Of a stretch of DNA of 64,000 nt, positions 1 through 64,000 are shown one piece after another. The notes under the pieces were generated by a model. It saw only the letters and a list, made by a program, of their open reading frames with translations. It did not search any database and was not told the DNA's origin. The position numbers and the translations under genes were made by a program. Location of the stretch: contig NZ_LWDV01000008.1 of the NCBI RefSeq assembly GCF_001693735.1, positions 288,357 through 352,356 of the forward strand. Reading direction: 5' to 3'. This stretch comes from Orenia metallireducens. Lineage in GTDB: Bacteria > Bacillota > Halanaerobiia > Halobacteroidales > Halobacteroidaceae. The first letter of the stretch is position 1; each line of letters begins with the position of its first letter.

Positions 1-5
1 GCCTG

Positions 6-38
6 AAAGAAGTCTTATTAAAATAAGACTTCTTTTTT
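6..38 (+). terminator. Intrinsic terminator of an upstream gene
   Basis: An 11-bp perfect stem (9-19 with 22-32) closes on a two-base loop, with three further A-T pairs at the base, and runs directly into a T-tract at 33-38. The gene it ends lies to the left of the window. Confidence 0.85.
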
Positions 39-91
39 ATCTTTATTTTAGAATAAACCTTAGTTAATTTAGAGGATAGAGAAGGATGTTT

Positions 92-121
92 TTGATTTGA
101 TGTATAAATATGGAATATAGT
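92..121 (+). promoter_or_regulatory. Candidate sigma-A promoter for dprA
   Basis: TTGATT (92-97) and TATAGT (116-121) are 18 bases apart, about 65 bases ahead of the dprA start and behind the terminator at 6-38. The boxes are imperfect and the region is AT-rich, so this is only a candidate. Confidence 0.35.
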
Positions 122-186
122 TGGGATAATAACCTACTGTTTAATTTTAAAATTCTAAAAAATTAGGCAAGTAGGAGGGAGAAAAG

Positions 187-1320
187 ATGGAAGATAAACT
201 TTATTGGATTTGGTTAAATAAGGTTAAGGGTTTAGGTCCTATCAAAGTTAAGAAGTTATTAGACTATTTTGCTGATGCTAAAGGTATTTGGGAAGCGAGT
301 ATAGAAGAAATAACTGCTGCTGAAGGGATTGGAATATCTTTAGGGAAGAGAATTATCACTTCAAAAGATAAATTTGACTTTGAAAAAGAGTATATAAGTT
401 TAAATAAATTTGGAGTTAAGGTTGTAACTTTGGCAGATAAATGTTATCCTAAATTATTAAAGGAGATATATGATTCTCCTCCTATACTATATTATAAAGG
501 TGATTTATCTAAAATTAACAGACCATCATTATCAGTTGTTGGTTCTAGAAAATATACGACCTATGGTAAGGCTATAGCTAATAAGCTCAGTAAAAGATTG
601 ACTGAGTTAGGAGTAAGCATTGTTAGTGGTATGGCTAGAGGAATAGATACTTTTGCTCATCAGGGTGCTTTAGAAGGTGGTATAACTTATGCAGTTTTAG
701 GGTCAGGTATTGATAATATTTATCCCCCTGAAAATACAACTCTTGCTAAAAGGATAGCTGAAGAAGGAGCTATTCTCAGCCCTTTTCCTTTAGGTACTAG
801 ACCTTATGCTAAGAATTTTCCTGTTAGAAATAGAATAATTAGTGGGTTAACTTTAGGGACAGTTGTTGTAGAGGCTACCAAGAAGAGTGGTTCATTAATT
901 ACTGCTGAAATGGCTTTAGAGCAGGGTAGAGAAGTCTTTGCAATTCCAGGGGATATTACAAGAGAGCAGAGCAAAGGTACTAATAAGTTGATAAAAACTG
1001 GAGCGAAATTGGTGCAAAATATAGATGATATTTTAGAAGAATTGCCTTTATTAGAGACTATAAGTAGTTCCGCTGAAGAATCTAGTGCAGATTTACAGAA
1101 GGATAATGGGCTAGAAACCACAAATAGTAAATTAATGAAGGAATTAAATGAAAAGCAGAAAATAGTATATAATAGATTATCTTATACCCCTCAACAGTTT
1201 GAATATTTATTGAATACTCTTCCCCTAAATTCAGCACAGCTAAATACAATCTTACTAGAATTAGAGATTGAAGGGATAATAGAACAGCTGCCTGGAAAGA
1301 GGTTTAGATTAGCTAATTAG
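187..1320 (+). CDS. dprA: DNA-processing protein DprA (Smf)
   Basis: DprA binds incoming single-stranded DNA during natural transformation and loads RecA on it. The 377-aa protein has the family layout: an N-terminal helix-hairpin-helix/SAM-like part (about residues 8-60), the Rossmann-like core with VVGSRKYTTYG (117-127), GMARGID (148-154), GSGIDNIYP (172-180), FPVRNRIISGL (211-221) and AIPG (252-255), then a low-complexity serine-rich linker (about 290-320) and a C-terminal winged-helix segment (about 320-377). The ATG at 187 follows AGGAGGG by a normal distance. It begins the dprA-smg-topA order known from many bacteria. No com genes are in the window, so competence itself cannot be judged. 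Confidence 0.95.
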   Translation: MEDKLYWIWLNKVKGLGPIKVKKLLDYFADAKGIWEASIEEITAAEGIGISLGKRIITSKDKFDFEKEYISLNKFGVKVVTLADKCYPKLLKEIYDSPPILYYKGDLSKINRPSLSVVGSRKYTTYGKAIANKLSKRLTELGVSIVSGMARGIDTFAHQGALEGGITYAVLGSGIDNIYPPENTTLAKRIAEEGAILSPFPLGTRPYAKNFPVRNRIISGLTLGTVVVEATKKSGSLITAEMALEQGREVFAIPGDITREQSKGTNKLIKTGAKLVQNIDDILEELPLLETISSSAEESSADLQKDNGLETTNSKLMKELNEKQKIVYNRLSYTPQQFEYLLNTLPLNSAQLNTILLELEIEGIIEQLPGKRFRLAN

Positions 1321-1693
1321 ATAGTTTATTCTTATTTAGCTATTAAATTCTTTAGAGCTATATAGGATAGATTAAATATTATTGTGTATTAATATTATGA
1401 AATTTTTGAAATTAATTCTATTCTAGATATCTTTACATAATTATATTAATAGTAGAGTAGATGATTATATTATAGAAACCTTTGTTCAGTTAGTTGATTA
1501 TAATGTTAGTTATGCTGAAAAATTAATTAGGAGAAGTAATTATAGTACTAATTTATATACTTTTATATCTATTCTCTAAACATAAGCCTTCTATAAATAC
1601 TATAATAAGAAACAAGACTATTAGTAAATCATCTTGGTTAACAGCATATGAGATTAATTATCTTACATAAAAGAAGAATTATTAAAGGTAAAG
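1321..1693. other. Gene-free spacer between dprA and smg
   Basis: About 370 AT-rich bases with stops in all frames. No RNA fold, promoter with two good boxes or recognisable gene remnant was found, and there is no clear terminator after dprA. Confidence 0.5.
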
Positions 1694-1726
1694 AAAGGAG
1701 GAAGTATGGTAAGTGATTTTACCATA
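1694..1726 (+). promoter_or_regulatory. Ribosome site plus hairpin over the smg start
   Basis: AAAGGAGG (1694-1701) is followed three bases later by a perfect 8-bp stem, TATGGTAA (1705-1712) with TTACCATA (1719-1726). The six-base loop GTGATT (1713-1718) begins with the in-frame GTG start codon. An out-of-frame ATG at 1706 opens only a 17-codon ORF. The arrangement may tune initiation, but no T-tract follows and it is not a terminator. Confidence 0.5.
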
Positions 1727-2237
1727 CAGATACATAAACATGAATCAGAATATATTTGAAATAATTAGTCAACTAGTAAGAAGACTATTATATGATGGAG
1801 ATGTTATTAGAGATGAAGAGAGGTTGATTAACTCTTTAAGGGATGAAGGCTATGACTTAGATGAGATTAATCAAGCTTTTGAATTTATATTTTCTTCTTC
1901 GGAAATAATAGACTTACCAGAAAAAGAGCAGAAAAGAAATAAAGTTAAGGTCAATAAATTTAGACAGAGGGTACTTGATTTTAGAGAAAGATTTAAGTTT
2001 AGTCTAGAGGTACAAGGAATTATCATTAAGCTTAATACTTTAAATTTAATCAAAGAAGAGGAATTAGAAAGAATAATAGCTAGATCCTTAGTAGAGCAGG
2101 ATAAAGTCATTGGTATTACAGAGTTTTGGGATATATTAGAAGAGGTAATTGATAATGATTTAAGATTACTTGCTATTACCAATCAAATTAATGAATTTCA
2201 AGAGATTATTGATACAGAGGATAAATATTTAAATTAA
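1713..2237 (+). CDS. smg: DUF494 / Smg family protein
   Basis: Mostly helical, charged 174-aa protein. From memory of E. coli Smg, the pattern agrees in two blocks: the N-terminal NIFEII...L..EGYDLDEINQAFEFI region (residues 13-60) and a central segment around QGIIIKLNTLNLI (about 102-115). The position between dprA and topA is the same as in E. coli smf-smg-topA, which supports the call. Its biochemical role is not established. The start is uncertain: GTG 1713 lies 11 bases after AAAGGAGG and inside a hairpin loop, whereas ATG 1740 (MNQNIFE) matches the family N-terminus better but has no ribosome site of its own. Confidence 0.7.
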   Translation: MILPYRYINMNQNIFEIISQLVRRLLYDGDVIRDEERLINSLRDEGYDLDEINQAFEFIFSSSEIIDLPEKEQKRNKVKVNKFRQRVLDFRERFKFSLEVQGIIIKLNTLNLIKEEELERIIARSLVEQDKVIGITEFWDILEEVIDNDLRLLAITNQINEFQEIIDTEDKYLN

Positions 2238-2254
2238 GTTATGGAGGTGTTAAA

Positions 2255-4348
2255 ATGCCTAAATCCAAGAAAAAGAAGAAATTGGTAATTGTAGAATCTC
2301 CAGCTAAAGCCAAGACAATCAGCAAGTTTTTGGGCAGAGGATTTGAAGTAGAGGCCTCAATGGGTCATGTGATTGATTTACCCAAAAGCCAATTGGGTGT
2401 AGATACTGAGAATGATTTTGAACCTAAATATATTACTATTAGAGGTAAAGGAAAGACCCTACAAAATTTGAGAAAGAAAGCTAAGAAAGCAGAAGATGTA
2501 CTGTTAGCAACAGACCCTGACCGTGAAGGAGAAGCTATTTCTTGGCATTTAGCTCATGCTTTAAAGATAGATGAGAAGAGTGAATGTAGAATAGAGTTTA
2601 ATGAGATAACCAAAGATGCGATTCAAAGAGCATTAAAAGAAGTCCGCTCTATTGATATAGACAGAGTAAATGCTCAACAAGCTAGAAGGATTTTAGATAG
2701 ATTGGTTGGTTATAAGTTAAGCCCATTATTATGGCAGAAGGTCAGAAAAGGGTTAAGTGCTGGGCGGGTCCAATCTGTAGCAGTTAAGATTATCTGCGAT
2801 AGAGAAGAAGAGATTGATAATTTTGTTCCAGAAGAATATTGGACAATCGATACTAAAGTTAAAGTAGAGGGCAAAGAAGAGTTTGATGCCAAGTTACATA
2901 GAATCGATAATAAGAAGTTTAGGATAGCAAACCAAGAAGAAGCAGATAAGATTTCTAAGGAGTTAAAAGAAGAAGATTTAAAGATTAATAAGATTGAAGA
3001 GAAGCAAAGGAGGCGCTATCCATCTCCACCCTTTACCACAAGTACTTTACAACAACAAGCTGCTAACAAAATTAACTTTACAACTAAGAAGACTATGTAT
3101 GTAGCCCAACAATTATATGAAGGTTTAGAGCTAGGGGCTGATGGAACTGTAGGTCTAATTACCTACATGAGAACCGACTCTACAAGAATTTCCGATGAAG
3201 CTAAAGGGCAATTAAGAGATTTTATTAAAGGTGAGTATGGTGACAAGTATTTATCCAAAAAGCCTAAAAGCTATAAAGCCAAATCAGGCTCTCAAGATGC
3301 CCATGAAGCGATTAGACCTACTTCGGTACACAGAACCCCAGATAAGGTAAAAGATTACTTAAATAAGGAACAATATAAACTATATAAATTAATCTGGGAA
3401 CGCTTTGTAGCAAGTCAGATGAGTCCAGCAGTCTATAAGACTTTAACTGTTGATATTAGAGGTGGTAGGTACTCTTTATTGGCTAGAGGCTCAATAGAGT
3501 TATTTGCTGGATTTTTGAAGGTGGATACCAGTAAACAGAGTACTAAAGATGAGCTTTTACCAGAACTAGAAGAAGGAGAGAAGGTTAATTTACTTAAGGT
3601 TATTCCTGAACAGCACTTTACTCAACCACCAGCACGTTATACAGAAGCGAAGCTAGTAAAGGTTTTAGAGCAGAAAGGAATTGGGCGTCCAAGTACTTAT
3701 GCTACGATAGTTGGAACTATCCAAAATCGTGGTTATGTAGAGAAGAAAAGTGGTAAATTTATAGCAACAGAATTAGGAAAGGTAGTTAATGAACTATTAT
3801 CAGAACATTTTCCACAGGTTACTGATATAGAGTTTACAGCTAAACTAGAGAGTGATTTAGATGAGATTGAATCAGGTAAGGTAGATTGGGTTAAGTTATT
3901 GAATGATTTATACTTTCCTTTTGAACACAGACTTGAAGAGGCTTATGAGAATATGGAAAGTGTTTCAATGGAAGAAGAGACCGATGAAATCTGTGAAAAA
4001 TGTGGAAAGAACATGGTAATTAAATACGGTAGATATGGTAAGTTTTTAGCTTGCCCAGGGTATCCTGATTGCAAGAATACCAAGCCTTTCTTAAATAAAG
4101 TAGGGATAGAGTGTCCAGATTGTGGTGATGGAGAGATAGTAAAGCGTAAAAGTAAAAAGGGTAAGGTCTTTTATGGTTGTAGTAACTACCCCGATTGTGA
4201 ATTTATGAGTTGGGATGAGCCTGTTGAAGAGGAATGCCCTGAGTGTGAAAATAATTTCTTACTAAGAAAGAGTACTAAAAAAGAGACTAAATTATACTGT
4301 ACAAATAAAGAGTGTGGTTATGAAAAGATTGTAGATGATGAAGAGTAA
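2255..4348 (+). CDS. topA: DNA topoisomerase I (type IA)
   Basis: Relaxes negative supercoils through a covalent tyrosine intermediate. The 697-aa protein has the TOPRIM opening VIVESPAKAKTI (from residue 11), the acidic motif DPDREGE (87-93) and the active-site segment YMRTDS with catalytic Tyr304. The C-terminal third carries three four-cysteine zinc modules (starting near residues 580, 621 and 663), the usual arrangement in Firmicutes. The ATG is preceded by GGAGGTG. It follows smg by 17 bases, so the two are probably cotranscribed. In B. subtilis trmFO and xerC come next; here the next gene is hslV after a 122-base spacer. Confidence 0.97.
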   Translation: MPKSKKKKKLVIVESPAKAKTISKFLGRGFEVEASMGHVIDLPKSQLGVDTENDFEPKYITIRGKGKTLQNLRKKAKKAEDVLLATDPDREGEAISWHLAHALKIDEKSECRIEFNEITKDAIQRALKEVRSIDIDRVNAQQARRILDRLVGYKLSPLLWQKVRKGLSAGRVQSVAVKIICDREEEIDNFVPEEYWTIDTKVKVEGKEEFDAKLHRIDNKKFRIANQEEADKISKELKEEDLKINKIEEKQRRRYPSPPFTTSTLQQQAANKINFTTKKTMYVAQQLYEGLELGADGTVGLITYMRTDSTRISDEAKGQLRDFIKGEYGDKYLSKKPKSYKAKSGSQDAHEAIRPTSVHRTPDKVKDYLNKEQYKLYKLIWERFVASQMSPAVYKTLTVDIRGGRYSLLARGSIELFAGFLKVDTSKQSTKDELLPELEEGEKVNLLKVIPEQHFTQPPARYTEAKLVKVLEQKGIGRPSTYATIVGTIQNRGYVEKKSGKFIATELGKVVNELLSEHFPQVTDIEFTAKLESDLDEIESGKVDWVKLLNDLYFPFEHRLEEAYENMESVSMEEETDEICEKCGKNMVIKYGRYGKFLACPGYPDCKNTKPFLNKVGIECPDCGDGEIVKRKSKKGKVFYGCSNYPDCEFMSWDEPVEEECPECENNFLLRKSTKKETKLYCTNKECGYEKIVDDEE

Positions 4349-4470
4349 GAGTTAAGTAACTAGTCTAAGATTAAGTTTGAGTAGGTTCAAGATATGAAAA
4401 TAAATATTCTGTCTTAAACCTAAACTATACTGTTAATTACAAATTAAATTTATAAGTGAGGTGAAAAATT

Positions 4471-4998
4471 ATGTTTGAAGCAACTACTGTGATAGCTGTA
4501 AAGAAAGATGATATAGTGGCTATAGCTGGTGATGGTCAGGTTACTATGCAGCATACGGTAATGAAGCATGGAGCTAGAAAGGTTCGGAAGATCTATAATG
4601 GGAAGGTATTGGCTGGATTTGCAGGGGCAGCAGCCGATGCTTTTACTCTGTTTGAGAAGTTTGAGATGAAGCTAGAAGAGTATCGTGGTAATCTAGAAAG
4701 GGCAGCAGTAGAACTGGCTAAAGAGTGGAGAACTGATAAGATGTTAAGGAAGTTAGAAGCTTTATTAATCGTTGCTAATAAAGAATCTCTACTTGTTATT
4801 TCAGGAACTGGAGATGTAATTGAGCCTGATGATGGTGTGACAGCTATTGGTTCAGGGGGCTCATATGCTTTAGCTGCTGCAAGAGCTTTGATAGAATATT
4901 CCAACTTGACTCCTTCAGAGATTGCTGAGAAGTCTTTGAAGATAGCTGCAGATATTTGTATTTATACCAATGATAATATTACTGTGATGGAGATTTAA
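4471..4998 (+). CDS. hslV: HslV (ClpQ) peptidase subunit
   Basis: Proteolytic subunit of the HslUV (ClpYQ) ATP-dependent protease, an N-terminal-threonine hydrolase. The 175-aa protein starts [10 protein letters not shown]; by alignment with the family the first four residues are removed and Thr5 is the nucleophile. GDGQVT, the [12 protein letters not shown] block, [19 protein letters not shown] and the glycine-rich IGSGG motif are all present, and the end ...ICIYTND is typical. B. subtilis ClpQ has an unusual N-terminal serine, while this copy has the threonine form. GAGGTG precedes the start. hslU follows after 15 bases. Confidence 0.96.
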
Positions 4999-5013
4999 TA
5001 AGGAGGCTAGAAA

Positions 5014-6396
5014 ATGGAAGAGTTAACTCCTCAGGAGATAGTAAAGAGTTTGGATAAATATATTATTGGACAAAGTGATGCTAAGAAATCAGTTGCTGTT
5101 GCAATCAGAAATAGATATAGAAGAAAGAAATTACCTGCCGAATTGAAAGATGAGGTTGTCCCGAAGAATATTTTAATGATTGGACCAACAGGTGTTGGAA
5201 AGACTGAAATAGCTAGAAGGTTGGCTAAATTGGCTAAAGCCCCCTTTATTAAGGTTGAAGTAACCAAATTCACAGAGGTTGGTTATGTTGGTCGTGATGT
5301 TGAATCTATGATTAGGGATCTATTACAGATTGCTATTAGAATGGTAAAGAAAGAGAAGATGGAGCGAGTTGAAGATAAGGCAGTTAAATTAGCAGAAGAG
5401 AGAATTGTAGATCTACTCTTACCAAGACCTAAAAAGAGAGGGAGCAATCCCTTTGGTGCATTATTTGGAGAAGGAGAAGAGGAAAATAATTTTAATGATG
5501 AGAGGGAAGAACGCTTTGAAAGGCAACGTAATAAATTATGCCATCAGCTTAGATTGGGAGAGTTAGATGATAGAATTGTAGAGATTGAGGTAGAGGATAC
5601 CCCTTCCCAAATGGTTGAAATCTTCTCTGGAGCTGGTGTAGAAGAGATGGGTGTTAACTTCCAAGATATCTTTGGAGGGATGTTCCCAAACCAAAAGAAG
5701 AAGCGTAAGGTAACTATCGAAGAAGCTAAAGTGATTTTAAAAGAAGAAGAGGCCCAGAAGTTAATTGATATGGATGAAGTCAGTAGAGAGGCTATTCATA
5801 GGGTAGAGGAGTCAGGTATTATCTTCTTAGATGAGATCGATAAGATAGCAGGGCACAAAATGTCTTCTAATGCAGATGTCTCTCGAGGTGGGGTACAACG
5901 GGATATCCTACCTATAGTAGAAGGTTCTACTGTAATGACTAAATATGGACCAGTAAGAACAGACCATATGCTATTTATTGCTGCAGGTGCCTTCCATGTA
6001 GCTAGTCCTACAGATTTAATTCCAGAATTACAAGGAAGATTTCCAATTAGAGTAGAATTAAATAGTTTATCAAAGGAAGATTTTAAGGAGATATTGATTA
6101 AACCACAGAATGCATTAATTAAACAATATAAAGCTTTATTGAAGACTGAGGATGTAGATATAAGCTTTACAGAGGATGCTATTGATGAATTGGCAGAGAT
6201 AGCTTTTAGAGTCAATGAGCAGACAGAGAATATAGGTGCAAGAAGGTTGCATACTATCATAGAGAAATTACTAGAGGAGTTATCCTTTAAAGCCCCAGAT
6301 ATTGAAGAGAAGAAGATAGTCATAGATAGAAGCTATGTTAAAGATAAACTAGACAATATAGTCGAGGATAAAGATTTAAGTAAATATATATTATAA
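5014..6396 (+). CDS. hslU: HslU (ClpY) ATPase subunit
   Basis: AAA+ unfoldase that feeds substrates to HslV. The 460-aa protein starts with the HslU/ClpX-like [16 protein letters not shown] segment, has Walker A GPTGVGKT (57-64), the pore motif region [13 protein letters not shown], a variable intermediate domain (about 110-240), Walker B LDE (272-274) and the sensor regions GAFHVA and [11 protein letters not shown]. The C-terminus ends ...SKYIL, the tail that docks into HslV. AAGGAGG lies just upstream of the ATG. Length and motif order are those of a complete, functional family member. Confidence 0.97.
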
Positions 6397-6400
6397 TTAT

Positions 6401-6429
6401 TTGAAATAAAAGCATGATTTGTGTATAAT
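6401..6429 (+). promoter_or_regulatory. Sigma-A promoter of codY
   Basis: TTGAAA (6401-6406) and a perfect TATAAT (6424-6429) with 17 bases between. It lies just after the hslU stop and about 50 bases ahead of the codY ATG. Because the -10 box overlaps a GTG at 6421, that upstream GTG cannot be the codY start for transcripts made here. Confidence 0.75.
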
Positions 6430-6477
6430 TTGATTAACTCCAATGTAAAATGGGTGAGAGTCAAGGGGGAAAAGTCT

Positions 6478-7257
6478 ATGGAAGAGTTACTAAACAAGAC
6501 CCGTAAGATAAATAGGTTGATTCAAAAATCTGCTGGTCATCCTGTTAACTTTAAGGAGATGTCTCATATCTTAAGTGAGACTATTGGGGCTAATGTGTAC
6601 ATAGTAAATGAAAATGGAAAGTTATTAGGGTATACTTTGATTGATGCTTTTGAATGTGATTTGATGTTTGAAGAGGTTATTAGTTCAGAGCAGTTCCCTG
6701 AGAGTTATAATGAGTGGTTGTTAGGTATCTATCATACTCGTTCTAATTATGAGCAGCAAGAAGGGCTTTGTGTATTTAAGGATAAGGAAGACTGTATCTT
6801 TAAACATAAGCTAACAACGGTTGTTCCTATTAATGGTGGGGGAGAAAGGTTAGGCACTTTAATAGCTGCTAGATTTGGTAAAGAATTTGATTCTAATGAT
6901 TTATTATTAGCAGAGTATGGGGCTACTGTAGTTGGTATGGAGATACTGAGGTTAAGAAGTGAAAAGATGGAAGAGGAGGCTCGTAAAAGAGCAGCAGTAG
7001 ATATTGCTCTACAGACTCTATCATATTCTGAATTAGAAGCTGTTGAACATATTTTTGAAGAATTAGATGGTACAGAGGGTTTATTGGTAGCAAGTAAGAT
7101 TGCAGATAGGGTTGGAATCACCCGTTCTGTTATAGTTAATGCCTTAAGAAAATTTGAAAGTGCTGGTGTAATAGAATCTAAATCCTTAGGGATGAAGGGA
7201 ACATATATTAAAATTTTAAATGACCGCTTAATTGAGGGGTTAGATAAATTTAAGTAA
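6478..7257 (+). CDS. codY: GTP- and branched-chain-amino-acid-sensing repressor CodY
   Basis: Global regulator that senses isoleucine/valine/leucine and GTP and represses nutrient-stress, and in many Firmicutes motility, genes. Start ATG 6478 gives 259 aa, exactly the usual length, begins [14 protein letters not shown] like the family, and is preceded by AAGGGGG; a longer frame open from 6421 is excluded by the promoter. The N-terminal GAF domain contains [14 protein letters not shown]-type residues (written here [14 protein letters not shown]), and the winged-helix DNA reader near residues 204-245 has [20 protein letters not shown], nearly invariant in the family. It sits between hslU and the flagellar leader as in B. 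subtilis. Confidence 0.97.
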
Positions 7258-7270
7258 AATTTTAGAATAA

Positions 7271-7308
7271 AAAGAGGAAGTATAAGAATATTCTTATACT
7301 TTCTCTTT
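7271..7308 (+). terminator. Hairpin terminator after codY
   Basis: A near-perfect 38-base inverted repeat centred between 7289 and 7290 (one G-T pair in 19). Only a short T-run (TTT) follows on the + strand, but A-rich sequence precedes it. It is probably the codY terminator. Confidence 0.7.
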
Positions 7309-7336
7309 GTGTTGAATAGTTTATTATCTTAAAGAT

Positions 7337-7365
7337 TTGATGTTAAAATCCCCTTAAGATATAAT
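7337..7365 (+). promoter_or_regulatory. Candidate promoter for the riboswitch/flagellar transcript
   Basis: TTGATG (7337-7342) and perfect TATAAT (7360-7365) with a 17-base spacer, just behind the codY terminator and about 180 bases ahead of the aptamer. It is the best sigma-A site between codY and the riboswitch. Confidence 0.55.
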
Positions 7366-7545
7366 ATAATTGTTGGCTTTTACATATGTTGTTAAAATTA
7401 TTATTGAAAATTAAAAAGGTATTATAATATAAAGATATAATTATTTATATTAGATTAATATACCTTAAAAATCAAAATGGAATTCTATATCTAAAGATGT
7501 TTTAATTAGGGTATAACAGATAAATAGTTACTAATAATTTTTTTT

Positions 7546-7628
7546 GTAAAGGGCACACTTATCGAAAGATAAGGTCGCAAAACTGAGGGTCTAAGGTATG
7601 TATCGTATACTATGATTGCCAGATTACC
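7546..7628 (+). promoter_or_regulatory. c-di-GMP-I (GEMM) riboswitch aptamer
   Basis: The sequence matches the GEMM-I pattern from memory: GGGCACAC, then a stem CTTATC-GAAA-GATAAG with a GNRA tetraloop (7558-7573), then GTCGCAAAACT (consensus GACGCAAAGCC), GGGTCTAAGG (the tetraloop-receptor side of P3), a variable P3 hairpin, and ATTGCCAGATTACC at the 3' end; GTAA (7546-7549) can pair with TTAC (7624-7627) as P1. The class binds cyclic di-GMP. A rho-independent terminator begins 30 bases downstream, so transcription termination is the likely output. In C. difficile a c-di-GMP-I element precedes the same flgB operon and turns it off when the ligand is high; the same direction is inferred here, not shown. 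Confidence 0.85.
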
Positions 7629-7657
7629 AAAAGAGGTTAGGAGTGTATAATTGTATG

Positions 7658-7692
7658 CTATTCCTTTCATATATTTTGGGGAATAGTTTTTT
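7658..7692 (+). terminator. Riboswitch expression-platform terminator
   Basis: CTATTCCTT (7658-7666) pairs with GGGGAATAG (7678-7686), two pairs being G-T, followed by six Ts (7687-7692). The 5' arm can alternatively pair weakly with GGAGTG (7640-7645), a possible antiterminator. Its place directly behind the aptamer makes it the likely regulated element. Confidence 0.8.
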
Positions 7693-7876
7693 GTCTTAAT
7701 AATAATTTAAAGCAACCTATCTTATTTAATTATTAGAGCTTCTTAATTTAAAACATTTATTTCAAAAAGTATGGTTGTTTTTAGGTAATATATTCTATCC
7801 CGATATAATTTTTGTTTGCCTTGGATTAATATTTAAACATTATAACAAAGTACTAGTTTGATGCAGTTTAATAAGT

Positions 7877-7905
7877 TTGACAATTTATAATGATACCTAT
7901 AAAAT
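7877..7905 (+). promoter_or_regulatory. Candidate promoter downstream of the riboswitch
   Basis: A perfect TTGACA (7877-7882) with TAAAAT (7900-7905) at 17 bases, or TATAAA at 15 bases. If active it would transcribe flgB without passing the riboswitch terminator. AT-richness makes chance likely enough for caution. Confidence 0.4.
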
Positions 7906-8429
7906 TAAAGAGTAAAAATATTATACTTTAAAGTAAGTGAATTTAATATTAGGATAGTTTGGTACTGTCTTATGCAAGTTACCTTTATATAGTAAGTCTA
8001 GTTTTATTTAAAAATAGTATATTTATGGAGAAATTTAAGGAAATTAATGAGAATAAATCGATTTCTTATCTGTTCGACAAATTTCATGTAAGTTGAAGCT
8101 AGCAAATCTACATATAGCACCAGTTAAAGGAGATAATACTTTAGCAATAAATAACATATGTTAGTGCATTTAGTGGAATAGATCTGAAATTTATAAGTAA
8201 TAAGGGCAGTTATAAATAATATTAATTTGATAAAAAATCTTTATTGGTGACTATATATGGTTATTGGTTATATTTTTTTGAAGGAATTTTAAAAGTAAAG
8301 TCGAAGTTAGGAGAGTAAGTAGCGAAAGTAAGTTTTAAGAAATTCTATAAGCTATAAAGGTATCATATTAATTTAGAATATTAGTACTGTAATAAAATAT
8401 ATCAAGACTAGTTAAGGAGGATATGTTTG

Positions 8430-8837
8430 ATGAAAATATTTAACAATAAGAATTTTGTTATTTTAGAAAAGAGTTTAGATGCATTGTCTAAAAATCATGA
8501 TGCTATATCTAACAACATATCTAATGTAGATACGCCTGGGTATAAAAGGCAATATGTATCTTTTAAAAATGAATTAGCAAATTTGTTAGAGAATAGAAAT
8601 GATTTGGCTGTAACTAACGATAAACATATATCTATTAACTCTCGAAATTTAACTTCTTTTGAAGGTAAGGTTAGAACTGAAGAGAATACTTCTATTAGAA
8701 ATGATGAGAATAATGTCGATATAGATGCTGAAATGTCAATGTTAGCTAAAAACACTTTAGAATATCAAGCTCTAGTACAGAGAATATCTAGTAAGTTCAA
8801 AGGTTTACAAACGGTTATACGACAAGGAGGTAGATAG
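8430..8837 (+). CDS. flgB: Flagellar proximal rod protein FlgB
   Basis: Rod subunit at the base of the flagellar axis. The 135-aa protein has the rod/hook N-terminal signature around SNNISNVDTPGYKR and a C-terminal coiled-coil segment ending FKGLQTVIR, both of which form the D0 helices. ATG 8430 is nine bases from AAGGAGG; a TTG at 8427 is in frame but less well spaced, and ATG 8423 is out of frame. It is the first gene of the 30-kb flagellar operon and flgC follows after two bases. Confidence 0.95.
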   Translation: MKIFNNKNFVILEKSLDALSKNHDAISNNISNVDTPGYKRQYVSFKNELANLLENRNDLAVTNDKHISINSRNLTSFEGKVRTEENTSIRNDENNVDIDAEMSMLAKNTLEYQALVQRISSKFKGLQTVIRQGGR

Positions 8838-8839
8838 AA

Positions 8840-9271
8840 TTGGGGCTGTTTAATGGGATAAATATAAGTGCTTCAGGTCTAACAGCACAGAGGTTAAGAA
8901 TGGATCTTATTTCTAGTAATATTGCTAATATTAATACTACTAAATCTGAAGATGGAGAACCATACCGTCGTAAAATGCCTGTGTTTGCTGCTAAATTACA
9001 AGAAGAGATAAGTAAGCTAAATAAAAATAATAACAGTGTTGGAAGTGGTGTCCAGGTTGTTGCTATTGAAGATAGTAAAGAACCATTTAAGCTAATGTAT
9101 AATCCTAATCATCCAGAGGCTGATCAAAATGGATATGTAAAGATGCCAAATATCAATATTGTTTCTGAAATGACCGATATGATTTCAGCTACTAGAGCAT
9201 ATGAGGCCAATGTTACTGCGATGAATTCAGCTAAGGCAATGGCGCAGAGTGCTTTAAAGATTGGTAGCTAA
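8840..9271 (+). CDS. flgC: Flagellar proximal rod protein FlgC
   Basis: Rod subunit that assembles with FlgB, FlgF and FlgG. The 143-aa protein has the N-terminal motif SASGLTAQRLRMDLISSNIANINTT (split by positions 10-34), a central YNPNHPEADQNGYVKMPN block and the C-terminal MISATRAYEANVTAMNSAK helix that are diagnostic. The start is a TTG at 8840, nine bases after AGGAGG (8825-8830); no ATG lies nearby in frame. Confidence 0.95.
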   Translation: MGLFNGINISASGLTAQRLRMDLISSNIANINTTKSEDGEPYRRKMPVFAAKLQEEISKLNKNNNSVGSGVQVVAIEDSKEPFKLMYNPNHPEADQNGYVKMPNINIVSEMTDMISATRAYEANVTAMNSAKAMAQSALKIGS

Positions 9272-9292
9272 ATTTATGGGGAGGTATAACTG

Positions 9293-9589
9293 ATGAAAGT
9301 TGACAATATAACTAATCAAAGTCTTTTAAAACTAGATACATTTGATAAGAATAATAAAGATGATAAAAGAACATCTTTTGCTGAAATGTTAAAAAATTCC
9401 TTAAGAGATGTAAATAAATTACAAGAAGCTTCCAACAAAGCTAATGAAGATTTAGTCTTAGGTCGAGTTGATAGTATTCATGAGGTTATGATAGCTGGTC
9501 AAAAAGCAAAAACTTCATTAGAACTAACGACTGCTATAACAAGGAAGGCGATAGATGCATATAAAGAAGTTATGAGGATACAGGTTTAA
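9293..9589 (+). CDS. fliE: Flagellar hook-basal body protein FliE
   Basis: Adaptor between the MS ring and the rod. The 98-aa protein has the usual size, a disordered basic N-terminus, and the conserved C-terminal stretch with VDSIHEVMIAGQKAKTSLEL and IDAYKEVMRIQV. GGGAGG precedes the ATG. The gene order flgB-flgC-fliE-fliF is the standard one. Confidence 0.94.
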   Translation: MKVDNITNQSLLKLDTFDKNNKDDKRTSFAEMLKNSLRDVNKLQEASNKANEDLVLGRVDSIHEVMIAGQKAKTSLELTTAITRKAIDAYKEVMRIQV

Positions 9590-9620
9590 TGTATTTGTTC
9601 AGTGAGATTGGGGTGTAAAT

Positions 9621-11177
9621 ATGGTTAAAAATTTATCGCAAATAAGGGAGCAGATGCAAAATTTATGGAATAATTTTGACAAAAAGGCTAAAATAGTAAT
9701 CATTGTGTCTGTTTTATTTACATTTGTTGGAATGTTATTATTAGCAAATTGGGCTAGTAAACCAGAATATACAGTTTTATTCAATAATTTAACTGTAAAA
9801 GACGCTGGTGGTATTGTAGCTAAATTAAAAGAAAATCAGGTTTCTTATAAACTTGAAGGCAATGGTACCACAATCTTAGTTCCTAAGAAACAGGTTCATA
9901 ATTTGCGATTGGATTTAGCTAGCCAAGGGTTACCAACTGGTGGTAGTGTGGGCTTTGAATTGTTTGATCGTAATCAACTAGGGACTACTGATTATGAAAT
10001 GAAGATTAATCATATACGTGCTTTGTCTGGTGAGTTAACAAGAACTATTCAACAGTTAGATAAAGTTATTTATGCTAAAGTACAGATTACTCCAAGTAAA
10101 ACTAGCCTTTATACTGATAATGAAGAACCAGCGAAGGCATCTATAGTGTTAAGATTAAAAGAATATAGTAAGTTGACAACTAAAGAGATTAGAGCTATAG
10201 CCAATTTAGTTGCTAGTGGGGTGGAAGGTTTGACCCCTGATAAGGTAACGATTGTGGATACAGCAGGAAACTTGTTATCAGCTATGTTAGAGAATAATGA
10301 AGAAAAGTCTGATGTTAGTGATAAGTTAGACTTAAAGAAGAAGCTTGAAGATGATATCGAGAGAGATTTAAATGTAATGTTAACTAAGGTATTAGGAGTG
10401 GACAAGTTCTCTCTTACAGTTAATGCAACTTTGAATTTTGATAAAAGAAATATAGAGAGTAAAAGATATCAGCCAGTTGTAGGTGATGAGGGAATTATAC
10501 GTAGTGAGCAGACCAAAGAAGAGAGTAGTGTAGGTACTACTATCAGCCCAGAAGGTGTGCCAGGAACTACATCTAACCTACCTCAATATAAGATAAATAA
10601 TCAACAACAGAATCAGCATAACAAAGAAGAGCGGATAGTAAATTATGAAATTAATGAAGAGGTGGAGAGGTATGTTCAATCTCCAGGAACTATTGAAAGA
10701 TTATCTGTAGCAGTAAGTGTTGATACTGCTCAAAAAGAGCTAAGTGCAGAGAAGAAAGATGCAATTACACAATTGATTTCTACTGCTGTTGGTTATGATT
10801 CTAGTAGAGGAGATCAAATTACTGTTATTGGTTATGACTTTAATAATGATTTAGATATTATGACTCAACAAGAGATGGAAGCAGCAGAAGCAAGAAAGAG
10901 AGTATTCTTGTTCTCTCTATTAGGTATTGTAGGAGTTTTAATTATTCTATTAGTAATTATAATGGCTAGAAAGAAAAATTCTCAAGATGATAACAGTCAA
11001 GTAGGGGAAAATATCAATTACTTAATTGATGAAGCAGAAGAAGAATTTGCTGTGGCTGGTAGCTTAACACCAGAAGAGAGAGAAAGACAGAAATTACAAA
11101 ATCAATTACGCAATATAATCAGTGAACAGCCAGAAGAGATTGCTGGACTAATTAAAAGTTGGTTATCTGATGATTGA
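9621..11177 (+). CDS. fliF: Flagellar MS-ring protein FliF
   Basis: Forms the membrane-embedded MS ring that houses the export gate and binds FliG. The 518-aa protein has a first membrane helix at about residues 27-46, periplasmic ring-building motifs (LRLDLASQGLPTGGSVGFE region, then YAKVQITPSKTSLYTDNEEPAKASIVL), an asparagine/glutamine-rich loop near 310-335, and a second membrane helix at about 426-448. The C-terminal tail (RNIISEQPEEIAGLIKSWLSDD) is the FliG-binding peptide. GGGGTG precedes the ATG. Confidence 0.96.
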   Translation: MVKNLSQIREQMQNLWNNFDKKAKIVIIVSVLFTFVGMLLLANWASKPEYTVLFNNLTVKDAGGIVAKLKENQVSYKLEGNGTTILVPKKQVHNLRLDLASQGLPTGGSVGFELFDRNQLGTTDYEMKINHIRALSGELTRTIQQLDKVIYAKVQITPSKTSLYTDNEEPAKASIVLRLKEYSKLTTKEIRAIANLVASGVEGLTPDKVTIVDTAGNLLSAMLENNEEKSDVSDKLDLKKKLEDDIERDLNVMLTKVLGVDKFSLTVNATLNFDKRNIESKRYQPVVGDEGIIRSEQTKEESSVGTTISPEGVPGTTSNLPQYKINNQQQNQHNKEERIVNYEINEEVERYVQSPGTIERLSVAVSVDTAQKELSAEKKDAITQLISTAVGYDSSRGDQITVIGYDFNNDLDIMTQQEMEAAEARKRVFLFSLLGIVGVLIILLVIIMARKKNSQDDNSQVGENINYLIDEAEEEFAVAGSLTPEERERQKLQNQLRNIISEQPEEIAGLIKSWLSDD

Positions 11178-11192
11178 TAGGAGGGGAGAGAG

Positions 11193-12194
11193 ATGGCGAA
11201 TTTAACTGGTAAAGAGAAAGCAGCTATTTTATTAGTTTCTTTAGGACCTGATGCATCAGCAGAGGTATTTAAGCATTTAAATGATGATGAGATTGAGGAT
11301 CTTACCCTAGAGATAGCTAACTTAGATAAAGTACCAGCAGATGTTAAAGATGGGGTTTTAGATGAATTTCATCAGATGTGTGTTGCCTACGATTATATAA
11401 GTCATGGTGGTATGGATTATGCTAGAGAGGTATTAGAGAAGGCTTTAGGGCAGAATAAAGCTAATGATATTATAGATCGTTTAACTGCGTCTTTACAGGT
11501 AAGACCCTTTGATCAATTAAGGAAGACTGACCCTAGTCAGATTTTAAACTTTATTCAAAATGAGCATCCCCAGACTATTGCTTTAGTTTTAGCTTATTTA
11601 GCTCCTCAACAAGCTGCAATTATTATGTCTTCCTTACCTTATGAGAAGCAGACAGAGGTAGCTAAGAGGATTGCTATCATGGAAAGAACTAGCCCTGATG
11701 TTATTAAAGAGGTTGAAAGAGTATTAGAACAGAAGTTATCATCTCTAATGACTAATGAATATACAGTTGCTGGTGGAATTGATACAATTGTAGATATTTT
11801 AAACCTTGCTGACCGGGCTACAGAGAAGAAGATACTAGAAGACTTAGATGAACAGAATCCAGAATTGGCTGAAGATATTAGACAGAAGATGTTCGTCTTT
11901 GAAGATATTATATTGTTAACTGATAGAGACATACAGATTTTATTGAGACAAATTGATACCGATGATTTGGCATTAGCTCTTAAAACAGTAAGTGATGAGG
12001 TTGCTGAAAAGATATTCAACAACCAATCTAAGAGAGCTGCTGAAATGTTAAAAGAGGACATTGAATATCTAGGACCTGTAAGAATAAGTGATGTAGAAGA
12101 GGCCCAACAGAAGATTGTAGGTCAGATTAGAAAACTAGAAGAGGCTGGCGAAATCATCATTAATCGTGGTGGAGAGGATGAGGTCGTTGTCTAA
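11193..12194 (+). CDS. fliG: Flagellar motor switch protein FliG
   Basis: C-ring protein that touches the stator and transmits torque. The 333-aa protein has the family armadillo-like layout: N-terminal LTGKEKAAILLVSLGPD, the middle domain with EHPQTIALVLAYL (the EHPQ motif at about residues 124-127), and the C-terminal charged torque helix around LTDRDIQILLRQIDTDDLALALK. GGAGGGGAG precedes the ATG. fliH overlaps the 3' end. Confidence 0.97.
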   Translation: MANLTGKEKAAILLVSLGPDASAEVFKHLNDDEIEDLTLEIANLDKVPADVKDGVLDEFHQMCVAYDYISHGGMDYAREVLEKALGQNKANDIIDRLTASLQVRPFDQLRKTDPSQILNFIQNEHPQTIALVLAYLAPQQAAIIMSSLPYEKQTEVAKRIAIMERTSPDVIKEVERVLEQKLSSLMTNEYTVAGGIDTIVDILNLADRATEKKILEDLDEQNPELAEDIRQKMFVFEDIILLTDRDIQILLRQIDTDDLALALKTVSDEVAEKIFNNQSKRAAEMLKEDIEYLGPVRISDVEEAQQKIVGQIRKLEEAGEIIINRGGEDEVVV

Positions 12195-12966
12195 TATCAT
12201 CAAATCACCTCTAGTTAAGTCAGGTGAAAAAGTAACTATTAATAATAGTAGGATACAGCGAGTTATAGATAATAAGAAGGATAATGATGATAATCAGCCT
12301 ATGATAGATAGAGATAAGTTATTAAAAGAGGCTAAAGAAGAGGCTGAAAGTATTGTGAGTCAAGCTCAAGCAAAGGCTAGGGATATACTAACAAATGCAG
12401 AGAAAGAGGTTGCTAATTTAAACTCTCAGACTCAACAGAAGATACAAGAAGTTATTGAACAAGGTAAAGCTGAAGGTTATCAGCAAGGTCTACAATTAGG
12501 AAGAGAAGAAGGCTTAAATAAAGGGGTTACTCAACTACAGAACCTGATAATTAATCTTGATCAGAAAGTAGTTGAATTTAACCAAAGTTTAGAAGAGAGA
12601 GAATCAGAATTTAAAGAGGATTTAATAAGATTAGCTATTGCAATTAGTAAGAAGATAATCGGTAGAGAGTTAAAGATTGATGCTGAATTACTTAAAGGGA
12701 TAATACAAAAAACCATTAGTTTATTAGATGGAGAGGAAGAGATTGTGATTAGAGTTGCTCCTAGTGATATAGAAATCTTAGCTACTTATAAAGAAGAATT
12801 GATATCCTCAAACAATGGTCTAGAGAGGGTTAAAATAGTCAGTGACGAAAATATTCAAAGCAGTGGTTGTATTATAGAGACTGATTTTGGTGGCTTTGAT
12901 GCTACTATAGATTCTCAATTAGCAGAGATTGAGGCTAGATTATTGGAAGTGGATAATGATGAGTAA
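12178..12966 (+). CDS. fliH: Flagellar export stator protein FliH
   Basis: Holds the FliI ATPase at the export gate. The protein (about 262 aa) is long-helical: a coiled-coil region with [19 protein letters not shown] (GxxxG-like repeats, about residues 95-115) and the V/A-type-ATPase stator-like C-terminal domain with [16 protein letters not shown] and a V..D..I..GGCIIE-like end ([18 protein letters not shown]). ATG 12178, overlapping fliG by 17 bases, is chosen because it follows GGAG; GTG 12166 and TTG 12187 are alternatives. It overlaps fliI at the 3' end. Confidence 0.9.
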
Positions 12967-14284
12967 TTCACTGTTAGGTCTAGATAATTTAATTGAGCGA
13001 TTAGAAGAGGTTAGTACAATCAAGACCTTTGGTAAGGTTAAAAGGGTAGCAGGTCTGATCATCGAATCTGAAGGTCCTAATGTACATTTAGATGAGAAGT
13101 GTTTGATTCAACCAAAATTTAGTCAAGAACTTATTCAAGCGGAGGTTGTGGGATTTAAGGATAACACTGTCTTATTAATGCCTTTGGGTGAAATGAATGG
13201 AATTGGTCCAGGCTGTAAAGTTTTTGCTACTGGTCATCCCCTGATGGTGAAGGTTGGAAATCAATTATTGGGTCAAGTATTAGATGGGCTGGGTAATCCT
13301 ATATCTGATTTTGCATCTGATGTGAAACTAGATGAATATCCTGTATATAATACTCCTCCAAATCCCCTTACTAGAAAGAGAATTACAGAACCTTTATCAT
13401 TAGGAATTAGAAGCCTAGATGGTCTGTTGACTTGTGGTAAAGGTCAAAGGCTTGGTATCTTTGCTGGTAGTGGAGTAGGAAAGAGTACAACCTTAGGAAT
13501 GATTGCCCGAAATACTAGTGCAGATATAAATGTAATTGCCTTAATTGGTGAGCGGGGAAGGGAACTTAGAGATTTTATTGAGCGTGATTTGGGATCTGAG
13601 GGTTTAAAGAAGTCTGTGGTAGTTGTGGCTACTTCAGATCAGCCTGCCTTAGTAAGATTAAAGGGGGCACTGGTTGCTACTACTATTGCCGAATATTTTA
13701 GAGATCAAGGAAAAGATGTAATGTTAATGATGGACTCTGTGACTAGATTTGCTATGGCCCAACGTGAGGTAGGTTTGGCTGTAGGTGAGCCTCCTGCTAC
13801 TAGAGGATATACTCCATCGGTATTTGCAATATTGCCTAAATTGATGGAGAGAGCAGGGACAAATGACAAAGGTACAATTACAGGGCTGTATACGGTATTG
13901 GTAGAAGGTGATGATATGAATGAACCTATTGCAGATGCTGTTAGAGGTATTTTGGATGGACATGTTATCTTATCTAGAAGTTTGGCAGCCAAGAATCATT
14001 ATCCTGCTGTAGATATCTTACAGAGTGCCAGTCGTGTTATGGGGGAAATTATTAGTGATGAACATAAGAAGGCTGCTAGCAAATTACGAAGTGTTTTAGC
14101 AACTTATGAAGAAGCAAAAGATTTAGTTACTATAGGTGCCTATGAAGCTGGTAATGATTCTAAATTAGATTATGCTCTTGATAAATTAGATGAGGTTAAT
14201 AGGTTTTTAAGACAAGGAGTTAATGAAACTAGTAGTTATAAAGATACAATTAGTTGGTTGACAAGTATCTTTGTTGGAGAGTGA
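12956..14284 (+). CDS. fliI: Flagellum-specific ATP synthase FliI
   Basis: Hexameric ATPase of the flagellar type III export apparatus. Clear F1-beta-like core: Walker [10 protein letters not shown] (about residues 166-174), the GERGRE segment, Walker [13 protein letters not shown] (about 253-264), and [14 protein letters not shown]. The start is ATG 12956 or the adjoining ATG 12959, overlapping the end of fliH and following GGAAG; the frame remains open upstream to 12929 but that part reads inside fliH and has no ribosome site. Length about 442 aa is normal. Confidence 0.97.
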
Positions 14285-14289
14285 TGTAA

Positions 14290-14754
14290 TTGAAGAAGTT
14301 CAGTTTTAGGCTGCAATCTATCTTAGATTTAAAAGAGCAAGAGGAGGAATCTATTAAAAAAGAGTTAGCTGAGTTAATGCAACAACGCCAAAGGGTAGAA
14401 GATAAGATTAACTCTTTTAAGCATGATAAAAGTCAGATACAGAGAAATTTAGAGGAATCTGAGGAAGAATCTGTCAATTTGATTAATGCTTTAAGATCTC
14501 GTGAATATATTAAATATTTACAAGGTATGATAGAAGATTTAAAGCTGAAATTGGAACATTGGGATGAAGAGATAAGTAAATGTCGTAAAAAATTACTTGC
14601 TAAGACCAAAGAGAAGAAGGTTTTAGCTAAGTTAAAAGAGAGAAAGCATGAAGAATATTGGAAGAATTTTTTAGCAGAAGAACAGAAATTAAATGATGAG
14701 CTTGCTACAAATAAATTTAATCGTAAAGAGAAGAGTTTAGATGGACTTATTTAA
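14290..14754 (+). CDS. fliJ: Flagellar export chaperone FliJ
   Basis: Central stalk-like protein of the export ATPase. The 154-aa protein is an almost continuous charged coiled coil beginning KKFSFRLQSILDLKEQEE, the usual FliJ opening. It starts with TTG at 14290, ten or so bases after GGAGAG, six bases behind fliI. Sequence conservation in the family is low, so the call rests on the start motif, size, coiled coil and position. Confidence 0.88.
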   Translation: MKKFSFRLQSILDLKEQEEESIKKELAELMQQRQRVEDKINSFKHDKSQIQRNLEESEEESVNLINALRSREYIKYLQGMIEDLKLKLEHWDEEISKCRKKLLAKTKEKKVLAKLKERKHEEYWKNFLAEEQKLNDELATNKFNRKEKSLDGLI

Positions 14755-14872
14755 TTTTTTATATAATTTTGTGAAGTGTATTTAGGCTAGATTTTATAAT
14801 CATTACTTTATAGATTTTATTTTGAATTTGGATGCCTATATAGATAAATATAAATTTAGGAGGAAGTAATCG

Positions 14873-15415
14873 ATGAAGAAGGTACTCCTAGGAATATTAA
14901 TATTACTGATTTTAGCTGGAGCAACACTATTTTTGTTAGATTACTTTAAAGTCTTTACATTTGAAGACATTAAAGAGAAAGTATTGGCAGAGGCGAAGAG
15001 TATTCCTGTAATTGCTGATTATATGGTAACTAAGGATCAAAATAAAGAGTTAGAAGGTAAACTAAAGGAACTACAAGATGAGTTATTTAAGGTAGAAGAA
15101 CAGAATCAAAGTTTATTAGAAGAGCTAAAGGCTCGTGACAATAAAGTGCTAGAACAAGAAGATACTATTATTAATTTACAGGCAGATATTAAAAAAGTTA
15201 CTGAAGATACAAGAGATTATAAAGCAAAAGTCAAACGTCTAGCAGATGTATATGCTGAAATGGAAGCAGTGAAGTCTGCTGATATATTACCTAAATTGGA
15301 TACGAAATTGGTAATCGATATATTAAATAAGATGGATGAAGAGATAGTAGCAGAGATACTATCTGAAATGGATACAGCTATAGCTGTTGAGATATCTAAT
15401 CAATTATCTTATTGA
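14873..15415 (+). CDS. MotE/YlxF-like membrane-anchored coiled-coil protein
   Basis: The 180-aa protein has one N-terminal membrane helix (about residues 5-25), a long coiled coil (about 50-125) and a C-terminal MgtE-N-like helical repeat (ILPKLDTKLVIDILNKMDEE..AEILSEMD). B. subtilis ylxF occupies the same place between fliJ and fliK, and related MotE proteins act as chaperones of stator or motor parts. AGGAGG precedes the ATG. A 118-base spacer separates it from fliJ, and it overlaps no other gene after start correction of fliK. The precise function is inferred from family and place. Confidence 0.78.
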   Translation: MKKVLLGILILLILAGATLFLLDYFKVFTFEDIKEKVLAEAKSIPVIADYMVTKDQNKELEGKLKELQDELFKVEEQNQSLLEELKARDNKVLEQEDTIINLQADIKKVTEDTRDYKAKVKRLADVYAEMEAVKSADILPKLDTKLVIDILNKMDEEIVAEILSEMDTAIAVEISNQLSY

Positions 15416-15429
15416 AAGGAGGTGAGAAG

Positions 15430-16758
15430 ATGACTGAGATGGTTTCGATGATGAACTTGATGAATACTAAGCCTGCTTCTGCACCAAAGAATAATAGTGT
15501 AGAGAAGAATGATAAAAATGATGATTTTGTATCCTCATTAGAAAAAAAGATTAAAAAAGCTTCTAATAAAGCTTCTGACAAATCTACAGAAGATAAGGTT
15601 ACATTAAATGAGAAAGATATTAAAAAATTAGAGGAAATTATTGAAAAAAATCCTGAAGACCTTAGTCAAGAGGATATAGCAGGGGTAATTACTGCTTTAA
15701 CTAATATTATCAATCAGCTTAGTGAACTTAAGTTATCAACAGATGGTACTAAAGGTGAGAAACTAGCATTAAATCAATCACTTAAAGGAATAATTAAAGG
15801 GCTTGAAACTGTTAAGTCTAAATTCATAAAAATTGATCTAAAAGAATTTAATTTAAAAAATTTGGATTTAAAGAGATCTGATTTAAAGAATTTGGATTTA
15901 AAAGAAGGCTCTGAATTGTTCCCTAAAAAAGAGATAAAAGAACTATTGGCTAATCTAAAAGGGAAATTTATTAATAGTGGAGATGGTGAAAAAGAACGAA
16001 TGATACACCATAGGGCAATCAATCAAAGTAATATAGCTAGGTTAAGTAGAGATAATCAGAATAAAGTAGAACGTAATATAGATATAAAAGGAAAAGATAT
16101 AGTAGTAGAAGAAAATAAGGTAGTCACTAAAAGTGAACAAATCTTTACTGAAAAGTCTAAAGATATTATCGTTAGTTCTGAACAACAGGGAAGTAAAGAG
16201 GTTGACTTTAGCTCTACTAAAAACTTTGTTGTTAACAATTCTCAAACTTTAGATAATACTAGCCCTAATAAAATAATTGTGAGTAATAAAGAGGTCACAT
16301 TTAAGAATATAGCTGATCAAATTACTAAGCAAGTTGATTTGGTCTCTAACAATAAAGGTAAAGATATTACTATTGAATTAAGACCAGAAGCCCTAGGTAG
16401 ATTGCATCTAAAGGTTACTGTCAAGGATGGTATAGTGTCAGCTAAAATCTTAGCTGAAAATGGCCAGATAAAGGAGTTATTAGAAGGTAACTTAGGTAAG
16501 TTGAGGAATAATTTAGGTCAAAAGAACTTACAAATAGAGAACTTTGATGTCTCTACTGGGCATAATGGTGAAGAGTTAGCCCAAAGTTTTAATGAGAATA
16601 GACAGTTTGAGTTCTCTCAAAATCAGGGCAAAGGTGATAGTAAGAAGGTTACTTTGGATGATACAGAAGAATTTGCTTTAATAGAAGAAGACCTTACTAC
16701 TGAAGAGACTCAAGAAGAGAAGGAATATCCAATGGATAATTTAGATTATATTGCTTAA
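15430..16758 (+). CDS. fliK: Flagellar hook-length control protein FliK
   Basis: Secreted molecular ruler that switches export from hook to filament subunits. ATG 15430 is chosen since GGAGGTGAG sits just before it; the frame is open from TTG 15412. The 442-aa protein has a disordered lysine/aspartate-rich ruler part and the conserved C-terminal substrate-switch domain with ITIELRPEALGRLHLKVTV and LRNNLGQKNLQIENFDVS (about residues 315-380). Residues 135-159 form five tandem pentapeptides of the type xDLKx (see findings), an unusual element for FliK. Confidence 0.92.
   Translation: MTEMVSMMNLMNTKPASAPKNNSVEKNDKNDDFVSSLEKKIKKASNKASDKSTEDKVTLNEKDIKKLEEIIEKNPEDLSQEDIAGVITALTNIINQLSELKLSTDGTKGEKLALNQSLKGIIKGLETVKSKFIKIDLKEFNLKNLDLKRSDLKNLDLKEGSELFPKKEIKELLANLKGKFINSGDGEKERMIHHRAINQSNIARLSRDNQNKVERNIDIKGKDIVVEENKVVTKSEQIFTEKSKDIIVSSEQQGSKEVDFSSTKNFVVNNSQTLDNTSPNKIIVSNKEVTFKNIADQITKQVDLVSNNKGKDITIELRPEALGRLHLKVTVKDGIVSAKILAENGQIKELLEGNLGKLRNNLGQKNLQIENFDVSTGHNGEELAQSFNENRQFEFSQNQGKGDSKKVTLDDTEEFALIEEDLTTEETQEEKEYPMDNLDYIA
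15832..15906 (+). repeat. Five tandem pentapeptide units inside fliK
   Basis: Codons 135-159 read IDLKE, FNLKN, LDLKR, SDLKN, LDLKE. Each unit has the pentapeptide-repeat pattern with central leucine and D/N before it. At the DNA level the units share GATTTAAA-like 15-base repeats. Confidence 0.75.
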
Positions 16759-16770
16759 AGGGGGAAGACG

Positions 16771-17226
16771 ATGAGTACAGTACAAAATACCTCATATACA
16801 AATGTTGAAGATATCAAAACTTATTCAAAGACTACTAAAGAAGCCAATAATAGCTTAACTACAGATGATTTTTTAAATTTGTTAGTTACTGAGTTACAAT
16901 ATCAAGATCCAACTGAACCAATGAATAATAGTGAAATGATGTCACAAATGACTGAGTATACTTCTTTACAGCAATCTGACAAATTAACTACAACAATAGA
17001 AAGTTTAAATGCAAGTATATCTAGTCTTATAAATTATCAACAATTTTCGCAAGCTGGTCAATTGATAGGTAAAGAAGTGACCGTAGAAAAGATAGATTCA
17101 GAGAGTGAGGAGACTACAACTATAACAGGAGAAATTGAAAGAGTGGATCTATCAGGAGGAAGTATCAGTGTGATTGTTGGAGGAGAATCATACTCAATAG
17201 ATAACATAACACAGATTTTATCCTAG
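16771..17226 (+). CDS. flgD: Hook assembly scaffold FlgD
   Basis: Hook-cap protein needed for hook polymerisation. The 151-aa protein has the diagnostic N-terminal block DDFLNLLVTELQYQDPTEPMNNSEMMSQMTEYTSLQQ (residues 31-67 region) and the short C-terminal part with LIGKEVTVEK..; it lacks the longer FlgD Ig/tudor region found in Proteobacteria, as is usual in Firmicutes. GGGGG precedes the ATG. It is 12 bases after fliK. Confidence 0.95.
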   Translation: MSTVQNTSYTNVEDIKTYSKTTKEANNSLTTDDFLNLLVTELQYQDPTEPMNNSEMMSQMTEYTSLQQSDKLTTTIESLNASISSLINYQQFSQAGQLIGKEVTVEKIDSESEETTTITGEIERVDLSGGSISVIVGGESYSIDNITQILS

Positions 17227-17238
17227 AAAGGAGTTGCT

Positions 17239-17625
17239 ATGAATAGAATTTATTCTGATCGCTCTTTACACTTATCTCAGAGTTCTAAGCTAAAATCTAA
17301 TAATATTACCCAAGAAAAAGCTGCTAATAACTTTAAAGAATTATTAAAGAAAGAATTGGCAGATGGTGGTAGTTTGAAATTATCAAAACATGCTGCAAAG
17401 AGGTTGCAATCACGAAATATAGGTTTTACAAATCAAGATATTAATAAATTAGAAACTGCAATCGATAAGGCAAAGAGCAAAGGTGCTAAAGAATCATTGA
17501 TTTTAATTGATGATAATGCTTTTATTGTTAGTATAAAGAATAATACGGTAATAACAGCAATGGATAAGGATAGTATGGAGGATAACTTATTTACTAATAT
17601 AGATAGTGCTATTATAATGAAATAA
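17239..17625 (+). CDS. TIGR02530-type flagellar operon protein
   Basis: The 128-aa protein contains the family segment LKLSKHAAKRLQSRNIGFTN..I.KLE.AIDKAKSKGAKESLILIDD.AFIVSIKNNTVITAMD, which I recognise as the flagellar-operon protein found next to flgD and flgE in clostridia. Its function is not established; the place suggests a role in hook assembly. AAAGGAG precedes the ATG. After it comes a 142-base spacer. Confidence 0.8.
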   Translation: MNRIYSDRSLHLSQSSKLKSNNITQEKAANNFKELLKKELADGGSLKLSKHAAKRLQSRNIGFTNQDINKLETAIDKAKSKGAKESLILIDDNAFIVSIKNNTVITAMDKDSMEDNLFTNIDSAIIMK

Positions 17626-17647
17626 CTGGACCCTAAAGGGAAGTTAT

Positions 17648-17673
17648 AAATCACTGATTGATAGAGGTGATTT
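17648..17673 (+). repeat. Short inverted repeat ahead of flgE
   Basis: AAATCAC (17648-17654) and GTGATTT (17667-17673) form a 7-bp stem with a 12-base loop in the spacer before flgE. There is no T-tract, so it is not a terminator; role unknown. Confidence 0.4.
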
Positions 17674-17767
17674 GCTTTAGCTAATAGCCGTAATTAGTAA
17701 GATGAATCCTTGTTGATATTAATCTTAAATATTACTTTTGACTGAAAAAATAAGGAGGTTTTTATAG

Positions 17768-19081
17768 ATGTTAACTTCATTATACTCTGCAATATCAGGT
17801 TTACAAGCTCATACTAACAAGCTTGATGTTATTGGAAATAATATCGCTAATGTAAACACTACTGGATTTAAAAGTAGTAGAGTTAATTTCACAACTGTAT
17901 TAAATCAGACTATTAAAGGTGCTACATCTCCTCAAGAAGGGCGTGGAGGGACTAACCCGCAACAGGTAGGGTTAGGTGTTAAGATAGGTAGCATTAATCA
18001 AAACATGACCCAAGGAAGTCCTCAATCTACAGGTGTTAGTACTGATTTATCACTTCAAGGTGATGGGTTCTTTGTTTTAGATAATGGTGGTAGTAAAGTA
18101 TATACTAGATCTGGTGCAACGGCTTTTGATGAGGAGGGATATTTAGTTAATTCAGCTAATGGACTCTATATACAAGGTTGGATGGCTCGTTCTGACTTGG
18201 ATGGAGATGGTAAGAGAGATGTAAATATTAATGGTGATTTAGAACCTATATCTTTAACTTCATCAATGCCAGCTAGTGCAACTGAGAATATTAATTATAC
18301 TGGAAACTTGGATGCTAGTTCAGAGATTAATAAGACACATACTACTTCAATCTCTGTTTATGATTCTTTAGGTACTAAACATACTGTTAATTTAGAATTA
18401 GAAAAGACAGCAGATAATACATGGGATTATACAATAGCTAGTTCTGATAATGGTACTGATATTGTGGATGCTGGGACTAGTACAGGAACTCTTGTGTTTG
18501 ACTCTGATGGTAATCTTGAATCGATAAATGGTACTAATTTAGATGGAAATGGAAATGGCAGTATCACTGATGCAGAGTTAGAAGCTGCTTTACCTAAGTT
18601 AATTATCAACCCAACTGGAGGAGCAGCAGCTAATCAAGAAATTACTCTTAATTTTAGTGAATTCACTCAATATGGTGATGTGTCTATGAGTGCTAAAGCT
18701 GACACAGTAGATGGTTATGCTGCAGGTGAATTAGAAGGAATTGAGATTGACAGTGCCGGGGTTATAACTGGTTCTTATAATAATGGACGCCTTGATACTA
18801 TAGGGCAAATAGCAGTAGCTACCTTTAATAACCCTGCTGGTTTGAGTCAAGAAGCAGACACTATGTATGCAGAATCTAATAACTCAGGTCAGCCTGTAAT
18901 TGGTATAGCAGGGGTAGGAAGTGCTGGGGTTATCAGTCCAGGGACTTTGGAGATGTCTAATGTAGATTTATCTTCAGAATTGACTGAAATGATTACTACT
19001 CAACGTGGATTCCAGGCTAACTCTAAAGTTATTACAACTGCAGATCAGATTTTGGAACAGTTAGTAAATCTTAAGAGATAA
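17768..19081 (+). CDS. flgE: Flagellar hook protein FlgE
   Basis: Subunit of the hook. The 437-aa protein has the N-terminal axial motif LYSAISGLQAHTNKLDVIGNNIANVNTTGFK (residues 4-34), FlgE-type D1/D2 regions and the C-terminal VDLSSELTEMITTQRGFQANSKVITTADQILEQL helix. AAGGAGG lies ahead of the ATG at good distance. The length is typical for a Firmicute hook protein rather than FlgG (about 260 aa). A very stable hairpin follows the gene. Confidence 0.95.
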   Translation: MLTSLYSAISGLQAHTNKLDVIGNNIANVNTTGFKSSRVNFTTVLNQTIKGATSPQEGRGGTNPQQVGLGVKIGSINQNMTQGSPQSTGVSTDLSLQGDGFFVLDNGGSKVYTRSGATAFDEEGYLVNSANGLYIQGWMARSDLDGDGKRDVNINGDLEPISLTSSMPASATENINYTGNLDASSEINKTHTTSISVYDSLGTKHTVNLELEKTADNTWDYTIASSDNGTDIVDAGTSTGTLVFDSDGNLESINGTNLDGNGNGSITDAELEAALPKLIINPTGGAAANQEITLNFSEFTQYGDVSMSAKADTVDGYAAGELEGIEIDSAGVITGSYNNGRLDTIGQIAVATFNNPAGLSQEADTMYAESNNSGQPVIGIAGVGSAGVISPGTLEMSNVDLSSELTEMITTQRGFQANSKVITTADQILEQLVNLKR

Positions 19082-19088
19082 ATTTTAT

Positions 19089-19115
19089 GAGTAAAGGGGG
19101 GGTCCCCCTTTACTC
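19089..19115 (+). other. GC-rich 12-bp hairpin between flgE and flbD
   Basis: GAGTAAAGGGGG (19089-19100) pairs perfectly with CCCCCTTTACTC (19104-19115) on a three-base loop. It is the strongest hairpin in the window but has no T-tract on either strand, and the operon continues past it. It could be an RNA-stability or processing element. Confidence 0.7.
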
Positions 19116-19188
19116 GCAAAATCATATAAGCATGGAATTATAAAATTATTTATTATCTTATACTTGCTTAATAAAGGATGTGAGGGTT

Positions 19189-19380
19189 ATTATAGAGTTA
19201 ACTAGATTAAATAATTCTAAGTTAGTAATTAATGCAGAGTTAATTGAGACTATAGAATCAACCCCTGATACTGTGGTTACATTGACTACGAACCATAGAT
19301 TAGTAGTTAAAGAAGATGTTGAGGAAGTGGTTGAAAAGGTGATTAACTATAAGAGAAAAATAGCCTTTCGACCTGAATAA
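19189..19380 (+). CDS. flbD: Flagellar protein FlbD
   Basis: Small protein of unclear function found between flgE and motA/fliL in Firmicutes (B. subtilis ylzI). The body IELTRLNNSKLVINAELIETIESTPDTVVTLTT fits the family. The start is odd: family members usually begin MIELTRLN, and here the codon at that place is ATT (19189), preceded by GTGAGGG. The only standard in-frame start is GTG 19180, which would add MRV and has poor ribosome-site spacing. I annotate from ATT; the conservative start is 19180. Confidence 0.75.
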   Translation: MIELTRLNNSKLVINAELIETIESTPDTVVTLTTNHRLVVKEDVEEVVEKVINYKRKIAFRPE

Positions 19381-19395
19381 AAGTGAGGTGACAGA

Positions 19396-20193
19396 ATGGA
19401 TTTAGCATCAATTGTTGGATTAGTATTAGCAACTATGCTGGTTTTAGCAGGTATGTTTCAGCAGGGAAATCTTATGATGTTCTTTGACCCTGCCTCTATA
19501 TTAATTGTATTTGGGGGAACTTTAGGTGGAATTATTCTATCTTACTCCTTTAAACAGTTAAAGAATGCTATGGTATCAATGAAGATTGCATTTTCTGGAC
19601 AGAGTAATGAAGCTGGAGATATTATCTCTATTCTAGTAAGTTTTGCAGAGAAAGCAAGAAGAGAGGGATTGCTTGCTTTAGAAGAAGAAGTATATGAGTT
19701 AGATGATGATTTCTTAAAGAAGGGTGTACAGTTGATAGTTGACGGTACAGACCCACAGCTTGTAAAGAGTATTATGGAAACAGAATTAAACTTTATAGAA
19801 GAACGACACTCAGTCAATAAAGGTGTTTTTGACACAGGTGCAGAGTTGTCTCCAGCCTTTGGTATGATTGGTACCTTGATAGGATTGATTGGTATGTTAG
19901 CTGGTTTGGATGATCCAAGCTCTTTAGGGGCTGGAATGTCTGTAGCTTTGATTACAACTTTATATGGTTCACTGATGGCTAATGTTTTCTTTATTCCAAT
20001 AGGAGCAAAATTAAAGGTTAAAAGTAAGCAAGAGATATTATCTAAAGAGGTAATGATTGAAGGGATCTTATCTATACAAGCTGGAGAGAATCCAAGGATT
20101 GTAGAAGAGAAATTAAAGGCTTTCTTATCACCAAGTTCTAGAAGTGGCCTCAATTCAGAAAACGAGGGAGGGGGTATGAATGCCGCGGGATAA
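19396..20193 (+). CDS. motA: Flagellar stator protein MotA
   Basis: Membrane ring subunit of the ion-driven stator. The 265-aa protein has four predicted membrane helices (about residues 4-20, 32-52, 148-170, 182-204), the proline-containing PAFGMIGTLIGLIGML segment and the cytoplasmic loop with EKARREGLLALEEE charged residues that contact FliG. AAGTGAGGTG precedes the ATG. motB overlaps by 14 bases, so translation is coupled. Confidence 0.95.
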   Translation: MDLASIVGLVLATMLVLAGMFQQGNLMMFFDPASILIVFGGTLGGIILSYSFKQLKNAMVSMKIAFSGQSNEAGDIISILVSFAEKARREGLLALEEEVYELDDDFLKKGVQLIVDGTDPQLVKSIMETELNFIEERHSVNKGVFDTGAELSPAFGMIGTLIGLIGMLAGLDDPSSLGAGMSVALITTLYGSLMANVFFIPIGAKLKVKSKQEILSKEVMIEGILSIQAGENPRIVEEKLKAFLSPSSRSGLNSENEGGGMNAAG

Positions 20194-20902
20194 TAAACCA
20201 AAGCAGGAGGATAGTGGTGGTTCTTGGTTAACTACCTATGGTGATATGATGACACTATTATTATGTTTCTTCGTACTATTATATTCCTTTTCTAGTATTG
20301 ATGCTGAAAAGTTTCAGATGATGATGGAAGGGTTGCAAGGTAAACTTGGAGTATTAACTGGAGGAAAAACTATAGTAGAAGGTGCATTGATAGATACAGG
20401 TTTTGATGCTCAAAATCCAAGCTTTAGAGAGTTTAATAATCTACAAGGTAGGATCAGCAATTATATTGAGCAAGAAGGATTGGCTGATGATATTAGTTTA
20501 GAGATAACTGATAGGGGATTAACTATCCACTTTACTGGAAAAGTATTATTTGATTTAGGTCAAGCTGATATAAAGGCTAGTGCCCATCAAATTTTAAATA
20601 AGATGGCTGGCTTTATAGAAGGATTAGATAATGAAATAGTAGTAGAAGGACATACTGATAACTGGCCTATTAGTAATTCTAAATTTCCATCTAATTGGGA
20701 ATTATCTACGACAAGGGCCACTAACGTAATTAGGTATTTTATTGAAAATAATGGGATTGATCCTATCCGTCTATCGGCTGCAGGATACTCTAAATATAAA
20801 CCATTGGTAGATAATGATACTGAGGATCATAGAGCAAGAAACCGTCGAGTAGATTTAATAATATTGAGATTGGATGAAGAGGAGGGGATGATTAATGAGT
20901 GA
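20180..20902 (+). CDS. motB: Flagellar stator protein MotB
   Basis: Stator partner that anchors to peptidoglycan. The 240-aa protein has a short cytoplasmic tail, one membrane helix beginning at the ion-binding Asp22 (TTYGDMMTLLLCFF), a plug segment and a C-terminal OmpA-like domain with VVEGHTDNWPI and NRRVDLIIL. Whether protons or sodium ions are used cannot be told safely from the sequence. GAGGGAGGGGG precedes the ATG inside the end of motA; fliL overlaps by 8 bases. Confidence 0.95.
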   Translation: MPRDNKPKQEDSGGSWLTTYGDMMTLLLCFFVLLYSFSSIDAEKFQMMMEGLQGKLGVLTGGKTIVEGALIDTGFDAQNPSFREFNNLQGRISNYIEQEGLADDISLEITDRGLTIHFTGKVLFDLGQADIKASAHQILNKMAGFIEGLDNEIVVEGHTDNWPISNSKFPSNWELSTTRATNVIRYFIENNGIDPIRLSAAGYSKYKPLVDNDTEDHRARNRRVDLIILRLDEEEGMINE

Positions 20903-21347
20903 AGCAAAGGGAGGTAACAATATAATTATAATTATATTAGCTATCTTTATATCTGTCTTATTAGCTAGTGGAGCATCATATTTCATGTTTACTAAATTTG
21001 TAGGAAGTGCTGCTAACAGTAAGGCTCAAATAAATGGTGCTTCTAAAGAGTTAGGAACTACTACAGCAATTGGTCAGTTTTTAGTTAATCTAGCTGATGG
21101 TAGAAGATTTATTAAAGTTAATATTGTCTTAGAAGTTAGTAATGATAAAGTAGTTGCTGAACTTACAGAAAGACAACCACAGATAAGGGATGCAATTATA
21201 ACTATATTAAGAGGAAAAGATAATAATCAAATTAATTCTAATGAAGGTGTTAGAAAGTTAAGAACTGAAATTATGAATAAAATTAATCAAAACCTGATTA
21301 AAGGTAAAGTAACAAATGTATTCTTTACTGAATTTGTTGTTCAATAG
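20895..21347 (+). CDS. fliL: Flagellar basal body-associated protein FliL
   Basis: Single-pass membrane protein that surrounds the stator. The 150-aa protein has one N-terminal membrane helix (about residues 10-30) and the FliL domain with LGTTTAIGQFLVNLADGRRFIKV and the C-terminal KGKVTNVFFTEFVVQ. GGAGGGGATG precedes the ATG, which lies inside the end of motB. It follows the stator genes, in line with its role. Confidence 0.93.
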   Translation: MSEAKGGNNIIIIILAIFISVLLASGASYFMFTKFVGSAANSKAQINGASKELGTTTAIGQFLVNLADGRRFIKVNIVLEVSNDKVVAELTERQPQIRDAIITILRGKDNNQINSNEGVRKLRTEIMNKINQNLIKGKVTNVFFTEFVVQ

Positions 21348-21418
21348 CTATTATTAATAAAATTATGATTTTTACTGAAAAGAGTTTACTATATAAGAAA
21401 GATGATGATTTATAGAGG

Positions 21419-21440
21419 ATTAAATATAATTATATTTAAT
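21419..21440. repeat. 22-base AT-only palindrome ahead of fliM
   Basis: ATTAAATATAA (21419-21429) is followed directly by its reverse complement (21430-21440). It lies in the 118-base spacer between fliL and fliM. In such AT-rich DNA chance is possible; no terminator tract follows. Confidence 0.4.
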
Positions 21441-21465
21441 TCTTTAATGGAGTAGGGGGAGAAAT

Positions 21466-22476
21466 ATGTCATCAAATAGAGTGTTATCCCAAAATGAAAT
21501 AGATTCTTTACTAGAAGCATTATCCTCAGGACAGATAGAAACAGAAGAGTTAAAAGATGATGGAGCAGAAGTAGTAGAGGTTTATGATTTTAAACATCCT
21601 AATAAGTTATCTAAGGATCAATTAAGAACTTTAAGAATGGTTTATGAAGGATTTGCTCGCTTATTAAGTACTGCTATTTCTACCCAATTAAGAACAATGA
21701 CCAAGTTTGAGCTTGCATCAATTGACCAGCTATCTTATGAGGAATTTGTAAGTTCTTTACCTCAACCTACAATTTTGTCTGTTTGTGATTTCTATCCTCT
21801 TCATGGAGAATTTATTATTGAGATTAATCCTAAAATAGGTTATGCTATTATTGAGCGTCTATTTGGAGGAAACATTGAAGGAACCTTGAATATGGTTAGG
21901 GAATTTACTGATATTGAAGAGGTAGTATTGAAAAAGATCAATAAAACAATTTTGGATAGTTTTAGCGAGGCTTGGGAGAATGTAGTTGATTTAAGACCTA
22001 GGGTAAAGGAGCTTGAATCAAACCCACAGTTTACTCAAATTGTTCCTAATAATGATATGGTTATATTAGCTACCTTTGAAGCAGCAATTGGTAAGATTGA
22101 TGGGCTAATAAATATTAGTATACCATATATCGTTTTAGAACCAATTGTATCTAAGTTAAGTGCTCAATACTGGTTTTCATCAGCAAGAAAGGATAAGGCT
22201 GTTGAGAGCTTAAATAAGATAAAACAAAGGTTAGGTAAAGCTAAGCTACCAATTGAAGCACAATTGGGTAAAACAAGTACCACTGTAGCTCAATTATTAC
22301 AATTAGAGGTAGGAGATGTTATTAAGCTCAACACTAAAACGACTGAAGATTTAATAATATATATCAATAATAGAAAGAAATTTTCTGCAAAACCAGGAAA
22401 GCGTGGAAGCAAATTAGCCATAGAAATTACTTCAGCTATTCCTGAAGATGATTGGGAGGATGAAGACCATGAATGA
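21466..22476 (+). CDS. fliM: Flagellar motor switch protein FliM
   Basis: C-ring protein that binds CheY-P. The 336-aa protein begins with the CheY-binding tail LSQNEIDSLLEAL (residues 6-18), then a CheC-like middle domain with the FARLLSTAISTQLR block, and a C-terminal SpoA (surface presentation) domain around LQLEVGDVIKLNTKTTEDL. GGGGGAG precedes the ATG. fliY overlaps by 8 bases. The CheY-binding tail is retained though cheY is not in the operon. Confidence 0.96.
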   Translation: MSSNRVLSQNEIDSLLEALSSGQIETEELKDDGAEVVEVYDFKHPNKLSKDQLRTLRMVYEGFARLLSTAISTQLRTMTKFELASIDQLSYEEFVSSLPQPTILSVCDFYPLHGEFIIEINPKIGYAIIERLFGGNIEGTLNMVREFTDIEEVVLKKINKTILDSFSEAWENVVDLRPRVKELESNPQFTQIVPNNDMVILATFEAAIGKIDGLINISIPYIVLEPIVSKLSAQYWFSSARKDKAVESLNKIKQRLGKAKLPIEAQLGKTSTTVAQLLQLEVGDVIKLNTKTTEDLIIYINNRKKFSAKPGKRGSKLAIEITSAIPEDDWEDEDHE

Positions 22477-23656
22477 TGCTTTGTCACAAGAAGAAATCAA
22501 TGCTTTATTAAATGGTGGTATTGAAGATGAGGTAGATGATAATACTAATAGTATAGACATGGAAGACATATTAACAGATTTAGAGAAGGACGCGTTAGGT
22601 GAGGTTGCTAATATCTCTATGGGTTCAGCTGCTACAGCTTTGTATGGTTTATTAAACCAGAAGGTAGAGATTACAACTCCTCGTGTAGAATTTAGTACAG
22701 TAAGTGAATTGGTTGATAGTTATAATAGACCTTGTATTGTAGTTGATGTACAGTATGTTGAAGGGTTAAAAGGTAGTAATCAACTAATACTTGAAGTCAG
22801 TGATGCTGCAATTATTACTGACTTAATGATGGGAGGAGATGGTACTGCACCTCCTGAGGAGTTAAGTGAACTCCATATTAGTGCTGTAGGAGAAGCAATG
22901 AATCAGATGATGGGGTCAGCATCTACGTCAATGTCTGACTTTTTTGAAGGGGATAAAATTAATATATCTCCACCTAAGGCAGAATTGTTAGAATTAAGTA
23001 CTGATATCTTTAATTTAGAAGGTGTTAATGACGATGATGTAGTTGTAAAGGTAGTCTTTGATATGCATATTGGAGATTTAATTGATAGCCAAATTATTCA
23101 AGTTATGACTGTTGATTTTGCTCAGAAGTTAGCAAATGCATTAATGGGTAGCATGGCTACTGGTGTAGAAGATAAACCTTCTGAGACTTCTAACCAACAA
23201 CAGCCACAACAAGGAATGCAGCAACAGAATCCACAACTAGGTCAACAGCAACAAGCACAACAACAAATGTATCAGCAACCGATGTATCAACAGCCAATGT
23301 ACCAACAACCGATGTATCAGCAACCTATGCCACAGCAGAATGTTGAGGTACAATCAGTAGAGTTTAATGAATTAGGTATGCCCCAAGGACAGGGATTAAA
23401 TAACGATATTAGATTAATTCATGATGTAACTTTAGAATTGACAGTTCGCTTAGGAAAGACCAGAATGTCTATTAAAGATATTTTAGAATTAGGACCAGGA
23501 TCTGTTATTGAGTTGGATAGATTGGCAGGAGAAGCAGTAGATTTGTTGGTTAATGGCAAACTTATTGCTAAAGGAGAAGTTGTTGTTATTGATGAAAACT
23601 TTGGTTTTAGGGTAACTGATATTGTAAGTTCTGAAGAGCGCTTAAGAAAATTATAA
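22469..23656 (+). CDS. fliY: Flagellar motor switch phosphatase FliY (FliN-type)
   Basis: C-ring protein that also removes phosphate from CheY-P in B. subtilis. ATG 22469 follows GGGAGG by nine bases; the frame is open from 22448 without a ribosome site. The 395-aa protein has an N-terminal ALSQEEINALLNGG tail, a CheC-like phosphatase domain with two ExxN sites (LGEVANISMGSA and VGEAMNQMMGSA), a glutamine-rich linker with four MYQQP repeats (residues 267-286), and a C-terminal FliN/SpoA domain (RLGKTRMSIKDILELGPGSVIELD). It is clearly FliY rather than short FliN. Confidence 0.95.
   Translation: MNDALSQEEINALLNGGIEDEVDDNTNSIDMEDILTDLEKDALGEVANISMGSAATALYGLLNQKVEITTPRVEFSTVSELVDSYNRPCIVVDVQYVEGLKGSNQLILEVSDAAIITDLMMGGDGTAPPEELSELHISAVGEAMNQMMGSASTSMSDFFEGDKINISPPKAELLELSTDIFNLEGVNDDDVVVKVVFDMHIGDLIDSQIIQVMTVDFAQKLANALMGSMATGVEDKPSETSNQQQPQQGMQQQNPQLGQQQQAQQQMYQQPMYQQPMYQQPMYQQPMPQQNVEVQSVEFNELGMPQGQGLNNDIRLIHDVTLELTVRLGKTRMSIKDILELGPGSVIELDRLAGEAVDLLVNGKLIAKGEVVVIDENFGFRVTDIVSSEERLRKL
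23267..23326 (+). repeat. Four 15-bp MYQQP repeats in the fliY linker
   Basis: Four tandem 15-base units encode MYQQP, within a longer Q-rich stretch (about 23200-23340). The codons differ between copies (CAA/CAG, CCG/CCA/CCT), so the repeat is not freshly duplicated. Confidence 0.85.
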
Positions 23657-23672
23657 TCTAAGGATTGATAAT

Positions 23673-23978
23673 ATGGAGTATGCTTTTGAACTATTAAAGG
23701 TATTATTAGCTTTGCTAATTGTACTAGCTATCTTTTATGGCATAGTAAAGTTTATGAAGGATAAAAGAAGTCTCTTTAATAAAACAAATCAACTTCAAGT
23801 ATTAGAGAAGTGTTATTTAGATACTGGTCATATTTTATATTTGGTTAAGGTGGTAGATAAAGTCTGGTTACTATCCTCTACAAAAGAAAAAATTGAATTT
23901 ATCGAAGAGATTGATACAATAAATTTAGAGCTTCAAGAGAAAGGGGAATCAAACCTCTTGAAGAATAGTAAGGACTGA
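23673..23978 (+). CDS. fliO: Flagellar export protein FliO
   Basis: Short membrane protein helping assembly of the FliP export gate. The 101-aa protein has one N-terminal membrane helix (about residues 5-27) and the FliO cytoplasmic part LQVLEKCYLDTGHILYLVKVVDKVWLLSST. It sits directly ahead of fliP. The ribosome site is weak (AAGGATTG). B. subtilis has cheY between fliY and this gene; here it is missing. Confidence 0.85.
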   Translation: MEYAFELLKVLLALLIVLAIFYGIVKFMKDKRSLFNKTNQLQVLEKCYLDTGHILYLVKVVDKVWLLSSTKEKIEFIEEIDTINLELQEKGESNLLKNSKD

Positions 23979-23982
23979 TTCG

Positions 23983-24753
23983 ATGAAGCAGAGATGGATG
24001 CAAATTATAATACTAACTTTGATGATATTGGTAATATTACAAAATAATGCTTTTGCTGAAACTAGATTTACTATTCCTAATTTAAAGATTCAAATTGGTG
24101 ATGAGGTGGAAGGTGATGAACCACAGGATTTAGCTCTTTCATTAAAGATATTATTATTACTGACGATATTAACTCTAGCTCCATCGATTTTAATTTTAGT
24201 AACTTCCTTTACTAGAATTGTTGTTGTATTGTCACTTTTAAGAAGAGCTGTAGGGACTCAACAGATGCCACCTAATCAAATTATAATTGGTTTAGCAATC
24301 TTTATGACAATTTATATTATGGCTCCTGTTTGGACTCAGATTAATGATCAGGCATTACAGCCATATTTGAATGAGGAGATAAATCAAAGTACGGCTTTAG
24401 AAACTGCATTAAATCCATTAAGAGCTTTTATGTTTAAGCAGACTCGTGAGAAGGATTTAGCACTTTTTGTTAATATGTCTAAGGTTGATAGGCCTAATAA
24501 CAAGGATGATATTCCAACCTATGTTTTGATACCTGCTTTTGTTATTAGTGAGTTAAAGACTGCTTTCCAGATTGGTTTTATGATCTATATACCATTTATA
24601 GTGATAGATATGATTGTAGCAAGTACCTTGATGTCTATGGGAATGATGATGTTACCCCCAGTAATGATTTCATTACCATTTAAGATACTTTTGTTTGTTT
24701 TGGTTGATGGATGGTACTTGGTAATCAAATCCTTAGTGGAGACCTTTCATTAA
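23983..24753 (+). CDS. fliP: Flagellar export gate protein FliP
   Basis: Core subunit of the FliPQR export channel. The 256-aa protein begins with a cleavable-type signal (about residues 1-26, ending NNAFAE), as FliP usually does, followed by four membrane helices. Family motifs LTLAPSILILVTSFTRIVVVLSLLR (split at about 59-83), QMPPNQIIIGLAIFMT and ELKTAFQIGFMIYIPFIVIDMIVAS are present. It lies 4 bases after fliO. Confidence 0.96.
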   Translation: MKQRWMQIIILTLMILVILQNNAFAETRFTIPNLKIQIGDEVEGDEPQDLALSLKILLLLTILTLAPSILILVTSFTRIVVVLSLLRRAVGTQQMPPNQIIIGLAIFMTIYIMAPVWTQINDQALQPYLNEEINQSTALETALNPLRAFMFKQTREKDLALFVNMSKVDRPNNKDDIPTYVLIPAFVISELKTAFQIGFMIYIPFIVIDMIVASTLMSMGMMMLPPVMISLPFKILLFVLVDGWYLVIKSLVETFH

Positions 24754-24766
24754 AGGAGGACTTTAG

Positions 24767-25036
24767 ATGAATCAAACATTAGTAATTGAATTAGGGACAC
24801 AGGCATTGCTTACAGTAATTAAGGTATCAGCACCTATGTTAGGTCTAGGGATGACTGTTGGTTTGCTAGTCAGTATTTTTCAAGCAACTACGCAACTTCA
24901 AGAGCAGACTTTGACCTTTATTCCTAAGATTTTAGCAGTATTATCTGCTATTATCTTTTTTGGACCTTGGATGTTAAATGTTTTGGTAGACTTTATTACT
25001 GAACTATTTACTAATCTCCCTAATTATATCGGTTGA
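24767..25036 (+). CDS. fliQ: Flagellar export gate protein FliQ
   Basis: Two-helix subunit of the export channel. The 89-aa protein has membrane helices at about residues 15-35 and 50-75 and the motif VGLLVSIFQATTQLQEQTLTFIPK, which is diagnostic. AAAGGAGG precedes the ATG. The order fliP-fliQ-fliR-flhB-flhA is standard. Confidence 0.96.
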   Translation: MNQTLVIELGTQALLTVIKVSAPMLGLGMTVGLLVSIFQATTQLQEQTLTFIPKILAVLSAIIFFGPWMLNVLVDFITELFTNLPNYIG

Positions 25037-25051
25037 TAGGGGTGACAAGAG

Positions 25052-25837
25052 ATGCTAGCAGAAGAACTGATAAATCAAGTCTATTACTTCATATTAATCC
25101 TAGCAAGAGTTTTAGGTTTTTTGTTAATTGCCCCTATCTTTGGAAGCAAGGCCTTGCCTAATAAACTAAAGATAGGGTTGGCAGCAATTATCACTATTAT
25201 TTTATTACCAATTATTTCCTTTGATGGGCTTGAAGCCCCAGAAGGGTTATTAATTATCTCTTTTCAAATTGTAATTGAGCTGTTTATTGGGTTTATAATA
25301 GGTTTTATTATGTCTCTAAATTTTATGGCTCTTCAATTGGCAGGACAATTTATTGATACAAGAATAGGATTTGCAATGGCTAGTGTAATTGATCCTCAAA
25401 ATGGGATTCGGTCTCCTTTAATGGGTCAGTTTAAGAATATATTAGCTACATTGCTCTTTTTAATTATAAATGGTCATCATTATTTATTAAAAGCTTTAAC
25501 TGATAGTTTTAGTATAGTTGGGGTGACCAAATTTCAGGGTTCTGCAGAGTTGGTATGGGCATTATTCAGAATTATTGGTGAATTATTTCCAATAGGTTTT
25601 AGGTTGGCTCTACCGATTATAGCTATCTTATTTATAGTTGATTTGGCTTTTGGTTTGGTAGCTAGAGTTGTTCCTCAGTTAAATGTCTTTATGATGGGGA
25701 TGCCTACTAAGGTACTTGTAGGTATGATATTTTTAATTATTATTCTACCAAGTTATATAAATACCCTACAAGACCTCTTTGCTGGGACGACTGAGAATAT
25801 CTATAATATATTAAAATTAATGATAGAAAGAGGATAA
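25052..25837 (+). CDS. fliR: Flagellar export gate protein FliR
   Basis: Multi-pass subunit of the export channel. The 261-aa protein has about six membrane helices, the LARVLGFLLIAPIFGSKALPNKLKIGL-type N-terminus and MALQLAGQFIDTRIGFAMASVIDPQ, a strong family motif. It starts with ATG after AGGGGTGACAAG. flhB follows by 4 bases. Confidence 0.95.
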   Translation: MLAEELINQVYYFILILARVLGFLLIAPIFGSKALPNKLKIGLAAIITIILLPIISFDGLEAPEGLLIISFQIVIELFIGFIIGFIMSLNFMALQLAGQFIDTRIGFAMASVIDPQNGIRSPLMGQFKNILATLLFLIINGHHYLLKALTDSFSIVGVTKFQGSAELVWALFRIIGELFPIGFRLALPIIAILFIVDLAFGLVARVVPQLNVFMMGMPTKVLVGMIFLIIILPSYINTLQDLFAGTTENIYNILKLMIERG

Positions 25838-25841
25838 CGAT

Positions 25842-26906
25842 ATGGCATCAGGAGAGAAAACAGAAAAGGCCACCCCCAAGAAGAGGAGTGAGGCTAGAAA
25901 AGAGGGACAAGTTGCTAAGAGTAAAGAGTTAAGTAGTGCTTTTACTCTCTTATTTAGTTTTTTGATGTTATCCTTCTGGTTTAAATATATGCTTCATGAG
26001 ATTATTACTTTTACTAATAAAATATTTATGAATTATTTTGAGATGGAATTATCTATTAATAATTTTCATACCCTTTTAATTGAGGTAATAGTCTTTATTG
26101 CAAAGATAGTTGCTCCATTATTATTGGTATCAGCTTTGGTGGGAGTAGCAGTAAGTTATATACAAGTTGGTTTTCTTTATACTCCTAAAGTATTGATTCC
26201 TAAGTTTAGTAAGTTAAACCCTTTAAAGGGGATAAAGCAGATAATGTTTTCTAAACGTTCTTTAGTAGAATTAATCAAATCTATCATGAAAATAACTATC
26301 GTTGTATCAATAGCATACAGCACTATAAAAAAAGTTGCAGGTAAATTTTCGATGTTGACTAATAGTAGTTGGGCCAGTTCATTAAACTTAATAGGAGATA
26401 CTGCCTATTCTTTAGCTACGAAGATAAGTGCAGTTTTTATTATATTAGGGATAGCTGATTTTATGTATCAAAAATGGCAACATGAGGAAGACCTTAAGAT
26501 GAGTAAACAAGAGGTTAAACAAGAAAGGGAGAATGCTGAAGGTAAGCCTGAAGTTAAATCTAAGCGTAGACAGAAGCAACAAGAGATGGCTATGAGTAGA
26601 ATGATGCAGGATATACCTGATGCTTCCGTTGTTATTACCAACCCAACCCATTTTGCTGTAGCTATTAAGTTTGAGATGGATGAGATGGATGTCCCTATTG
26701 TAGTAGCTAAAGGGCAAGATGAATTGGCACTAAGAATTAAAGAGGTCGCTAAAGAAAATAATGTTGAGATTGTAGAAGAGAAGCCCTTGGCTCGGGCTTT
26801 ATATAGACTTGTTGATGTTGGTGAAGAGATACCCCTTGATTTGTACCAAGCAGTAGCTGAAGTACTAGCTTATGTTTATCAATTAGATCAAGAAAGGAGG
26901 TCATAG
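25842..26906 (+). CDS. flhB: Flagellar export switch protein FlhB
   Basis: Export-gate protein that changes substrate class after self-cleavage. The 354-aa protein starts SGEKTEKATPKKRSEARKEGQ, has four membrane helices (about residues 30-215) and a cytoplasmic domain with the autocleavage motif NPTH at residues 267-270 followed by FAVAIKF. All elements needed for switching are intact. Confidence 0.97.
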   Translation: MASGEKTEKATPKKRSEARKEGQVAKSKELSSAFTLLFSFLMLSFWFKYMLHEIITFTNKIFMNYFEMELSINNFHTLLIEVIVFIAKIVAPLLLVSALVGVAVSYIQVGFLYTPKVLIPKFSKLNPLKGIKQIMFSKRSLVELIKSIMKITIVVSIAYSTIKKVAGKFSMLTNSSWASSLNLIGDTAYSLATKISAVFIILGIADFMYQKWQHEEDLKMSKQEVKQERENAEGKPEVKSKRRQKQQEMAMSRMMQDIPDASVVITNPTHFAVAIKFEMDEMDVPIVVAKGQDELALRIKEVAKENNVEIVEEKPLARALYRLVDVGEEIPLDLYQAVAEVLAYVYQLDQERRS

Positions 26907-26908
26907 TA

Positions 26909-28984
26909 ATGGCTACACCTTTAGAAGGAGTTCAGAGAAGAAGTTTAGATCAATATAATGATGTATTATTTGCTATAGCTGTTATTTTAATAGTTGTAAT
27001 GTTCATTGTTCCATTACCAACATTCTTATTAGACTTATTATTGACCTTAAATATTAGTTTAGGTTTGACAATTTTATTAGTATCAATGTATTTGGTAAAT
27101 CCATTGGAGTTATCGGTATTTCCATCATTATTATTGATAGCAACTCTATTTAGATTAGCATTGAACGTATCGACTACCCGTTTGATTTTGGTTCAAGCTA
27201 ATGCTGGAAAGGTAATTGAAGCCTTTGGTGATTTCGTTGTTGGTGGTAACTATGTAGTAGGTTTTGTTATCTTCGTTATCCTAGTTGTTATCCAGTTTGT
27301 GGTAATTACTAAAGGTTCTGAGCGTGTATCAGAGGTAGCAGCTAGATTTACTTTGGATGCTATGCCTGGTAAGCAGATGAGCATCGATGCTGACTTAAGT
27401 TCAGGATTGATTACTGAAGCAGAGGCAAGAAAGAAGAGAGAAGAGATAAGGCAAGAAGCCGATTTTTATGGTGCTATGGATGGTGCCAGCAAATTCGTAA
27501 AGGGTGATGCTATTGCTGGTATTATTATCACCCTAATTAACGTATTGGGTGGTTTAATTATTGGGGTTATTCAATTGAATTTACCTATTTTAGAGGCATT
27601 ACAGACTTATACTTTATTGACAGTGGGTGATGGGTTAGTAAGTCAGATTCCTGCCTTATTAATCTCTACTGCGACAGGTATTGTTGTTACTAGAGCAGCA
27701 TCTGAAGGAAACTTAGGACAAGATTTTACTAAACAGTTATTCAGTCAGCCAAAGACGTTAATAATGGTGTCTGCTGTAATTCTTCTATTAGGAGTATTGA
27801 CGCCATTACCAACCTTTCCTTTTCTATTATTATCTATAATGCTTGGAGTAACAGGTTATATGATGTATCAGGCTGGTAAAGAGAAGCAAGAAGAGATGGT
27901 CTTTGACCAAGAGGAAGAAGAGATAGAGGAATATCGAGAACCAGAAAATCTATCACAGTTATTACAGGTTGATCCAATGGAGTTGGAGGTTGGTTATAAT
28001 CTAATTCCTTTGGTTGTTCCTGAGCAAGGTGGAGACTTGTTAGATAGGGTTTCTATGATTCGTCGCCAATGTGCTCTGGAATTGGGGATTATTATTCCAC
28101 CGATTCGAATTAGAGATAATATGCAGTTAGAACCAAACTACTATCGAGTTAATTTACGGGGCATTGAGATTGCTCAACATGATATTAAAGTTGATGGCTA
28201 TCTAGCTATGGACTCTGGAATGGCTACCGAAGAGATTAATGGTAGAGAAACAGTGGAGCCTGCTTTTGGCTTGCCAGCTATTTGGATTGATGAAGATGAT
28301 AGAGAAAGGGCTGAGATGGCAGGATATACAGTGGTAGATCCACCTTCTGTAATGGCAACCCACTTGACAGAATTAATCAAGTCTCATGCCTATGAACTAT
28401 TAGGTAGACAAGAGGTTAAGGAGTTGATTGATAATATTAAGGAAGATTACCCAGCAGTTATTAATGAATTGATTCCAGATTTATTAACAATTGGTCAGGT
28501 TCAGAAAGTATTGCAGAATCTATTAAAAGAGGGAATTTCAATTAGAGATTTAGTCTCAATCTTAGAGGTCTTAGCTGATCAAGCTAAGAATACACATGAT
28601 ATAGGGATATTAACTGAATATGTAAGGCAAGAAGCATTATCTAGGCATATCTCTAAAAAATATAAAGGGGAGAATAATGAGCTTTATGTTATTACCTTAG
28701 CTCCAGAGTTAGAAGAAGAGATATCTAATTCCATTCAGCATAGTGATCAGGGCTCATATATTGCTTTAAATCCAAATAAAGCACAACAGATATTCAATAG
28801 TTTATCTGAAAAGGTTGAGCAAGTAGCCACTCAGGGTATCGAACCGATTGTCTTAACTTCGCCAATAGTTAGGTATCATTTTAAGCGATTAACAGAGCAG
28901 GTAGCACCAAACTTGACGGTATTGTCCTTTAATGAGCTAGAATCTTACCTTAATGTTCAAACAGTAGGGATGGTGAAAGTATAG
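26909..28984 (+). CDS. flhA: Flagellar export protein FlhA
   Basis: Large export-gate subunit with about eight N-terminal membrane helices (residues ~20-320) and a cytoplasmic ring domain that receives chaperone-substrate complexes. The 691-aa protein has the FHIPEP motif region TLDAMPGKQMSIDADL SSGLI (written with a gap; around residues 150-170) and VVPEQGGDLLDRV. AAGGAGGTC precedes the ATG, two bases after flhB. Confidence 0.97.
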   Translation: MATPLEGVQRRSLDQYNDVLFAIAVILIVVMFIVPLPTFLLDLLLTLNISLGLTILLVSMYLVNPLELSVFPSLLLIATLFRLALNVSTTRLILVQANAGKVIEAFGDFVVGGNYVVGFVIFVILVVIQFVVITKGSERVSEVAARFTLDAMPGKQMSIDADLSSGLITEAEARKKREEIRQEADFYGAMDGASKFVKGDAIAGIIITLINVLGGLIIGVIQLNLPILEALQTYTLLTVGDGLVSQIPALLISTATGIVVTRAASEGNLGQDFTKQLFSQPKTLIMVSAVILLLGVLTPLPTFPFLLLSIMLGVTGYMMYQAGKEKQEEMVFDQEEEEIEEYREPENLSQLLQVDPMELEVGYNLIPLVVPEQGGDLLDRVSMIRRQCALELGIIIPPIRIRDNMQLEPNYYRVNLRGIEIAQHDIKVDGYLAMDSGMATEEINGRETVEPAFGLPAIWIDEDDRERAEMAGYTVVDPPSVMATHLTELIKSHAYELLGRQEVKELIDNIKEDYPAVINELIPDLLTIGQVQKVLQNLLKEGISIRDLVSILEVLADQAKNTHDIGILTEYVRQEALSRHISKKYKGENNELYVITLAPELEEEISNSIQHSDQGSYIALNPNKAQQIFNSLSEKVEQVATQGIEPIVLTSPIVRYHFKRLTEQVAPNLTVLSFNELESYLNVQTVGMVKV

Positions 28985-30097
28985 ATGAAGATAAAAAAGT
29001 ACCGTGCAGAGACGATGCAAGAAGCAATATTAAAAGTGAAGTCAGATTTGGGCTCTGATGCTATTATTTTGCATACACGTAAATTTAAACAAGGTGGTTT
29101 TTTTGGCCTTTTTGCTAAAAAGATGGTAGAAGTGATAGCTACAGCTGATCAGGATAATAAGAAAAGAAAAGAGAGTAAATTAAGTGATAGTAAGCAAATT
29201 GATGAAAATATTATTTTAAAATCAGAATTATCCCAGATGAAGAATATGATGAATGATCTTATGGGAGAGATTAAAAATAAGAATCAACAATCTTTACATT
29301 TAGTAGTCAATCCAGCTTTAGAAAGGTTAATTGAAGCTTTATGGACTTTGGGGTTAAGTAGGAAGATGGCAAAAGATCTAGCTGAGGAAATTGCTAATAA
29401 GGTAAATTTAACAGATTTAAATAATGAAGAGATTAAAGATATTTTAAGGGAGGAACTAAAAAAAGAACTTATCGATATACAACCAATTGAATTAGAAGCA
29501 GGTAAGACTAAGGTTGTATCTTTAGTGGGACCAACAGGAGTCGGTAAGACTACTACTTTAGCGAAGTTAGCAGCAAGATTTTCGTTATTTGAGAATAAGA
29601 AAGTGGGGCTAATTACTGCTGATACTTATAGAATTGCAGCAGTAGATCAGTTAAAAACTTATAGTGAGATTATAAACTTACCCTTAGAGGTTGTCTTTAC
29701 TCCTCAAGAACTATTAAATGCTATTAAGGGCTATAGTGGTTATGATTTAGTTTTAATTGATACTGCTGGTAGAAGTCAGAATAATCAACTTCATATCTCT
29801 GAATTAAAAGGTTTTATTAATAATGTTCCTATTGACGAGATATATTTAGTATTAAGTGCTACTACTAAAGTAAATGATCTTATGAAAATTATAGAAGTAT
29901 ATAATGAAATTGATTTGGATAAATTGATTATCACTAAGCTTGATGAAACTAATTCTTGGGGCACAATATTGGAAGCAACTGCTAAGGCTAAAAAACCTTT
30001 ATCCTATATAACTGTTGGGCAAGATGTTCCAGAAGATATTAAACTACCAGAATCTGAACAATTAGTAGAGGATATATTAAAGGGGCTAGAATTATGA
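28985..30097 (+). CDS. flhF: SRP-family GTPase FlhF
   Basis: Controls number and place of flagella. The 370-aa protein begins KIKKYRAETMQEAILKVKSDLGSDAIIL (B domain), has a middle N-like region and a GTPase domain with G1 [14 protein letters not shown] (about residues 180-193), ITADTYRIAAVDQLKTYS and LIDTAGRS (G3). The ATG follows the flhA stop with no gap. flhG overlaps by four bases (ATGA), so their products are made together. Confidence 0.96.
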   Translation: MKIKKYRAETMQEAILKVKSDLGSDAIILHTRKFKQGGFFGLFAKKMVEVIATADQDNKKRKESKLSDSKQIDENIILKSELSQMKNMMNDLMGEIKNKNQQSLHLVVNPALERLIEALWTLGLSRKMAKDLAEEIANKVNLTDLNNEEIKDILREELKKELIDIQPIELEAGKTKVVSLVGPTGVGKTTTLAKLAARFSLFENKKVGLITADTYRIAAVDQLKTYSEIINLPLEVVFTPQELLNAIKGYSGYDLVLIDTAGRSQNNQLHISELKGFINNVPIDEIYLVLSATTKVNDLMKIIEVYNEIDLDKLIITKLDETNSWGTILEATAKAKKPLSYITVGQDVPEDIKLPESEQLVEDILKGLEL

Positions 30098-30981
30098 ATG
30101 ATCAAGCATCTAAACTAAGAAATTTAGTAGAAAAAATGAAAGTAGAAAAGGATAAAGGAAAAAAAGAAAGAAATACAAAGAGTAAAGGTGCTTATATTTA
30201 TACTGTTACTAGTGGTAAAGGTGGGGTAGGAAAGTCCAACTTCACTGCTAATTTAGCTTTAGCCTTGAATGCATTAGGAAAAAAGGTGATAGTTCTTGAT
30301 GCTGATTTAGGTATGGCTAACTTAGATGTTATTTTGGGTGTAACGCCCACCTATAATTTAGAACATGTAATGCAAGGGCGTAAGACCTTACAAGAAGTTA
30401 TTGTTGAGGGTCCTAATGGATTATCACTAATTCCTGGTGGTTCAGGGATACAAGAACTAGCTAATTTATCTCAATATCAAATCAATAATTTAATTAGTGA
30501 CTTTGTTAGAGTTGGAGAAGAGTTTGATATTATTTTAATCGATACAGGAGCAGGATTAGCACATAATGTAGTAAACTTTATCTTAGGTGCTGATGAAGCT
30601 ATTGTTATTTCTACTCCTGAACCTACTTCTATAACTGATGCGTATGGTGTTGTTAAGGTTATTAGTAAACACGACAGAGAAGCAAATATCAAACTTGTTA
30701 TCAATCAAGCTGAGAATGAAAGAGAAGGTGAGAGAATAGCTAATCGTCTAATTAAGACTGCTTATGATTTTCTAGAACTAGATATTGAGTTGTTGGGGGT
30801 TATACCAAAAGACAATGCTGTAGTAAAATCTGTAATGAGCCGTAGTCCATTTCTTTTGGAATTTCCAAGAGCTAAAGTATCTAAAAGTATTAATCTTACA
30901 GCTGCTAAATTGGTAGATGCAGAAGTTTGCCAAGATTCTGAAGGGATTAGAGGCTTATTTAATAGATTTTTAGGGATTTAA
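30094..30981 (+). CDS. flhG: MinD-like ATPase FlhG
   Basis: Partner of FlhF that stimulates its GTPase and limits flagellar number (FlhG/YlxH). The 295-aa protein has the deviant Walker A GKGGVGKS (about residues 40-47), VLDADLGMANLDVILG, and an N-terminal basic helix (NDQASKLRNLVEKMK) that in the family activates FlhF. The C-terminus has an amphipathic region RGLFNRFLGI, a probable membrane anchor. Confidence 0.95.
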   Translation: MNDQASKLRNLVEKMKVEKDKGKKERNTKSKGAYIYTVTSGKGGVGKSNFTANLALALNALGKKVIVLDADLGMANLDVILGVTPTYNLEHVMQGRKTLQEVIVEGPNGLSLIPGGSGIQELANLSQYQINNLISDFVRVGEEFDIILIDTGAGLAHNVVNFILGADEAIVISTPEPTSITDAYGVVKVISKHDREANIKLVINQAENEREGERIANRLIKTAYDFLELDIELLGVIPKDNAVVKSVMSRSPFLLEFPRAKVSKSINLTAAKLVDAEVCQDSEGIRGLFNRFLGI

Positions 30982-31009
30982 TTGGGACTTGAGTAGGAGG
31001 TGTTGTGGT

Positions 31010-31765
31010 TTGAAGAGAAACTCTAAAGTAGTAAAGAGGTTTGACCTTAATAGAAAGCTGGATATTAACCAGAGAGTTGATATAATTGTGCCTTATGGAA
31101 ATTATGAGGGAAAATATTCATCTCAGGTGGTTGATGTAAAAAATAGCTCAATTTTTACTATAAATACCCCTTTTTCAGAAGGTGAGGTTATTAATGTACC
31201 TATTGGAACTAAAATAGATGTTATGCTTAGAGAAAATACTGGATTATATCAGATACCAGTAAAGGTTATTAAAAGAGAAGTTGAAGTTACCCCTTTATTA
31301 ATAGTAGAACTGGTTGGAGAAGTTAGTAAGATACAAGAAAGAGAATTCTTTAGATTAGATATTTATCAAGAGACAGAATTTAGAGTAGTTGCTGATAATG
31401 ATGATTTGATTAATTTAAATAATTTTGATGAAGAAGCAGGTCTTTATAATGATTTAATAAGGGCTGACAATTCTCACACCTATAATGCTATTATCCAAGA
31501 TATTAGTGCTAGTGGACTTAAGATGGTTACTAAAGATGATTCCTTAGTTGAGGGTCAGATTTTAGAAATAGATTTTAATTTTACTAATCTACCCTTTGAT
31601 AAAATCTTAGCTAAGGTTGTTAGGGTTATTGTAGAGTCAAAACAAGATGAAAAAAGATATAGTATAGGGGTTGAATTTGTTCATCAAAATATAGTTCAAC
31701 GAGATAAAGTTATACAATGGTTATTTACTAAGCAACGTGAACTAAGAAAGAAGGGGCTTATTTAA
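31010..31765 (+). CDS. YcgR-like PilZ protein 1
   Basis: C-di-GMP receptor of the flagellar-brake type. The N-terminal YcgR-N-like beta domain (residues ~15-95) is followed by a PilZ domain with REFFR (RxxxR) and DISASG (DxSxxG), both needed for ligand binding. TTG 31010 lies nine bases after AGGAGG and gives 251 aa; the frame is open from 30989. The protein ends WLFTKQRELRKKGLI, the same as its neighbour. B. subtilis carries cheB at this place and its PilZ brake YpfA elsewhere. Confidence 0.88.
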   Translation: MKRNSKVVKRFDLNRKLDINQRVDIIVPYGNYEGKYSSQVVDVKNSSIFTINTPFSEGEVINVPIGTKIDVMLRENTGLYQIPVKVIKREVEVTPLLIVELVGEVSKIQEREFFRLDIYQETEFRVVADNDDLINLNNFDEEAGLYNDLIRADNSHTYNAIIQDISASGLKMVTKDDSLVEGQILEIDFNFTNLPFDKILAKVVRVIVESKQDEKRYSIGVEFVHQNIVQRDKVIQWLFTKQRELRKKGLI

Positions 31766-31807
31766 TTTGGAATTTGGTTTATTATTTTAAAATGGAGGTA
31801 TTATTCT

Positions 31808-32506
31808 ATGGCAAAGGGACCTCAATTAAAGGTTAATCAAAAGGTAACAATAGAGATAGAAGGCGGTACTGGTAAAGGTGAATATATATCAAGGGTATTG
31901 GACTTTAATGATAAGACTATAGAATTAGAGATTCCATTTGATGAAGATAATAGACCTTTATCCATTAAAAAAAAGACTCCTTTAAAAGTAACCTTCCCAG
32001 GAAGAACAGCATTATATCAGATGGAGACAAAGGTAAAGAGCACCAAGAAGAAGCCTGTATATTCTCTGATAGTCTTTAATTCTAATAATATCAGTAGAAT
32101 TCAAAGAAGAAGGTTTGTGAGAATTTCCATTCAAGAAGAGATTGAATATAGACCTATATCCTATTGTGACATTAAAGGAAAGATAGAGTATGATAATTAT
32201 GCAGAAGAGTTTAGTAAGGCAGTAGCCACTGATATTAGTGGTGGAGGACTTATGATGGTCATACAAGATGTTAATAGGTTTGAAAGAGGGCAAGCCCTAG
32301 AGCTAAAGGTAGATTTTATAGATTTATCTATTAGTATATTAAATGGTGAAATTGTTAGAATTGTAGAAAAAGAAGACGTTGAGACTGGTAAAATTACTAC
32401 TGCTTATGGAATTAAGTTTATTGATATGTCAAGTGATTTGAGAGAAATTATCATTGAATGGGTATTTGCTAAACAACGGGAATTAAGAAAAAAAGGATTG
32501 ATTTAG
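31808..32506 (+). CDS. YcgR-like PilZ protein 2
   Basis: Second tandem c-di-GMP receptor, 232 aa. It has the same layout: a YcgR-N-like domain (residues ~5-95), then a PilZ domain with RRFVR (RxxxR) and DISGGG (DxSxxG). The end WVFAKQRELRKKGLI is almost identical to that of PilZ protein 1, while the N-terminal halves differ clearly, so this is an old duplication rather than a recent one. GGAGG precedes the ATG. Confidence 0.88.
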   Translation: MAKGPQLKVNQKVTIEIEGGTGKGEYISRVLDFNDKTIELEIPFDEDNRPLSIKKKTPLKVTFPGRTALYQMETKVKSTKKKPVYSLIVFNSNNISRIQRRRFVRISIQEEIEYRPISYCDIKGKIEYDNYAEEFSKAVATDISGGGLMMVIQDVNRFERGQALELKVDFIDLSISILNGEIVRIVEKEDVETGKITTAYGIKFIDMSSDLREIIIEWVFAKQRELRKKGLI

Positions 32507-32543
32507 CTGTAAATTATTAAAGAGGCCAAAGGGGTGAGAGTTG

Positions 32544-33173
32544 ATGAAGGATATTGATGGTAAGCTGGCTAAATTAGGACCTATACAGCTTGATGCTTTA
32601 AGAGAGGTTGCTAGTATTGGTGCAGGAAATGCAGCTACTTCCCTTTCGGAGATGCTAAATGATAAGATTCAGATGAAAGTTCCTAAAGTAAATATCTTAC
32701 CTATAGATCAAGTTCCAGAAATTATGGGTGGAGCAGATAATCTAATAGCTGCTATCTTAGTTAGAATCAAGGGAGATATTAATGGTGGTGTTTTATTTAC
32801 TTTAGGAAATAATAGTGCAAATAAATTAATCTCCTTATTAATTGGTGAAGAGGTTAATATTGAAAAGAATATAGGGGAACTAGAAGAGTCAGCTCTTAAA
32901 GAAGTAGCTAATATACTAACAGGGTCTAATCTAAATGCCTTTTCTCAGATGCTTAATATCAGAATAATGCCTGACGTTCCAGCTCTGGCTCATGATATGG
33001 CAGGCGCTATTTTAGAAGTAGCTTTTATAGAAATAGGGCAGATAGGGGATTATGCATTAGTAATTGAAACAGAGATTTTAGGTAATTTAGAGGTTAATGG
33101 TCAGTTCTTTATAATTCCTGATCCTGAATCTCTAGATTTTATGCTAAAGAGGTTAGGTGTTGATGTTGATTAG
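32544..33173 (+). CDS. cheC: CheY-P phosphatase CheC
   Basis: Adaptation protein that dephosphorylates CheY-P together with CheD. ATG 32544 follows GGGGTGAG; the frame is also open at TTG 32541. The 209-aa protein has two pseudo-symmetric halves. The second carries an intact ExxN site (LKEVANILTGS), while the first reads LREVASIGAG, so the asparagine of its ExxN site is a serine (AGT codon). cheD overlaps the 3' end. cheA, cheB, cheW and cheY are not nearby. Confidence 0.92.
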   Translation: MKDIDGKLAKLGPIQLDALREVASIGAGNAATSLSEMLNDKIQMKVPKVNILPIDQVPEIMGGADNLIAAILVRIKGDINGGVLFTLGNNSANKLISLLIGEEVNIEKNIGELEESALKEVANILTGSNLNAFSQMLNIRIMPDVPALAHDMAGAILEVAFIEIGQIGDYALVIETEILGNLEVNGQFFIIPDPESLDFMLKRLGVDVD

Positions 33174-33654
33174 TAATAAGATTAGAGTCAGGATGGCTGA
33201 CCTTAAAGTTGGAAAAGAAAATGATGTTTTGATTACATCGGGTTTAGGTTCTTGTGTTGGATTGACTTTATATGATAGTAGTAATAAGATTGGAGGAATG
33301 GCTCATATTATGTTGCCAGAGTTTCCATCTAATCGTAAACAGGGTAAACCCGAAAAATATGCAGATACAGCAATAGATATCTTGATTGAAGAGTTAAGGA
33401 AAGTAGGGGCAAATATTAGGAATTTAGAGGCTAAGATGGCTGGAGGAGCCCAAATGTTTAATTTTTCAACTTCTAATGATAGAATAAGAATAGGAGTTCG
33501 TAATATTGAAGCTGTAGAAACTATCCTTAAAAGGAAAAGAATTCCGATAATTGGTGCTGAAGTAGGAGAGAACTATGGAAGAACGATGGAATTATATAAT
33601 AACACAGGGGAAGTAATTATTAAAACAGTAAAGCAAGATGACAGAATATTATGA
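33163..33654 (+). CDS. cheD: Receptor glutamine deamidase CheD
   Basis: Deamidates chemoreceptors and activates CheC. The 163-aa protein has the catalytic segment ITSGLGSCVGLTLYD (cysteine in GSCVG) and the histidine in GGMAHIMLPEF, as well as KMAGGAQMF, all typical. ATG 33163, 10 bases after GAGG, overlaps cheC by 11 bases; GTG 33157 is an alternative start. Confidence 0.94.
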   Translation: MLISNKIRVRMADLKVGKENDVLITSGLGSCVGLTLYDSSNKIGGMAHIMLPEFPSNRKQGKPEKYADTAIDILIEELRKVGANIRNLEAKMAGGAQMFNFSTSNDRIRIGVRNIEAVETILKRKRIPIIGAEVGENYGRTMELYNNTGEVIIKTVKQDDRIL

Positions 33655-33720
33655 TAAGACTGAGTCTATAGATATTGCATTCATATTATAATTAATTAAT
33701 AAAGGAGGGGATTATAAATA

Positions 33721-34104
33721 GTGAGTTCCCTTACCAAACAATTTATGATATTATTTGCTATTGTAGCTATTATTATAGTTCTAATGGTATCAGTAATTAT
33801 GAATTTGGACTTAATAACTATTATTAAGAGAGTACTTATTGGAGCAGCTATTTTTAGTATAATAGGTGGGATAATAGGGCAATTGATAAATTTAAATTTA
33901 AGTGATACTATGGAAAAAGAGATGGAAAGTTCAATCAATCAAGTAGCATCTAATTCAGAAGGCACTAATTTTAAAGGAAATTCAGAAAATTTGGAGAGTA
34001 TAACACCTTTAGAATTTGAAAGTATAGATAAGAAAAATATAAATATTATTAATGAGGATTCAGAGAAATTAGCAAAGGTTATCAAAGGCATAAAGCGGGA
34101 ATAG
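33721..34104 (+). CDS. Small two-helix membrane protein
   Basis: Not recognised. The 127-aa protein starts with GTG after AAAGGAGGGG, has two adjoining membrane helices (about residues 7-27 and 37-58) and then a polar, serine/glutamate-rich tail. It lies between cheD and fliA, a spot where small membrane proteins of unknown role are seen in clostridial operons. Both ends are probably cytoplasmic. Confidence 0.65.
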   Translation: MSSLTKQFMILFAIVAIIIVLMVSVIMNLDLITIIKRVLIGAAIFSIIGGIIGQLINLNLSDTMEKEMESSINQVASNSEGTNFKGNSENLESITPLEFESIDKKNINIINEDSEKLAKVIKGIKRE

Positions 34105-34120
34105 TAGGAGGAATCCTTAA

Positions 34121-34903
34121 ATGAAAAAATCAAATAATTTAAAAGAAGATATTCTATGGAATAAGTATAAAAATAGTAATTGCCAACAATCTAAAGAAGA
34201 ATTAATCCTAAGTTATACACCCTTGGTAAAGCATGTTGCAGGAAAGATTATAACTAAAATACCTGATGGATTTACCTTTGATGATTTATTGAACTATGGT
34301 TTTTTGGGATTAATTGATGCTATGGATAGATTTGATTTAAATAGGGAGATTAAGTTTTCCACCTATGCCGTTCCAAGGATAAGAGGTGCAATTTATGATG
34401 AAATTAGAAAGTTAGATTGGGTTCCACAATCAGTTAGAAGAAAGTCAAAGAGACTAACTAATACTTATTATCAATTACAAAAAAAATTAGGAAGAAACCC
34501 TAATGACGAAGAAGTAAGAACAGAATTGGGCTTGACTTCTGAAGAATTTAATGATTTATTAGTTGATGTTAATATTTCAGAGAATATCTCTTTAGAATCA
34601 TTCTTTAATCTTAAAGGTGGAGATAAGATAGAACTAAAAGATTTAATTAGTGACTCTGCTGATAAAGAGCCTGATAATATATTTTTCTATGATCAGATGA
34701 AAATGATTTTAGGTGAATCTATAGATAAATTACCTGAAAAGGAAAAATTAGTTATCTCCCTTTATTATTATGAAGATTTGACATTAACAGAGATAGGAGA
34801 AGTTATGGAGTTAACAACTGCTCGTATTTCGCAGTTGCATACTAAAGCTATTTTTCGATTGAGGGGATACCTTAGTCGGAAGAAAGATCTGTTATTTGCT
34901 TGA
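34121..34903 (+). CDS. fliA: Flagellar sigma factor FliA (sigma-D / sigma-28)
   Basis: Sigma factor for late flagellar and motility genes. The 260-aa protein has region 2 (LILSYTPLVKHVAGKI, FDDLLNYGFLGLIDAMDRFD, FSTYAVPRIRGAIYDE), region 3 (DWVPQSVRRK) and region 4 (LTLTEIGEVMELTTARISQLHTKA), in the order and size of FliA/SigD. GGAGG precedes the ATG. No clear sigma-28 promoter was found in this window, and no flgM. Confidence 0.96.
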   Translation: MKKSNNLKEDILWNKYKNSNCQQSKEELILSYTPLVKHVAGKIITKIPDGFTFDDLLNYGFLGLIDAMDRFDLNREIKFSTYAVPRIRGAIYDEIRKLDWVPQSVRRKSKRLTNTYYQLQKKLGRNPNDEEVRTELGLTSEEFNDLLVDVNISENISLESFFNLKGGDKIELKDLISDSADKEPDNIFFYDQMKMILGESIDKLPEKEKLVISLYYYEDLTLTEIGEVMELTTARISQLHTKAIFRLRGYLSRKKDLLFA

Positions 34904-34927
34904 TTGAATAGGGAGGAGGGGTTAGTT

Positions 34928-36739
34928 ATGACAACCATTGAAAAAATTGAGATTGAAGCAAAAAATAAAGAGGTTGCATTAAAAGAGGCTTGTAGGTTAT
35001 TTAGTGAGAAAGTAGAGGATGAGTTTAGTTTAGAAGACATCTCTATAGAGTTGCTTAAAGAGAAGAAGAAGTTATTTAGATTATTTGGTAAGTCAAAAGT
35101 ATATCAAGCCACTTTGGAATTAAAAGAGAAGATTGAGAGTAAAAATGGTGAATTTAAGATTGAGGTATCTGATGAGGGTATATTCTTAATAGTAAAGCAA
35201 CCTGTAGGTAATGGTAGAGAGGTAAAGATGGATATTATTGAAGAGGCCCTTGAGAAGAAGGAGATAGTTGAAGTAGATTATGCTGCAGTTAGTGAAGCTT
35301 TAACTTTGGATGGGGAGAAGGTCAAGATTGCTGATAGAAAATATGAATTAGATCGAGATGCAGAGCTGGAGTTTAAGCTAAGTAAGGATAAAATGAAAGC
35401 TTATATAAGCCACACTCCACCCCTTGGTGGAAGAAAATTTACAGTTGATGATGTAATAGAAGAGTTAAAGAAAGAAGGTATAGTTTTTGGTATAAAAAGA
35501 GAAGAATTTGCTGAAGTCTTTAATCCTAAGAAGCCACTAGAGGATTTTTTAATAGCAGTTGGGCAGGATCCTGTTCCTGGAGAAGATGGTAGAATAGATT
35601 TTCAATTTGATATTAATAGTTCTGAAAAGAAGGTTAATTTGTTAGAGGATGGTAGTGCAGATTTTCGTAATCTAGGTAGAATTATTAATGTAGAGCCTGG
35701 AGACTTATTGGCTACTAAAGTTTTAGCAGTAGAGGGTGAACCAGGCAAGAATGTAATAGGTGAGGATGTTCCTCCACCACCTGTGAAGGATATAGATATA
35801 CCTGTAGGTGAAAATGTTGAATTGAGTGAAGATGGTATGGAATTAACTGCGGGAATTGAAGGTCAAGTAGTCTATAATCATGATGCTATCAGTGTACTAG
35901 ATGTATATACCGTAAAGGGAGATGTTGATTTATCAACGGGAAATATCGATTTTACAGGTAGTGTAATAGTAAGTGGAAATGTAAATGATGGTATGGAGAT
36001 TAAATCTGAAGGAAATGTTCTGATAGAAGGTAGTGTTTATGGGGGAAATATAGAAGCTGATGGTCAAATTGTTATTAAAAAAGGCTTTATTGGTGCAGTT
36101 AAAGGTACTTTAAAGGCAAAAGGTGATATTAACGTTAAATTTATTGAGAATGGGCTAGTTATAACTGAAGGAGATCTAGTAGTACAAGATGCTATAATGC
36201 ATAGTAATATTGATGCTGGTAACAAGGTTGTTGTAGAGGAGAAGAAGGGATTAATTGTTGGGGGTAAGGTAAGAGCCACTAAAGAGATCATAGCTAAAAA
36301 TATTGGTTCTAATCTGGCTACTCCAACAGAGGTTTCTGTTGGGATAACCCCTGGTACAAGAGATGAGTATAATAATAAGGATAGTCTCTTTAAAGATAAA
36401 CAAGAGAAGTTGGATCAAGTTATTAAGAATATAAAACTACTAAAAGACCAAAGGGAGAAAAATGATGGTAGACTCCCAGCTAATAAGCAGGATTTATTGA
36501 ATCAATTGACTAGAATGAGATTTTCCCTTGCTGCTGAGATTGAAGAGATAAAAGAAGAGCGAAAGAGTTTAAAAGCTAAGTTGGAAGAAGGCAAAGATGG
36601 AAGGATTAAGGTCCAAGATACTATTTATACAGGGGTTATTGTATATATAGGAACCTCTGTAAAGAGAATAGATGAGGTTGAGAGATTTGTTCAGTATTAT
36701 TTAGATGATGAACAAATCAAGTCAAAACCTTACTCTTAA
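34928..36739 (+). CDS. FapA-like DUF342 protein with N-terminal Jag-N-like domain
   Basis: ATG 34928 follows GGGAGGAGGGG; the frame is open from 34904. The 603-aa protein starts with a Jag-N-like segment (residues ~3-60: IEIEAKNKEVALKEACRLF ... KKKLFRLFGKSK), continues with DUF342 (FapA) modules, a right-handed beta-helix of bactofilin-like repeats (about 345-470: DVDLSTGNIDFTGSVIVSGNV ... IKSEGNVLIEGSVYGGN in pieces) and a C-terminal coiled coil (about 495-570). FapA-like proteins affect cell shape and polarity in other bacteria. Role here unknown; the place links it to motility. Confidence 0.8.
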   Translation: MTTIEKIEIEAKNKEVALKEACRLFSEKVEDEFSLEDISIELLKEKKKLFRLFGKSKVYQATLELKEKIESKNGEFKIEVSDEGIFLIVKQPVGNGREVKMDIIEEALEKKEIVEVDYAAVSEALTLDGEKVKIADRKYELDRDAELEFKLSKDKMKAYISHTPPLGGRKFTVDDVIEELKKEGIVFGIKREEFAEVFNPKKPLEDFLIAVGQDPVPGEDGRIDFQFDINSSEKKVNLLEDGSADFRNLGRIINVEPGDLLATKVLAVEGEPGKNVIGEDVPPPPVKDIDIPVGENVELSEDGMELTAGIEGQVVYNHDAISVLDVYTVKGDVDLSTGNIDFTGSVIVSGNVNDGMEIKSEGNVLIEGSVYGGNIEADGQIVIKKGFIGAVKGTLKAKGDINVKFIENGLVITEGDLVVQDAIMHSNIDAGNKVVVEEKKGLIVGGKVRATKEIIAKNIGSNLATPTEVSVGITPGTRDEYNNKDSLFKDKQEKLDQVIKNIKLLKDQREKNDGRLPANKQDLLNQLTRMRFSLAAEIEEIKEERKSLKAKLEEGKDGRIKVQDTIYTGVIVYIGTSVKRIDEVERFVQYYLDDEQIKSKPYS

Positions 36740-36753
36740 AGGAGGCAGGTCTT

Positions 36754-37074
36754 ATGGTAGAGCCTATAAATCCTAAGACTATATTTTCTCGTTCCTTAGA
36801 TATTAGTAATTTAGAACAGAGTAGAAAGGCTAAACCTAATATTTATCAAAATCAGTTGCAACAGGAATTACAGCAAAAAGATGTAAGAAAGCAGGAAAGA
36901 GTAAACAAATCTGAGGAGACAGGGCATAAAAAGATTAAAAAAGAAGGTGATAAGAAAGAAGAAAAAGGAAGAAAGAGAAGAAAAGAAAATAGAAATGATG
37001 ATAATAAAGATAATGAGAATGAAAAAGAAGCTAAGATATTAAATGCAGGACGATATATCGATATCAAGGTATAA
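36754..37074 (+). CDS. Lysine/glutamate-rich flagellar-operon protein
   Basis: Not recognised. The 106-aa protein has a fairly ordinary N-terminus (VEPINPKTIFSRSLDISNLEQ) and an extremely charged middle (residues ~40-90, K/E/R/N-rich) ending GRYIDIKV. It is preceded by AAAGGAGG and lies 14 bases after the FapA-like gene. The charged run is of the type seen in disordered linkers. It belongs to the operon by spacing. Confidence 0.6.
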   Translation: MVEPINPKTIFSRSLDISNLEQSRKAKPNIYQNQLQQELQQKDVRKQERVNKSEETGHKKIKKEGDKKEEKGRKRRKENRNDDNKDNENEKEAKILNAGRYIDIKV

Positions 37075-37089
37075 ATGGAGGTAATGGAC

Positions 37090-37599
37090 TTGGAATATAT
37101 TTTATTTGCTGTAGGCTTAGTAGTGATTGTGGTTTCTTTATTCTTAACTTATCGTTCACAACAGGATAATGATGACTATTATCTTGCAAATGAGATGTTG
37201 TCAGAGATTAGAAATTTAAAAGAAGAGTTAGAAGATGAGATAAATGCAATAGTAGGAAGTAATGATTTTGGACAGATGTTAAATCACAAATTAGATAATG
37301 GCAGATATAGAGAAGAGATAATTATTTTAAAAGATAGAGTAGAGAAATTGATCGATAAAGTTGAGGATATTGATATCAAAATGGATAAGCTAGATAAAAA
37401 TATTAAGGACATTAATGTCTTAAATAATCAGCTAAATACTAAACCTACACTTAATCTTACAAATCAGAATCCTGCTTATCAACAGATAAAGAATCTTAAA
37501 GAAGAAGGCTTAAGTATGGCAGAGATAGCTAAAAAGATGAATATGGGAAGTCGAGAAGTCGAATTAATTTATAAATTCAATAATCGGAGGGAAAATTAA
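37090..37599 (+). CDS. SwrB-like (DUF6115) membrane-anchored coiled-coil protein
   Basis: The protein (169 aa from TTG 37090) has one N-terminal membrane helix, a coiled coil (about residues 35-115) and a C-terminal helix-turn-helix-like end with LKEEGLSMAEIAKKMNMGSREVELIYKF. SwrB, which promotes flagellar basal-body assembly in B. subtilis, has the same layout and the same place between sigD and rpsB. Start: GGAGG (37077-37081) is eight bases from TTG 37090; ATG 37075 and ATG 37084 are in frame but include or abut the ribosome site. Confidence 0.7.
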   Translation: MEYILFAVGLVVIVVSLFLTYRSQQDNDDYYLANEMLSEIRNLKEELEDEINAIVGSNDFGQMLNHKLDNGRYREEIIILKDRVEKLIDKVEDIDIKMDKLDKNIKDINVLNNQLNTKPTLNLTNQNPAYQQIKNLKEEGLSMAEIAKKMNMGSREVELIYKFNNRREN

Positions 37600-38432
37600 T
37601 GTTACGCCATACTTTGTTAGGAATAGGGATTACACTTGTGATTATGGCATTAGTATTATCTTTAGATATAAATCTACCTGGTTTAAATTTACAAAAAGAG
37701 ACTGTAATTACAGAAAGCGAGATTATAAAAGAGGCTAGGAAGCTGGGGATGACCTTTCCTGGAGAGAGCTATAGTCATGAAGATATTAGCTTAGAAAGAA
37801 ACTTTAGTTTAGAAGGTGTAGTAGCTTCTTTGAAAGAAGGTAATGTTAAGGAAGAAGCTGAGGTTGAAGAGATTGTAGATGAAAGCTTATCAGTTCAAGA
37901 TAATAATATAGCCAAAGAAGAGGTATTAGTAGAAGAACAACTGGGTGAAGCTTTAGAAATAGAGCAAGTAGAGCTACAAGAGTTATCTTCAGAAACTAAG
38001 AAATTAGAGGAAAGAGATACTAGTAATGATAATTCTAAAGAAGTCATTGATCCTATGATTAAAGAAGATAAAATAGAAGAAGTGTTAAAAACAGAAGTAG
38101 AAGAAAAAAAAGATAATGATGATTCTCAAGAGAAACTAAAAGAGGAATTAACTAGACAATTAAAAGAGCAGTTGAAAGAGGAACTAAAAAAAGAGATAAA
38201 AGAAGAGCTAGAAAGAGAGAATAAAAAAGTTCTAGTAACTATTCCTAAGGGAATATCTAGTAGAGAGGTAGCTACCTTATTGATTCATCAAGGGGTAATT
38301 GATGATAGAAATCATTTTATTGCTGTAGCTGATGAGCTAGAGCTTGACACCAAGATTAAAGCTGGTACTTATTCTTTTCAATTACCTATATCAGTTAAAG
38401 AAGTATTAGTACAGTTAACTTCAATTAATTGA
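37599..38432 (+). CDS. YceG-like stalk protein without transglycosylase domain
   Basis: The 277-aa protein has an N-terminal membrane helix (about residues 7-25), a long acidic/lysine-rich coiled region (about 65-205) and a C-terminal segment VTIPKGISSREVATLLIHQGVID..FI..A.......IKAGTYSFQLPISVKEVLVQL (about 208-275). The latter looks like the LysM-like part of MltG/YceG; the catalytic YceG region that normally follows is absent. The ATG overlaps the previous stop by one base. It ends the flagellar gene run. Function unknown. Confidence 0.65.
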   Translation: MLRHTLLGIGITLVIMALVLSLDINLPGLNLQKETVITESEIIKEARKLGMTFPGESYSHEDISLERNFSLEGVVASLKEGNVKEEAEVEEIVDESLSVQDNNIAKEEVLVEEQLGEALEIEQVELQELSSETKKLEERDTSNDNSKEVIDPMIKEDKIEEVLKTEVEEKKDNDDSQEKLKEELTRQLKEQLKEELKKEIKEELERENKKVLVTIPKGISSREVATLLIHQGVIDDRNHFIAVADELELDTKIKAGTYSFQLPISVKEVLVQLTSIN

Positions 38433-38545
38433 ATGATTTGATTATCTTAGGACATCATAATGATATCTTTGTTTTTTTGTAAGTCAAAATCCTTACTTAG
38501 TAAGTTTAAAATCACTATGTGTATACAAATATCTTAAAAATATTG

Positions 38546-38574
38546 TTGATATTATTTTTTTAATGTGGTATACT
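38546..38574 (+). promoter_or_regulatory. Sigma-A promoter of rpsB
   Basis: TTGATA (38546-38551) and TATACT (38569-38574) with a 17-base spacer, upstream of a 117-base leader of rpsB. Confidence 0.75.
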
Positions 38575-38580
38575 GTTTAA

Positions 38581-38690
38581 TGGTGTTAGAAGAACACCAA
38601 TCACACACACTTTTGGACTTTGTTAGAGGTGCCCTTAGGGTTTTAGCAAGGGAAGAAGAGAGTGGAGGATTAAAAACCGAGAGGAGGTGC
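38581..38690 (+). promoter_or_regulatory. rpsB mRNA leader
   Basis: Right at the expected transcript start a 7-bp hairpin forms (TGGTGTT 38581-38587 with AACACCA 38593-38599). Further down CCCTT (38632-38636) can pair with AAGGG near 38649-38653. The leader ends at the rpsB ribosome site. Autogenous control by S2 through this leader is plausible for a ribosomal protein operon, but I do not recognise a named leader family. Confidence 0.4.
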
Positions 38691-38697
38691 CGCAGTA

Positions 38698-39426
38698 ATG
38701 GGTGTAGTAAGTATGAAACAATTATTAGAATCTGGAGTTCATTTCGGACATCAAACTAAGAGATGGAACCCAAAGATGAAACAATACATCTTTACAGAAA
38801 GAAATGGGATCTACATAGTGGACCTACAGCAGACAGTTAAATTAGCTGAAGATGCTTATAACTTTGTTCGTGAATTAGCAACTGAAGGTAAAACAGTTCT
38901 TTTTGTAGGAACTAAGAAGCAAGCTAAAGAGACTATCAAGCAAGAAGCTGAAAGATGTGGAATGCCTTATGTTAATGAACGTTGGTTAGGTGGTATGTTA
39001 ACTAACTTCAAAACTATTCGTAAACGTATTGATCGTTTAGAAGAGTTAGAGAAGATGGAAGAAGATGGAGTTTTCGAAGTTTTACCTAAGAAAGAAGTAA
39101 TGCAGTTAGAGAAAGAAAGAACTAAATTAGTTCGTAACTTAGGTGGAATTAGAGATATGAATGGTCTTCCTGATGTGCTATTTGTTGTTGACCCTCGTAG
39201 AGAGGAGATTGCGGTAGCAGAGGCTAAGAAATTAGGCATTCCAGTAGTAGCTATTGTAGATACAAACTGTGATCCTGATGATGTTGATTATGTAATTCCA
39301 GGAAATGATGATGCTATTAGAGCTGTTAAATTATTAACTGGAGTTATCGCTGATGCAGTTGTAGAATCTCAAGAAGGCGAACAAGCCGAAATTGAAGAAG
39401 AAGCAACTACAGAAGACCAACAATAA
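38698..39426 (+). CDS. rpsB: 30S ribosomal protein S2
   Basis: Head protein of the small subunit. The 242-aa protein begins [26 protein letters not shown] and has [38 protein letters not shown] (residues ~160-197) and the [11 protein letters not shown] motif, followed by an acidic tail. GGAGGTG precedes the ATG. The order sigD-swrB-rpsB-tsf-pyrH-frr-uppS-cdsA-dxr follows B. subtilis. Confidence 0.98.
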
Positions 39427-39437
39427 GAATAATAAAT

Positions 39438-39488
39438 AAAGGGCGTGTAATGAGGATGTGAATCGTCCTTATGAAGCGCCTTTTTTTT
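39438..39488 (+). terminator. Terminator/attenuator between rpsB and tsf
   Basis: AAAGGGCGT (39438-39446) pairs with GCGCCTTTT (39476-39484), with an inner 7-bp stem (39450-39456 with 39466-39472), and eight Ts follow. It probably reduces transcription into tsf, giving more S2 than EF-Ts or separate control. Confidence 0.8.
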
Positions 39489-39525
39489 AAATAAACTTTT
39501 TCATAAACTATAAGGAGGTTCAATG

Positions 39526-40407
39526 ATGGCAATTACTACAGCTGATATAAAGAAGTTAAGAGAAATGACAAATGCTGGGATTTTAGATTGTAAAAAAGCT
39601 TTACAAGAGACAGATGGAGATATGGATAAAGCTGTTGAATACTTAAGAGAAAAAGGTATTGCTTCTGCTGATAAGAAAGCGGGAAGAACTGCTGCTGAAG
39701 GTTTAGTAGCTTTTAAAACAGCAGATAACACAGCTGCTATTTTAGAAGTTAACTGTGAAACTGATTTCGTTGCTAGAAACGAAAACTTTAAAGCAGTTGT
39801 TGATACTTTAGCAAATCACGTATTAGCAGAAAAGCCTGCTAATGTAGAAGAAGCTATTAGTCAAACTTTAAATGCAGAAGGTAAAACAGTAGAGAAGTAC
39901 TTAAAAGAGTCTATTGCTAAGATTGGTGAAAATATTTCCTTTAGACGTTTCGAAATCTTTGAAAAGAATGATGACGAAATCTTTGGTACATACTTACACA
40001 TGGGTGGTAACATTGGAGTTTTAGTTCAACTTAAAGGTGGAAATGAAGACGTAGCTAGAGATATTGCTATGCATGTTGCTGCTGTAAACCCAAGTTATTT
40101 ATCAAAAGAGGATGTTCCTAGTGAAGATCTTGCTAAGGAGAGAGAAATCCTTACAAAGCAAGCTCTTGCAGAAGGAAAGCCAGAACATATAGTAGAAAAG
40201 ATGGTTGAAGGTAGATTAAGTAAGTTCTATACGTTAAATTGTTTGTTAGAGCAAGAGTTTGTTAAAGACTCAGATATGACTATCCAACAACTAGTTGATC
40301 AAAATGATGCTAGTATTGTAAATTATATTCGTTATGAAGTTGGAGAAGGTATCGAAGTAGAAGAAACAGACTTTGCTGCAGAAGTAATGGGTGAAGTTAA
40401 TAAATAA
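39526..40407 (+). CDS. tsf: Translation elongation factor Ts
   Basis: Nucleotide exchange factor of EF-Tu. The 293-aa protein has the UBA-like N-terminus ITTADIKKLREMTNAGILDCKKAL, the NCETDFVARN motif (near residue 80) and two core halves with HVAAVNPSYLSKEDV. ATG 39526 is seven bases after AAGGAGG; ATG 39523 is too close. Confidence 0.98.
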   Translation: MAITTADIKKLREMTNAGILDCKKALQETDGDMDKAVEYLREKGIASADKKAGRTAAEGLVAFKTADNTAAILEVNCETDFVARNENFKAVVDTLANHVLAEKPANVEEAISQTLNAEGKTVEKYLKESIAKIGENISFRRFEIFEKNDDEIFGTYLHMGGNIGVLVQLKGGNEDVARDIAMHVAAVNPSYLSKEDVPSEDLAKEREILTKQALAEGKPEHIVEKMVEGRLSKFYTLNCLLEQEFVKDSDMTIQQLVDQNDASIVNYIRYEVGEGIEVEETDFAAEVMGEVNK

Positions 40408-40416
40408 TATTTATCT

Positions 40417-40449
40417 AAAAAAGAGGACACTCTCGTGTTCTCTTTTTTT
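40417..40449 (+). terminator. Intrinsic terminator after tsf
   Basis: GAGGACAC pairs with GTGTTCTC (one G-T pair) on a TCTC loop, extended by an A-run pairing with a T-run of seven. A typical rho-independent terminator. Confidence 0.9.
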
Positions 40450-40633
40450 AAAGTCGGCTAGGTTTCTAGTGTTTATTATCTTTTTATGTTACTGTGATTT
40501 AATCTTAAAAGCTAGCTAAGTTAGAACCTTTGTGATAAAGTTAATAGAGATAGTGATAATTCATATTTAATAGTTGTTAAATTAGCTACAGTAAAATTTT
40601 AAATCATAAAAAGGGATTTGGGGTATATTATAG

Positions 40634-41377
<744 letters not shown>

Positions 41378-41412
41378 TATGAATATTATTTAGATAAAGG
41401 GAGGTTATACAT

Positions 41413-41970
41413 ATGATTAAAGAGGTTGCGAATCAGACTAAAAAAGATATGGATAAGGTGATTGAGAATACTAAGCAGGAGTTTTCAAAAATCCAAACAG
41501 GAAGAGCTAAACCATCCTTATTAGATGGTGTTAAAGCTGAATATTATGGTGTGCCTACACCAATTAATCAAATGGCGAAAATTTCTGCACCAGAGCCAAG
41601 ACAATTATTAGTAGCTCCTTTTGATAAAACTGTAATAGGTGATATTGAGAAAGCTATTTTAAAATCTGATTTAGGATTAAACCCTAATAATGATGGTGAT
41701 TTAATTAGAATTAATATCCCTCAATTAACTGAAGAGAGAAGAAAACAATTAGTTAAGGTTGTTAAACAGAAAGCAGAAGAAGGTAAAATTTCTATTAGAA
41801 ATGTTCGCCGACAAGCAAATAGTGATTTAGAAGAGTTAGAGAAAGAGGGAGAGATTTCTGAGGATAATTATCGCCGTGGTTTAGATAATATTCAAGAGAT
41901 TACTGATGAGTATATTGCTAAAATAGATTCCTTGCTAGAGAATAAAACTGCAGATATAATGGAAGTATAA
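41413..41970 (+). CDS. frr: Ribosome recycling factor
   Basis: Splits post-termination ribosomes with EF-G. The 185-aa protein has the normal size and the motifs FSKIQTGRAKPSLLDGVKAEYYG, INQMAKISAPEPRQLLVAPFDK, and VRRQANSDLEELEKEGEISED. AGGGAGG precedes the ATG. It belongs with pyrH, 35 bases upstream. Confidence 0.98.
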   Translation: MIKEVANQTKKDMDKVIENTKQEFSKIQTGRAKPSLLDGVKAEYYGVPTPINQMAKISAPEPRQLLVAPFDKTVIGDIEKAILKSDLGLNPNNDGDLIRINIPQLTEERRKQLVKVVKQKAEEGKISIRNVRRQANSDLEELEKEGEISEDNYRRGLDNIQEITDEYIAKIDSLLENKTADIMEV

Positions 41971-41972
41971 CT

Positions 41973-42182
41973 ATGAAAAATGTTATTGCCTTAGATTATA
42001 ATTCTGCTAAGGATTTATTAACAAGGGATAACTATAAAATTCAAATTCGTCATACTAGACCTCCAAGAAAATTAGTTGGTCTAGGTGAATTAAGGGTTAT
42101 TGGACAGAGATTAATTGATGAAGAAGTTGTAGAGTTAATAATCAGTAATGAAGATTATTACTTTGGGGTAGATGACAGATAA
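41973..42182 (+). CDS. Small PASTA-like protein
   Basis: The 69-aa protein lies two bases after frr. I do not know a named family, but the pattern VIALDYNSAKDLLTRDNYKI ... LRVIGQRLIDEEVVELIIS follows a PASTA domain: an N-terminal strand, a helix with A..LL, a strand, then VI.Q....... V.L.IS. It has no signal peptide or membrane helix and is probably cytoplasmic. No strong ribosome site precedes it, so translation may be coupled to frr. Confidence 0.6.
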   Translation: MKNVIALDYNSAKDLLTRDNYKIQIRHTRPPRKLVGLGELRVIGQRLIDEEVVELIISNEDYYFGVDDR

Positions 42183-42197
42183 TAACCCCAATTAATA

Positions 42198-42226
42198 AAC
42201 CCCCTCTATATGGTTGAGAGGGGGTT
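42198..42226 (+). terminator. Hairpin after the PASTA-like gene
   Basis: AACCCCCTCT (42198-42207) pairs perfectly with AGAGGGGGTT (42217-42226). The T-run that follows is short and interrupted (ATTTC), so termination may be partial. The uppS ribosome site follows 15 bases later. Confidence 0.6.
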
Positions 42227-42253
42227 ATTTCATAAATATAGGAGGACTATTTG

Positions 42254-43042
42254 ATGTGGGGTATTATTGATAAGGCATTGGATAAATTCAAAGATAACAG
42301 TACTTTTGAAGATTTGATATTAGAGGTAAAGAAGAAAGAGATACCTACACATGTAGCGTTTATAATGGATGGAAATGGTCGCTGGGCAAAGAGAAGGGGT
42401 TTGCCTAGAAGTGCTGGACACCAAGCAGGAGTGAAGATCTTAAAGGAGATTGTGAAGATCTCTAAAGAATTGGGGATTAAGTATATTACTACCTATGCTT
42501 TTTCTACAGAAAATTGGAAGCGACCTGAAAAAGAGGTTAATTTTCTAATGAAGTTATTTGAAAAGGTCTTTTTAGAAGAATTGGAGAAATTAAATCAAGA
42601 GGGTGTCAAAGTTAATATCATTGGATATAAGGAGAGGCTGCCTCAAGGGGTTAAAGATAAAGTAGAGCAAGCTATGGAGAGAACAAAGAATAATGATACT
42701 TTAGTTCTTAATATTGCTTTGGATTATGGCGGTAGAAGTGAGATTATTGAATCAGTTAGGAATATTGGTAAAAGTCTTATTGATAGTGAGATAAGCCTTG
42801 AAGATATTGATGAAAAGTTGATATCTCAGGGACTATATACCAATCAACAGCCTGATCCTGACTTATTAATTAGACCTGGAGGAGAGAAGAGAATTAGTAA
42901 TTTCTTGTTATGGCAACTTGCCTATACAGAGTTATACTTTACTGATGTATATTGGCCTGATTTTAATAAAGTAGCTTTTTTAGAAGTGATAAAGGATTAT
43001 CAGCAAAGGGAAAGAAGATTTGGCGGACTTAAGAAAAAGTAG
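42254..43042 (+). CDS. uppS: Undecaprenyl (isoprenyl) diphosphate synthase
   Basis: Cis-prenyltransferase that makes the lipid carrier for peptidoglycan. The 262-aa protein has AFIMDGNGRWAKRRGLPRSAGH (catalytic Asp39), TYAFSTENWKRP, LNIALDYGGRSEI and DLLIRPGGEKRISNFLLWQ. ATG 42254 is eight bases after GGAGG. cdsA follows closely. Confidence 0.97.
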   Translation: MWGIIDKALDKFKDNSTFEDLILEVKKKEIPTHVAFIMDGNGRWAKRRGLPRSAGHQAGVKILKEIVKISKELGIKYITTYAFSTENWKRPEKEVNFLMKLFEKVFLEELEKLNQEGVKVNIIGYKERLPQGVKDKVEQAMERTKNNDTLVLNIALDYGGRSEIIESVRNIGKSLIDSEISLEDIDEKLISQGLYTNQQPDPDLLIRPGGEKRISNFLLWQLAYTELYFTDVYWPDFNKVAFLEVIKDYQQRERRFGGLKKK

Positions 43043-43051
43043 GTGATATTA

Positions 43052-43867
43052 ATGTTGAAAACAAGGGTTTTAAGTGCAGTAGTGGCTATTCCTATATTGA
43101 TTATTATCTTAAAAGTAGGCGGCATTCCCTTTTTATTATTAAATCTGTTGGTTGTTGGATTAGGAATGGATGAATATTTCAAACTAGTAAAAGGTAAGGG
43201 GATAAAAGCAAATAGATTTTTAGGAACCTTTATTGGTCTAATTTTGATTCTCCTTACATATCTAAATAGTAACAACTTATCAGTTGTATATGGATTCTTA
43301 ATCTTATCTTTTTTAGTAATTCTATTAAAGCAAGTTATTATTGGGGTAGATGATTCCCCTATTCTTACAACAACTATTACTTTTTTTGGAGTCTTTTATA
43401 TTGCGGGCTTATTTAGTCATTTGATACTCTTATATAACTTAGAGGGCAACAATGGCAAGGGGATTGGACCTTTATTTATTTGGCTACCAATTTTGGCAAC
43501 TTGGATAACCGATACGGGGGCATACTTTACAGGAATGAATTTTGGTAGAAACCCTTTAGCTCCTAAAATTAGCCCTAAAAAGACTGTAGAAGGAGCAGTT
43601 GGTGGGTTGGTCTTTAGTATAGTACTTACTTTAATTATTAGTATATATCTAGGTTTTGGATATCTTCATGGGATAGTATTAGGGATTCTAATTGCTCTCT
43701 TTGCTCAATTAGGGGATTTATGTGAATCTGTCTTCAAGCGTGATGCTAATATTAAAGATTCTGGAGATATTATACCAGGACATGGAGGAATATTAGATAG
43801 AATTGATAGTTTGCTATTTACTTTACCTGTTGTTTATTATTATCTGCAGTGGGTTGTGTTGAAGTAA
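43052..43867 (+). CDS. cdsA: Phosphatidate cytidylyltransferase
   Basis: Makes CDP-diacylglycerol for phospholipid synthesis. The 271-aa protein has about seven to eight membrane helices and the C-terminal signature SPKKTVEGAVGG ... AQLGDLCESVFKRDANIKDSG ... PGHGGILDRIDS. ATG 43052 follows TAGGTGAT; GTG 43043 is in frame but lies in the ribosome site. Confidence 0.95.
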   Translation: MLKTRVLSAVVAIPILIIILKVGGIPFLLLNLLVVGLGMDEYFKLVKGKGIKANRFLGTFIGLILILLTYLNSNNLSVVYGFLILSFLVILLKQVIIGVDDSPILTTTITFFGVFYIAGLFSHLILLYNLEGNNGKGIGPLFIWLPILATWITDTGAYFTGMNFGRNPLAPKISPKKTVEGAVGGLVFSIVLTLIISIYLGFGYLHGIVLGILIALFAQLGDLCESVFKRDANIKDSGDIIPGHGGILDRIDSLLFTLPVVYYYLQWVVLK

Positions 43868-43879
43868 GGGAGGGAAGAT

Positions 43880-44941
43880 ATGAAAAAAATATATAAAGTA
43901 TCCTTGGGATTAATTTTATTATTGGTTATTAGCATCTTCTTCTTAAAGTATCTATTAAGCTATTTCCTTCCTTTTGTTATAGCAGTTATCTTAGCTAGTT
44001 TAATTGATCCTGCTGTAGAATTACTTGAAGAGCGAGCTAATCTCCCTCGGGGTCTTTCAATAATCATTATTTTATCTATAATAATAATTTTTATAAGTTT
44101 AATATTAACGATTAGTTTCTCTAGATTATTTATTGAATTGAATAATTTACTTAATAACCTACCAGACTACCAAAATTTTGGAAAACAACTGGATTGGATA
44201 TCAAAACGGAATGAACAGTTGAGTAGGGTTATAGAAGAGCTGAAAATTCCAGAGTCTTTTAAAGAGAGTATAAATAGTAATTTTCAATATTTCTATGATA
44301 AAGCAAAAGAGATTATTCAATTGGCTAGCTCTACATTATTAGGGGTAGTTAAAAAACTGCCTAATTTTGCAACTATTTTATTAATCAGTTTAATAGCTAC
44401 TTTCTTTATTAGTAGAGACAAGGAACTTATTTTAGAAGCTATTTTAAAACCTTTTCCCAGTAAATGGCGTCATAAGATAGAGCAGGTTCAAGGAGATATA
44501 ATGAAAGCTGGTATTGGATTTATTAGAGCACAAATCCTTCTAATTACTATTACAACTTTAATCTCAATTATAGGTCTAAGTATTTTAGGTAGTAGTTATT
44601 CTATTGTGATAGGATTAACTGGTGGTCTTTTAGATTTGATTCCTGTTATTGGTCCTAGTTTAATCTTTGTTCCTTGGGCAATTTATAATTTGATAGTAGG
44701 AAATATAAGTTTTGCTATTGGACTATTTATATTATATGGTGTAATGGGAGCTACTCGTCAAATATTAGAGGCGAAGATAGTTGGTCAGAGCATTGGTATC
44801 CATCCTTTAGCTATCTTAGTTGCGATGTATTTAGGAGTTCAATTATTTGGGATTGCTGGGTTTTTTATCGGTCCAGCTTCATTAGTGGTTTTAAAAGCGA
44901 TATTCCAAGCAGGATTTATTTCAATTATTATTGATGAGTAG
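43880..44941 (+). CDS. AI-2E family permease (YtvI-like)
   Basis: Membrane protein of 353 aa with a pair of N-terminal helices, a soluble loop (about residues 80-150) and five to six C-terminal helices, including LLDLIPVIGPSLIFVPWAIY and SIGIHPLAILVAMYLGVQLFGIAGFFIGP. These are the AI-2E transporter family hallmarks; B. subtilis YtvI, a sporulation membrane protein, is the closest type by layout. The substrate is unknown. GGGAGG precedes the ATG. Confidence 0.85.
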   Translation: MKKIYKVSLGLILLLVISIFFLKYLLSYFLPFVIAVILASLIDPAVELLEERANLPRGLSIIIILSIIIIFISLILTISFSRLFIELNNLLNNLPDYQNFGKQLDWISKRNEQLSRVIEELKIPESFKESINSNFQYFYDKAKEIIQLASSTLLGVVKKLPNFATILLISLIATFFISRDKELILEAILKPFPSKWRHKIEQVQGDIMKAGIGFIRAQILLITITTLISIIGLSILGSSYSIVIGLTGGLLDLIPVIGPSLIFVPWAIYNLIVGNISFAIGLFILYGVMGATRQILEAKIVGQSIGIHPLAILVAMYLGVQLFGIAGFFIGPASLVVLKAIFQAGFISIIIDE

Positions 44942-44952
44942 GGGGATGTTCT

Positions 44953-46110
44953 ATGAAGAAGATAACGATTTTGGGTTCAACAGGCTCTATTGGGCAACAA
45001 ACGTTAGAAGTAGTTGAAGAATTACATGGTCAATTTGAGGTGTTGGCTCTTACAGCTAATAGTAGTATAGAATTATTGGCTGAGCAAATTAATAAATTTA
45101 AACCTAAATATGCAGTTTTAATGAATGACTCTTTAGTGAATGAGTTAAAATATAAGCTAAGTTATAATGAAACTCAAATATTAACGGGATTAGAGGGATT
45201 GATTAAAGTTGCTACATTAAATGAAATTGATCTGCTTGTTAATGCTGTAGTGGGTGCTATTGGAGTAAAGCCTACTTTAGCAGCGATTAGAGCAGGTAAG
45301 GATATCGCTTTGGCCAATAAAGAGACCTTGGTTACAGCAGGAGCTATTGTAATGAGAGAGGCTAAAGATAATGATGTTAAAATATTACCTATAGATAGTG
45401 AACATAATGCTATTTTTCAGGCTTTGCAAGGAGAAGATAGAAAAGCTGTTAAGAAGATTATCTTAACAGCTTCTGGAGGTCCCTTTAGGACTATAGCGGC
45501 TGATAAGTTGGCAGAGGTTACAGTGGCAGAGGCTCTTAATCATCCTAATTGGAATATGGGTGGGAAGATTACTATTGATTCAGCTACTTTAATGAATAAG
45601 GGCTTAGAGGTTATTGAAGCTAAGTGGTTATTTGATTTAGATTATGAACAGATAGATGTTGTAGTTCATCCACAGAGTATAATCCATTCTTTAGTAGAGT
45701 ATAAAGACCATTCAATACTTGCTGAACTAGGTCTTCCAGATATGAAAGTTCCAATTCAATATGCATTGACCTATCCAAGCAGAAATACTAATAATTTAGA
45801 GAGCCTTAATTTGGCTAAGGTTGGGGCGTTGACCTTTGAAGAACCTAGAAAAGATCTTTTTCCGTGCTTAGAGTATGCCTATGAGGCTGGAAGAAGGGGT
45901 GGGACAATGCCAGCAGTCTTAAATGCAGCTAATGAAATTGCTGTTAGTAAATTTTTAGAAGGAAAGATTAAATTTATAGATATTCCTAAGTTGATTAAGA
46001 AGGTGATGTCTGCTCATACGGTTGTAGATAATCCAACTTTAGATCAGATTATAGAAGCAGACACTTGGGCTAGATTAGAAGCTCAGAAAGAAGGTGAGAA
46101 AGTTTGTTAA
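44953..46110 (+). CDS. dxr: 1-deoxy-D-xylulose-5-phosphate reductoisomerase
   Basis: Second step of the MEP isoprenoid pathway. The 385-aa protein has the NADPH motif GSTGSIGQQTLEVV (8-21), NAVVGAIGVKPTLAA, ALANKETLVTAG, the metal-binding PIDSEHNAIFQ and ITIDSATLMNKGLEVIEA, and the HPQSIIHSLVEY segment. Together with ispG downstream it shows the MEP route. rseP overlaps by seven bases. Confidence 0.97.
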   Translation: MKKITILGSTGSIGQQTLEVVEELHGQFEVLALTANSSIELLAEQINKFKPKYAVLMNDSLVNELKYKLSYNETQILTGLEGLIKVATLNEIDLLVNAVVGAIGVKPTLAAIRAGKDIALANKETLVTAGAIVMREAKDNDVKILPIDSEHNAIFQALQGEDRKAVKKIILTASGGPFRTIAADKLAEVTVAEALNHPNWNMGGKITIDSATLMNKGLEVIEAKWLFDLDYEQIDVVVHPQSIIHSLVEYKDHSILAELGLPDMKVPIQYALTYPSRNTNNLESLNLAKVGALTFEEPRKDLFPCLEYAYEAGRRGGTMPAVLNAANEIAVSKFLEGKIKFIDIPKLIKKVMSAHTVVDNPTLDQIIEADTWARLEAQKEGEKVC

Positions 46111-47183
46111 CAACTCTTGTTTCATTTATAATTGTTTTAGGAATTTTGGTCTTTTTTCATGAATTAGGACATTTTATGGTGGCTAAATATGTAGGTGTTC
46201 AGGTAGAGGAATTTGCTATTGGAATGGGACCAAAACTTCTTGGAAAACAATATGGAGAAACGCTATACTCTATTAGATTATTACCTTTAGGTGGGTACTG
46301 TAAAATGACAGGGGAGATGCCTGTTGATGATAATGGTGATGATATTAAGCAAGAAGAGGTAGAACTTTATCAGAAAGCTTTTAGAGAAGAGAAGTGTTTG
46401 TTCCAGAAAAGTGTTTGGCAGAGATTTTGGGTTATCTTTATGGGACCAGTTATGAACTTCTTATTAGCAGCACTCTTTTTTACTCTAATCTTCAGTATTT
46501 ATGGTGTTGAAGTAAATACTTCTGAGAGTACGGTAATAGGTCAAGTATTTCCTGAACAACCTGCTTATGAGGCTGGTTTAAGGGATGGAGACAAGATATT
46601 AGCTGTTAATAATCAAAAAGTAGGCAACTGGGAAGAGTTAGCTGGAATAATAAATAAAAATCCTAATCAAGAGATTGCTCTACAGGTAGAGAGAGACAAT
46701 CAAATCCTTGAGTTAAATGTTGTCCCTAGACTAGATGAGGATAGAGAAGTTGGTGTTATTGGAATTATTCCGGTCTATAATAGAAAGTCTGTCAATATTT
46801 TTGAAGCTATTTGGCTTGGTATTCAAAGAACTGGTATATATATATATGGTCTAATCTTAGGATTATGGAAGATGGTAACTGGTCAGATGGCTAGTGATGT
46901 TAGTGGACCAGTCAAAATAGCACAATTTGTTGGAGATGCAGCTCGTTCAGGTATGTTAAGATTGATGGAATTTTCTGCGTTAATTAGTATAAATTTAGGT
47001 ATAATGAACCTACTACCTATACCTGCTTTAGATGGAGGAAGACTGGTCTTTTTAGGTTGGGAATTAATCACAGGGAAGCCAGTTGATCCCGAGAAAGAAG
47101 GGATGGTCCATTTAGTAGGTTTTGTATTACTAATGGTATTGTTTGTTGTAATTATGATTAAAGATATACGATCAATAATTTAA
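46104..47183 (+). CDS. rseP: Site-2 zinc metalloprotease RseP/RasP
   Basis: Intramembrane protease that cleaves anti-sigma factors and signal-peptide remnants. The 359-aa protein has HELGH (19-23) in the first membrane helix, a PDZ domain with FPEQPAYEAGLRDGDKILAVNN (about residues 149-170) and the third zinc ligand in PIPALDGGR (about 305-313). The start is TTG 46104, five bases after AAGGTGAG, inside the end of dxr. Confidence 0.96.
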   Translation: MLTTLVSFIIVLGILVFFHELGHFMVAKYVGVQVEEFAIGMGPKLLGKQYGETLYSIRLLPLGGYCKMTGEMPVDDNGDDIKQEEVELYQKAFREEKCLFQKSVWQRFWVIFMGPVMNFLLAALFFTLIFSIYGVEVNTSESTVIGQVFPEQPAYEAGLRDGDKILAVNNQKVGNWEELAGIINKNPNQEIALQVERDNQILELNVVPRLDEDREVGVIGIIPVYNRKSVNIFEAIWLGIQRTGIYIYGLILGLWKMVTGQMASDVSGPVKIAQFVGDAARSGMLRLMEFSALISINLGIMNLLPIPALDGGRLVFLGWELITGKPVDPEKEGMVHLVGFVLLMVLFVVIMIKDIRSII

Positions 47184-47233
47184 ATTTGAACTTTAAGTAA
47201 TATTTCTACTTAAATCTAGTTGAGGTGATAGAT

Positions 47234-47650
47234 ATGGCTAAACAGAAGAATAGACGTGGTAGTAAATGGTTAGATCCTAATAGGGTTACAGGGCGTAGAG
47301 CAAAAAGGTATTGTAAATTATGCGGAACAGAGGCTACACAAGTTAGAATTTTAAAGAATGAGAATATCTGTGAGAATTGTGTAAAAGAATTGGAGAGAAA
47401 GAAGGGTGGATACTATGCTTGTAAAGCGTGTGGAAAGGTAGCGCCTAAGCAGGTACAAGAGAATAAAGGGTATTGTAAAGATTGTGTTTGTCGTGCTTGC
47501 GGTAAAGCAGACCCTAAATTTGTACACAAGCATGGATTTTGTGAAAATTGTTTTGAAATTATGGGAACAAATTGCCGTAAATGCGGTAAAGAGGCTTATG
47601 CTCAAGTCCAAAGAAATGAAGGGCTTTGTGATAAGTGTGCAGGGAAATAA
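47234..47650 (+). CDS. Protein with four tandem zinc ribbons
   Basis: Not recognised as a named protein. ATG 47234 is six bases after GAGGTG; the frame is open from 47225. The 138-aa protein has a basic start (AKQKNRRGSKWLDPNRVTGRRAKR) and four tandem units, each CxxCG......V......G.CxxC: pairs at CKLC/CENC, CKAC/CKDC, CRAC/CENC, CRKC/CDKC. That makes 16 cysteines and four possible zinc sites. The high Lys/Arg content fits a nucleic-acid or ribosome partner. It lies alone between rseP and an HD protein. Confidence 0.7.
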   Translation: MAKQKNRRGSKWLDPNRVTGRRAKRYCKLCGTEATQVRILKNENICENCVKELERKKGGYYACKACGKVAPKQVQENKGYCKDCVCRACGKADPKFVHKHGFCENCFEIMGTNCRKCGKEAYAQVQRNEGLCDKCAGK

Positions 47651-47684
47651 TGAAAGGTGTGATAATGGTTATCGTTTTTCGCTA

Positions 47685-47735
47685 GTTGGCAGTTACTAGT
47701 AACTCGTTACCTGTCACTCATTACTACTTACTGTT
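47685..47735. repeat. Dispersed GTAACTAG-type repeat copy
   Basis: Intergenic run with GTTACTAGTAAC (a perfect 12-base palindrome, 47692-47703) followed by CTCGTTAC. Related runs lie at 61013-61072 (inverted orientation, 14 of 17 bases alike in the core), 4354-4366 and more diffusely 58980-59010. See findings. Confidence 0.5.
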
Positions 47736-47753
47736 TGTCAAAGGAGGAATAGT

Positions 47754-48311
47754 ATGTTTGATAGGCATGTAACTTTAGAATCTTTAATTACTGATAGTGT
47801 TGCTAAAAAACACTTACCAAAAGCTGGTTATGCACATATAGTAGTAACTACCGAATATGCTTTTGAGTTAGCAGTTGAGAGAAATGTCTGTGTTGACTTG
47901 GCTACTAAAGCTACTTTATTACATGATATAGGGCATACTAATTGGGAAAGGCATGGTGAATGGGATTTTGAATCTTATAATGAATTTGATATTCATACCA
48001 TTAAAGGTGCTGAACGGGCCCATGAGTTGTTAATCTTAAAAGGAGAAGACCTTGGTAAAGCTAGGGAGATTGCTCTAGCTATATTATTTCACAGTGGTTC
48101 CAGTCCTGTTAGTAAGAATGTAAAGTTAACTCCTTTACAGAAGTTGGTTTCAGATGCTGATGATATGGATGAGCAAGAGGATGGAGCTCACCATAGGGTT
48201 AAGATTGATTTTGGAGAGGCTTTACAGCGAATTAGAAGATTAGATATGTTGGTACATCCTTATAGAAAAGAATGTAATGAGAATTGTGAAAATTGTGATA
48301 GGTTAAAGTAG
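47754..48311 (+). CDS. HD-domain phosphohydrolase with C-terminal cysteine cluster
   Basis: The 185-aa protein has a classic HD core: histidine near residue 27 (YAHIV), LLHDIGHTNW (HD pair, about 62-71), FDIHTIKGAERA, ILFHSG and SDADDMD. Such proteins are metal-dependent phosphohydrolases of nucleotides or related compounds; the substrate cannot be told. The C-terminus ends in CNENCENCDRLK, a C-x3-C-x2-C cluster that could hold a metal or iron-sulfur ligand. AAAGGAGG precedes the ATG. Confidence 0.8.
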   Translation: MFDRHVTLESLITDSVAKKHLPKAGYAHIVVTTEYAFELAVERNVCVDLATKATLLHDIGHTNWERHGEWDFESYNEFDIHTIKGAERAHELLILKGEDLGKAREIALAILFHSGSSPVSKNVKLTPLQKLVSDADDMDEQEDGAHHRVKIDFGEALQRIRRLDMLVHPYRKECNENCENCDRLK

Positions 48312-48320
48312 GTGAAATTA

Positions 48321-49373
48321 ATGGTAAGAAGAGAATCAAAAGCAGTAAAGATAGGAAATGTACAGATTGGCGGAGATGCAGCTATCTCCGTCCAATCTAT
48401 GACAAATACAGATACAAGAGATGTAAAAGCAACTGTTGCTCAAATTAAGAGATTGGAAGAAGCAGGTTGTGAACTGGTTAGAGTAGCTATTCCTGATAAA
48501 GAGGCTGCATCTAAAGTAAGTGAAATTCAAAGTCAGATTAAGATACCTTTAATTGCTGATATACACTTTGATTATAGATTGGCTTTAGAGGTGTTGGAAC
48601 AGGGAATTGATGGCTTGAGAATCAATCCTGGAAATATAGGTAATGAAGAGAAGGTTAAGTTAGTAGCTAAAAGTGCTTTAGAGAAGAAGGTACCAATTCG
48701 GGTAGGTGTAAATGCAGGTTCATTAGAAAGAGAATTACTTAAAAAATATGGACATCCAACGGCAGAAGCAATGGTAGAGAGTGCCTTAAAGCATATAAGG
48801 CTATTAGAGAAATTTGGATTTTATGATATTATAATTTCTCTTAAAGCTTCCAATGTTATGAAGACTTTAGAGGCTTATCAATTAATAGCTAAAGAGGTTG
48901 ATTATCCTTTACATATTGGAATTACTGAGGCTGGAACCATTAAATCAGGGACTATCAAGTCTGCTGTGGGAATAGGTGCAATCCTTGCACAAGGCTTAGG
49001 AGATACCATTAGAGTATCTTTAACTGGAGACCCAGTCGAAGAGATAGAGGTTGCTTATAGTATTCTTAAGTCTTTAAATTTAAGAAAAGGTGGGGTAAAT
49101 ATCATATCTTGCCCAACTTGTGGAAGAACTGAGATTAACTTGGTTGAAATTGCAAATCAAGTAGAAGAGAAGATTAAAACCTTAGATAAAGATATTGAAG
49201 TTGCTATTATGGGGTGTGTAGTAAATGGTCCTGGAGAGGCTCGTGAAGCAGATTTAGGAATTGCTGGTGGTAAAGATGTAGGGCTTATTTTTAAAAAGGG
49301 AGAGGTTATTAAAAAAGTTCCAGCAGAAGATTTAGTAGATGAATTGATGAAAGAGATAGATAATCTTGATTAG
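48321..49373 (+). CDS. ispG: 4-hydroxy-3-methylbut-2-enyl diphosphate synthase (flavodoxin/ferredoxin)
   Basis: Penultimate MEP-pathway step, a [4Fe-4S] enzyme. The 350-aa protein has the TIM-barrel part (AISVQSMTNTDTRDV, LVRVAIPD, IPLIADIHFDYRLAL, GLRINPGNIG, IRVGVNAGSLE) and the C-terminal cluster motifs CPTCGRTEINLVEIA and CVVNGPGEA. ATG 48321 follows TAGGTGA; GTG 48312 is in frame but inside the ribosome site. It belongs functionally with dxr. Confidence 0.97.
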   Translation: MVRRESKAVKIGNVQIGGDAAISVQSMTNTDTRDVKATVAQIKRLEEAGCELVRVAIPDKEAASKVSEIQSQIKIPLIADIHFDYRLALEVLEQGIDGLRINPGNIGNEEKVKLVAKSALEKKVPIRVGVNAGSLERELLKKYGHPTAEAMVESALKHIRLLEKFGFYDIIISLKASNVMKTLEAYQLIAKEVDYPLHIGITEAGTIKSGTIKSAVGIGAILAQGLGDTIRVSLTGDPVEEIEVAYSILKSLNLRKGGVNIISCPTCGRTEINLVEIANQVEEKIKTLDKDIEVAIMGCVVNGPGEAREADLGIAGGKDVGLIFKKGEVIKKVPAEDLVDELMKEIDNLD

Positions 49374-49418
49374 AGATTATTTTCATAAATATCGTTTACA
49401 ATTGATATTTAGCATCTA

Positions 49419-49438
49419 ATTGTCAATAGATTGACAAT
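49419..49438. promoter_or_regulatory. Operator-like palindrome at the proS promoter
   Basis: ATTGTCAAT (49419-49427), two bases, then ATTGACAAT (49430-49438), a perfect 9-bp inverted repeat. The right arm contains the -35 box of the promoter at 49431-49459, so a protein bound here would block RNA polymerase. Confidence 0.6.
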
Positions 49439-49459
49439 AAAATATATACTTGATAGAAT
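49431..49459 (+). promoter_or_regulatory. Sigma-A promoter of proS
   Basis: TTGACA (49431-49436, perfect) and TAGAAT (49454-49459) with a 17-base spacer, about 60 bases ahead of proS. No T-box specifier stem or T-box sequence was seen in the leader. Confidence 0.7.
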
Positions 49460-49518
49460 TTAAGTTAGTCTTATAGAATTTTAAGATGTAATTAGGATAA
49501 TAGAGGAGGATTTTGGTT

Positions 49519-51222
49519 ATGAAGATGTCACAGATGTATATACCAACTTTAAAAGAGACACCAGCTGATGCAGAGGTTATTAGCCATCAATTGATGTTAA
49601 GAGCTGGTTTAATGAGAAAATTAAGCTCAGGAATTTATACATATTTACCTTTAGGATATCGTGTTATTCGAAAGTTTGAGGATATCGTTCGAGAAGAGTT
49701 GAATAAAGCTGGAGCTCAGGAGTTGTTATTACCAGCTCTACAACCAGCAGAACTATGGGAAGAGTCTGGTAGATTTCAAAATTATGGTCCAGAATTAATG
49801 AGATTAAAGGATAGACATGGAAGAGATTTCTGTTTAGGACCAACTCATGAAGAGGTAATTACTGATTTAGTACGTGATGAGGTTAGGTCTTATAAGGAAT
49901 TACCTTTAAATCTTTATCAAATTCAAAGTAAGTATCGAGATGAGATTAGACCTCGTTTTGGAGTTTTACGTGGTCGAGAATTTATTATGAAGGATGCATA
50001 TAGTTTTGACATTGATGAAGATGGTTTACAAGAGAGTTATCAGAAGATGTATGATGCTTATTGTAATATTTATAGTAGATGTGGCCTAGAATATAGGCCT
50101 GTAGAAGCAGATACTGGAGCAATTGGTGGGAGTGATTCCCATGAATTTATGGTATTAGCTGATGCTGGAGAGGATATTGTAGTTTATTGTGAAGAATGTA
50201 ATTATGCGGCTAATTTAGAGTTGGCTAAATCTAAAAGTGAGACTGTTAAAAATAATGAAGAGGCTAAAGCGTTAGAAATTATTGATACTCCAGATATAAC
50301 TACAATTGAAGAATTGGTAGCAGAGTTAGATTTACCAGCAGAAAAAATGATTAAAGCCGTATTATATCAAGGAAAAGATGAAATAATATTAGCATTAGTA
50401 AGGGGAGATTATCAGGTTAATGACATTAAATTGGGTAATCTATTGGATATAGTTAATCTGGAACTTATAAGCGATGAGGATTATGAGAGTTTAAATACAG
50501 TTAAAGGTTTTACTGGTCCAGTTAACCTTGATAATGTCAGAATTATTGCCGATGAATTGGTAATGGAAGTAGTTAATGGGGTGGCTGGAGCAAATCAAGT
50601 TGATAAACACTATGTTAATGTTAATCCTCAGCGAGATTTTGAAATAGAAGAGGTTGCTGATATTCGAGAGGTAAAAGAGGGAGAGAAGTGTATCCATTGC
50701 GGTGGGCACTTAAGTTTGACTCCAGGTATTGAGGTAGGCCAAGTATTTAAACTAGGCACTAAGTATAGTGAGCCTTTAGGTGCAACTTTTCTAGATGAGA
50801 ATGGAAAGAGTAAGCCTATGGTAATGGGATGCTATGGAATCGGAATTACTCGAACTGTAGCAGCTGCAATTGAGCAAAATCATGATGAATATGGAATTGT
50901 TTGGCCTAAAGCTTTAGCTCCTTTTCTAGTAGAAATCTTAGTTTTGGGTAAGAATAATGAAGTAAGTGAAAGAGCTGAACAAATTTATCACGAATTGACT
51001 TCAGAGGGAATAGATGTGTTATTAGATGATAGAAAAGAGAGAGCTGGTGTCAAATTTAATGATGCTGATTTAATTGGATGCCCAATTAGAATTACTATCG
51101 GAGGGCGTTCATTAAAAGAGGGGACACTAGAGGTTAAGCTTAGAAAGACTGGCGAAGAATCAAAGATTGAAATTGACCAATATTTATCTCAAATTAAAGA
51201 ATTGATTGCTAAGTTGGATTAA
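49519..51222 (+). CDS. proS: Prolyl-tRNA synthetase (bacterial type)
   Basis: Charges tRNA-Pro. The 567-aa protein has class II motifs: motif 1 around LRAGLMRKLSSGIYTYLPLGYRVI, motif 2 YRDEIRPRFGVLRGREFIMKDAYSF, an inserted editing (YbaK-like) domain (about residues 225-385) typical of the long bacterial type, motif 3 GCYGIGITRTVAAAIEQ and an anticodon-binding domain. ATG 49519 is eight bases after GGAGG; TTG 49513 is in frame but too close. Confidence 0.97.
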   Translation: MKMSQMYIPTLKETPADAEVISHQLMLRAGLMRKLSSGIYTYLPLGYRVIRKFEDIVREELNKAGAQELLLPALQPAELWEESGRFQNYGPELMRLKDRHGRDFCLGPTHEEVITDLVRDEVRSYKELPLNLYQIQSKYRDEIRPRFGVLRGREFIMKDAYSFDIDEDGLQESYQKMYDAYCNIYSRCGLEYRPVEADTGAIGGSDSHEFMVLADAGEDIVVYCEECNYAANLELAKSKSETVKNNEEAKALEIIDTPDITTIEELVAELDLPAEKMIKAVLYQGKDEIILALVRGDYQVNDIKLGNLLDIVNLELISDEDYESLNTVKGFTGPVNLDNVRIIADELVMEVVNGVAGANQVDKHYVNVNPQRDFEIEEVADIREVKEGEKCIHCGGHLSLTPGIEVGQVFKLGTKYSEPLGATFLDENGKSKPMVMGCYGIGITRTVAAAIEQNHDEYGIVWPKALAPFLVEILVLGKNNEVSERAEQIYHELTSEGIDVLLDDRKERAGVKFNDADLIGCPIRITIGGRSLKEGTLEVKLRKTGEESKIEIDQYLSQIKELIAKLD

Positions 51223-51243
51223 TCTTTTAGGGGGAAATATTTG

Positions 51244-51885
51244 ATGAAAATTACTGCTGTTATCCCAGCTTATAATGAAGAAAAGACAATTAAAGAGGTA
51301 GCTAGTATAGTTAATGAGCATAGGTTAGTAGATGAGGTGATTGTTGTTAGTGATGGTTCAACAGATAATACTGCTAAAGTAGCTACTAAAGTAGGGGTTA
51401 AGGTGATTGATTTGCCTACTAACAAAGGTAAGGGAGCTGCCATGAAAGCAGGAGTTGAAGAGAGTCAAGCTGATATAGTACTCTTCTTAGATGCCGATTT
51501 ATTAGGGTTAAAGAAAGAACATATTGATAGATTGTTAATACCTGTAATTAATGGAGATGTTGAGACGACTATAGGTATCTTTGCAGAAGGTAGAATGTTT
51601 ACTGATTTAGCTCAAAAGATAGCACCTTTTTTATCGGGACAAAGAGCAGTAAGAAGGAGAATATTAGATAATATACCTGACTTGGATGTGACCCGTTTTG
51701 GTGTAGAGATGGCATTAACTCAATATATTAAAGTCAACAATATTAGCTTAAAAGAGGTTGTTTTAGAGGATTTATCCCACGTGATGAAAGAGGAAAAAAG
51801 GGGATTTGTAAAAGGATTTATGTCAAGACTAAAGATGTATTGGGAGGTATTAAAGAACTTCTCTAGTACTAGAAAAGTTAGGTAA
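51244..51885 (+). CDS. Family 2 glycosyltransferase
   Basis: The 213-aa protein has the GT-A fold motifs: ITAVIPAYNEEKTI, VVSDGSTDNTA, NKGKGAAMKAGV and the metal-binding DAD of LFLDADLLG (near residue 82). It has no membrane helix. This subgroup includes enzymes that transfer to small or lipid acceptors; the substrate cannot be told. It lies 21 bases after proS and is probably cotranscribed. ATG 51244 follows GGGGG. Confidence 0.85.
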   Translation: MKITAVIPAYNEEKTIKEVASIVNEHRLVDEVIVVSDGSTDNTAKVATKVGVKVIDLPTNKGKGAAMKAGVEESQADIVLFLDADLLGLKKEHIDRLLIPVINGDVETTIGIFAEGRMFTDLAQKIAPFLSGQRAVRRRILDNIPDLDVTRFGVEMALTQYIKVNNISLKEVVLEDLSHVMKEEKRGFVKGFMSRLKMYWEVLKNFSSTRKVR

Positions 51886-51915
51886 TATTTCTTTTGACAA
51901 TTTATTATAATGATT

Positions 51916-51955
51916 AATTTATAATGTTGGTTATTAATAACCAACATTATAAATT
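51916..51955. terminator. 40-bp perfect palindrome, probably a two-way terminator
   Basis: Twenty bases (51916-51935) are followed directly by their exact reverse complement (51936-51955). A T-run follows on the + strand (to 51958), and A-rich sequence precedes it. It fits a terminator after the glycosyltransferase gene, but stem length and perfection are unusual. Confidence 0.75.
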
Positions 51956-51975
51956 TTTAGGGATGTGGTAAGTCT

Positions 51976-52653
51976 GTGTCAGAAAGGGAGATTATATTAA
52001 GATTAGTTTTATCATGTATTTTAGGTGGAGCAATTGGTTTTGAGCGAGAAAGAAATGCTCGACCTGCTGGTTTTAGAACTAATATTTTAGTCTCAATAGG
52101 TTCAACGTTGATGATGATTGTTTCTCTTAAAGTACCAATGTTATATGAAGCTACTAGATCAGATCCTGGAGATCCAGGTCGAATTGCTGCTCAAGTTATT
52201 AGTGGAATTGGTTTTTTAGGAGCTGGAACAATTATTAGAGAGGGCTTTTCTGTAAAAGGGCTAACAACATCAGCAGGACTATGGGCTGTAGCTGGTATTG
52301 GACTGGCATTAGGAGCGGGATTTTATTTGAGTGCTTTTACAGCAACTTTTTTAGCTATCTTAACTTTAACTCTATTAAGTAAAGTAGAGAAGAATATATC
52401 AAATGTCCATAGAAAATATTTAATTAGGGTCAAAGCCTTTGACCAGCCAGGTCCTTTAGGCAAGATTGGTTCCGTCTTAGGAGAGAATAATATTATTATT
52501 AGGGATATAAGTATAGAGCATTGCTATAATGAACCAAATCTATATATAAATTTTAGGGTTAAGAAACCAAAACAGATAGAGGTCAATTATTTATTTGTTT
52601 TATTAACAGAGATAGTAGGTATAATTGAGGTGCAGATTAAAGAGCTAGATTGA
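51976..52653 (+). CDS. MgtC/SapB family membrane protein
   Basis: The 225-aa protein has the family signature IGFERERNARPAGFRTNILVSIGSTLMM (residues ~20-47) and GIGFLGAGTIIREG, with five membrane helices, followed by a soluble ACT-like C-terminal domain (about 145-225). MgtC-type proteins are linked to growth in low magnesium and to control of membrane ATPase or phosphate transport; the transport role itself is debated. The GTG at 51976 has only a weak ribosome site (AGGGATGTGG, rather far). Confidence 0.88.
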   Translation: MSEREIILRLVLSCILGGAIGFERERNARPAGFRTNILVSIGSTLMMIVSLKVPMLYEATRSDPGDPGRIAAQVISGIGFLGAGTIIREGFSVKGLTTSAGLWAVAGIGLALGAGFYLSAFTATFLAILTLTLLSKVEKNISNVHRKYLIRVKAFDQPGPLGKIGSVLGENNIIIRDISIEHCYNEPNLYINFRVKKPKQIEVNYLFVLLTEIVGIIEVQIKELD

Positions 52654-52666
52654 AGGAGAGATAAGG

Positions 52667-55600
52667 ATGCCGAAAGTGTTAATTAAGGCTGAAGACACTA
52701 ACGTTTTTAAAGAGAAATTAAAAGAAAAGTTGAGTGTTTCTAAAGGGTTATTGGATACAATTAGGATTAAAAGAGTAGAAGTTAACCTAACAGCTAATCA
52801 TTGTAAAGTTGACTTGAAAGTTCCTAAAAGTATCGATTTAGACCCTATTGTTAAGAATATAGGCAATGAGCTATTTGCTGAGGGTGAATTCCAATACACC
52901 CTCAATTATTATGACCCTGACTTACCTCTGGAATTAATTTTAAAAAATTATTGGGAAGAAATAATTCAAAAGGTAAGAGAAGAAGTCCCACAGACCAATG
53001 GTTGGTTATCTTTATCCCGCTGGAATTTGAACAATGATATTTTAATTGTTGAAGTTAAGAACAAAGTAGCTATTGAGGTTTTAAATAATAAAAAATGTGA
53101 TAATATCCTACAGGAAATTATTGAAGAAGAGTATGGGAAGAGGGTTAAGGTTAACTTTGTATTAGGAGATTTTGAGGAAGAATTATCAGAGATGGAAGAT
53201 CAGATGGCTAAAGAGAAGGATGAATATATGAATAGCTTAGTTCAAAGTATTAGTCAGATTGAAAAGGGCAATGGTTCAACTACTAATAACTCTAATAATT
53301 TCAATAACTATAATAATTCATCCTATAACTATAAAGCTAAGTCTAAGAATAGCAATGATCCTAATGTATGGCTAGGTAGAAAGTTTGATGGTGATCCTAT
53401 TGCTATCTCTGAGATTGTTGGAGAGGATAATAATGTTATCTTACAAGGTAAGATATTTGAAATAGATATTAGAGAGTTAAAGAGTGGTAGAAATCTTGTA
53501 ATCTTCTCAATCAGTGATCAAAGTGATTCTATTACTATTAAGGTCTTTGAAAATAAAGGTGATAATTTATCACAGAAGATAAGTAAAGGGAAATGGGTCA
53601 AGGTTAGAGGGAGAGTGCAGCACGATAAGTATGATCAAGAGTTATCGATGATGGCTAATGATGTTATCCCAATTACCGTTGAGGGCAAAAAAGATGAAGC
53701 TAAAGAGAAGCGTATTGAGCTTCATCTCCATACTAAGATGAGTGCTATGGATGCTATAGTTGATGTTAAAACTGTTATTAAGCGGGCTATTGAATGGGGG
53801 CATCCTGCTATAGCTATTACTGATCATGGAGTTGTACAGAGTTTTCCTGATGCTTATAATGCTTCTAGAGGTGAAGATATTAAAGTTATTTATGGATTAG
53901 AGGCTTATCTAGTTGATGATGGTGAACCAATTATCATTAATCCAGCCGATAAAGGCTTAGATGAAGAGACTTATGTAGTTTTTGATTTAGAGACTACTGG
54001 TTTTAATCCTCACAATAATGAAATTATAGAGATTGGTGCAGCTAAAGTTAAAAATGGAGAGATTGTAGATATATATCAAAGTTTTGTCAAACCAGAGAGG
54101 GGTATTCCAACTAAAATCACGGAGTTAACAGGGATTGATAATCAAATGGTAGCCGATGCTCCTAAACTGGCGGAGGTAATAGATCAATTTTTAGAGTTTA
54201 TTGAAGGTGCTACAATAGTTGCTCATAACCTCTCTTTTGATTTGAGTTTTATTGAGGACAAGTTAAGAAGATTAGATAAAGGAAATTTAAGCAACCCTGC
54301 AATGGATACGTTAAATTTGGCTAGAGCACTTGTGCCTGATTTAAAGAGTTATAAATTGAATAAATTGGCTGATTACTTTAATAAGGATTTAGAAAATCAC
54401 CATAGGGCTAGTGATGATGCTAAAGTTACTGCTGAGATATTATTAGAATTAATTGAGTTGATAAAAGAAGAGGATATATCTAAGTTAACAGAAATAAATC
54501 AATTGACCAGTGAAATTGATTATAAGCGGATTTATCCACACCATACTACTATTTTGGTTAAGAATCAAAAAGGTCTTAAGAATCTTTATAAACTTGTCTC
54601 TAAATCCCATATTGAGAACTTCTATAAGAAGCCACGTATCTTAAAAAGCGACTTATTGGAGAAGAGAGAGGGGTTAATTGTTGGTTCAGCTTGTGAAGCT
54701 GGGTTGTTGTATAAGGAGATTTTACGAGGAAAGCCTGACAACGAATTGGAGAAGTTGGCTAAGTTCTATGATTATTTAGAGATTCAACCAATAGGTAACA
54801 ATAAGTTCTTATTGGAAAAAGGAGAGGTTAACTCCCTAGAAGAGTTACAAGATATTAACCGTAAGATCTATGAATTAGGAAAGAGGCTAGGAAAACCAGT
54901 AATTGCTGCTGGTGATGTTCATTTCTTAGATCCAGAAGATAGTATTTATCGTCAAATTTTAATGGAGGGTCAAGGCTTTAGTGATGCAGCAGACCAAGCA
55001 CCTTTATATTTTAGAACTACCAGTGAGATGTTAGCAGAGTTTGATTATTTTGGAGAAGAGATCGCTAAAGAGCTGGTTATCTATAATCCTCAAAAGATAG
55101 CAGATATGGTTGAAGAAGTTGAAATCATTCCTGATAAACTATTCACACCTACTATTGAAGGTGCCGATGAGGAGATTAGGAGTATGGCTTATAATAAGGC
55201 TAAAGAATGGTATGGAGAGCAATTACCTGAATTGGTAGAGAAGAGATTAGAGAGGGAATTAAACTCTATTATTGGGAATGGATATGCAGTTATCTATTTG
55301 ACGTCTCAGAAGCTTGTAAAAAAATCCTTAGATGATGGTTATTTGGTAGGTTCTCGTGGTTCTGTAGGTTCTTCTTTTGCAGCTACGATGACAGGGATTA
55401 CTGAGGTTAATCCATTACCACCCCATTATAGATGTTCAGAATGTAAATATTCAGAGTTTATCACAGATGGTTCAGTGGGTGTGGGAGCTGACTTAGATGA
55501 TAAAGATTGTCCTGAGTGTGGAGTACCATTGATTAAGGATGGTTTTGATATTCCTTTTGAAGTATTCTTAGGATTTAAAGGTGATAAGGTACCAGATATT

Positions 55601-57016
55601 GACCTTAACTTCTCTGGGGAGTATCAGCCAGAAGTTCATAAGTATACAGAGACACTTTTTGGGAAAGACTATGTATATAGAGCAGGTACTATTTCAACCA
55701 TTGCTGAGCGAACAGCTTATGGTTTTGTTAAGGGTCATGCAGAGGATAATGCTCTAATATTAAGAAAGGCTGAAATTACTCGTTTGGCTTCTGGATGTAC
55801 TGGAGTCAAAAGGACAACAGGACAGCATCCAGGTGGTCAGATTGTAGTGCCTAGTGATATGGAAATTTATGATTTTACTCCAATACAAAAGCCAGCTAAT
55901 GACATGGATACCGATACTTTGACTACTCACTTTGACTTCCACTCTATTCATGATAATCTGTTGAAGTTGGATATACTTGGTCACGATGATCCGACCAGTA
56001 TTAGGATGCTACAAGATATTACAGGAATTGATCCTAAGGAGATTCCTTTAGATGATCCCCAAACTATGGGTATCTTCTCTAGTGTTGAGCCCTTAGGTGT
56101 AACAGAAGAGGAAATTGGAGTTAAGATAGGAACTTTAGGTATTCCAGAGTTCGGTACTAGCTTTGTACGGGGGATGCTTCGTGAGACCCTGCCAACAACC
56201 TTTGCTGAATTAGTTCGGATTAGTGGTTTATCTCATGGTACTGATGTATGGTTGAATAATGCTCAGGACTTTATTAAAGCTGGGGTTGCAGAATTATCAG
56301 AAGTAATTTCGGTACGTGATGATATTATGAATTATTTAATTCATAAAGGGATAGAGCCTTCAGAGGCCTTTTGGATGATGGAGCATGTCCGTAAAGGTAA
56401 AGGATTGACTGAGGAAGAGGAGAAGGTAATGAAAGAACATAATGTTCCTGATTGGTATATTGAATCCTGTAAACGGATTAAATATATGTTCCCAAAAGCC
56501 CATGCAGCTGCTTATGTAATGATGGCTTTTAGAATTGCTTATTTCAAAGTCCATTATCCAGAGGCTTTTTATAATACTTACTTTACAATCAAAGCTGATG
56601 ATTTTGATGCTCAAATTGTATTACAGGGTAGGGAGTTTGTGGAGAAGAAGATTCAAGAGATTAAAATGAAAGGCAATGATGCAACAGCCAAAGATAAGAA
56701 TACACTTACTGTACTTGAAATTGTTGTTGAAGCGATGGCTAGAGGGATTAAGTTTACACAAGTAGATGTCTATAAATCTAAGGCTAAAGAGTTTCAAATT
56801 ACTAAAGAGGGACTATTACCACCATTTATCAGTTTACAGGGATTGGGACAGAGTGCAGCTGAAAATCTTGTTAAATCTAGAGAAGAAGGAGAATTTACTT
56901 CTATCGAAGATTTAAGTAATAGAGCTGGTTTGAGTAAGACTGTAATTGAAGTTATGAAAGAACATGGTTCCCTAGATGGATGGCCTGAAACCAATCAATT
57001 ATCCCTCTTTGGGTAA
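52667..57016 (+). CDS. polC: DNA polymerase III PolC-type alpha subunit
   Basis: Gram-positive replicative polymerase with built-in proofreading. The 1449-aa protein has N-terminal domains, an asparagine-rich linker (about residues 205-225), an OB domain, a PHP domain (from ELHLHTKMSAMDAIVD, about 350), an inserted DEDDh exonuclease (VVFDLETTGFNP at about 437, HNLSFDLSFI, HHRASDDA), a zinc motif CSECK/CPECG (about 923-950), the catalytic aspartates in PDIDLNFSGEYQ (about 977-988) and a C-terminal tail NQLSLFG, a clamp-binding motif. AAGGAGAG precedes the ATG. Confidence 0.98.
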   Translation: MPKVLIKAEDTNVFKEKLKEKLSVSKGLLDTIRIKRVEVNLTANHCKVDLKVPKSIDLDPIVKNIGNELFAEGEFQYTLNYYDPDLPLELILKNYWEEIIQKVREEVPQTNGWLSLSRWNLNNDILIVEVKNKVAIEVLNNKKCDNILQEIIEEEYGKRVKVNFVLGDFEEELSEMEDQMAKEKDEYMNSLVQSISQIEKGNGSTTNNSNNFNNYNNSSYNYKAKSKNSNDPNVWLGRKFDGDPIAISEIVGEDNNVILQGKIFEIDIRELKSGRNLVIFSISDQSDSITIKVFENKGDNLSQKISKGKWVKVRGRVQHDKYDQELSMMANDVIPITVEGKKDEAKEKRIELHLHTKMSAMDAIVDVKTVIKRAIEWGHPAIAITDHGVVQSFPDAYNASRGEDIKVIYGLEAYLVDDGEPIIINPADKGLDEETYVVFDLETTGFNPHNNEIIEIGAAKVKNGEIVDIYQSFVKPERGIPTKITELTGIDNQMVADAPKLAEVIDQFLEFIEGATIVAHNLSFDLSFIEDKLRRLDKGNLSNPAMDTLNLARALVPDLKSYKLNKLADYFNKDLENHHRASDDAKVTAEILLELIELIKEEDISKLTEINQLTSEIDYKRIYPHHTTILVKNQKGLKNLYKLVSKSHIENFYKKPRILKSDLLEKREGLIVGSACEAGLLYKEILRGKPDNELEKLAKFYDYLEIQPIGNNKFLLEKGEVNSLEELQDINRKIYELGKRLGKPVIAAGDVHFLDPEDSIYRQILMEGQGFSDAADQAPLYFRTTSEMLAEFDYFGEEIAKELVIYNPQKIADMVEEVEIIPDKLFTPTIEGADEEIRSMAYNKAKEWYGEQLPELVEKRLERELNSIIGNGYAVIYLTSQKLVKKSLDDGYLVGSRGSVGSSFAATMTGITEVNPLPPHYRCSECKYSEFITDGSVGVGADLDDKDCPECGVPLIKDGFDIPFEVFLGFKGDKVPDIDLNFSGEYQPEVHKYTETLFGKDYVYRAGTISTIAERTAYGFVKGHAEDNALILRKAEITRLASGCTGVKRTTGQHPGGQIVVPSDMEIYDFTPIQKPANDMDTDTLTTHFDFHSIHDNLLKLDILGHDDPTSIRMLQDITGIDPKEIPLDDPQTMGIFSSVEPLGVTEEEIGVKIGTLGIPEFGTSFVRGMLRETLPTTFAELVRISGLSHGTDVWLNNAQDFIKAGVAELSEVISVRDDIMNYLIHKGIEPSEAFWMMEHVRKGKGLTEEEEKVMKEHNVPDWYIESCKRIKYMFPKAHAAAYVMMAFRIAYFKVHYPEAFYNTYFTIKADDFDAQIVLQGREFVEKKIQEIKMKGNDATAKDKNTLTVLEIVVEAMARGIKFTQVDVYKSKAKEFQITKEGLLPPFISLQGLGQSAAENLVKSREEGEFTSIEDLSNRAGLSKTVIEVMKEHGSLDGWPETNQLSLFG

Positions 57017-57083
57017 AGTGGTTGCAAATTCATTGATAATATGCTAAAATGTAGTATGCATATTAATTGATAGTTAGTAAGCA

Positions 57084-57112
57084 AAAGAGTGGGTTTTGGC
57101 CCACTCTTTAGT
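57084..57112 (+). terminator. Terminator after polC
   Basis: AAAGAGTGGG (57084-57093) pairs perfectly with CCCACTCTTT (57100-57109) on a six-base loop. The T-run is short, but the stem with A before and T after also works in the other direction. Confidence 0.75.
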
Positions 57113-57395
57113 TATGTAATAGTCTTGAATGTAATAAAATAAAATTATAATAAGAATAATTTCTTAGAAATCTTGGTAAGATAAAGTGAAGCTTATAATA
57201 TTTTAAATTTATAATTTTTGCTAAATTTATTATTCACTAATTACTATCATCTAATTCAACTGTGATATAGATTATAAATCTAATCTTATAGTTGGATGAT
57301 TTAAAAAATAGTCTATTTATAATAATTATTTTTGATTTAAATATATCATAATCACTAACTGCTAATTACTATTAATAAGCGCCTGCAAATTATAA
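57113..57395. other. Gene-free leader of the rimP-nusA-infB cluster
   Basis: About 280 AT-rich bases without a supportable gene. The region 57230-57370 has loose repeats of the CACTAATTACTA type, akin to the dispersed GTAACTAG runs. A promoter for rimP must lie here, but I could not single out a convincing pair of boxes. Confidence 0.45.
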
Positions 57396-57411
57396 GAGAG
57401 AGGGGATTTTT

Positions 57412-57870
57412 ATGGGGAAAAAGACAGAAGAATTGATAGCAGAAGTTGCTGAACCTATTGTAGAAGCAAGAGAATTGGAATTAGTAGATGTAGAATATAA
57501 GAAAGAAGGAGAGAATTGGATTTTAAGAGTCTTTATAGACAAAGAAGGTGGAGTCTCCTTAGATGATTGCCAAGAAATAAGCAGAAGTTTAAGTGATACA
57601 TTAGATGCTAATGATCCAATTGAAAACTCTTATCTATTAGAAGTTTCATCCCCAGGGATTGACCGACCTTTAAAGACTGAAAAAGATTTTAAGAGATTTA
57701 CAGGTAAGTTAATAGATGTATCTACATATGCTCCAATTAATGGTGAAAAGAAGTTTATAGGAGAGTTATTAGGTTTAGAAGATGGTGAAGTTAAGATAAA
57801 GATAGGTGATGAAGAAGTTATAATCCCAAGAGATAAGATTGCTCAGACTAGATTAGCGATTGAGTTTTAG
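57412..57870 (+). CDS. rimP: Ribosome maturation factor RimP
   Basis: Helps 30S assembly. The 152-aa protein has LELVDVEYKKEGENWILRVFIDKEGGVSLDDC (in pieces at residues ~23-55), YLLEVSSPGIDRPLKTEKDF and an SH3-like C-terminal domain. The ATG follows GAGAGGGG. It starts the rimP-nusA-infB-rbfA-truB-ribF order common to bacteria. Confidence 0.96.
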   Translation: MGKKTEELIAEVAEPIVEARELELVDVEYKKEGENWILRVFIDKEGGVSLDDCQEISRSLSDTLDANDPIENSYLLEVSSPGIDRPLKTEKDFKRFTGKLIDVSTYAPINGEKKFIGELLGLEDGEVKIKIGDEEVIIPRDKIAQTRLAIEF

Positions 57871-57894
57871 GTATTATTAAGGAGGAATTTTAAA

Positions 57895-58929
57895 ATGAAT
57901 ATTGAGTTAATTCAGGCATTAGAAGATATTGAAAAGGATAAAGGTATTCCCAAACTTACTTTATTAGATGCAATTGAAGCGGCTTTAAAATCAGCTTATA
58001 AACGCGATTTTGGTGCCGCTGGTAATGTTGATGTTGAGATTGATCAAAGTACTGGAGAAGTGAATGTTTATTCTAAAAAGACTGTTGTAGAGGATGTGTT
58101 AAATCCAGAACAAGAAATCTTGTTAGAAGATGCAATCAAAAAGAATCCAAATTACTCTATAGGAGATCAAATTGAGATTGAGGTTACCCCAGGTAACTTT
58201 GGTAGAATAGCTGCTCAAACGGCTAAACAAGTAGTTATTCAAAGAATTCGAGAAGCTGAACGTGATATAATCTTTGAAGAGTTTGTAAATCGAGAAGGGG
58301 ATATCTTAACTGGACTAGTTCAACGCCAGCATAAGAATAATGTCATTATCGATTTAGGCAAGACTGAAGCAGTTTTGATTCCAACTGAACAGATTCAAAA
58401 TGAAAGATATCAGCAAGGTGATAGAATTAAAGTTTATATCGTTGAAGTAAACCAGACTTCTAAAGGACCTAATATTTTAGTTTCTAGAACACATCCTGGT
58501 TTATTAAAGAGATTGTTTGAGTTAGAAGTTCCTGAAATACATGATGGTGTTGTTGAGATTAAGTCAGTAGCTAGAGAAGCTGGACATCGTTCTAAGATAG
58601 CTGTACATTCTACACAAGAGGATGTAGATCCAGTTGGAGCTTGTGTAGGTCCTAATGGAGCAAGAGTTAGAGCTATTGTAGATGAGCTAAGTGGAGAGAA
58701 GGTAGATATTGTACAATGGAATGAAGAGCCTAAGAAATTTATAGCTAATGCATTAAGTCCAGCAGAAGTTTTAAATGTAGAAGTAAATGAAGAAGCAAAT
58801 GTGGCTAAGGTTGTTGTACCAGATTATCAGTTGTCATTAGCAATTGGAAAAGAGGGGCAGAATGCTAGGTTAGCTGCTAAGTTAACTGGTTGGAAGATAG
58901 ATATTAAAAGTGAATCACAACTTTCATAA
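57895..58929 (+). CDS. nusA: Transcription termination/antitermination factor NusA
   Basis: Binds RNA polymerase and paused RNA. The 344-aa protein has the N-terminal polymerase-binding domain, an S1 domain (about residues 130-200: GDILTGLVQRQHKNNVIIDLGKTEAVLIP in part) and two KH domains with HRSKIAVHS, DPVGACVGPNGARVRAIVDEL and IGKEGQNARLAAKLTGWKI. It lacks the C-terminal acidic repeats of E. coli NusA, as in other Firmicutes. AAGGAGG precedes the ATG. ylxR and ylxQ, which usually follow, are absent. Confidence 0.97.
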   Translation: MNIELIQALEDIEKDKGIPKLTLLDAIEAALKSAYKRDFGAAGNVDVEIDQSTGEVNVYSKKTVVEDVLNPEQEILLEDAIKKNPNYSIGDQIEIEVTPGNFGRIAAQTAKQVVIQRIREAERDIIFEEFVNREGDILTGLVQRQHKNNVIIDLGKTEAVLIPTEQIQNERYQQGDRIKVYIVEVNQTSKGPNILVSRTHPGLLKRLFELEVPEIHDGVVEIKSVAREAGHRSKIAVHSTQEDVDPVGACVGPNGARVRAIVDELSGEKVDIVQWNEEPKKFIANALSPAEVLNVEVNEEANVAKVVVPDYQLSLAIGKEGQNARLAAKLTGWKIDIKSESQLS

Positions 58930-59055
58930 TAGATAGTGTGTCTAAAGAAAATTAAGATAAGAAAACAGAAAATTTCATAGCTGCTACTTAGTTATTAGTT
59001 GGTAGTTATATGGATTTTACTGTCCTAAGAATTTAATAGTGGAGGTGTCCGGATA

Positions 59056-60999
59056 ATGGGTATTAGAATTTATAAGTTAGCTGAGCAATTGGAATTATCA
59101 AATAAGGAATTAATTAAGATGTTACAGGATTTAGGCGTTGATGTGACAAGTCATATGAGTACGATAAATGAAGAGACTGCAGAATTAATAATGGATATGG
59201 TTTTAGGTGAAGGTGAAGGGGCAGAAGAGGTTGATGATAGTAAGGTAATTAAAGTAGAAGGGGCTATGACTGTAAAAGAGTTATCAGAAGAGATAGATGT
59301 TGATCCAAGTACTTTAATGGCTAAATTAATCGGTTTAGGAATTATGGCTACTATTAATCAAGAATTGACTTCAGATCAACTTGAAGTAGTAGCAGCAGAA
59401 TATGGCTATGCCATTGAAGAGGAAGAAGAGGAAGAAGAGGAAGATATTTTTGGATTAGTAAATGATATAGAAGATAAGAAAGAGGATTTAAAGTTAAGAC
59501 CTCCTGTTATAACTGTAATGGGGCATGTTGACCATGGTAAGACAACTTTATTAGATGCTATTCGAGAAACTGAGGTAACTGCAAGTGAAGCTGGTGGGAT
59601 TACTCAGCATATTGGTGCTTATCAGGTAAAAGTAAATGGACAGAAAATTACATTTTTGGATACACCAGGTCATGAGGCCTTTACTTCTATGAGAGCTCGT
59701 GGAGCACAAGCAACGGATATAGCTATTTTAGTAGTTGCTGCAGATGATGGTATTATGCCACAAACTATTGAAGCTATTAACCATGCTAAGTCAGCTGGAG
59801 TTCCAATTATAGTAGCTATTAATAAGATGGATCGCCCAAATGCACAACCAGATAGAGTTAAGCAAGAGTTAATGAATCATGGATTGATTCCTGAGGATTG
59901 GGGTGGAGATACAGTCTGTGTTCCGATCTCTGCACTTAAAAAGGAAAATCTAGATGAGTTATTAGAGATGATTTTATTAACAGCGGAAATGGAAGAATTA
60001 AAGGCTAATCCAAATAGACCAGCTAATGGTATTATTGTTGAAGCAGAGTTAGATAGAGGTCGTGGACCAGTAGCCACTATTTTAGTTAGGAATGGTACTT
60101 TAAAAGTTGGAGATGCTATTGTAGCAGGGCTAGCGTCAGGTAGAGTTAGAGCAATGATTAATGACCAAGGTGAGAGAGTTGAAGAAGCAGGACCTGCTAC
60201 ACCAGTAGAGGTATTAGGATTATCTGATGTCCCTAATGCGGGGGACTTACTAGAAGTAGTAGAAGATGATCAAAGTGCAAGAGATATTGCTCAAAAGAGA
60301 CAAAATAAGAGAAGAGAAGATGAATTAAGTAGAAATACAACTGTTAATTTAGAGGACCTATTTAGCCAAATCCAACAAGGTGAAGTTAAAGAGTTAAATA
60401 TTGTTGTTAAGGCTGATGTACAGGGTTCTGTAGAGGCAGTTAAACAATCATTACAGAAACTAAGTACCGATGAAGTTGAAGTGAAGATGCTTCATGGTGG
60501 TGTTGGGGGTATTACAGAAACTGACGTTATGTTGGCTGCTGCTTCTAATGCTATTATTATCGGATTTAATGTTCGTCCTGGTGCAAATGCACGTAAAGTT
60601 GCTGAGAAAGAAAAGGTAGATATTAGAACTTATAGGGTCATCTATAAAGCAATTGATGATGTTAAGAGTGCGATGGAAGGATTATTAGATCCAGATTATA
60701 AAGAGGTAGTACTAGGTCAAGTAGAGGTAAGACAGACCTTTAAAGTACCTAAAATCGGAACCATTGCTGGTGCTTATGTAACTAATGGCACTGTTAATAG
60801 AAATGCAAAAGTAAGGTTACTTAGGGATGGAACTATTATCCATGAAGGTGAGATTGGTTCATTAAAGAGATTCCAAGATGATGTTAAGGAAGTAGCAGAA
60901 GGATATGAATGTGGAATTGGTATTGAAGGTTATAATGATCTTAAAGAAGGAGATATCATGGAGATTTATGACTTTGAGGAAGTAAAGAGAACATTATAA
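59056..60999 (+). CDS. infB: Translation initiation factor IF-2
   Basis: GTPase that brings fMet-tRNA to the 30S subunit. The 647-aa protein is of the short type: two IF2-N domains (residues ~1-50 and 71-120), a short glutamate-only linker (about 119-128), then the G domain with GHVDHGKTT (156-164), DTPGHEA and NKMD, and the C-terminal domains with [24 protein letters not shown] precedes the ATG. Confidence 0.98.
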
Positions 61000-61012
61000 G
61001 TTAGTGGCAAAA

Positions 61013-61072
61013 GACGAGTAACTAGTAACAAGTAAAATGAGTTATTAGTAACTTGTCCCAGTCGCTAGTTAT
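61013..61072. repeat. Dispersed GTAACTAG-type repeat copy
   Basis: The infB-rbfA spacer holds GAGTAACTAGTAACAAG (61016-61032) and GAGTTATTAGTAACTTG (61039-61055), two near-copies in tandem, related in inverted orientation to the run at 47685-47735. Confidence 0.5.
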
Positions 61073-61094
61073 TATTTGATAGGAGTTGATAGAT

Positions 61095-61466
61095 ATGTCT
61101 GGTCATCGTCCAGAGCGTCTTGCAGAATTGATAAAAAAAGAAGTAAGTGATTTGTTACAAAAGGATATTAAAGATCCACGGATAGGATTTGTTACTGTAA
61201 CTGATGTTGAAGTATCTGGAGATTTAAGACATGCTAAAATCTTTGTTAGTATTTTAAATGGAGATAAAGAGGAGACTATGGCAGGTTTAGAAGCTACTAC
61301 AGGTTTTGTTCGTAAAGAATTAGGTAAGAGAATTAGATTGCGCCATGTTCCTGAAGTTATCTTTAGATATGATAATGCAATCGAAACAGGAACTAGAGTC
61401 TTTAAGATCTTAGAAGAGATAAATCAGGATAAAAAAGATGGGATCGATGAGCTTGAAGAAGATTAA
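61095..61466 (+). CDS. rbfA: Ribosome-binding factor A
   Basis: 30S maturation factor with a KH-type fold. The 123-aa protein has RPERLAELIKKEVSDLLQKDIKDPRIGFVTVTDVEVSGDLRHAKIFVS (in pieces) and LRHVPEVIFRYDNAIETG, which are diagnostic. ATG 61095 is nine bases after AGGAG; TTG 61086 is in frame but too close. nrnA overlaps its end by 20 bases. Confidence 0.96.
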   Translation: MSGHRPERLAELIKKEVSDLLQKDIKDPRIGFVTVTDVEVSGDLRHAKIFVSILNGDKEETMAGLEATTGFVRKELGKRIRLRHVPEVIFRYDNAIETGTRVFKILEEINQDKKDGIDELEED

Positions 61467-62424
61467 TGAAATCATTAATTTGATTAGAAAGAATAATAAA
61501 TTTCTAATTACAAGTCATGTCAGTCCAGATGGTGATAATTTAGGTTCAGTTACTGCATTAAAGTTAGCTTTAGAGCAGATGGGTAAAAAAGCAGTAATGA
61601 TAATAGATGATACTCTGCCAAGCTCTTTCTCTTTTCTACCTGATATTGATAAAATTATTTCTTATGAAAGTGATATGGAGGTAGATTTTGATCTATGCTT
61701 CATATTGGATTGTAGTGATTTTAAACGGATTGCTAGAGTTGAAGAGCTCCTTGCTGATAAAACAATTATTAACATTGACCATCATGGTGATAACCCTTCT
61801 TTTGGTGATTATAACTTATTGGGTGATGTTGCAGCTACAACAGAGTTAGTCTATCAATTAATATCGGAAATTGAAGAGATAAAGATGGACAAAGAAATTG
61901 CTACTGCTATAGCTACAGGATTGATTACTGATACAGGATCTTTTCGTTATTCTAATACAACAGCTCAGACCCATCAGATTATGGCAGACTTGTTGACCTA
62001 TAATGTCAACACAGCTAAGATCTGCAAAGAGGTTTTTGATACATACTCTTATGCAAGCTTAAAGTTAAAAGGTAAGGTATTAGAAAATCTTAAAGTTGAT
62101 GATTCTGGAAAAGTAGCTTGGATAAAGGTCAGTCAAGATTTATTAAAAGCCACTGGCTCTACTTTAGAGGATGCTGATGGATTGGTAGATTATCCAAGAA
62201 GCTTAGCTGGTGTAGAGGTAGGGGTTTTATTTAAAGAGGTTGAAGATAGTACTGTTAAAGTCAGCTTAAGATCTAATTACTATTTCTCTGTTGATAAGAT
62301 AGCCCATCAATTTGGTGGTGGAGGTCATTCAAAAGCTGCAGGATGTACTATTAATGATACTTTAATTAAAGCAGAAGATGCTGTAATTTCTACAATCAAA
62401 AAAGAACTAAGTCAGGTGAACTAG
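61447..62424 (+). CDS. nrnA: Bifunctional oligoribonuclease / pAp phosphatase NrnA
   Basis: DHH-family enzyme that degrades nano-RNA and 3'-phosphoadenosine 5'-phosphate. The 325-aa protein has SHVSPDGDNLGS, ILDCSD, NIDHHGDN (the DHH motif), ATGLITDTGSFRYSNT and the C-terminal DHHA1 domain with GGGGHSKAAGC. ATG 61447 lies inside the end of rbfA; ATG 61438 is also in frame. In many bacteria NrnA-type enzymes finish pGpG breakdown, which would link it to c-di-GMP turnover, though this is general knowledge and not shown here. Confidence 0.95.
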   Translation: MSLKKINEIINLIRKNNKFLITSHVSPDGDNLGSVTALKLALEQMGKKAVMIIDDTLPSSFSFLPDIDKIISYESDMEVDFDLCFILDCSDFKRIARVEELLADKTIINIDHHGDNPSFGDYNLLGDVAATTELVYQLISEIEEIKMDKEIATAIATGLITDTGSFRYSNTTAQTHQIMADLLTYNVNTAKICKEVFDTYSYASLKLKGKVLENLKVDDSGKVAWIKVSQDLLKATGSTLEDADGLVDYPRSLAGVEVGVLFKEVEDSTVKVSLRSNYYFSVDKIAHQFGGGGHSKAAGCTINDTLIKAEDAVISTIKKELSQVN

Positions 62425-62425
62425 T

Positions 62426-63325
62426 ATGAAAGGAATTATCAACATTTTAAAACCTCCAGGAATGACATCTTTTGATGTTATCTTCTCTTGTAGAAAGCTT
62501 TTTGGTATAAAGAAGATTGGCCATGCTGGGACTTTAGACCCTGGAGCAGCAGGAGTTTTAACTATTTGTATAGGACGAGCTACTAAAGTCGTCCCTTTTT
62601 TAACAGAAACTCGTAAAGTTTATAGGGCAGAGATGGAATTTGGTACTGAAACTACTACCCTTGATGCTTTTGGAGAGGTCACAAATCAAGTTGAAGATTT
62701 TATGCTAAATGAAGAAGAGATTAGAAAGGTTTTAGATGAATTTAAAGGAGAGATTGAACAGGTTCCTCCAATGTATTCAGCTATTAGGCATAAAGGGAAG
62801 AGACTTTATGAATTAGCACGACAGGGTAAGAAGGTTGAGCGAAAGCCTAGAAAAATTACTATCTATGATTTAAAGTTGATAGATTTTGATGGTCAGAAGT
62901 TAATCATAGATGTTGAGTGTTCTAAAGGAACTTATATTAGAACATTATGTGCTGATATTGGTAAAAGATTAGAGATAGGTGCTTATATGTCCTTTTTAGT
63001 TAGAACTAAGGTAGGAGAATTTTCTTTAGATAAAGCAATAACTCTAGAAGAACTTGAATTTTTGGTAGCCAAGGATAGAATTGAAGAAGTCCTTGAACCA
63101 TTAGATAAAGCTCTGGAACATTTGAAGGCGATTAAGGTTAAGTCAGAATTTGATGAACCCATCAGTAATGGAGTATCTATAGAATGGGACAACTTAGCAA
63201 CTAAATTAAATGATGAAGTGGAAGTTGGAGAGAAGTTTAGAGTCTATAATTCTGCGGGGGATTTTATAGGTGTTTATACCTATCATAATAAGGATATCTT
63301 TAAACCTGAAAGAATATTTGTTTAG
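62426..63325 (+). CDS. truB: tRNA pseudouridine-55 synthase
   Basis: Modifies U55 in the T loop of tRNAs. The 299-aa protein has NILKPPGMTSFDVI, GHAGTLDPGAAGVL (catalytic Asp38), RKVYRAEMEFG, VPPMYSAIRHKGKRLYELAR and CSKGTYIRTLCADIG; a C-terminal PUA-like domain ends the protein. AGGTG precedes the ATG, which comes one base after the nrnA stop. Confidence 0.97.
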   Translation: MKGIINILKPPGMTSFDVIFSCRKLFGIKKIGHAGTLDPGAAGVLTICIGRATKVVPFLTETRKVYRAEMEFGTETTTLDAFGEVTNQVEDFMLNEEEIRKVLDEFKGEIEQVPPMYSAIRHKGKRLYELARQGKKVERKPRKITIYDLKLIDFDGQKLIIDVECSKGTYIRTLCADIGKRLEIGAYMSFLVRTKVGEFSLDKAITLEELEFLVAKDRIEEVLEPLDKALEHLKAIKVKSEFDEPISNGVSIEWDNLATKLNDEVEVGEKFRVYNSAGDFIGVYTYHNKDIFKPERIFV

Positions 63326-63413
63326 ATATCTAGATTGACTTTGAGTAGAATTTGAACCTTACTTTATTCTCAAATTTAATCTTAATTACCTCTTGAAAGG
63401 AGAGGTGTACTAA

Positions 63414-64000
63414 ATGGAGATATACTACAATCAAACTAGAAATCGACCTACAGTAATGACCTTAGGAACCTTTGATGGAGTACATTTAGGTCACCAACAT
63501 ATAATTAATTTAGCAGTAAAAAGAGCTAAAGAGTTAGATTATGATAGTTCATTATTTACCTTCTTTCCCCATCCTTTACAAACTATATCTCCTGATAAGG
63601 CTCCTAAGGCTTTAACAAGTTGGAGCCAAAAAAGAAATATTATTCAAAATCTAGGAATAAATCAATTGATTGTACAGAAGTTTGATGAAGACTTTTCTCA
63701 AATGCCTTATCAGATATTTATAGAAGACTATTTAGTGAAGCGTTTTAAAGTAAAGGAGATTATTGTAGGGGAAGATTTTAGATGTGGATATCGTGCTCAG
63801 GGTACTCCAGCCAAGCTAAAAGAGTTGGGGAAAGAATTAGGGTTTGAAGTACAATCTGTTCCAAGCATAAAAATCAATAATCAAGATATAGGTAGTACTT
63901 ATATTAGAAATTTGATTTTAGATGGTAAGGTTTCAAAGGTCAAAGAACAATTAGGTAGGAACTTTTCCTTGGATTGTAAGGTGGTCAAAGGTGATCAACG
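63414..64000 (+). CDS. ribF: Riboflavin kinase / FAD synthetase RibF (cut by the window end)
   Basis: Makes FMN and FAD. About 195 codons are visible from ATG 63414, preceded by AAAGGAGAGG, with no stop before the window ends. The FAD synthetase domain shows VMTLGTFDGVHLGHQHII (nucleotide-binding HxGH, residues ~14-31), FTFFPHPL, IVGEDFRCGYRAQGT and GSTYIRNLILDGKV, all typical. The riboflavin kinase domain would lie beyond the window. Confidence 0.95.
   Translation, partial: MEIYYNQTRNRPTVMTLGTFDGVHLGHQHIINLAVKRAKELDYDSSLFTFFPHPLQTISPDKAPKALTSWSQKRNIIQNLGINQLIVQKFDEDFSQMPYQIFIEDYLVKRFKVKEIIVGEDFRCGYRAQGTPAKLKELGKELGFEVQSVPSIKINNQDIGSTYIRNLILDGKVSKVKEQLGRNFSLDCKVVKGDQ

Follow-up and report, generated by a model that had tools for sequence, protein, structure and literature searches.

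A c-di-GMP-I riboswitch in front of the flagellar operon of Orenia metallireducens and its probable bypass by a downstream promoter

Introduction

When a riboswitch precedes a flagellar operon, does it control all of the transcription that reaches the first gene? The question is raised by a 64,000-nucleotide stretch of DNA from Orenia metallireducens (the window), in which an initial annotation placed a c-di-GMP-I riboswitch with a terminator before flgB and proposed that high c-di-GMP ends transcription before that gene. The leader of 737 nt between the riboswitch terminator and flgB is absent from that annotation. The features of the locus, all on the forward strand, are as follows.

6421-7257, +: codY, the upstream gene, outside the switch (NF003170, 396 bits; TIGR02787, 368 bits)
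7257-7322, +: terminator-like inverted repeat directly 3' of codY, with 33-nt arms that are 79% complementary and no spacer
7535-7546, +: 5' strand of P1, the outer aptamer helix, UAAUUUUUUUUG, pairing with 7628-7639 in the MFE structure
7542-7631, +: c-di-GMP-I (GEMM-I) riboswitch aptamer
7627-7639, +: 3' strand of P1, the putative switching strand, its CCAAAA (7627-7632) being able to form an antiterminator with UUUUGG (7674-7679)
7639-7665, +: predicted local antiterminator hairpin, in which 7639-7649 pairs with 7654-7665 and sequesters the 5' arm of the terminator
7657-7692, +: intrinsic terminator, hairpin 7657-7687 (CTATTCC...GGAATAG) and six Ts at 7687-7692, approximately -10.5 kcal/mol
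7877-7905, +: candidate second promoter, TTGACA-N17-TAAAAT
8282-8305, +: sigma-H-type candidate promoter, AGGAATTTT-N9-GTCGAA
8430-8837, +: flgB, with its ATG at 8430, the opening gene of the flagellar operon (TIGR01396, 115.8 bits, over the cut-off)

The riboswitch and its setting

Scanning the entire window with Rfam (cmscan) gave a sole match above the gathering score, to RF01051 at 7542-7631. With 69.4 bits and an E-value of 1.5e-11 the match exceeds the gathering score of 35, and it spans the full model (1-87 of 87), which bears out the assignment to the c-di-GMP-I class. The GEMM-I motifs quoted in the initial annotation are all present, the sequence and its alignment displaying the GAAA tetraloop hairpin, the CGCAAA junction and the tetraloop-receptor segment; no second riboswitch or other Rfam element near the gathering score was found in the leader. 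The extent originally given, 7546-7692, needs a small correction: the Rfam match begins at 7542 and P1 widens the aptamer to about 7535-7639. G7552 corresponds to G20 of Vc2, which is in line with c-di-GMP as the ligand that the RNA would bind. Position 20 of Vc2 acts as a selectivity factor and not as a hard filter (PMC9262584). Specificity for cGAMP was considered and rejected, the equivalent position here being a G.

The flagellar context also holds, with TIGR01396 identifying flgB and the genes flgC, fliE and fliF following in that order; a gene for a FliA/WhiG-type sigma factor lies further downstream (34121-34903). On the other side, the inverted repeat that follows codY is conserved in a sister species (G001), and its terminator-like character sets codY transcription apart from the riboswitch. 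Between these elements the region immediately 5' of the riboswitch (7330-7534) is poorly conserved, and a confident promoter assignment there failed.

A hairpin with six Ts had been described 30 bases past the aptamer, and we find it at about that distance, at 7657-7692, with a loop of 11 nt. A generic terminator scan missed this hairpin because that scan accepts loops of 3-8 nt only. Both aptamer and terminator hairpin are kept in the sister species, with 27-28 identical bases per run. One 28-nt block of identity (7654-7681) includes the terminator loop, an identity which exceeds what a mere loop would need. Furthermore, the CCAAAA of P1 and the UUUUGG of the terminator loop are invariant between both species and in L006, a paralogous riboswitch.

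Modelled switching

Folding of the growing transcript suggests how these two segments may be used. In the ligand-free RNA the antiterminator predominates when the transcript ends at 7679-7682 (0.72-0.89) and gives way to the terminator by about 7687 as the transcript lengthens, whereas with P1 locked, mimicking ligand, the antiterminator never forms. The transcript of the sister species behaves in the same way, and the antiterminator was predicted to form early, and the terminator after it, in all seven of the homologous platforms folded (two from flgB and five others, taken from this genome, G001 and G005). The full-length RNA ends as terminator with or without P1 (ddG 0.00 at 7687-7692); coupling at equilibrium is thus absent, and switching must be kinetic. 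The antiterminator that would exclude ligand-bound P1 is predicted as a transient structure only, in the two species and likewise in paralogs. Some paralogs show clear direct pairing between the P1 3' strand and the terminator 5' arm; in the flgB copies this pairing is weak (z approximately 0). Since the models share the P1 3' strand between ligand-bound aptamer and transient antiterminator, the OFF polarity first proposed agrees with them, and the riboswitch is most likely a transcriptional OFF switch.

Promoters beyond the terminator

Two sites in the long leader are candidates for promoters that would escape the riboswitch. The longest intergenic blocks identical to the sister species are 7875-7917, the terminator, two blocks of the aptamer and 8282-8305. 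The first of these, of 43 nt, encloses TTGACA-N17-TAAAAT, and this block is missing from a further relative (G002). A generic sigma-70 scan returned 12 promoter-like sites where 11.6 are expected from shuffles, so that for 7877-7905 conservation alone is informative. The surrounding stretch, 7774-7955, is about 90% identical in the sister species, which exceeds the identity of the flgB coding DNA, and is likewise absent from G002. Other readings of this conserved region were discarded: a shared open frame for a small ORF was not found in 7766-7960, folding of the same block as a structured RNA was no better than that of shuffles, and a sigma-D-like site, CCGATAT at 7800, is unconserved in the sister species. 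A mobile element or repeat as the origin of the leader was also rejected, no second copy of it being found elsewhere in the genome.

The second site, 8282-8305 (AGGAATTTTAAAAGTAAAGTCGAA), is identical at 24 of 24 positions in the sister species and is conserved in G002, which is without most of the long leader. It has AGGA and GAA boxes spaced as in a sigma-H promoter. The sigma-H consensus is RNAGGAWWW-N11-12-RNGAATWW, and the -10 of the present site reads GAAG, not GAAT.

We then compared relatives of the order. A strict form of the sigma-H-type pattern lies upstream of flgB in 12 of 13 genomes, and a looser form (AGGA and GAA boxes 16-18 nt apart) in all 13, whether or not a riboswitch is present; the pattern was derived partly from the sequences on which these counts were made. 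As positive controls, the classical sigma-H targets spoIIAA and spo0A each carry the looser pattern in 12 of 13 genomes, with boxes at the same spacing as here. The pattern occurs in 3-9% of shuffled leaders, not at all on the opposite strand, and at 2.6-6.9% per 300 bp in other windows of the same genomes. The sigH gene itself scores above its curated cut-off in each of the 13. In the six genomes of the order that bear the riboswitch, the aptamer is in every case 5' of the sigma-H-type site. Hence 8282-8305 is a candidate promoter of the sigma-H type, as judged from its boxes and their recurrence before flgB across the order. Beyond the order, the pattern was seen before flgB in Thermoanaerobacterium, Petroclostridium, a Sporomusaceae genome, Paenibacillus and others. 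A Bacillota MAG from outside the order has, at L101, an aptamer, a terminator, a sigma-H-like site and flgB in the same succession, with the elements some 81-292 nt upstream of flgB.

A model with partial control by c-di-GMP

As a riboswitch the element is unexceptional, both in its class and in its position; what stands out is the layout, which would allow it to be bypassed. Our reading, which we hold to be probable, is that a c-di-GMP-I OFF riboswitch precedes the flagellar operon and that one or more downstream promoters bypass it, such that c-di-GMP lowers flagellar expression and does not abolish it. The aptamer, the terminator, the order of the elements and their conservation are computed results; ligand binding, OFF polarity and promoter activity are inferred. 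Without ligand, CCAAAA in the P1 3' strand would pair with UUUUGG, which belongs to the terminator loop and 3' arm; the local hairpin would meanwhile keep hold of the terminator 5' arm, and RNA polymerase would continue. With c-di-GMP bound, P1 would be locked, the antiterminator blocked and transcription stopped near 7692. The switch would govern only RNA begun 5' of about 7535. Since the sigma-H-type site is downstream of the aptamer, termination at high c-di-GMP would be confined to transcripts started upstream, and the promoter at 8282-8305, perhaps together with the sigma-A-type one at 7877-7905, would yield flgB transcripts that lack the riboswitch. The predicted effect of c-di-GMP is a reduction that falls short of zero and is least while sigma-H is active. 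The proposal that high c-di-GMP ends transcription before flgB thus stands, by the modelled OFF logic, for transcripts begun upstream, but does not extend to complete shut-off, given the conserved sigma-H-type site and the second promoter-like block beyond the terminator.

The published parallel is Cd1 (Cdi1_3) of C. difficile, a likeness noted from the outset and confirmed by the literature (PMC5386303, PMC3649979, PMC9262584). The two loci share the RNA class, the operon, the succession of aptamer and terminator and a long flgB leader, and the T+A+H antiterminator published for Cd1 resembles the P1 3' strand, terminator strands and CC-GG contact modelled here; in Cd1 the binding pocket is moreover unfolded by the antiterminator, by way of a G-C contact (PMC9262584). 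In contrast to Cd1, the present locus has a sigma-H-type promoter site between terminator and flgB. Bypass of a riboswitch has a precedent in the cmrRST leader of C. difficile, where a c-di-GMP riboswitch is followed by further promoters before the gene (PMC8844915). That system differs in being a class II riboswitch, an ON switch and attached to another gene, and its promoters, one autoregulated and the others in an invertible element, are unlike those of the present locus.

The likeness to C. difficile can be taken further, with all flgB transcription beginning 5' of the riboswitch and the leader sites being inactive or having some other role. The C. difficile promoter is located 496 bp 5' of flgB, and Cd1 and flgB are transcribed together (PMC3649979, PMC5386303), and the leader after the Cd1 terminator is also long (338 nt). 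One family of the same class, f3, shares the order of RF01051 aptamer, terminator and flgB, but has only 61-156 nt between aptamer and gene and no sigma-H-type site, an arrangement that is plainly Cd1-like. We nevertheless consider this rather unlikely for the present locus, where the sigma-H-type element ranks with the longest blocks of identity in the leader and is found upstream of flgB even in riboswitch-free relatives, as well as before spoIIAA and spo0A.

An ON switch, or a terminator uncoupled from the aptamer, would agree with the equal formation of the terminator with and without P1 at equilibrium, and close homologues of an aptamer can be ON or OFF switches (PMC9262584). Yet only one competing structure was found, and it draws on the P1 3' strand; P1 stabilised by ligand thus favours the terminator, and the two segments that would form that structure do not vary; we regard this alternative as very unlikely. 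An invertible DNA element would find a matching site between riboswitch and flgB, in a long leader, and C. difficile has its 154-bp invertible flagellar switch there (PMC5386303). No counterpart was found here: the inverted repeats in 7250-8450 are mostly chance-like, AT-rich matches of 70-80%, and a near-perfect pair of about 20 bp flanking a segment was not found in that interval, which makes such an element hardly credible.

Taking partial bypass as the preferred reading, a broader proposal is that transcription of the main flagellar operon, both in this order and in other spore-forming Firmicutes, is driven directly by the sporulation-phase sigma factor sigma-H, here through a c-di-GMP-insensitive promoter 3' of the riboswitch at the transition to stationary phase, with c-di-GMP governing the upstream promoter only. 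We rate the chances of this as even. The fla/che operon of B. subtilis depends on sigma-A and sigma-D, not on sigma-H. If the sigma-H-type promoter is active, stationary phase or entry into sporulation would be linked directly to motility, and the statement that c-di-GMP shuts off flagella would be just partly true in these halophiles. More generally, an operon preceded by a riboswitch need not be wholly under its control, as the conserved sigma-H-type site past the terminator illustrates. A partial search of the literature found no paper describing this arrangement of riboswitch and sigma-H-type promoter, and none on sigma-H before flgB or on c-di-GMP riboswitches in Halanaerobiales.

Riboswitches and c-di-GMP signalling in the class

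Seven RF01051 aptamers and twelve GGDEF domains are encoded in the genome, and c-di-GMP signalling is therefore to be expected. Across 41 genomes of the class, of which 37 have flgB, we compared where the aptamers and flgB lie; the nearest named relatives in the collection are Halonatronum and Halanaerobacter, and it may omit the genome of the window itself. A riboswitch lies no more than 1 kb 5' of flgB in 16 of the 37, spanning four families, which indicates that the tie between riboswitch and flagellar operon is old and not accidental. The present riboswitch is a further example of this putative control of flgB by c-di-GMP.

Vc2 position 20 is tied to selectivity between cGAMP and c-di-GMP, and several family f3 leaders differ from the present one in having A at its equivalent. 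Among flgB aptamers of relatives, A replaces G in L039, L055, L059 and L061, as it does in one copy away from flgB, L159.

Other RF01051 copies precede varied genes. L006 (G000:C9:714763-714851) is a near-copy of the flgB riboswitch and terminator, followed by a soluble chemoreceptor-like gene with Diacid_rec and MCPsignal domains and then by a GntP-type permease. L001 lies before a gene with an MCP domain, and L004 before a gene for a large surface-like protein adjoining a secretin gene. A related riboswitch, L007 (G000:C10:430553-430642), is followed by a gene for alpha-acetolactate decarboxylase, whose product has a signal-peptide-like start, and then by one for a TRAP-type DctP protein; both are unusual targets for c-di-GMP.
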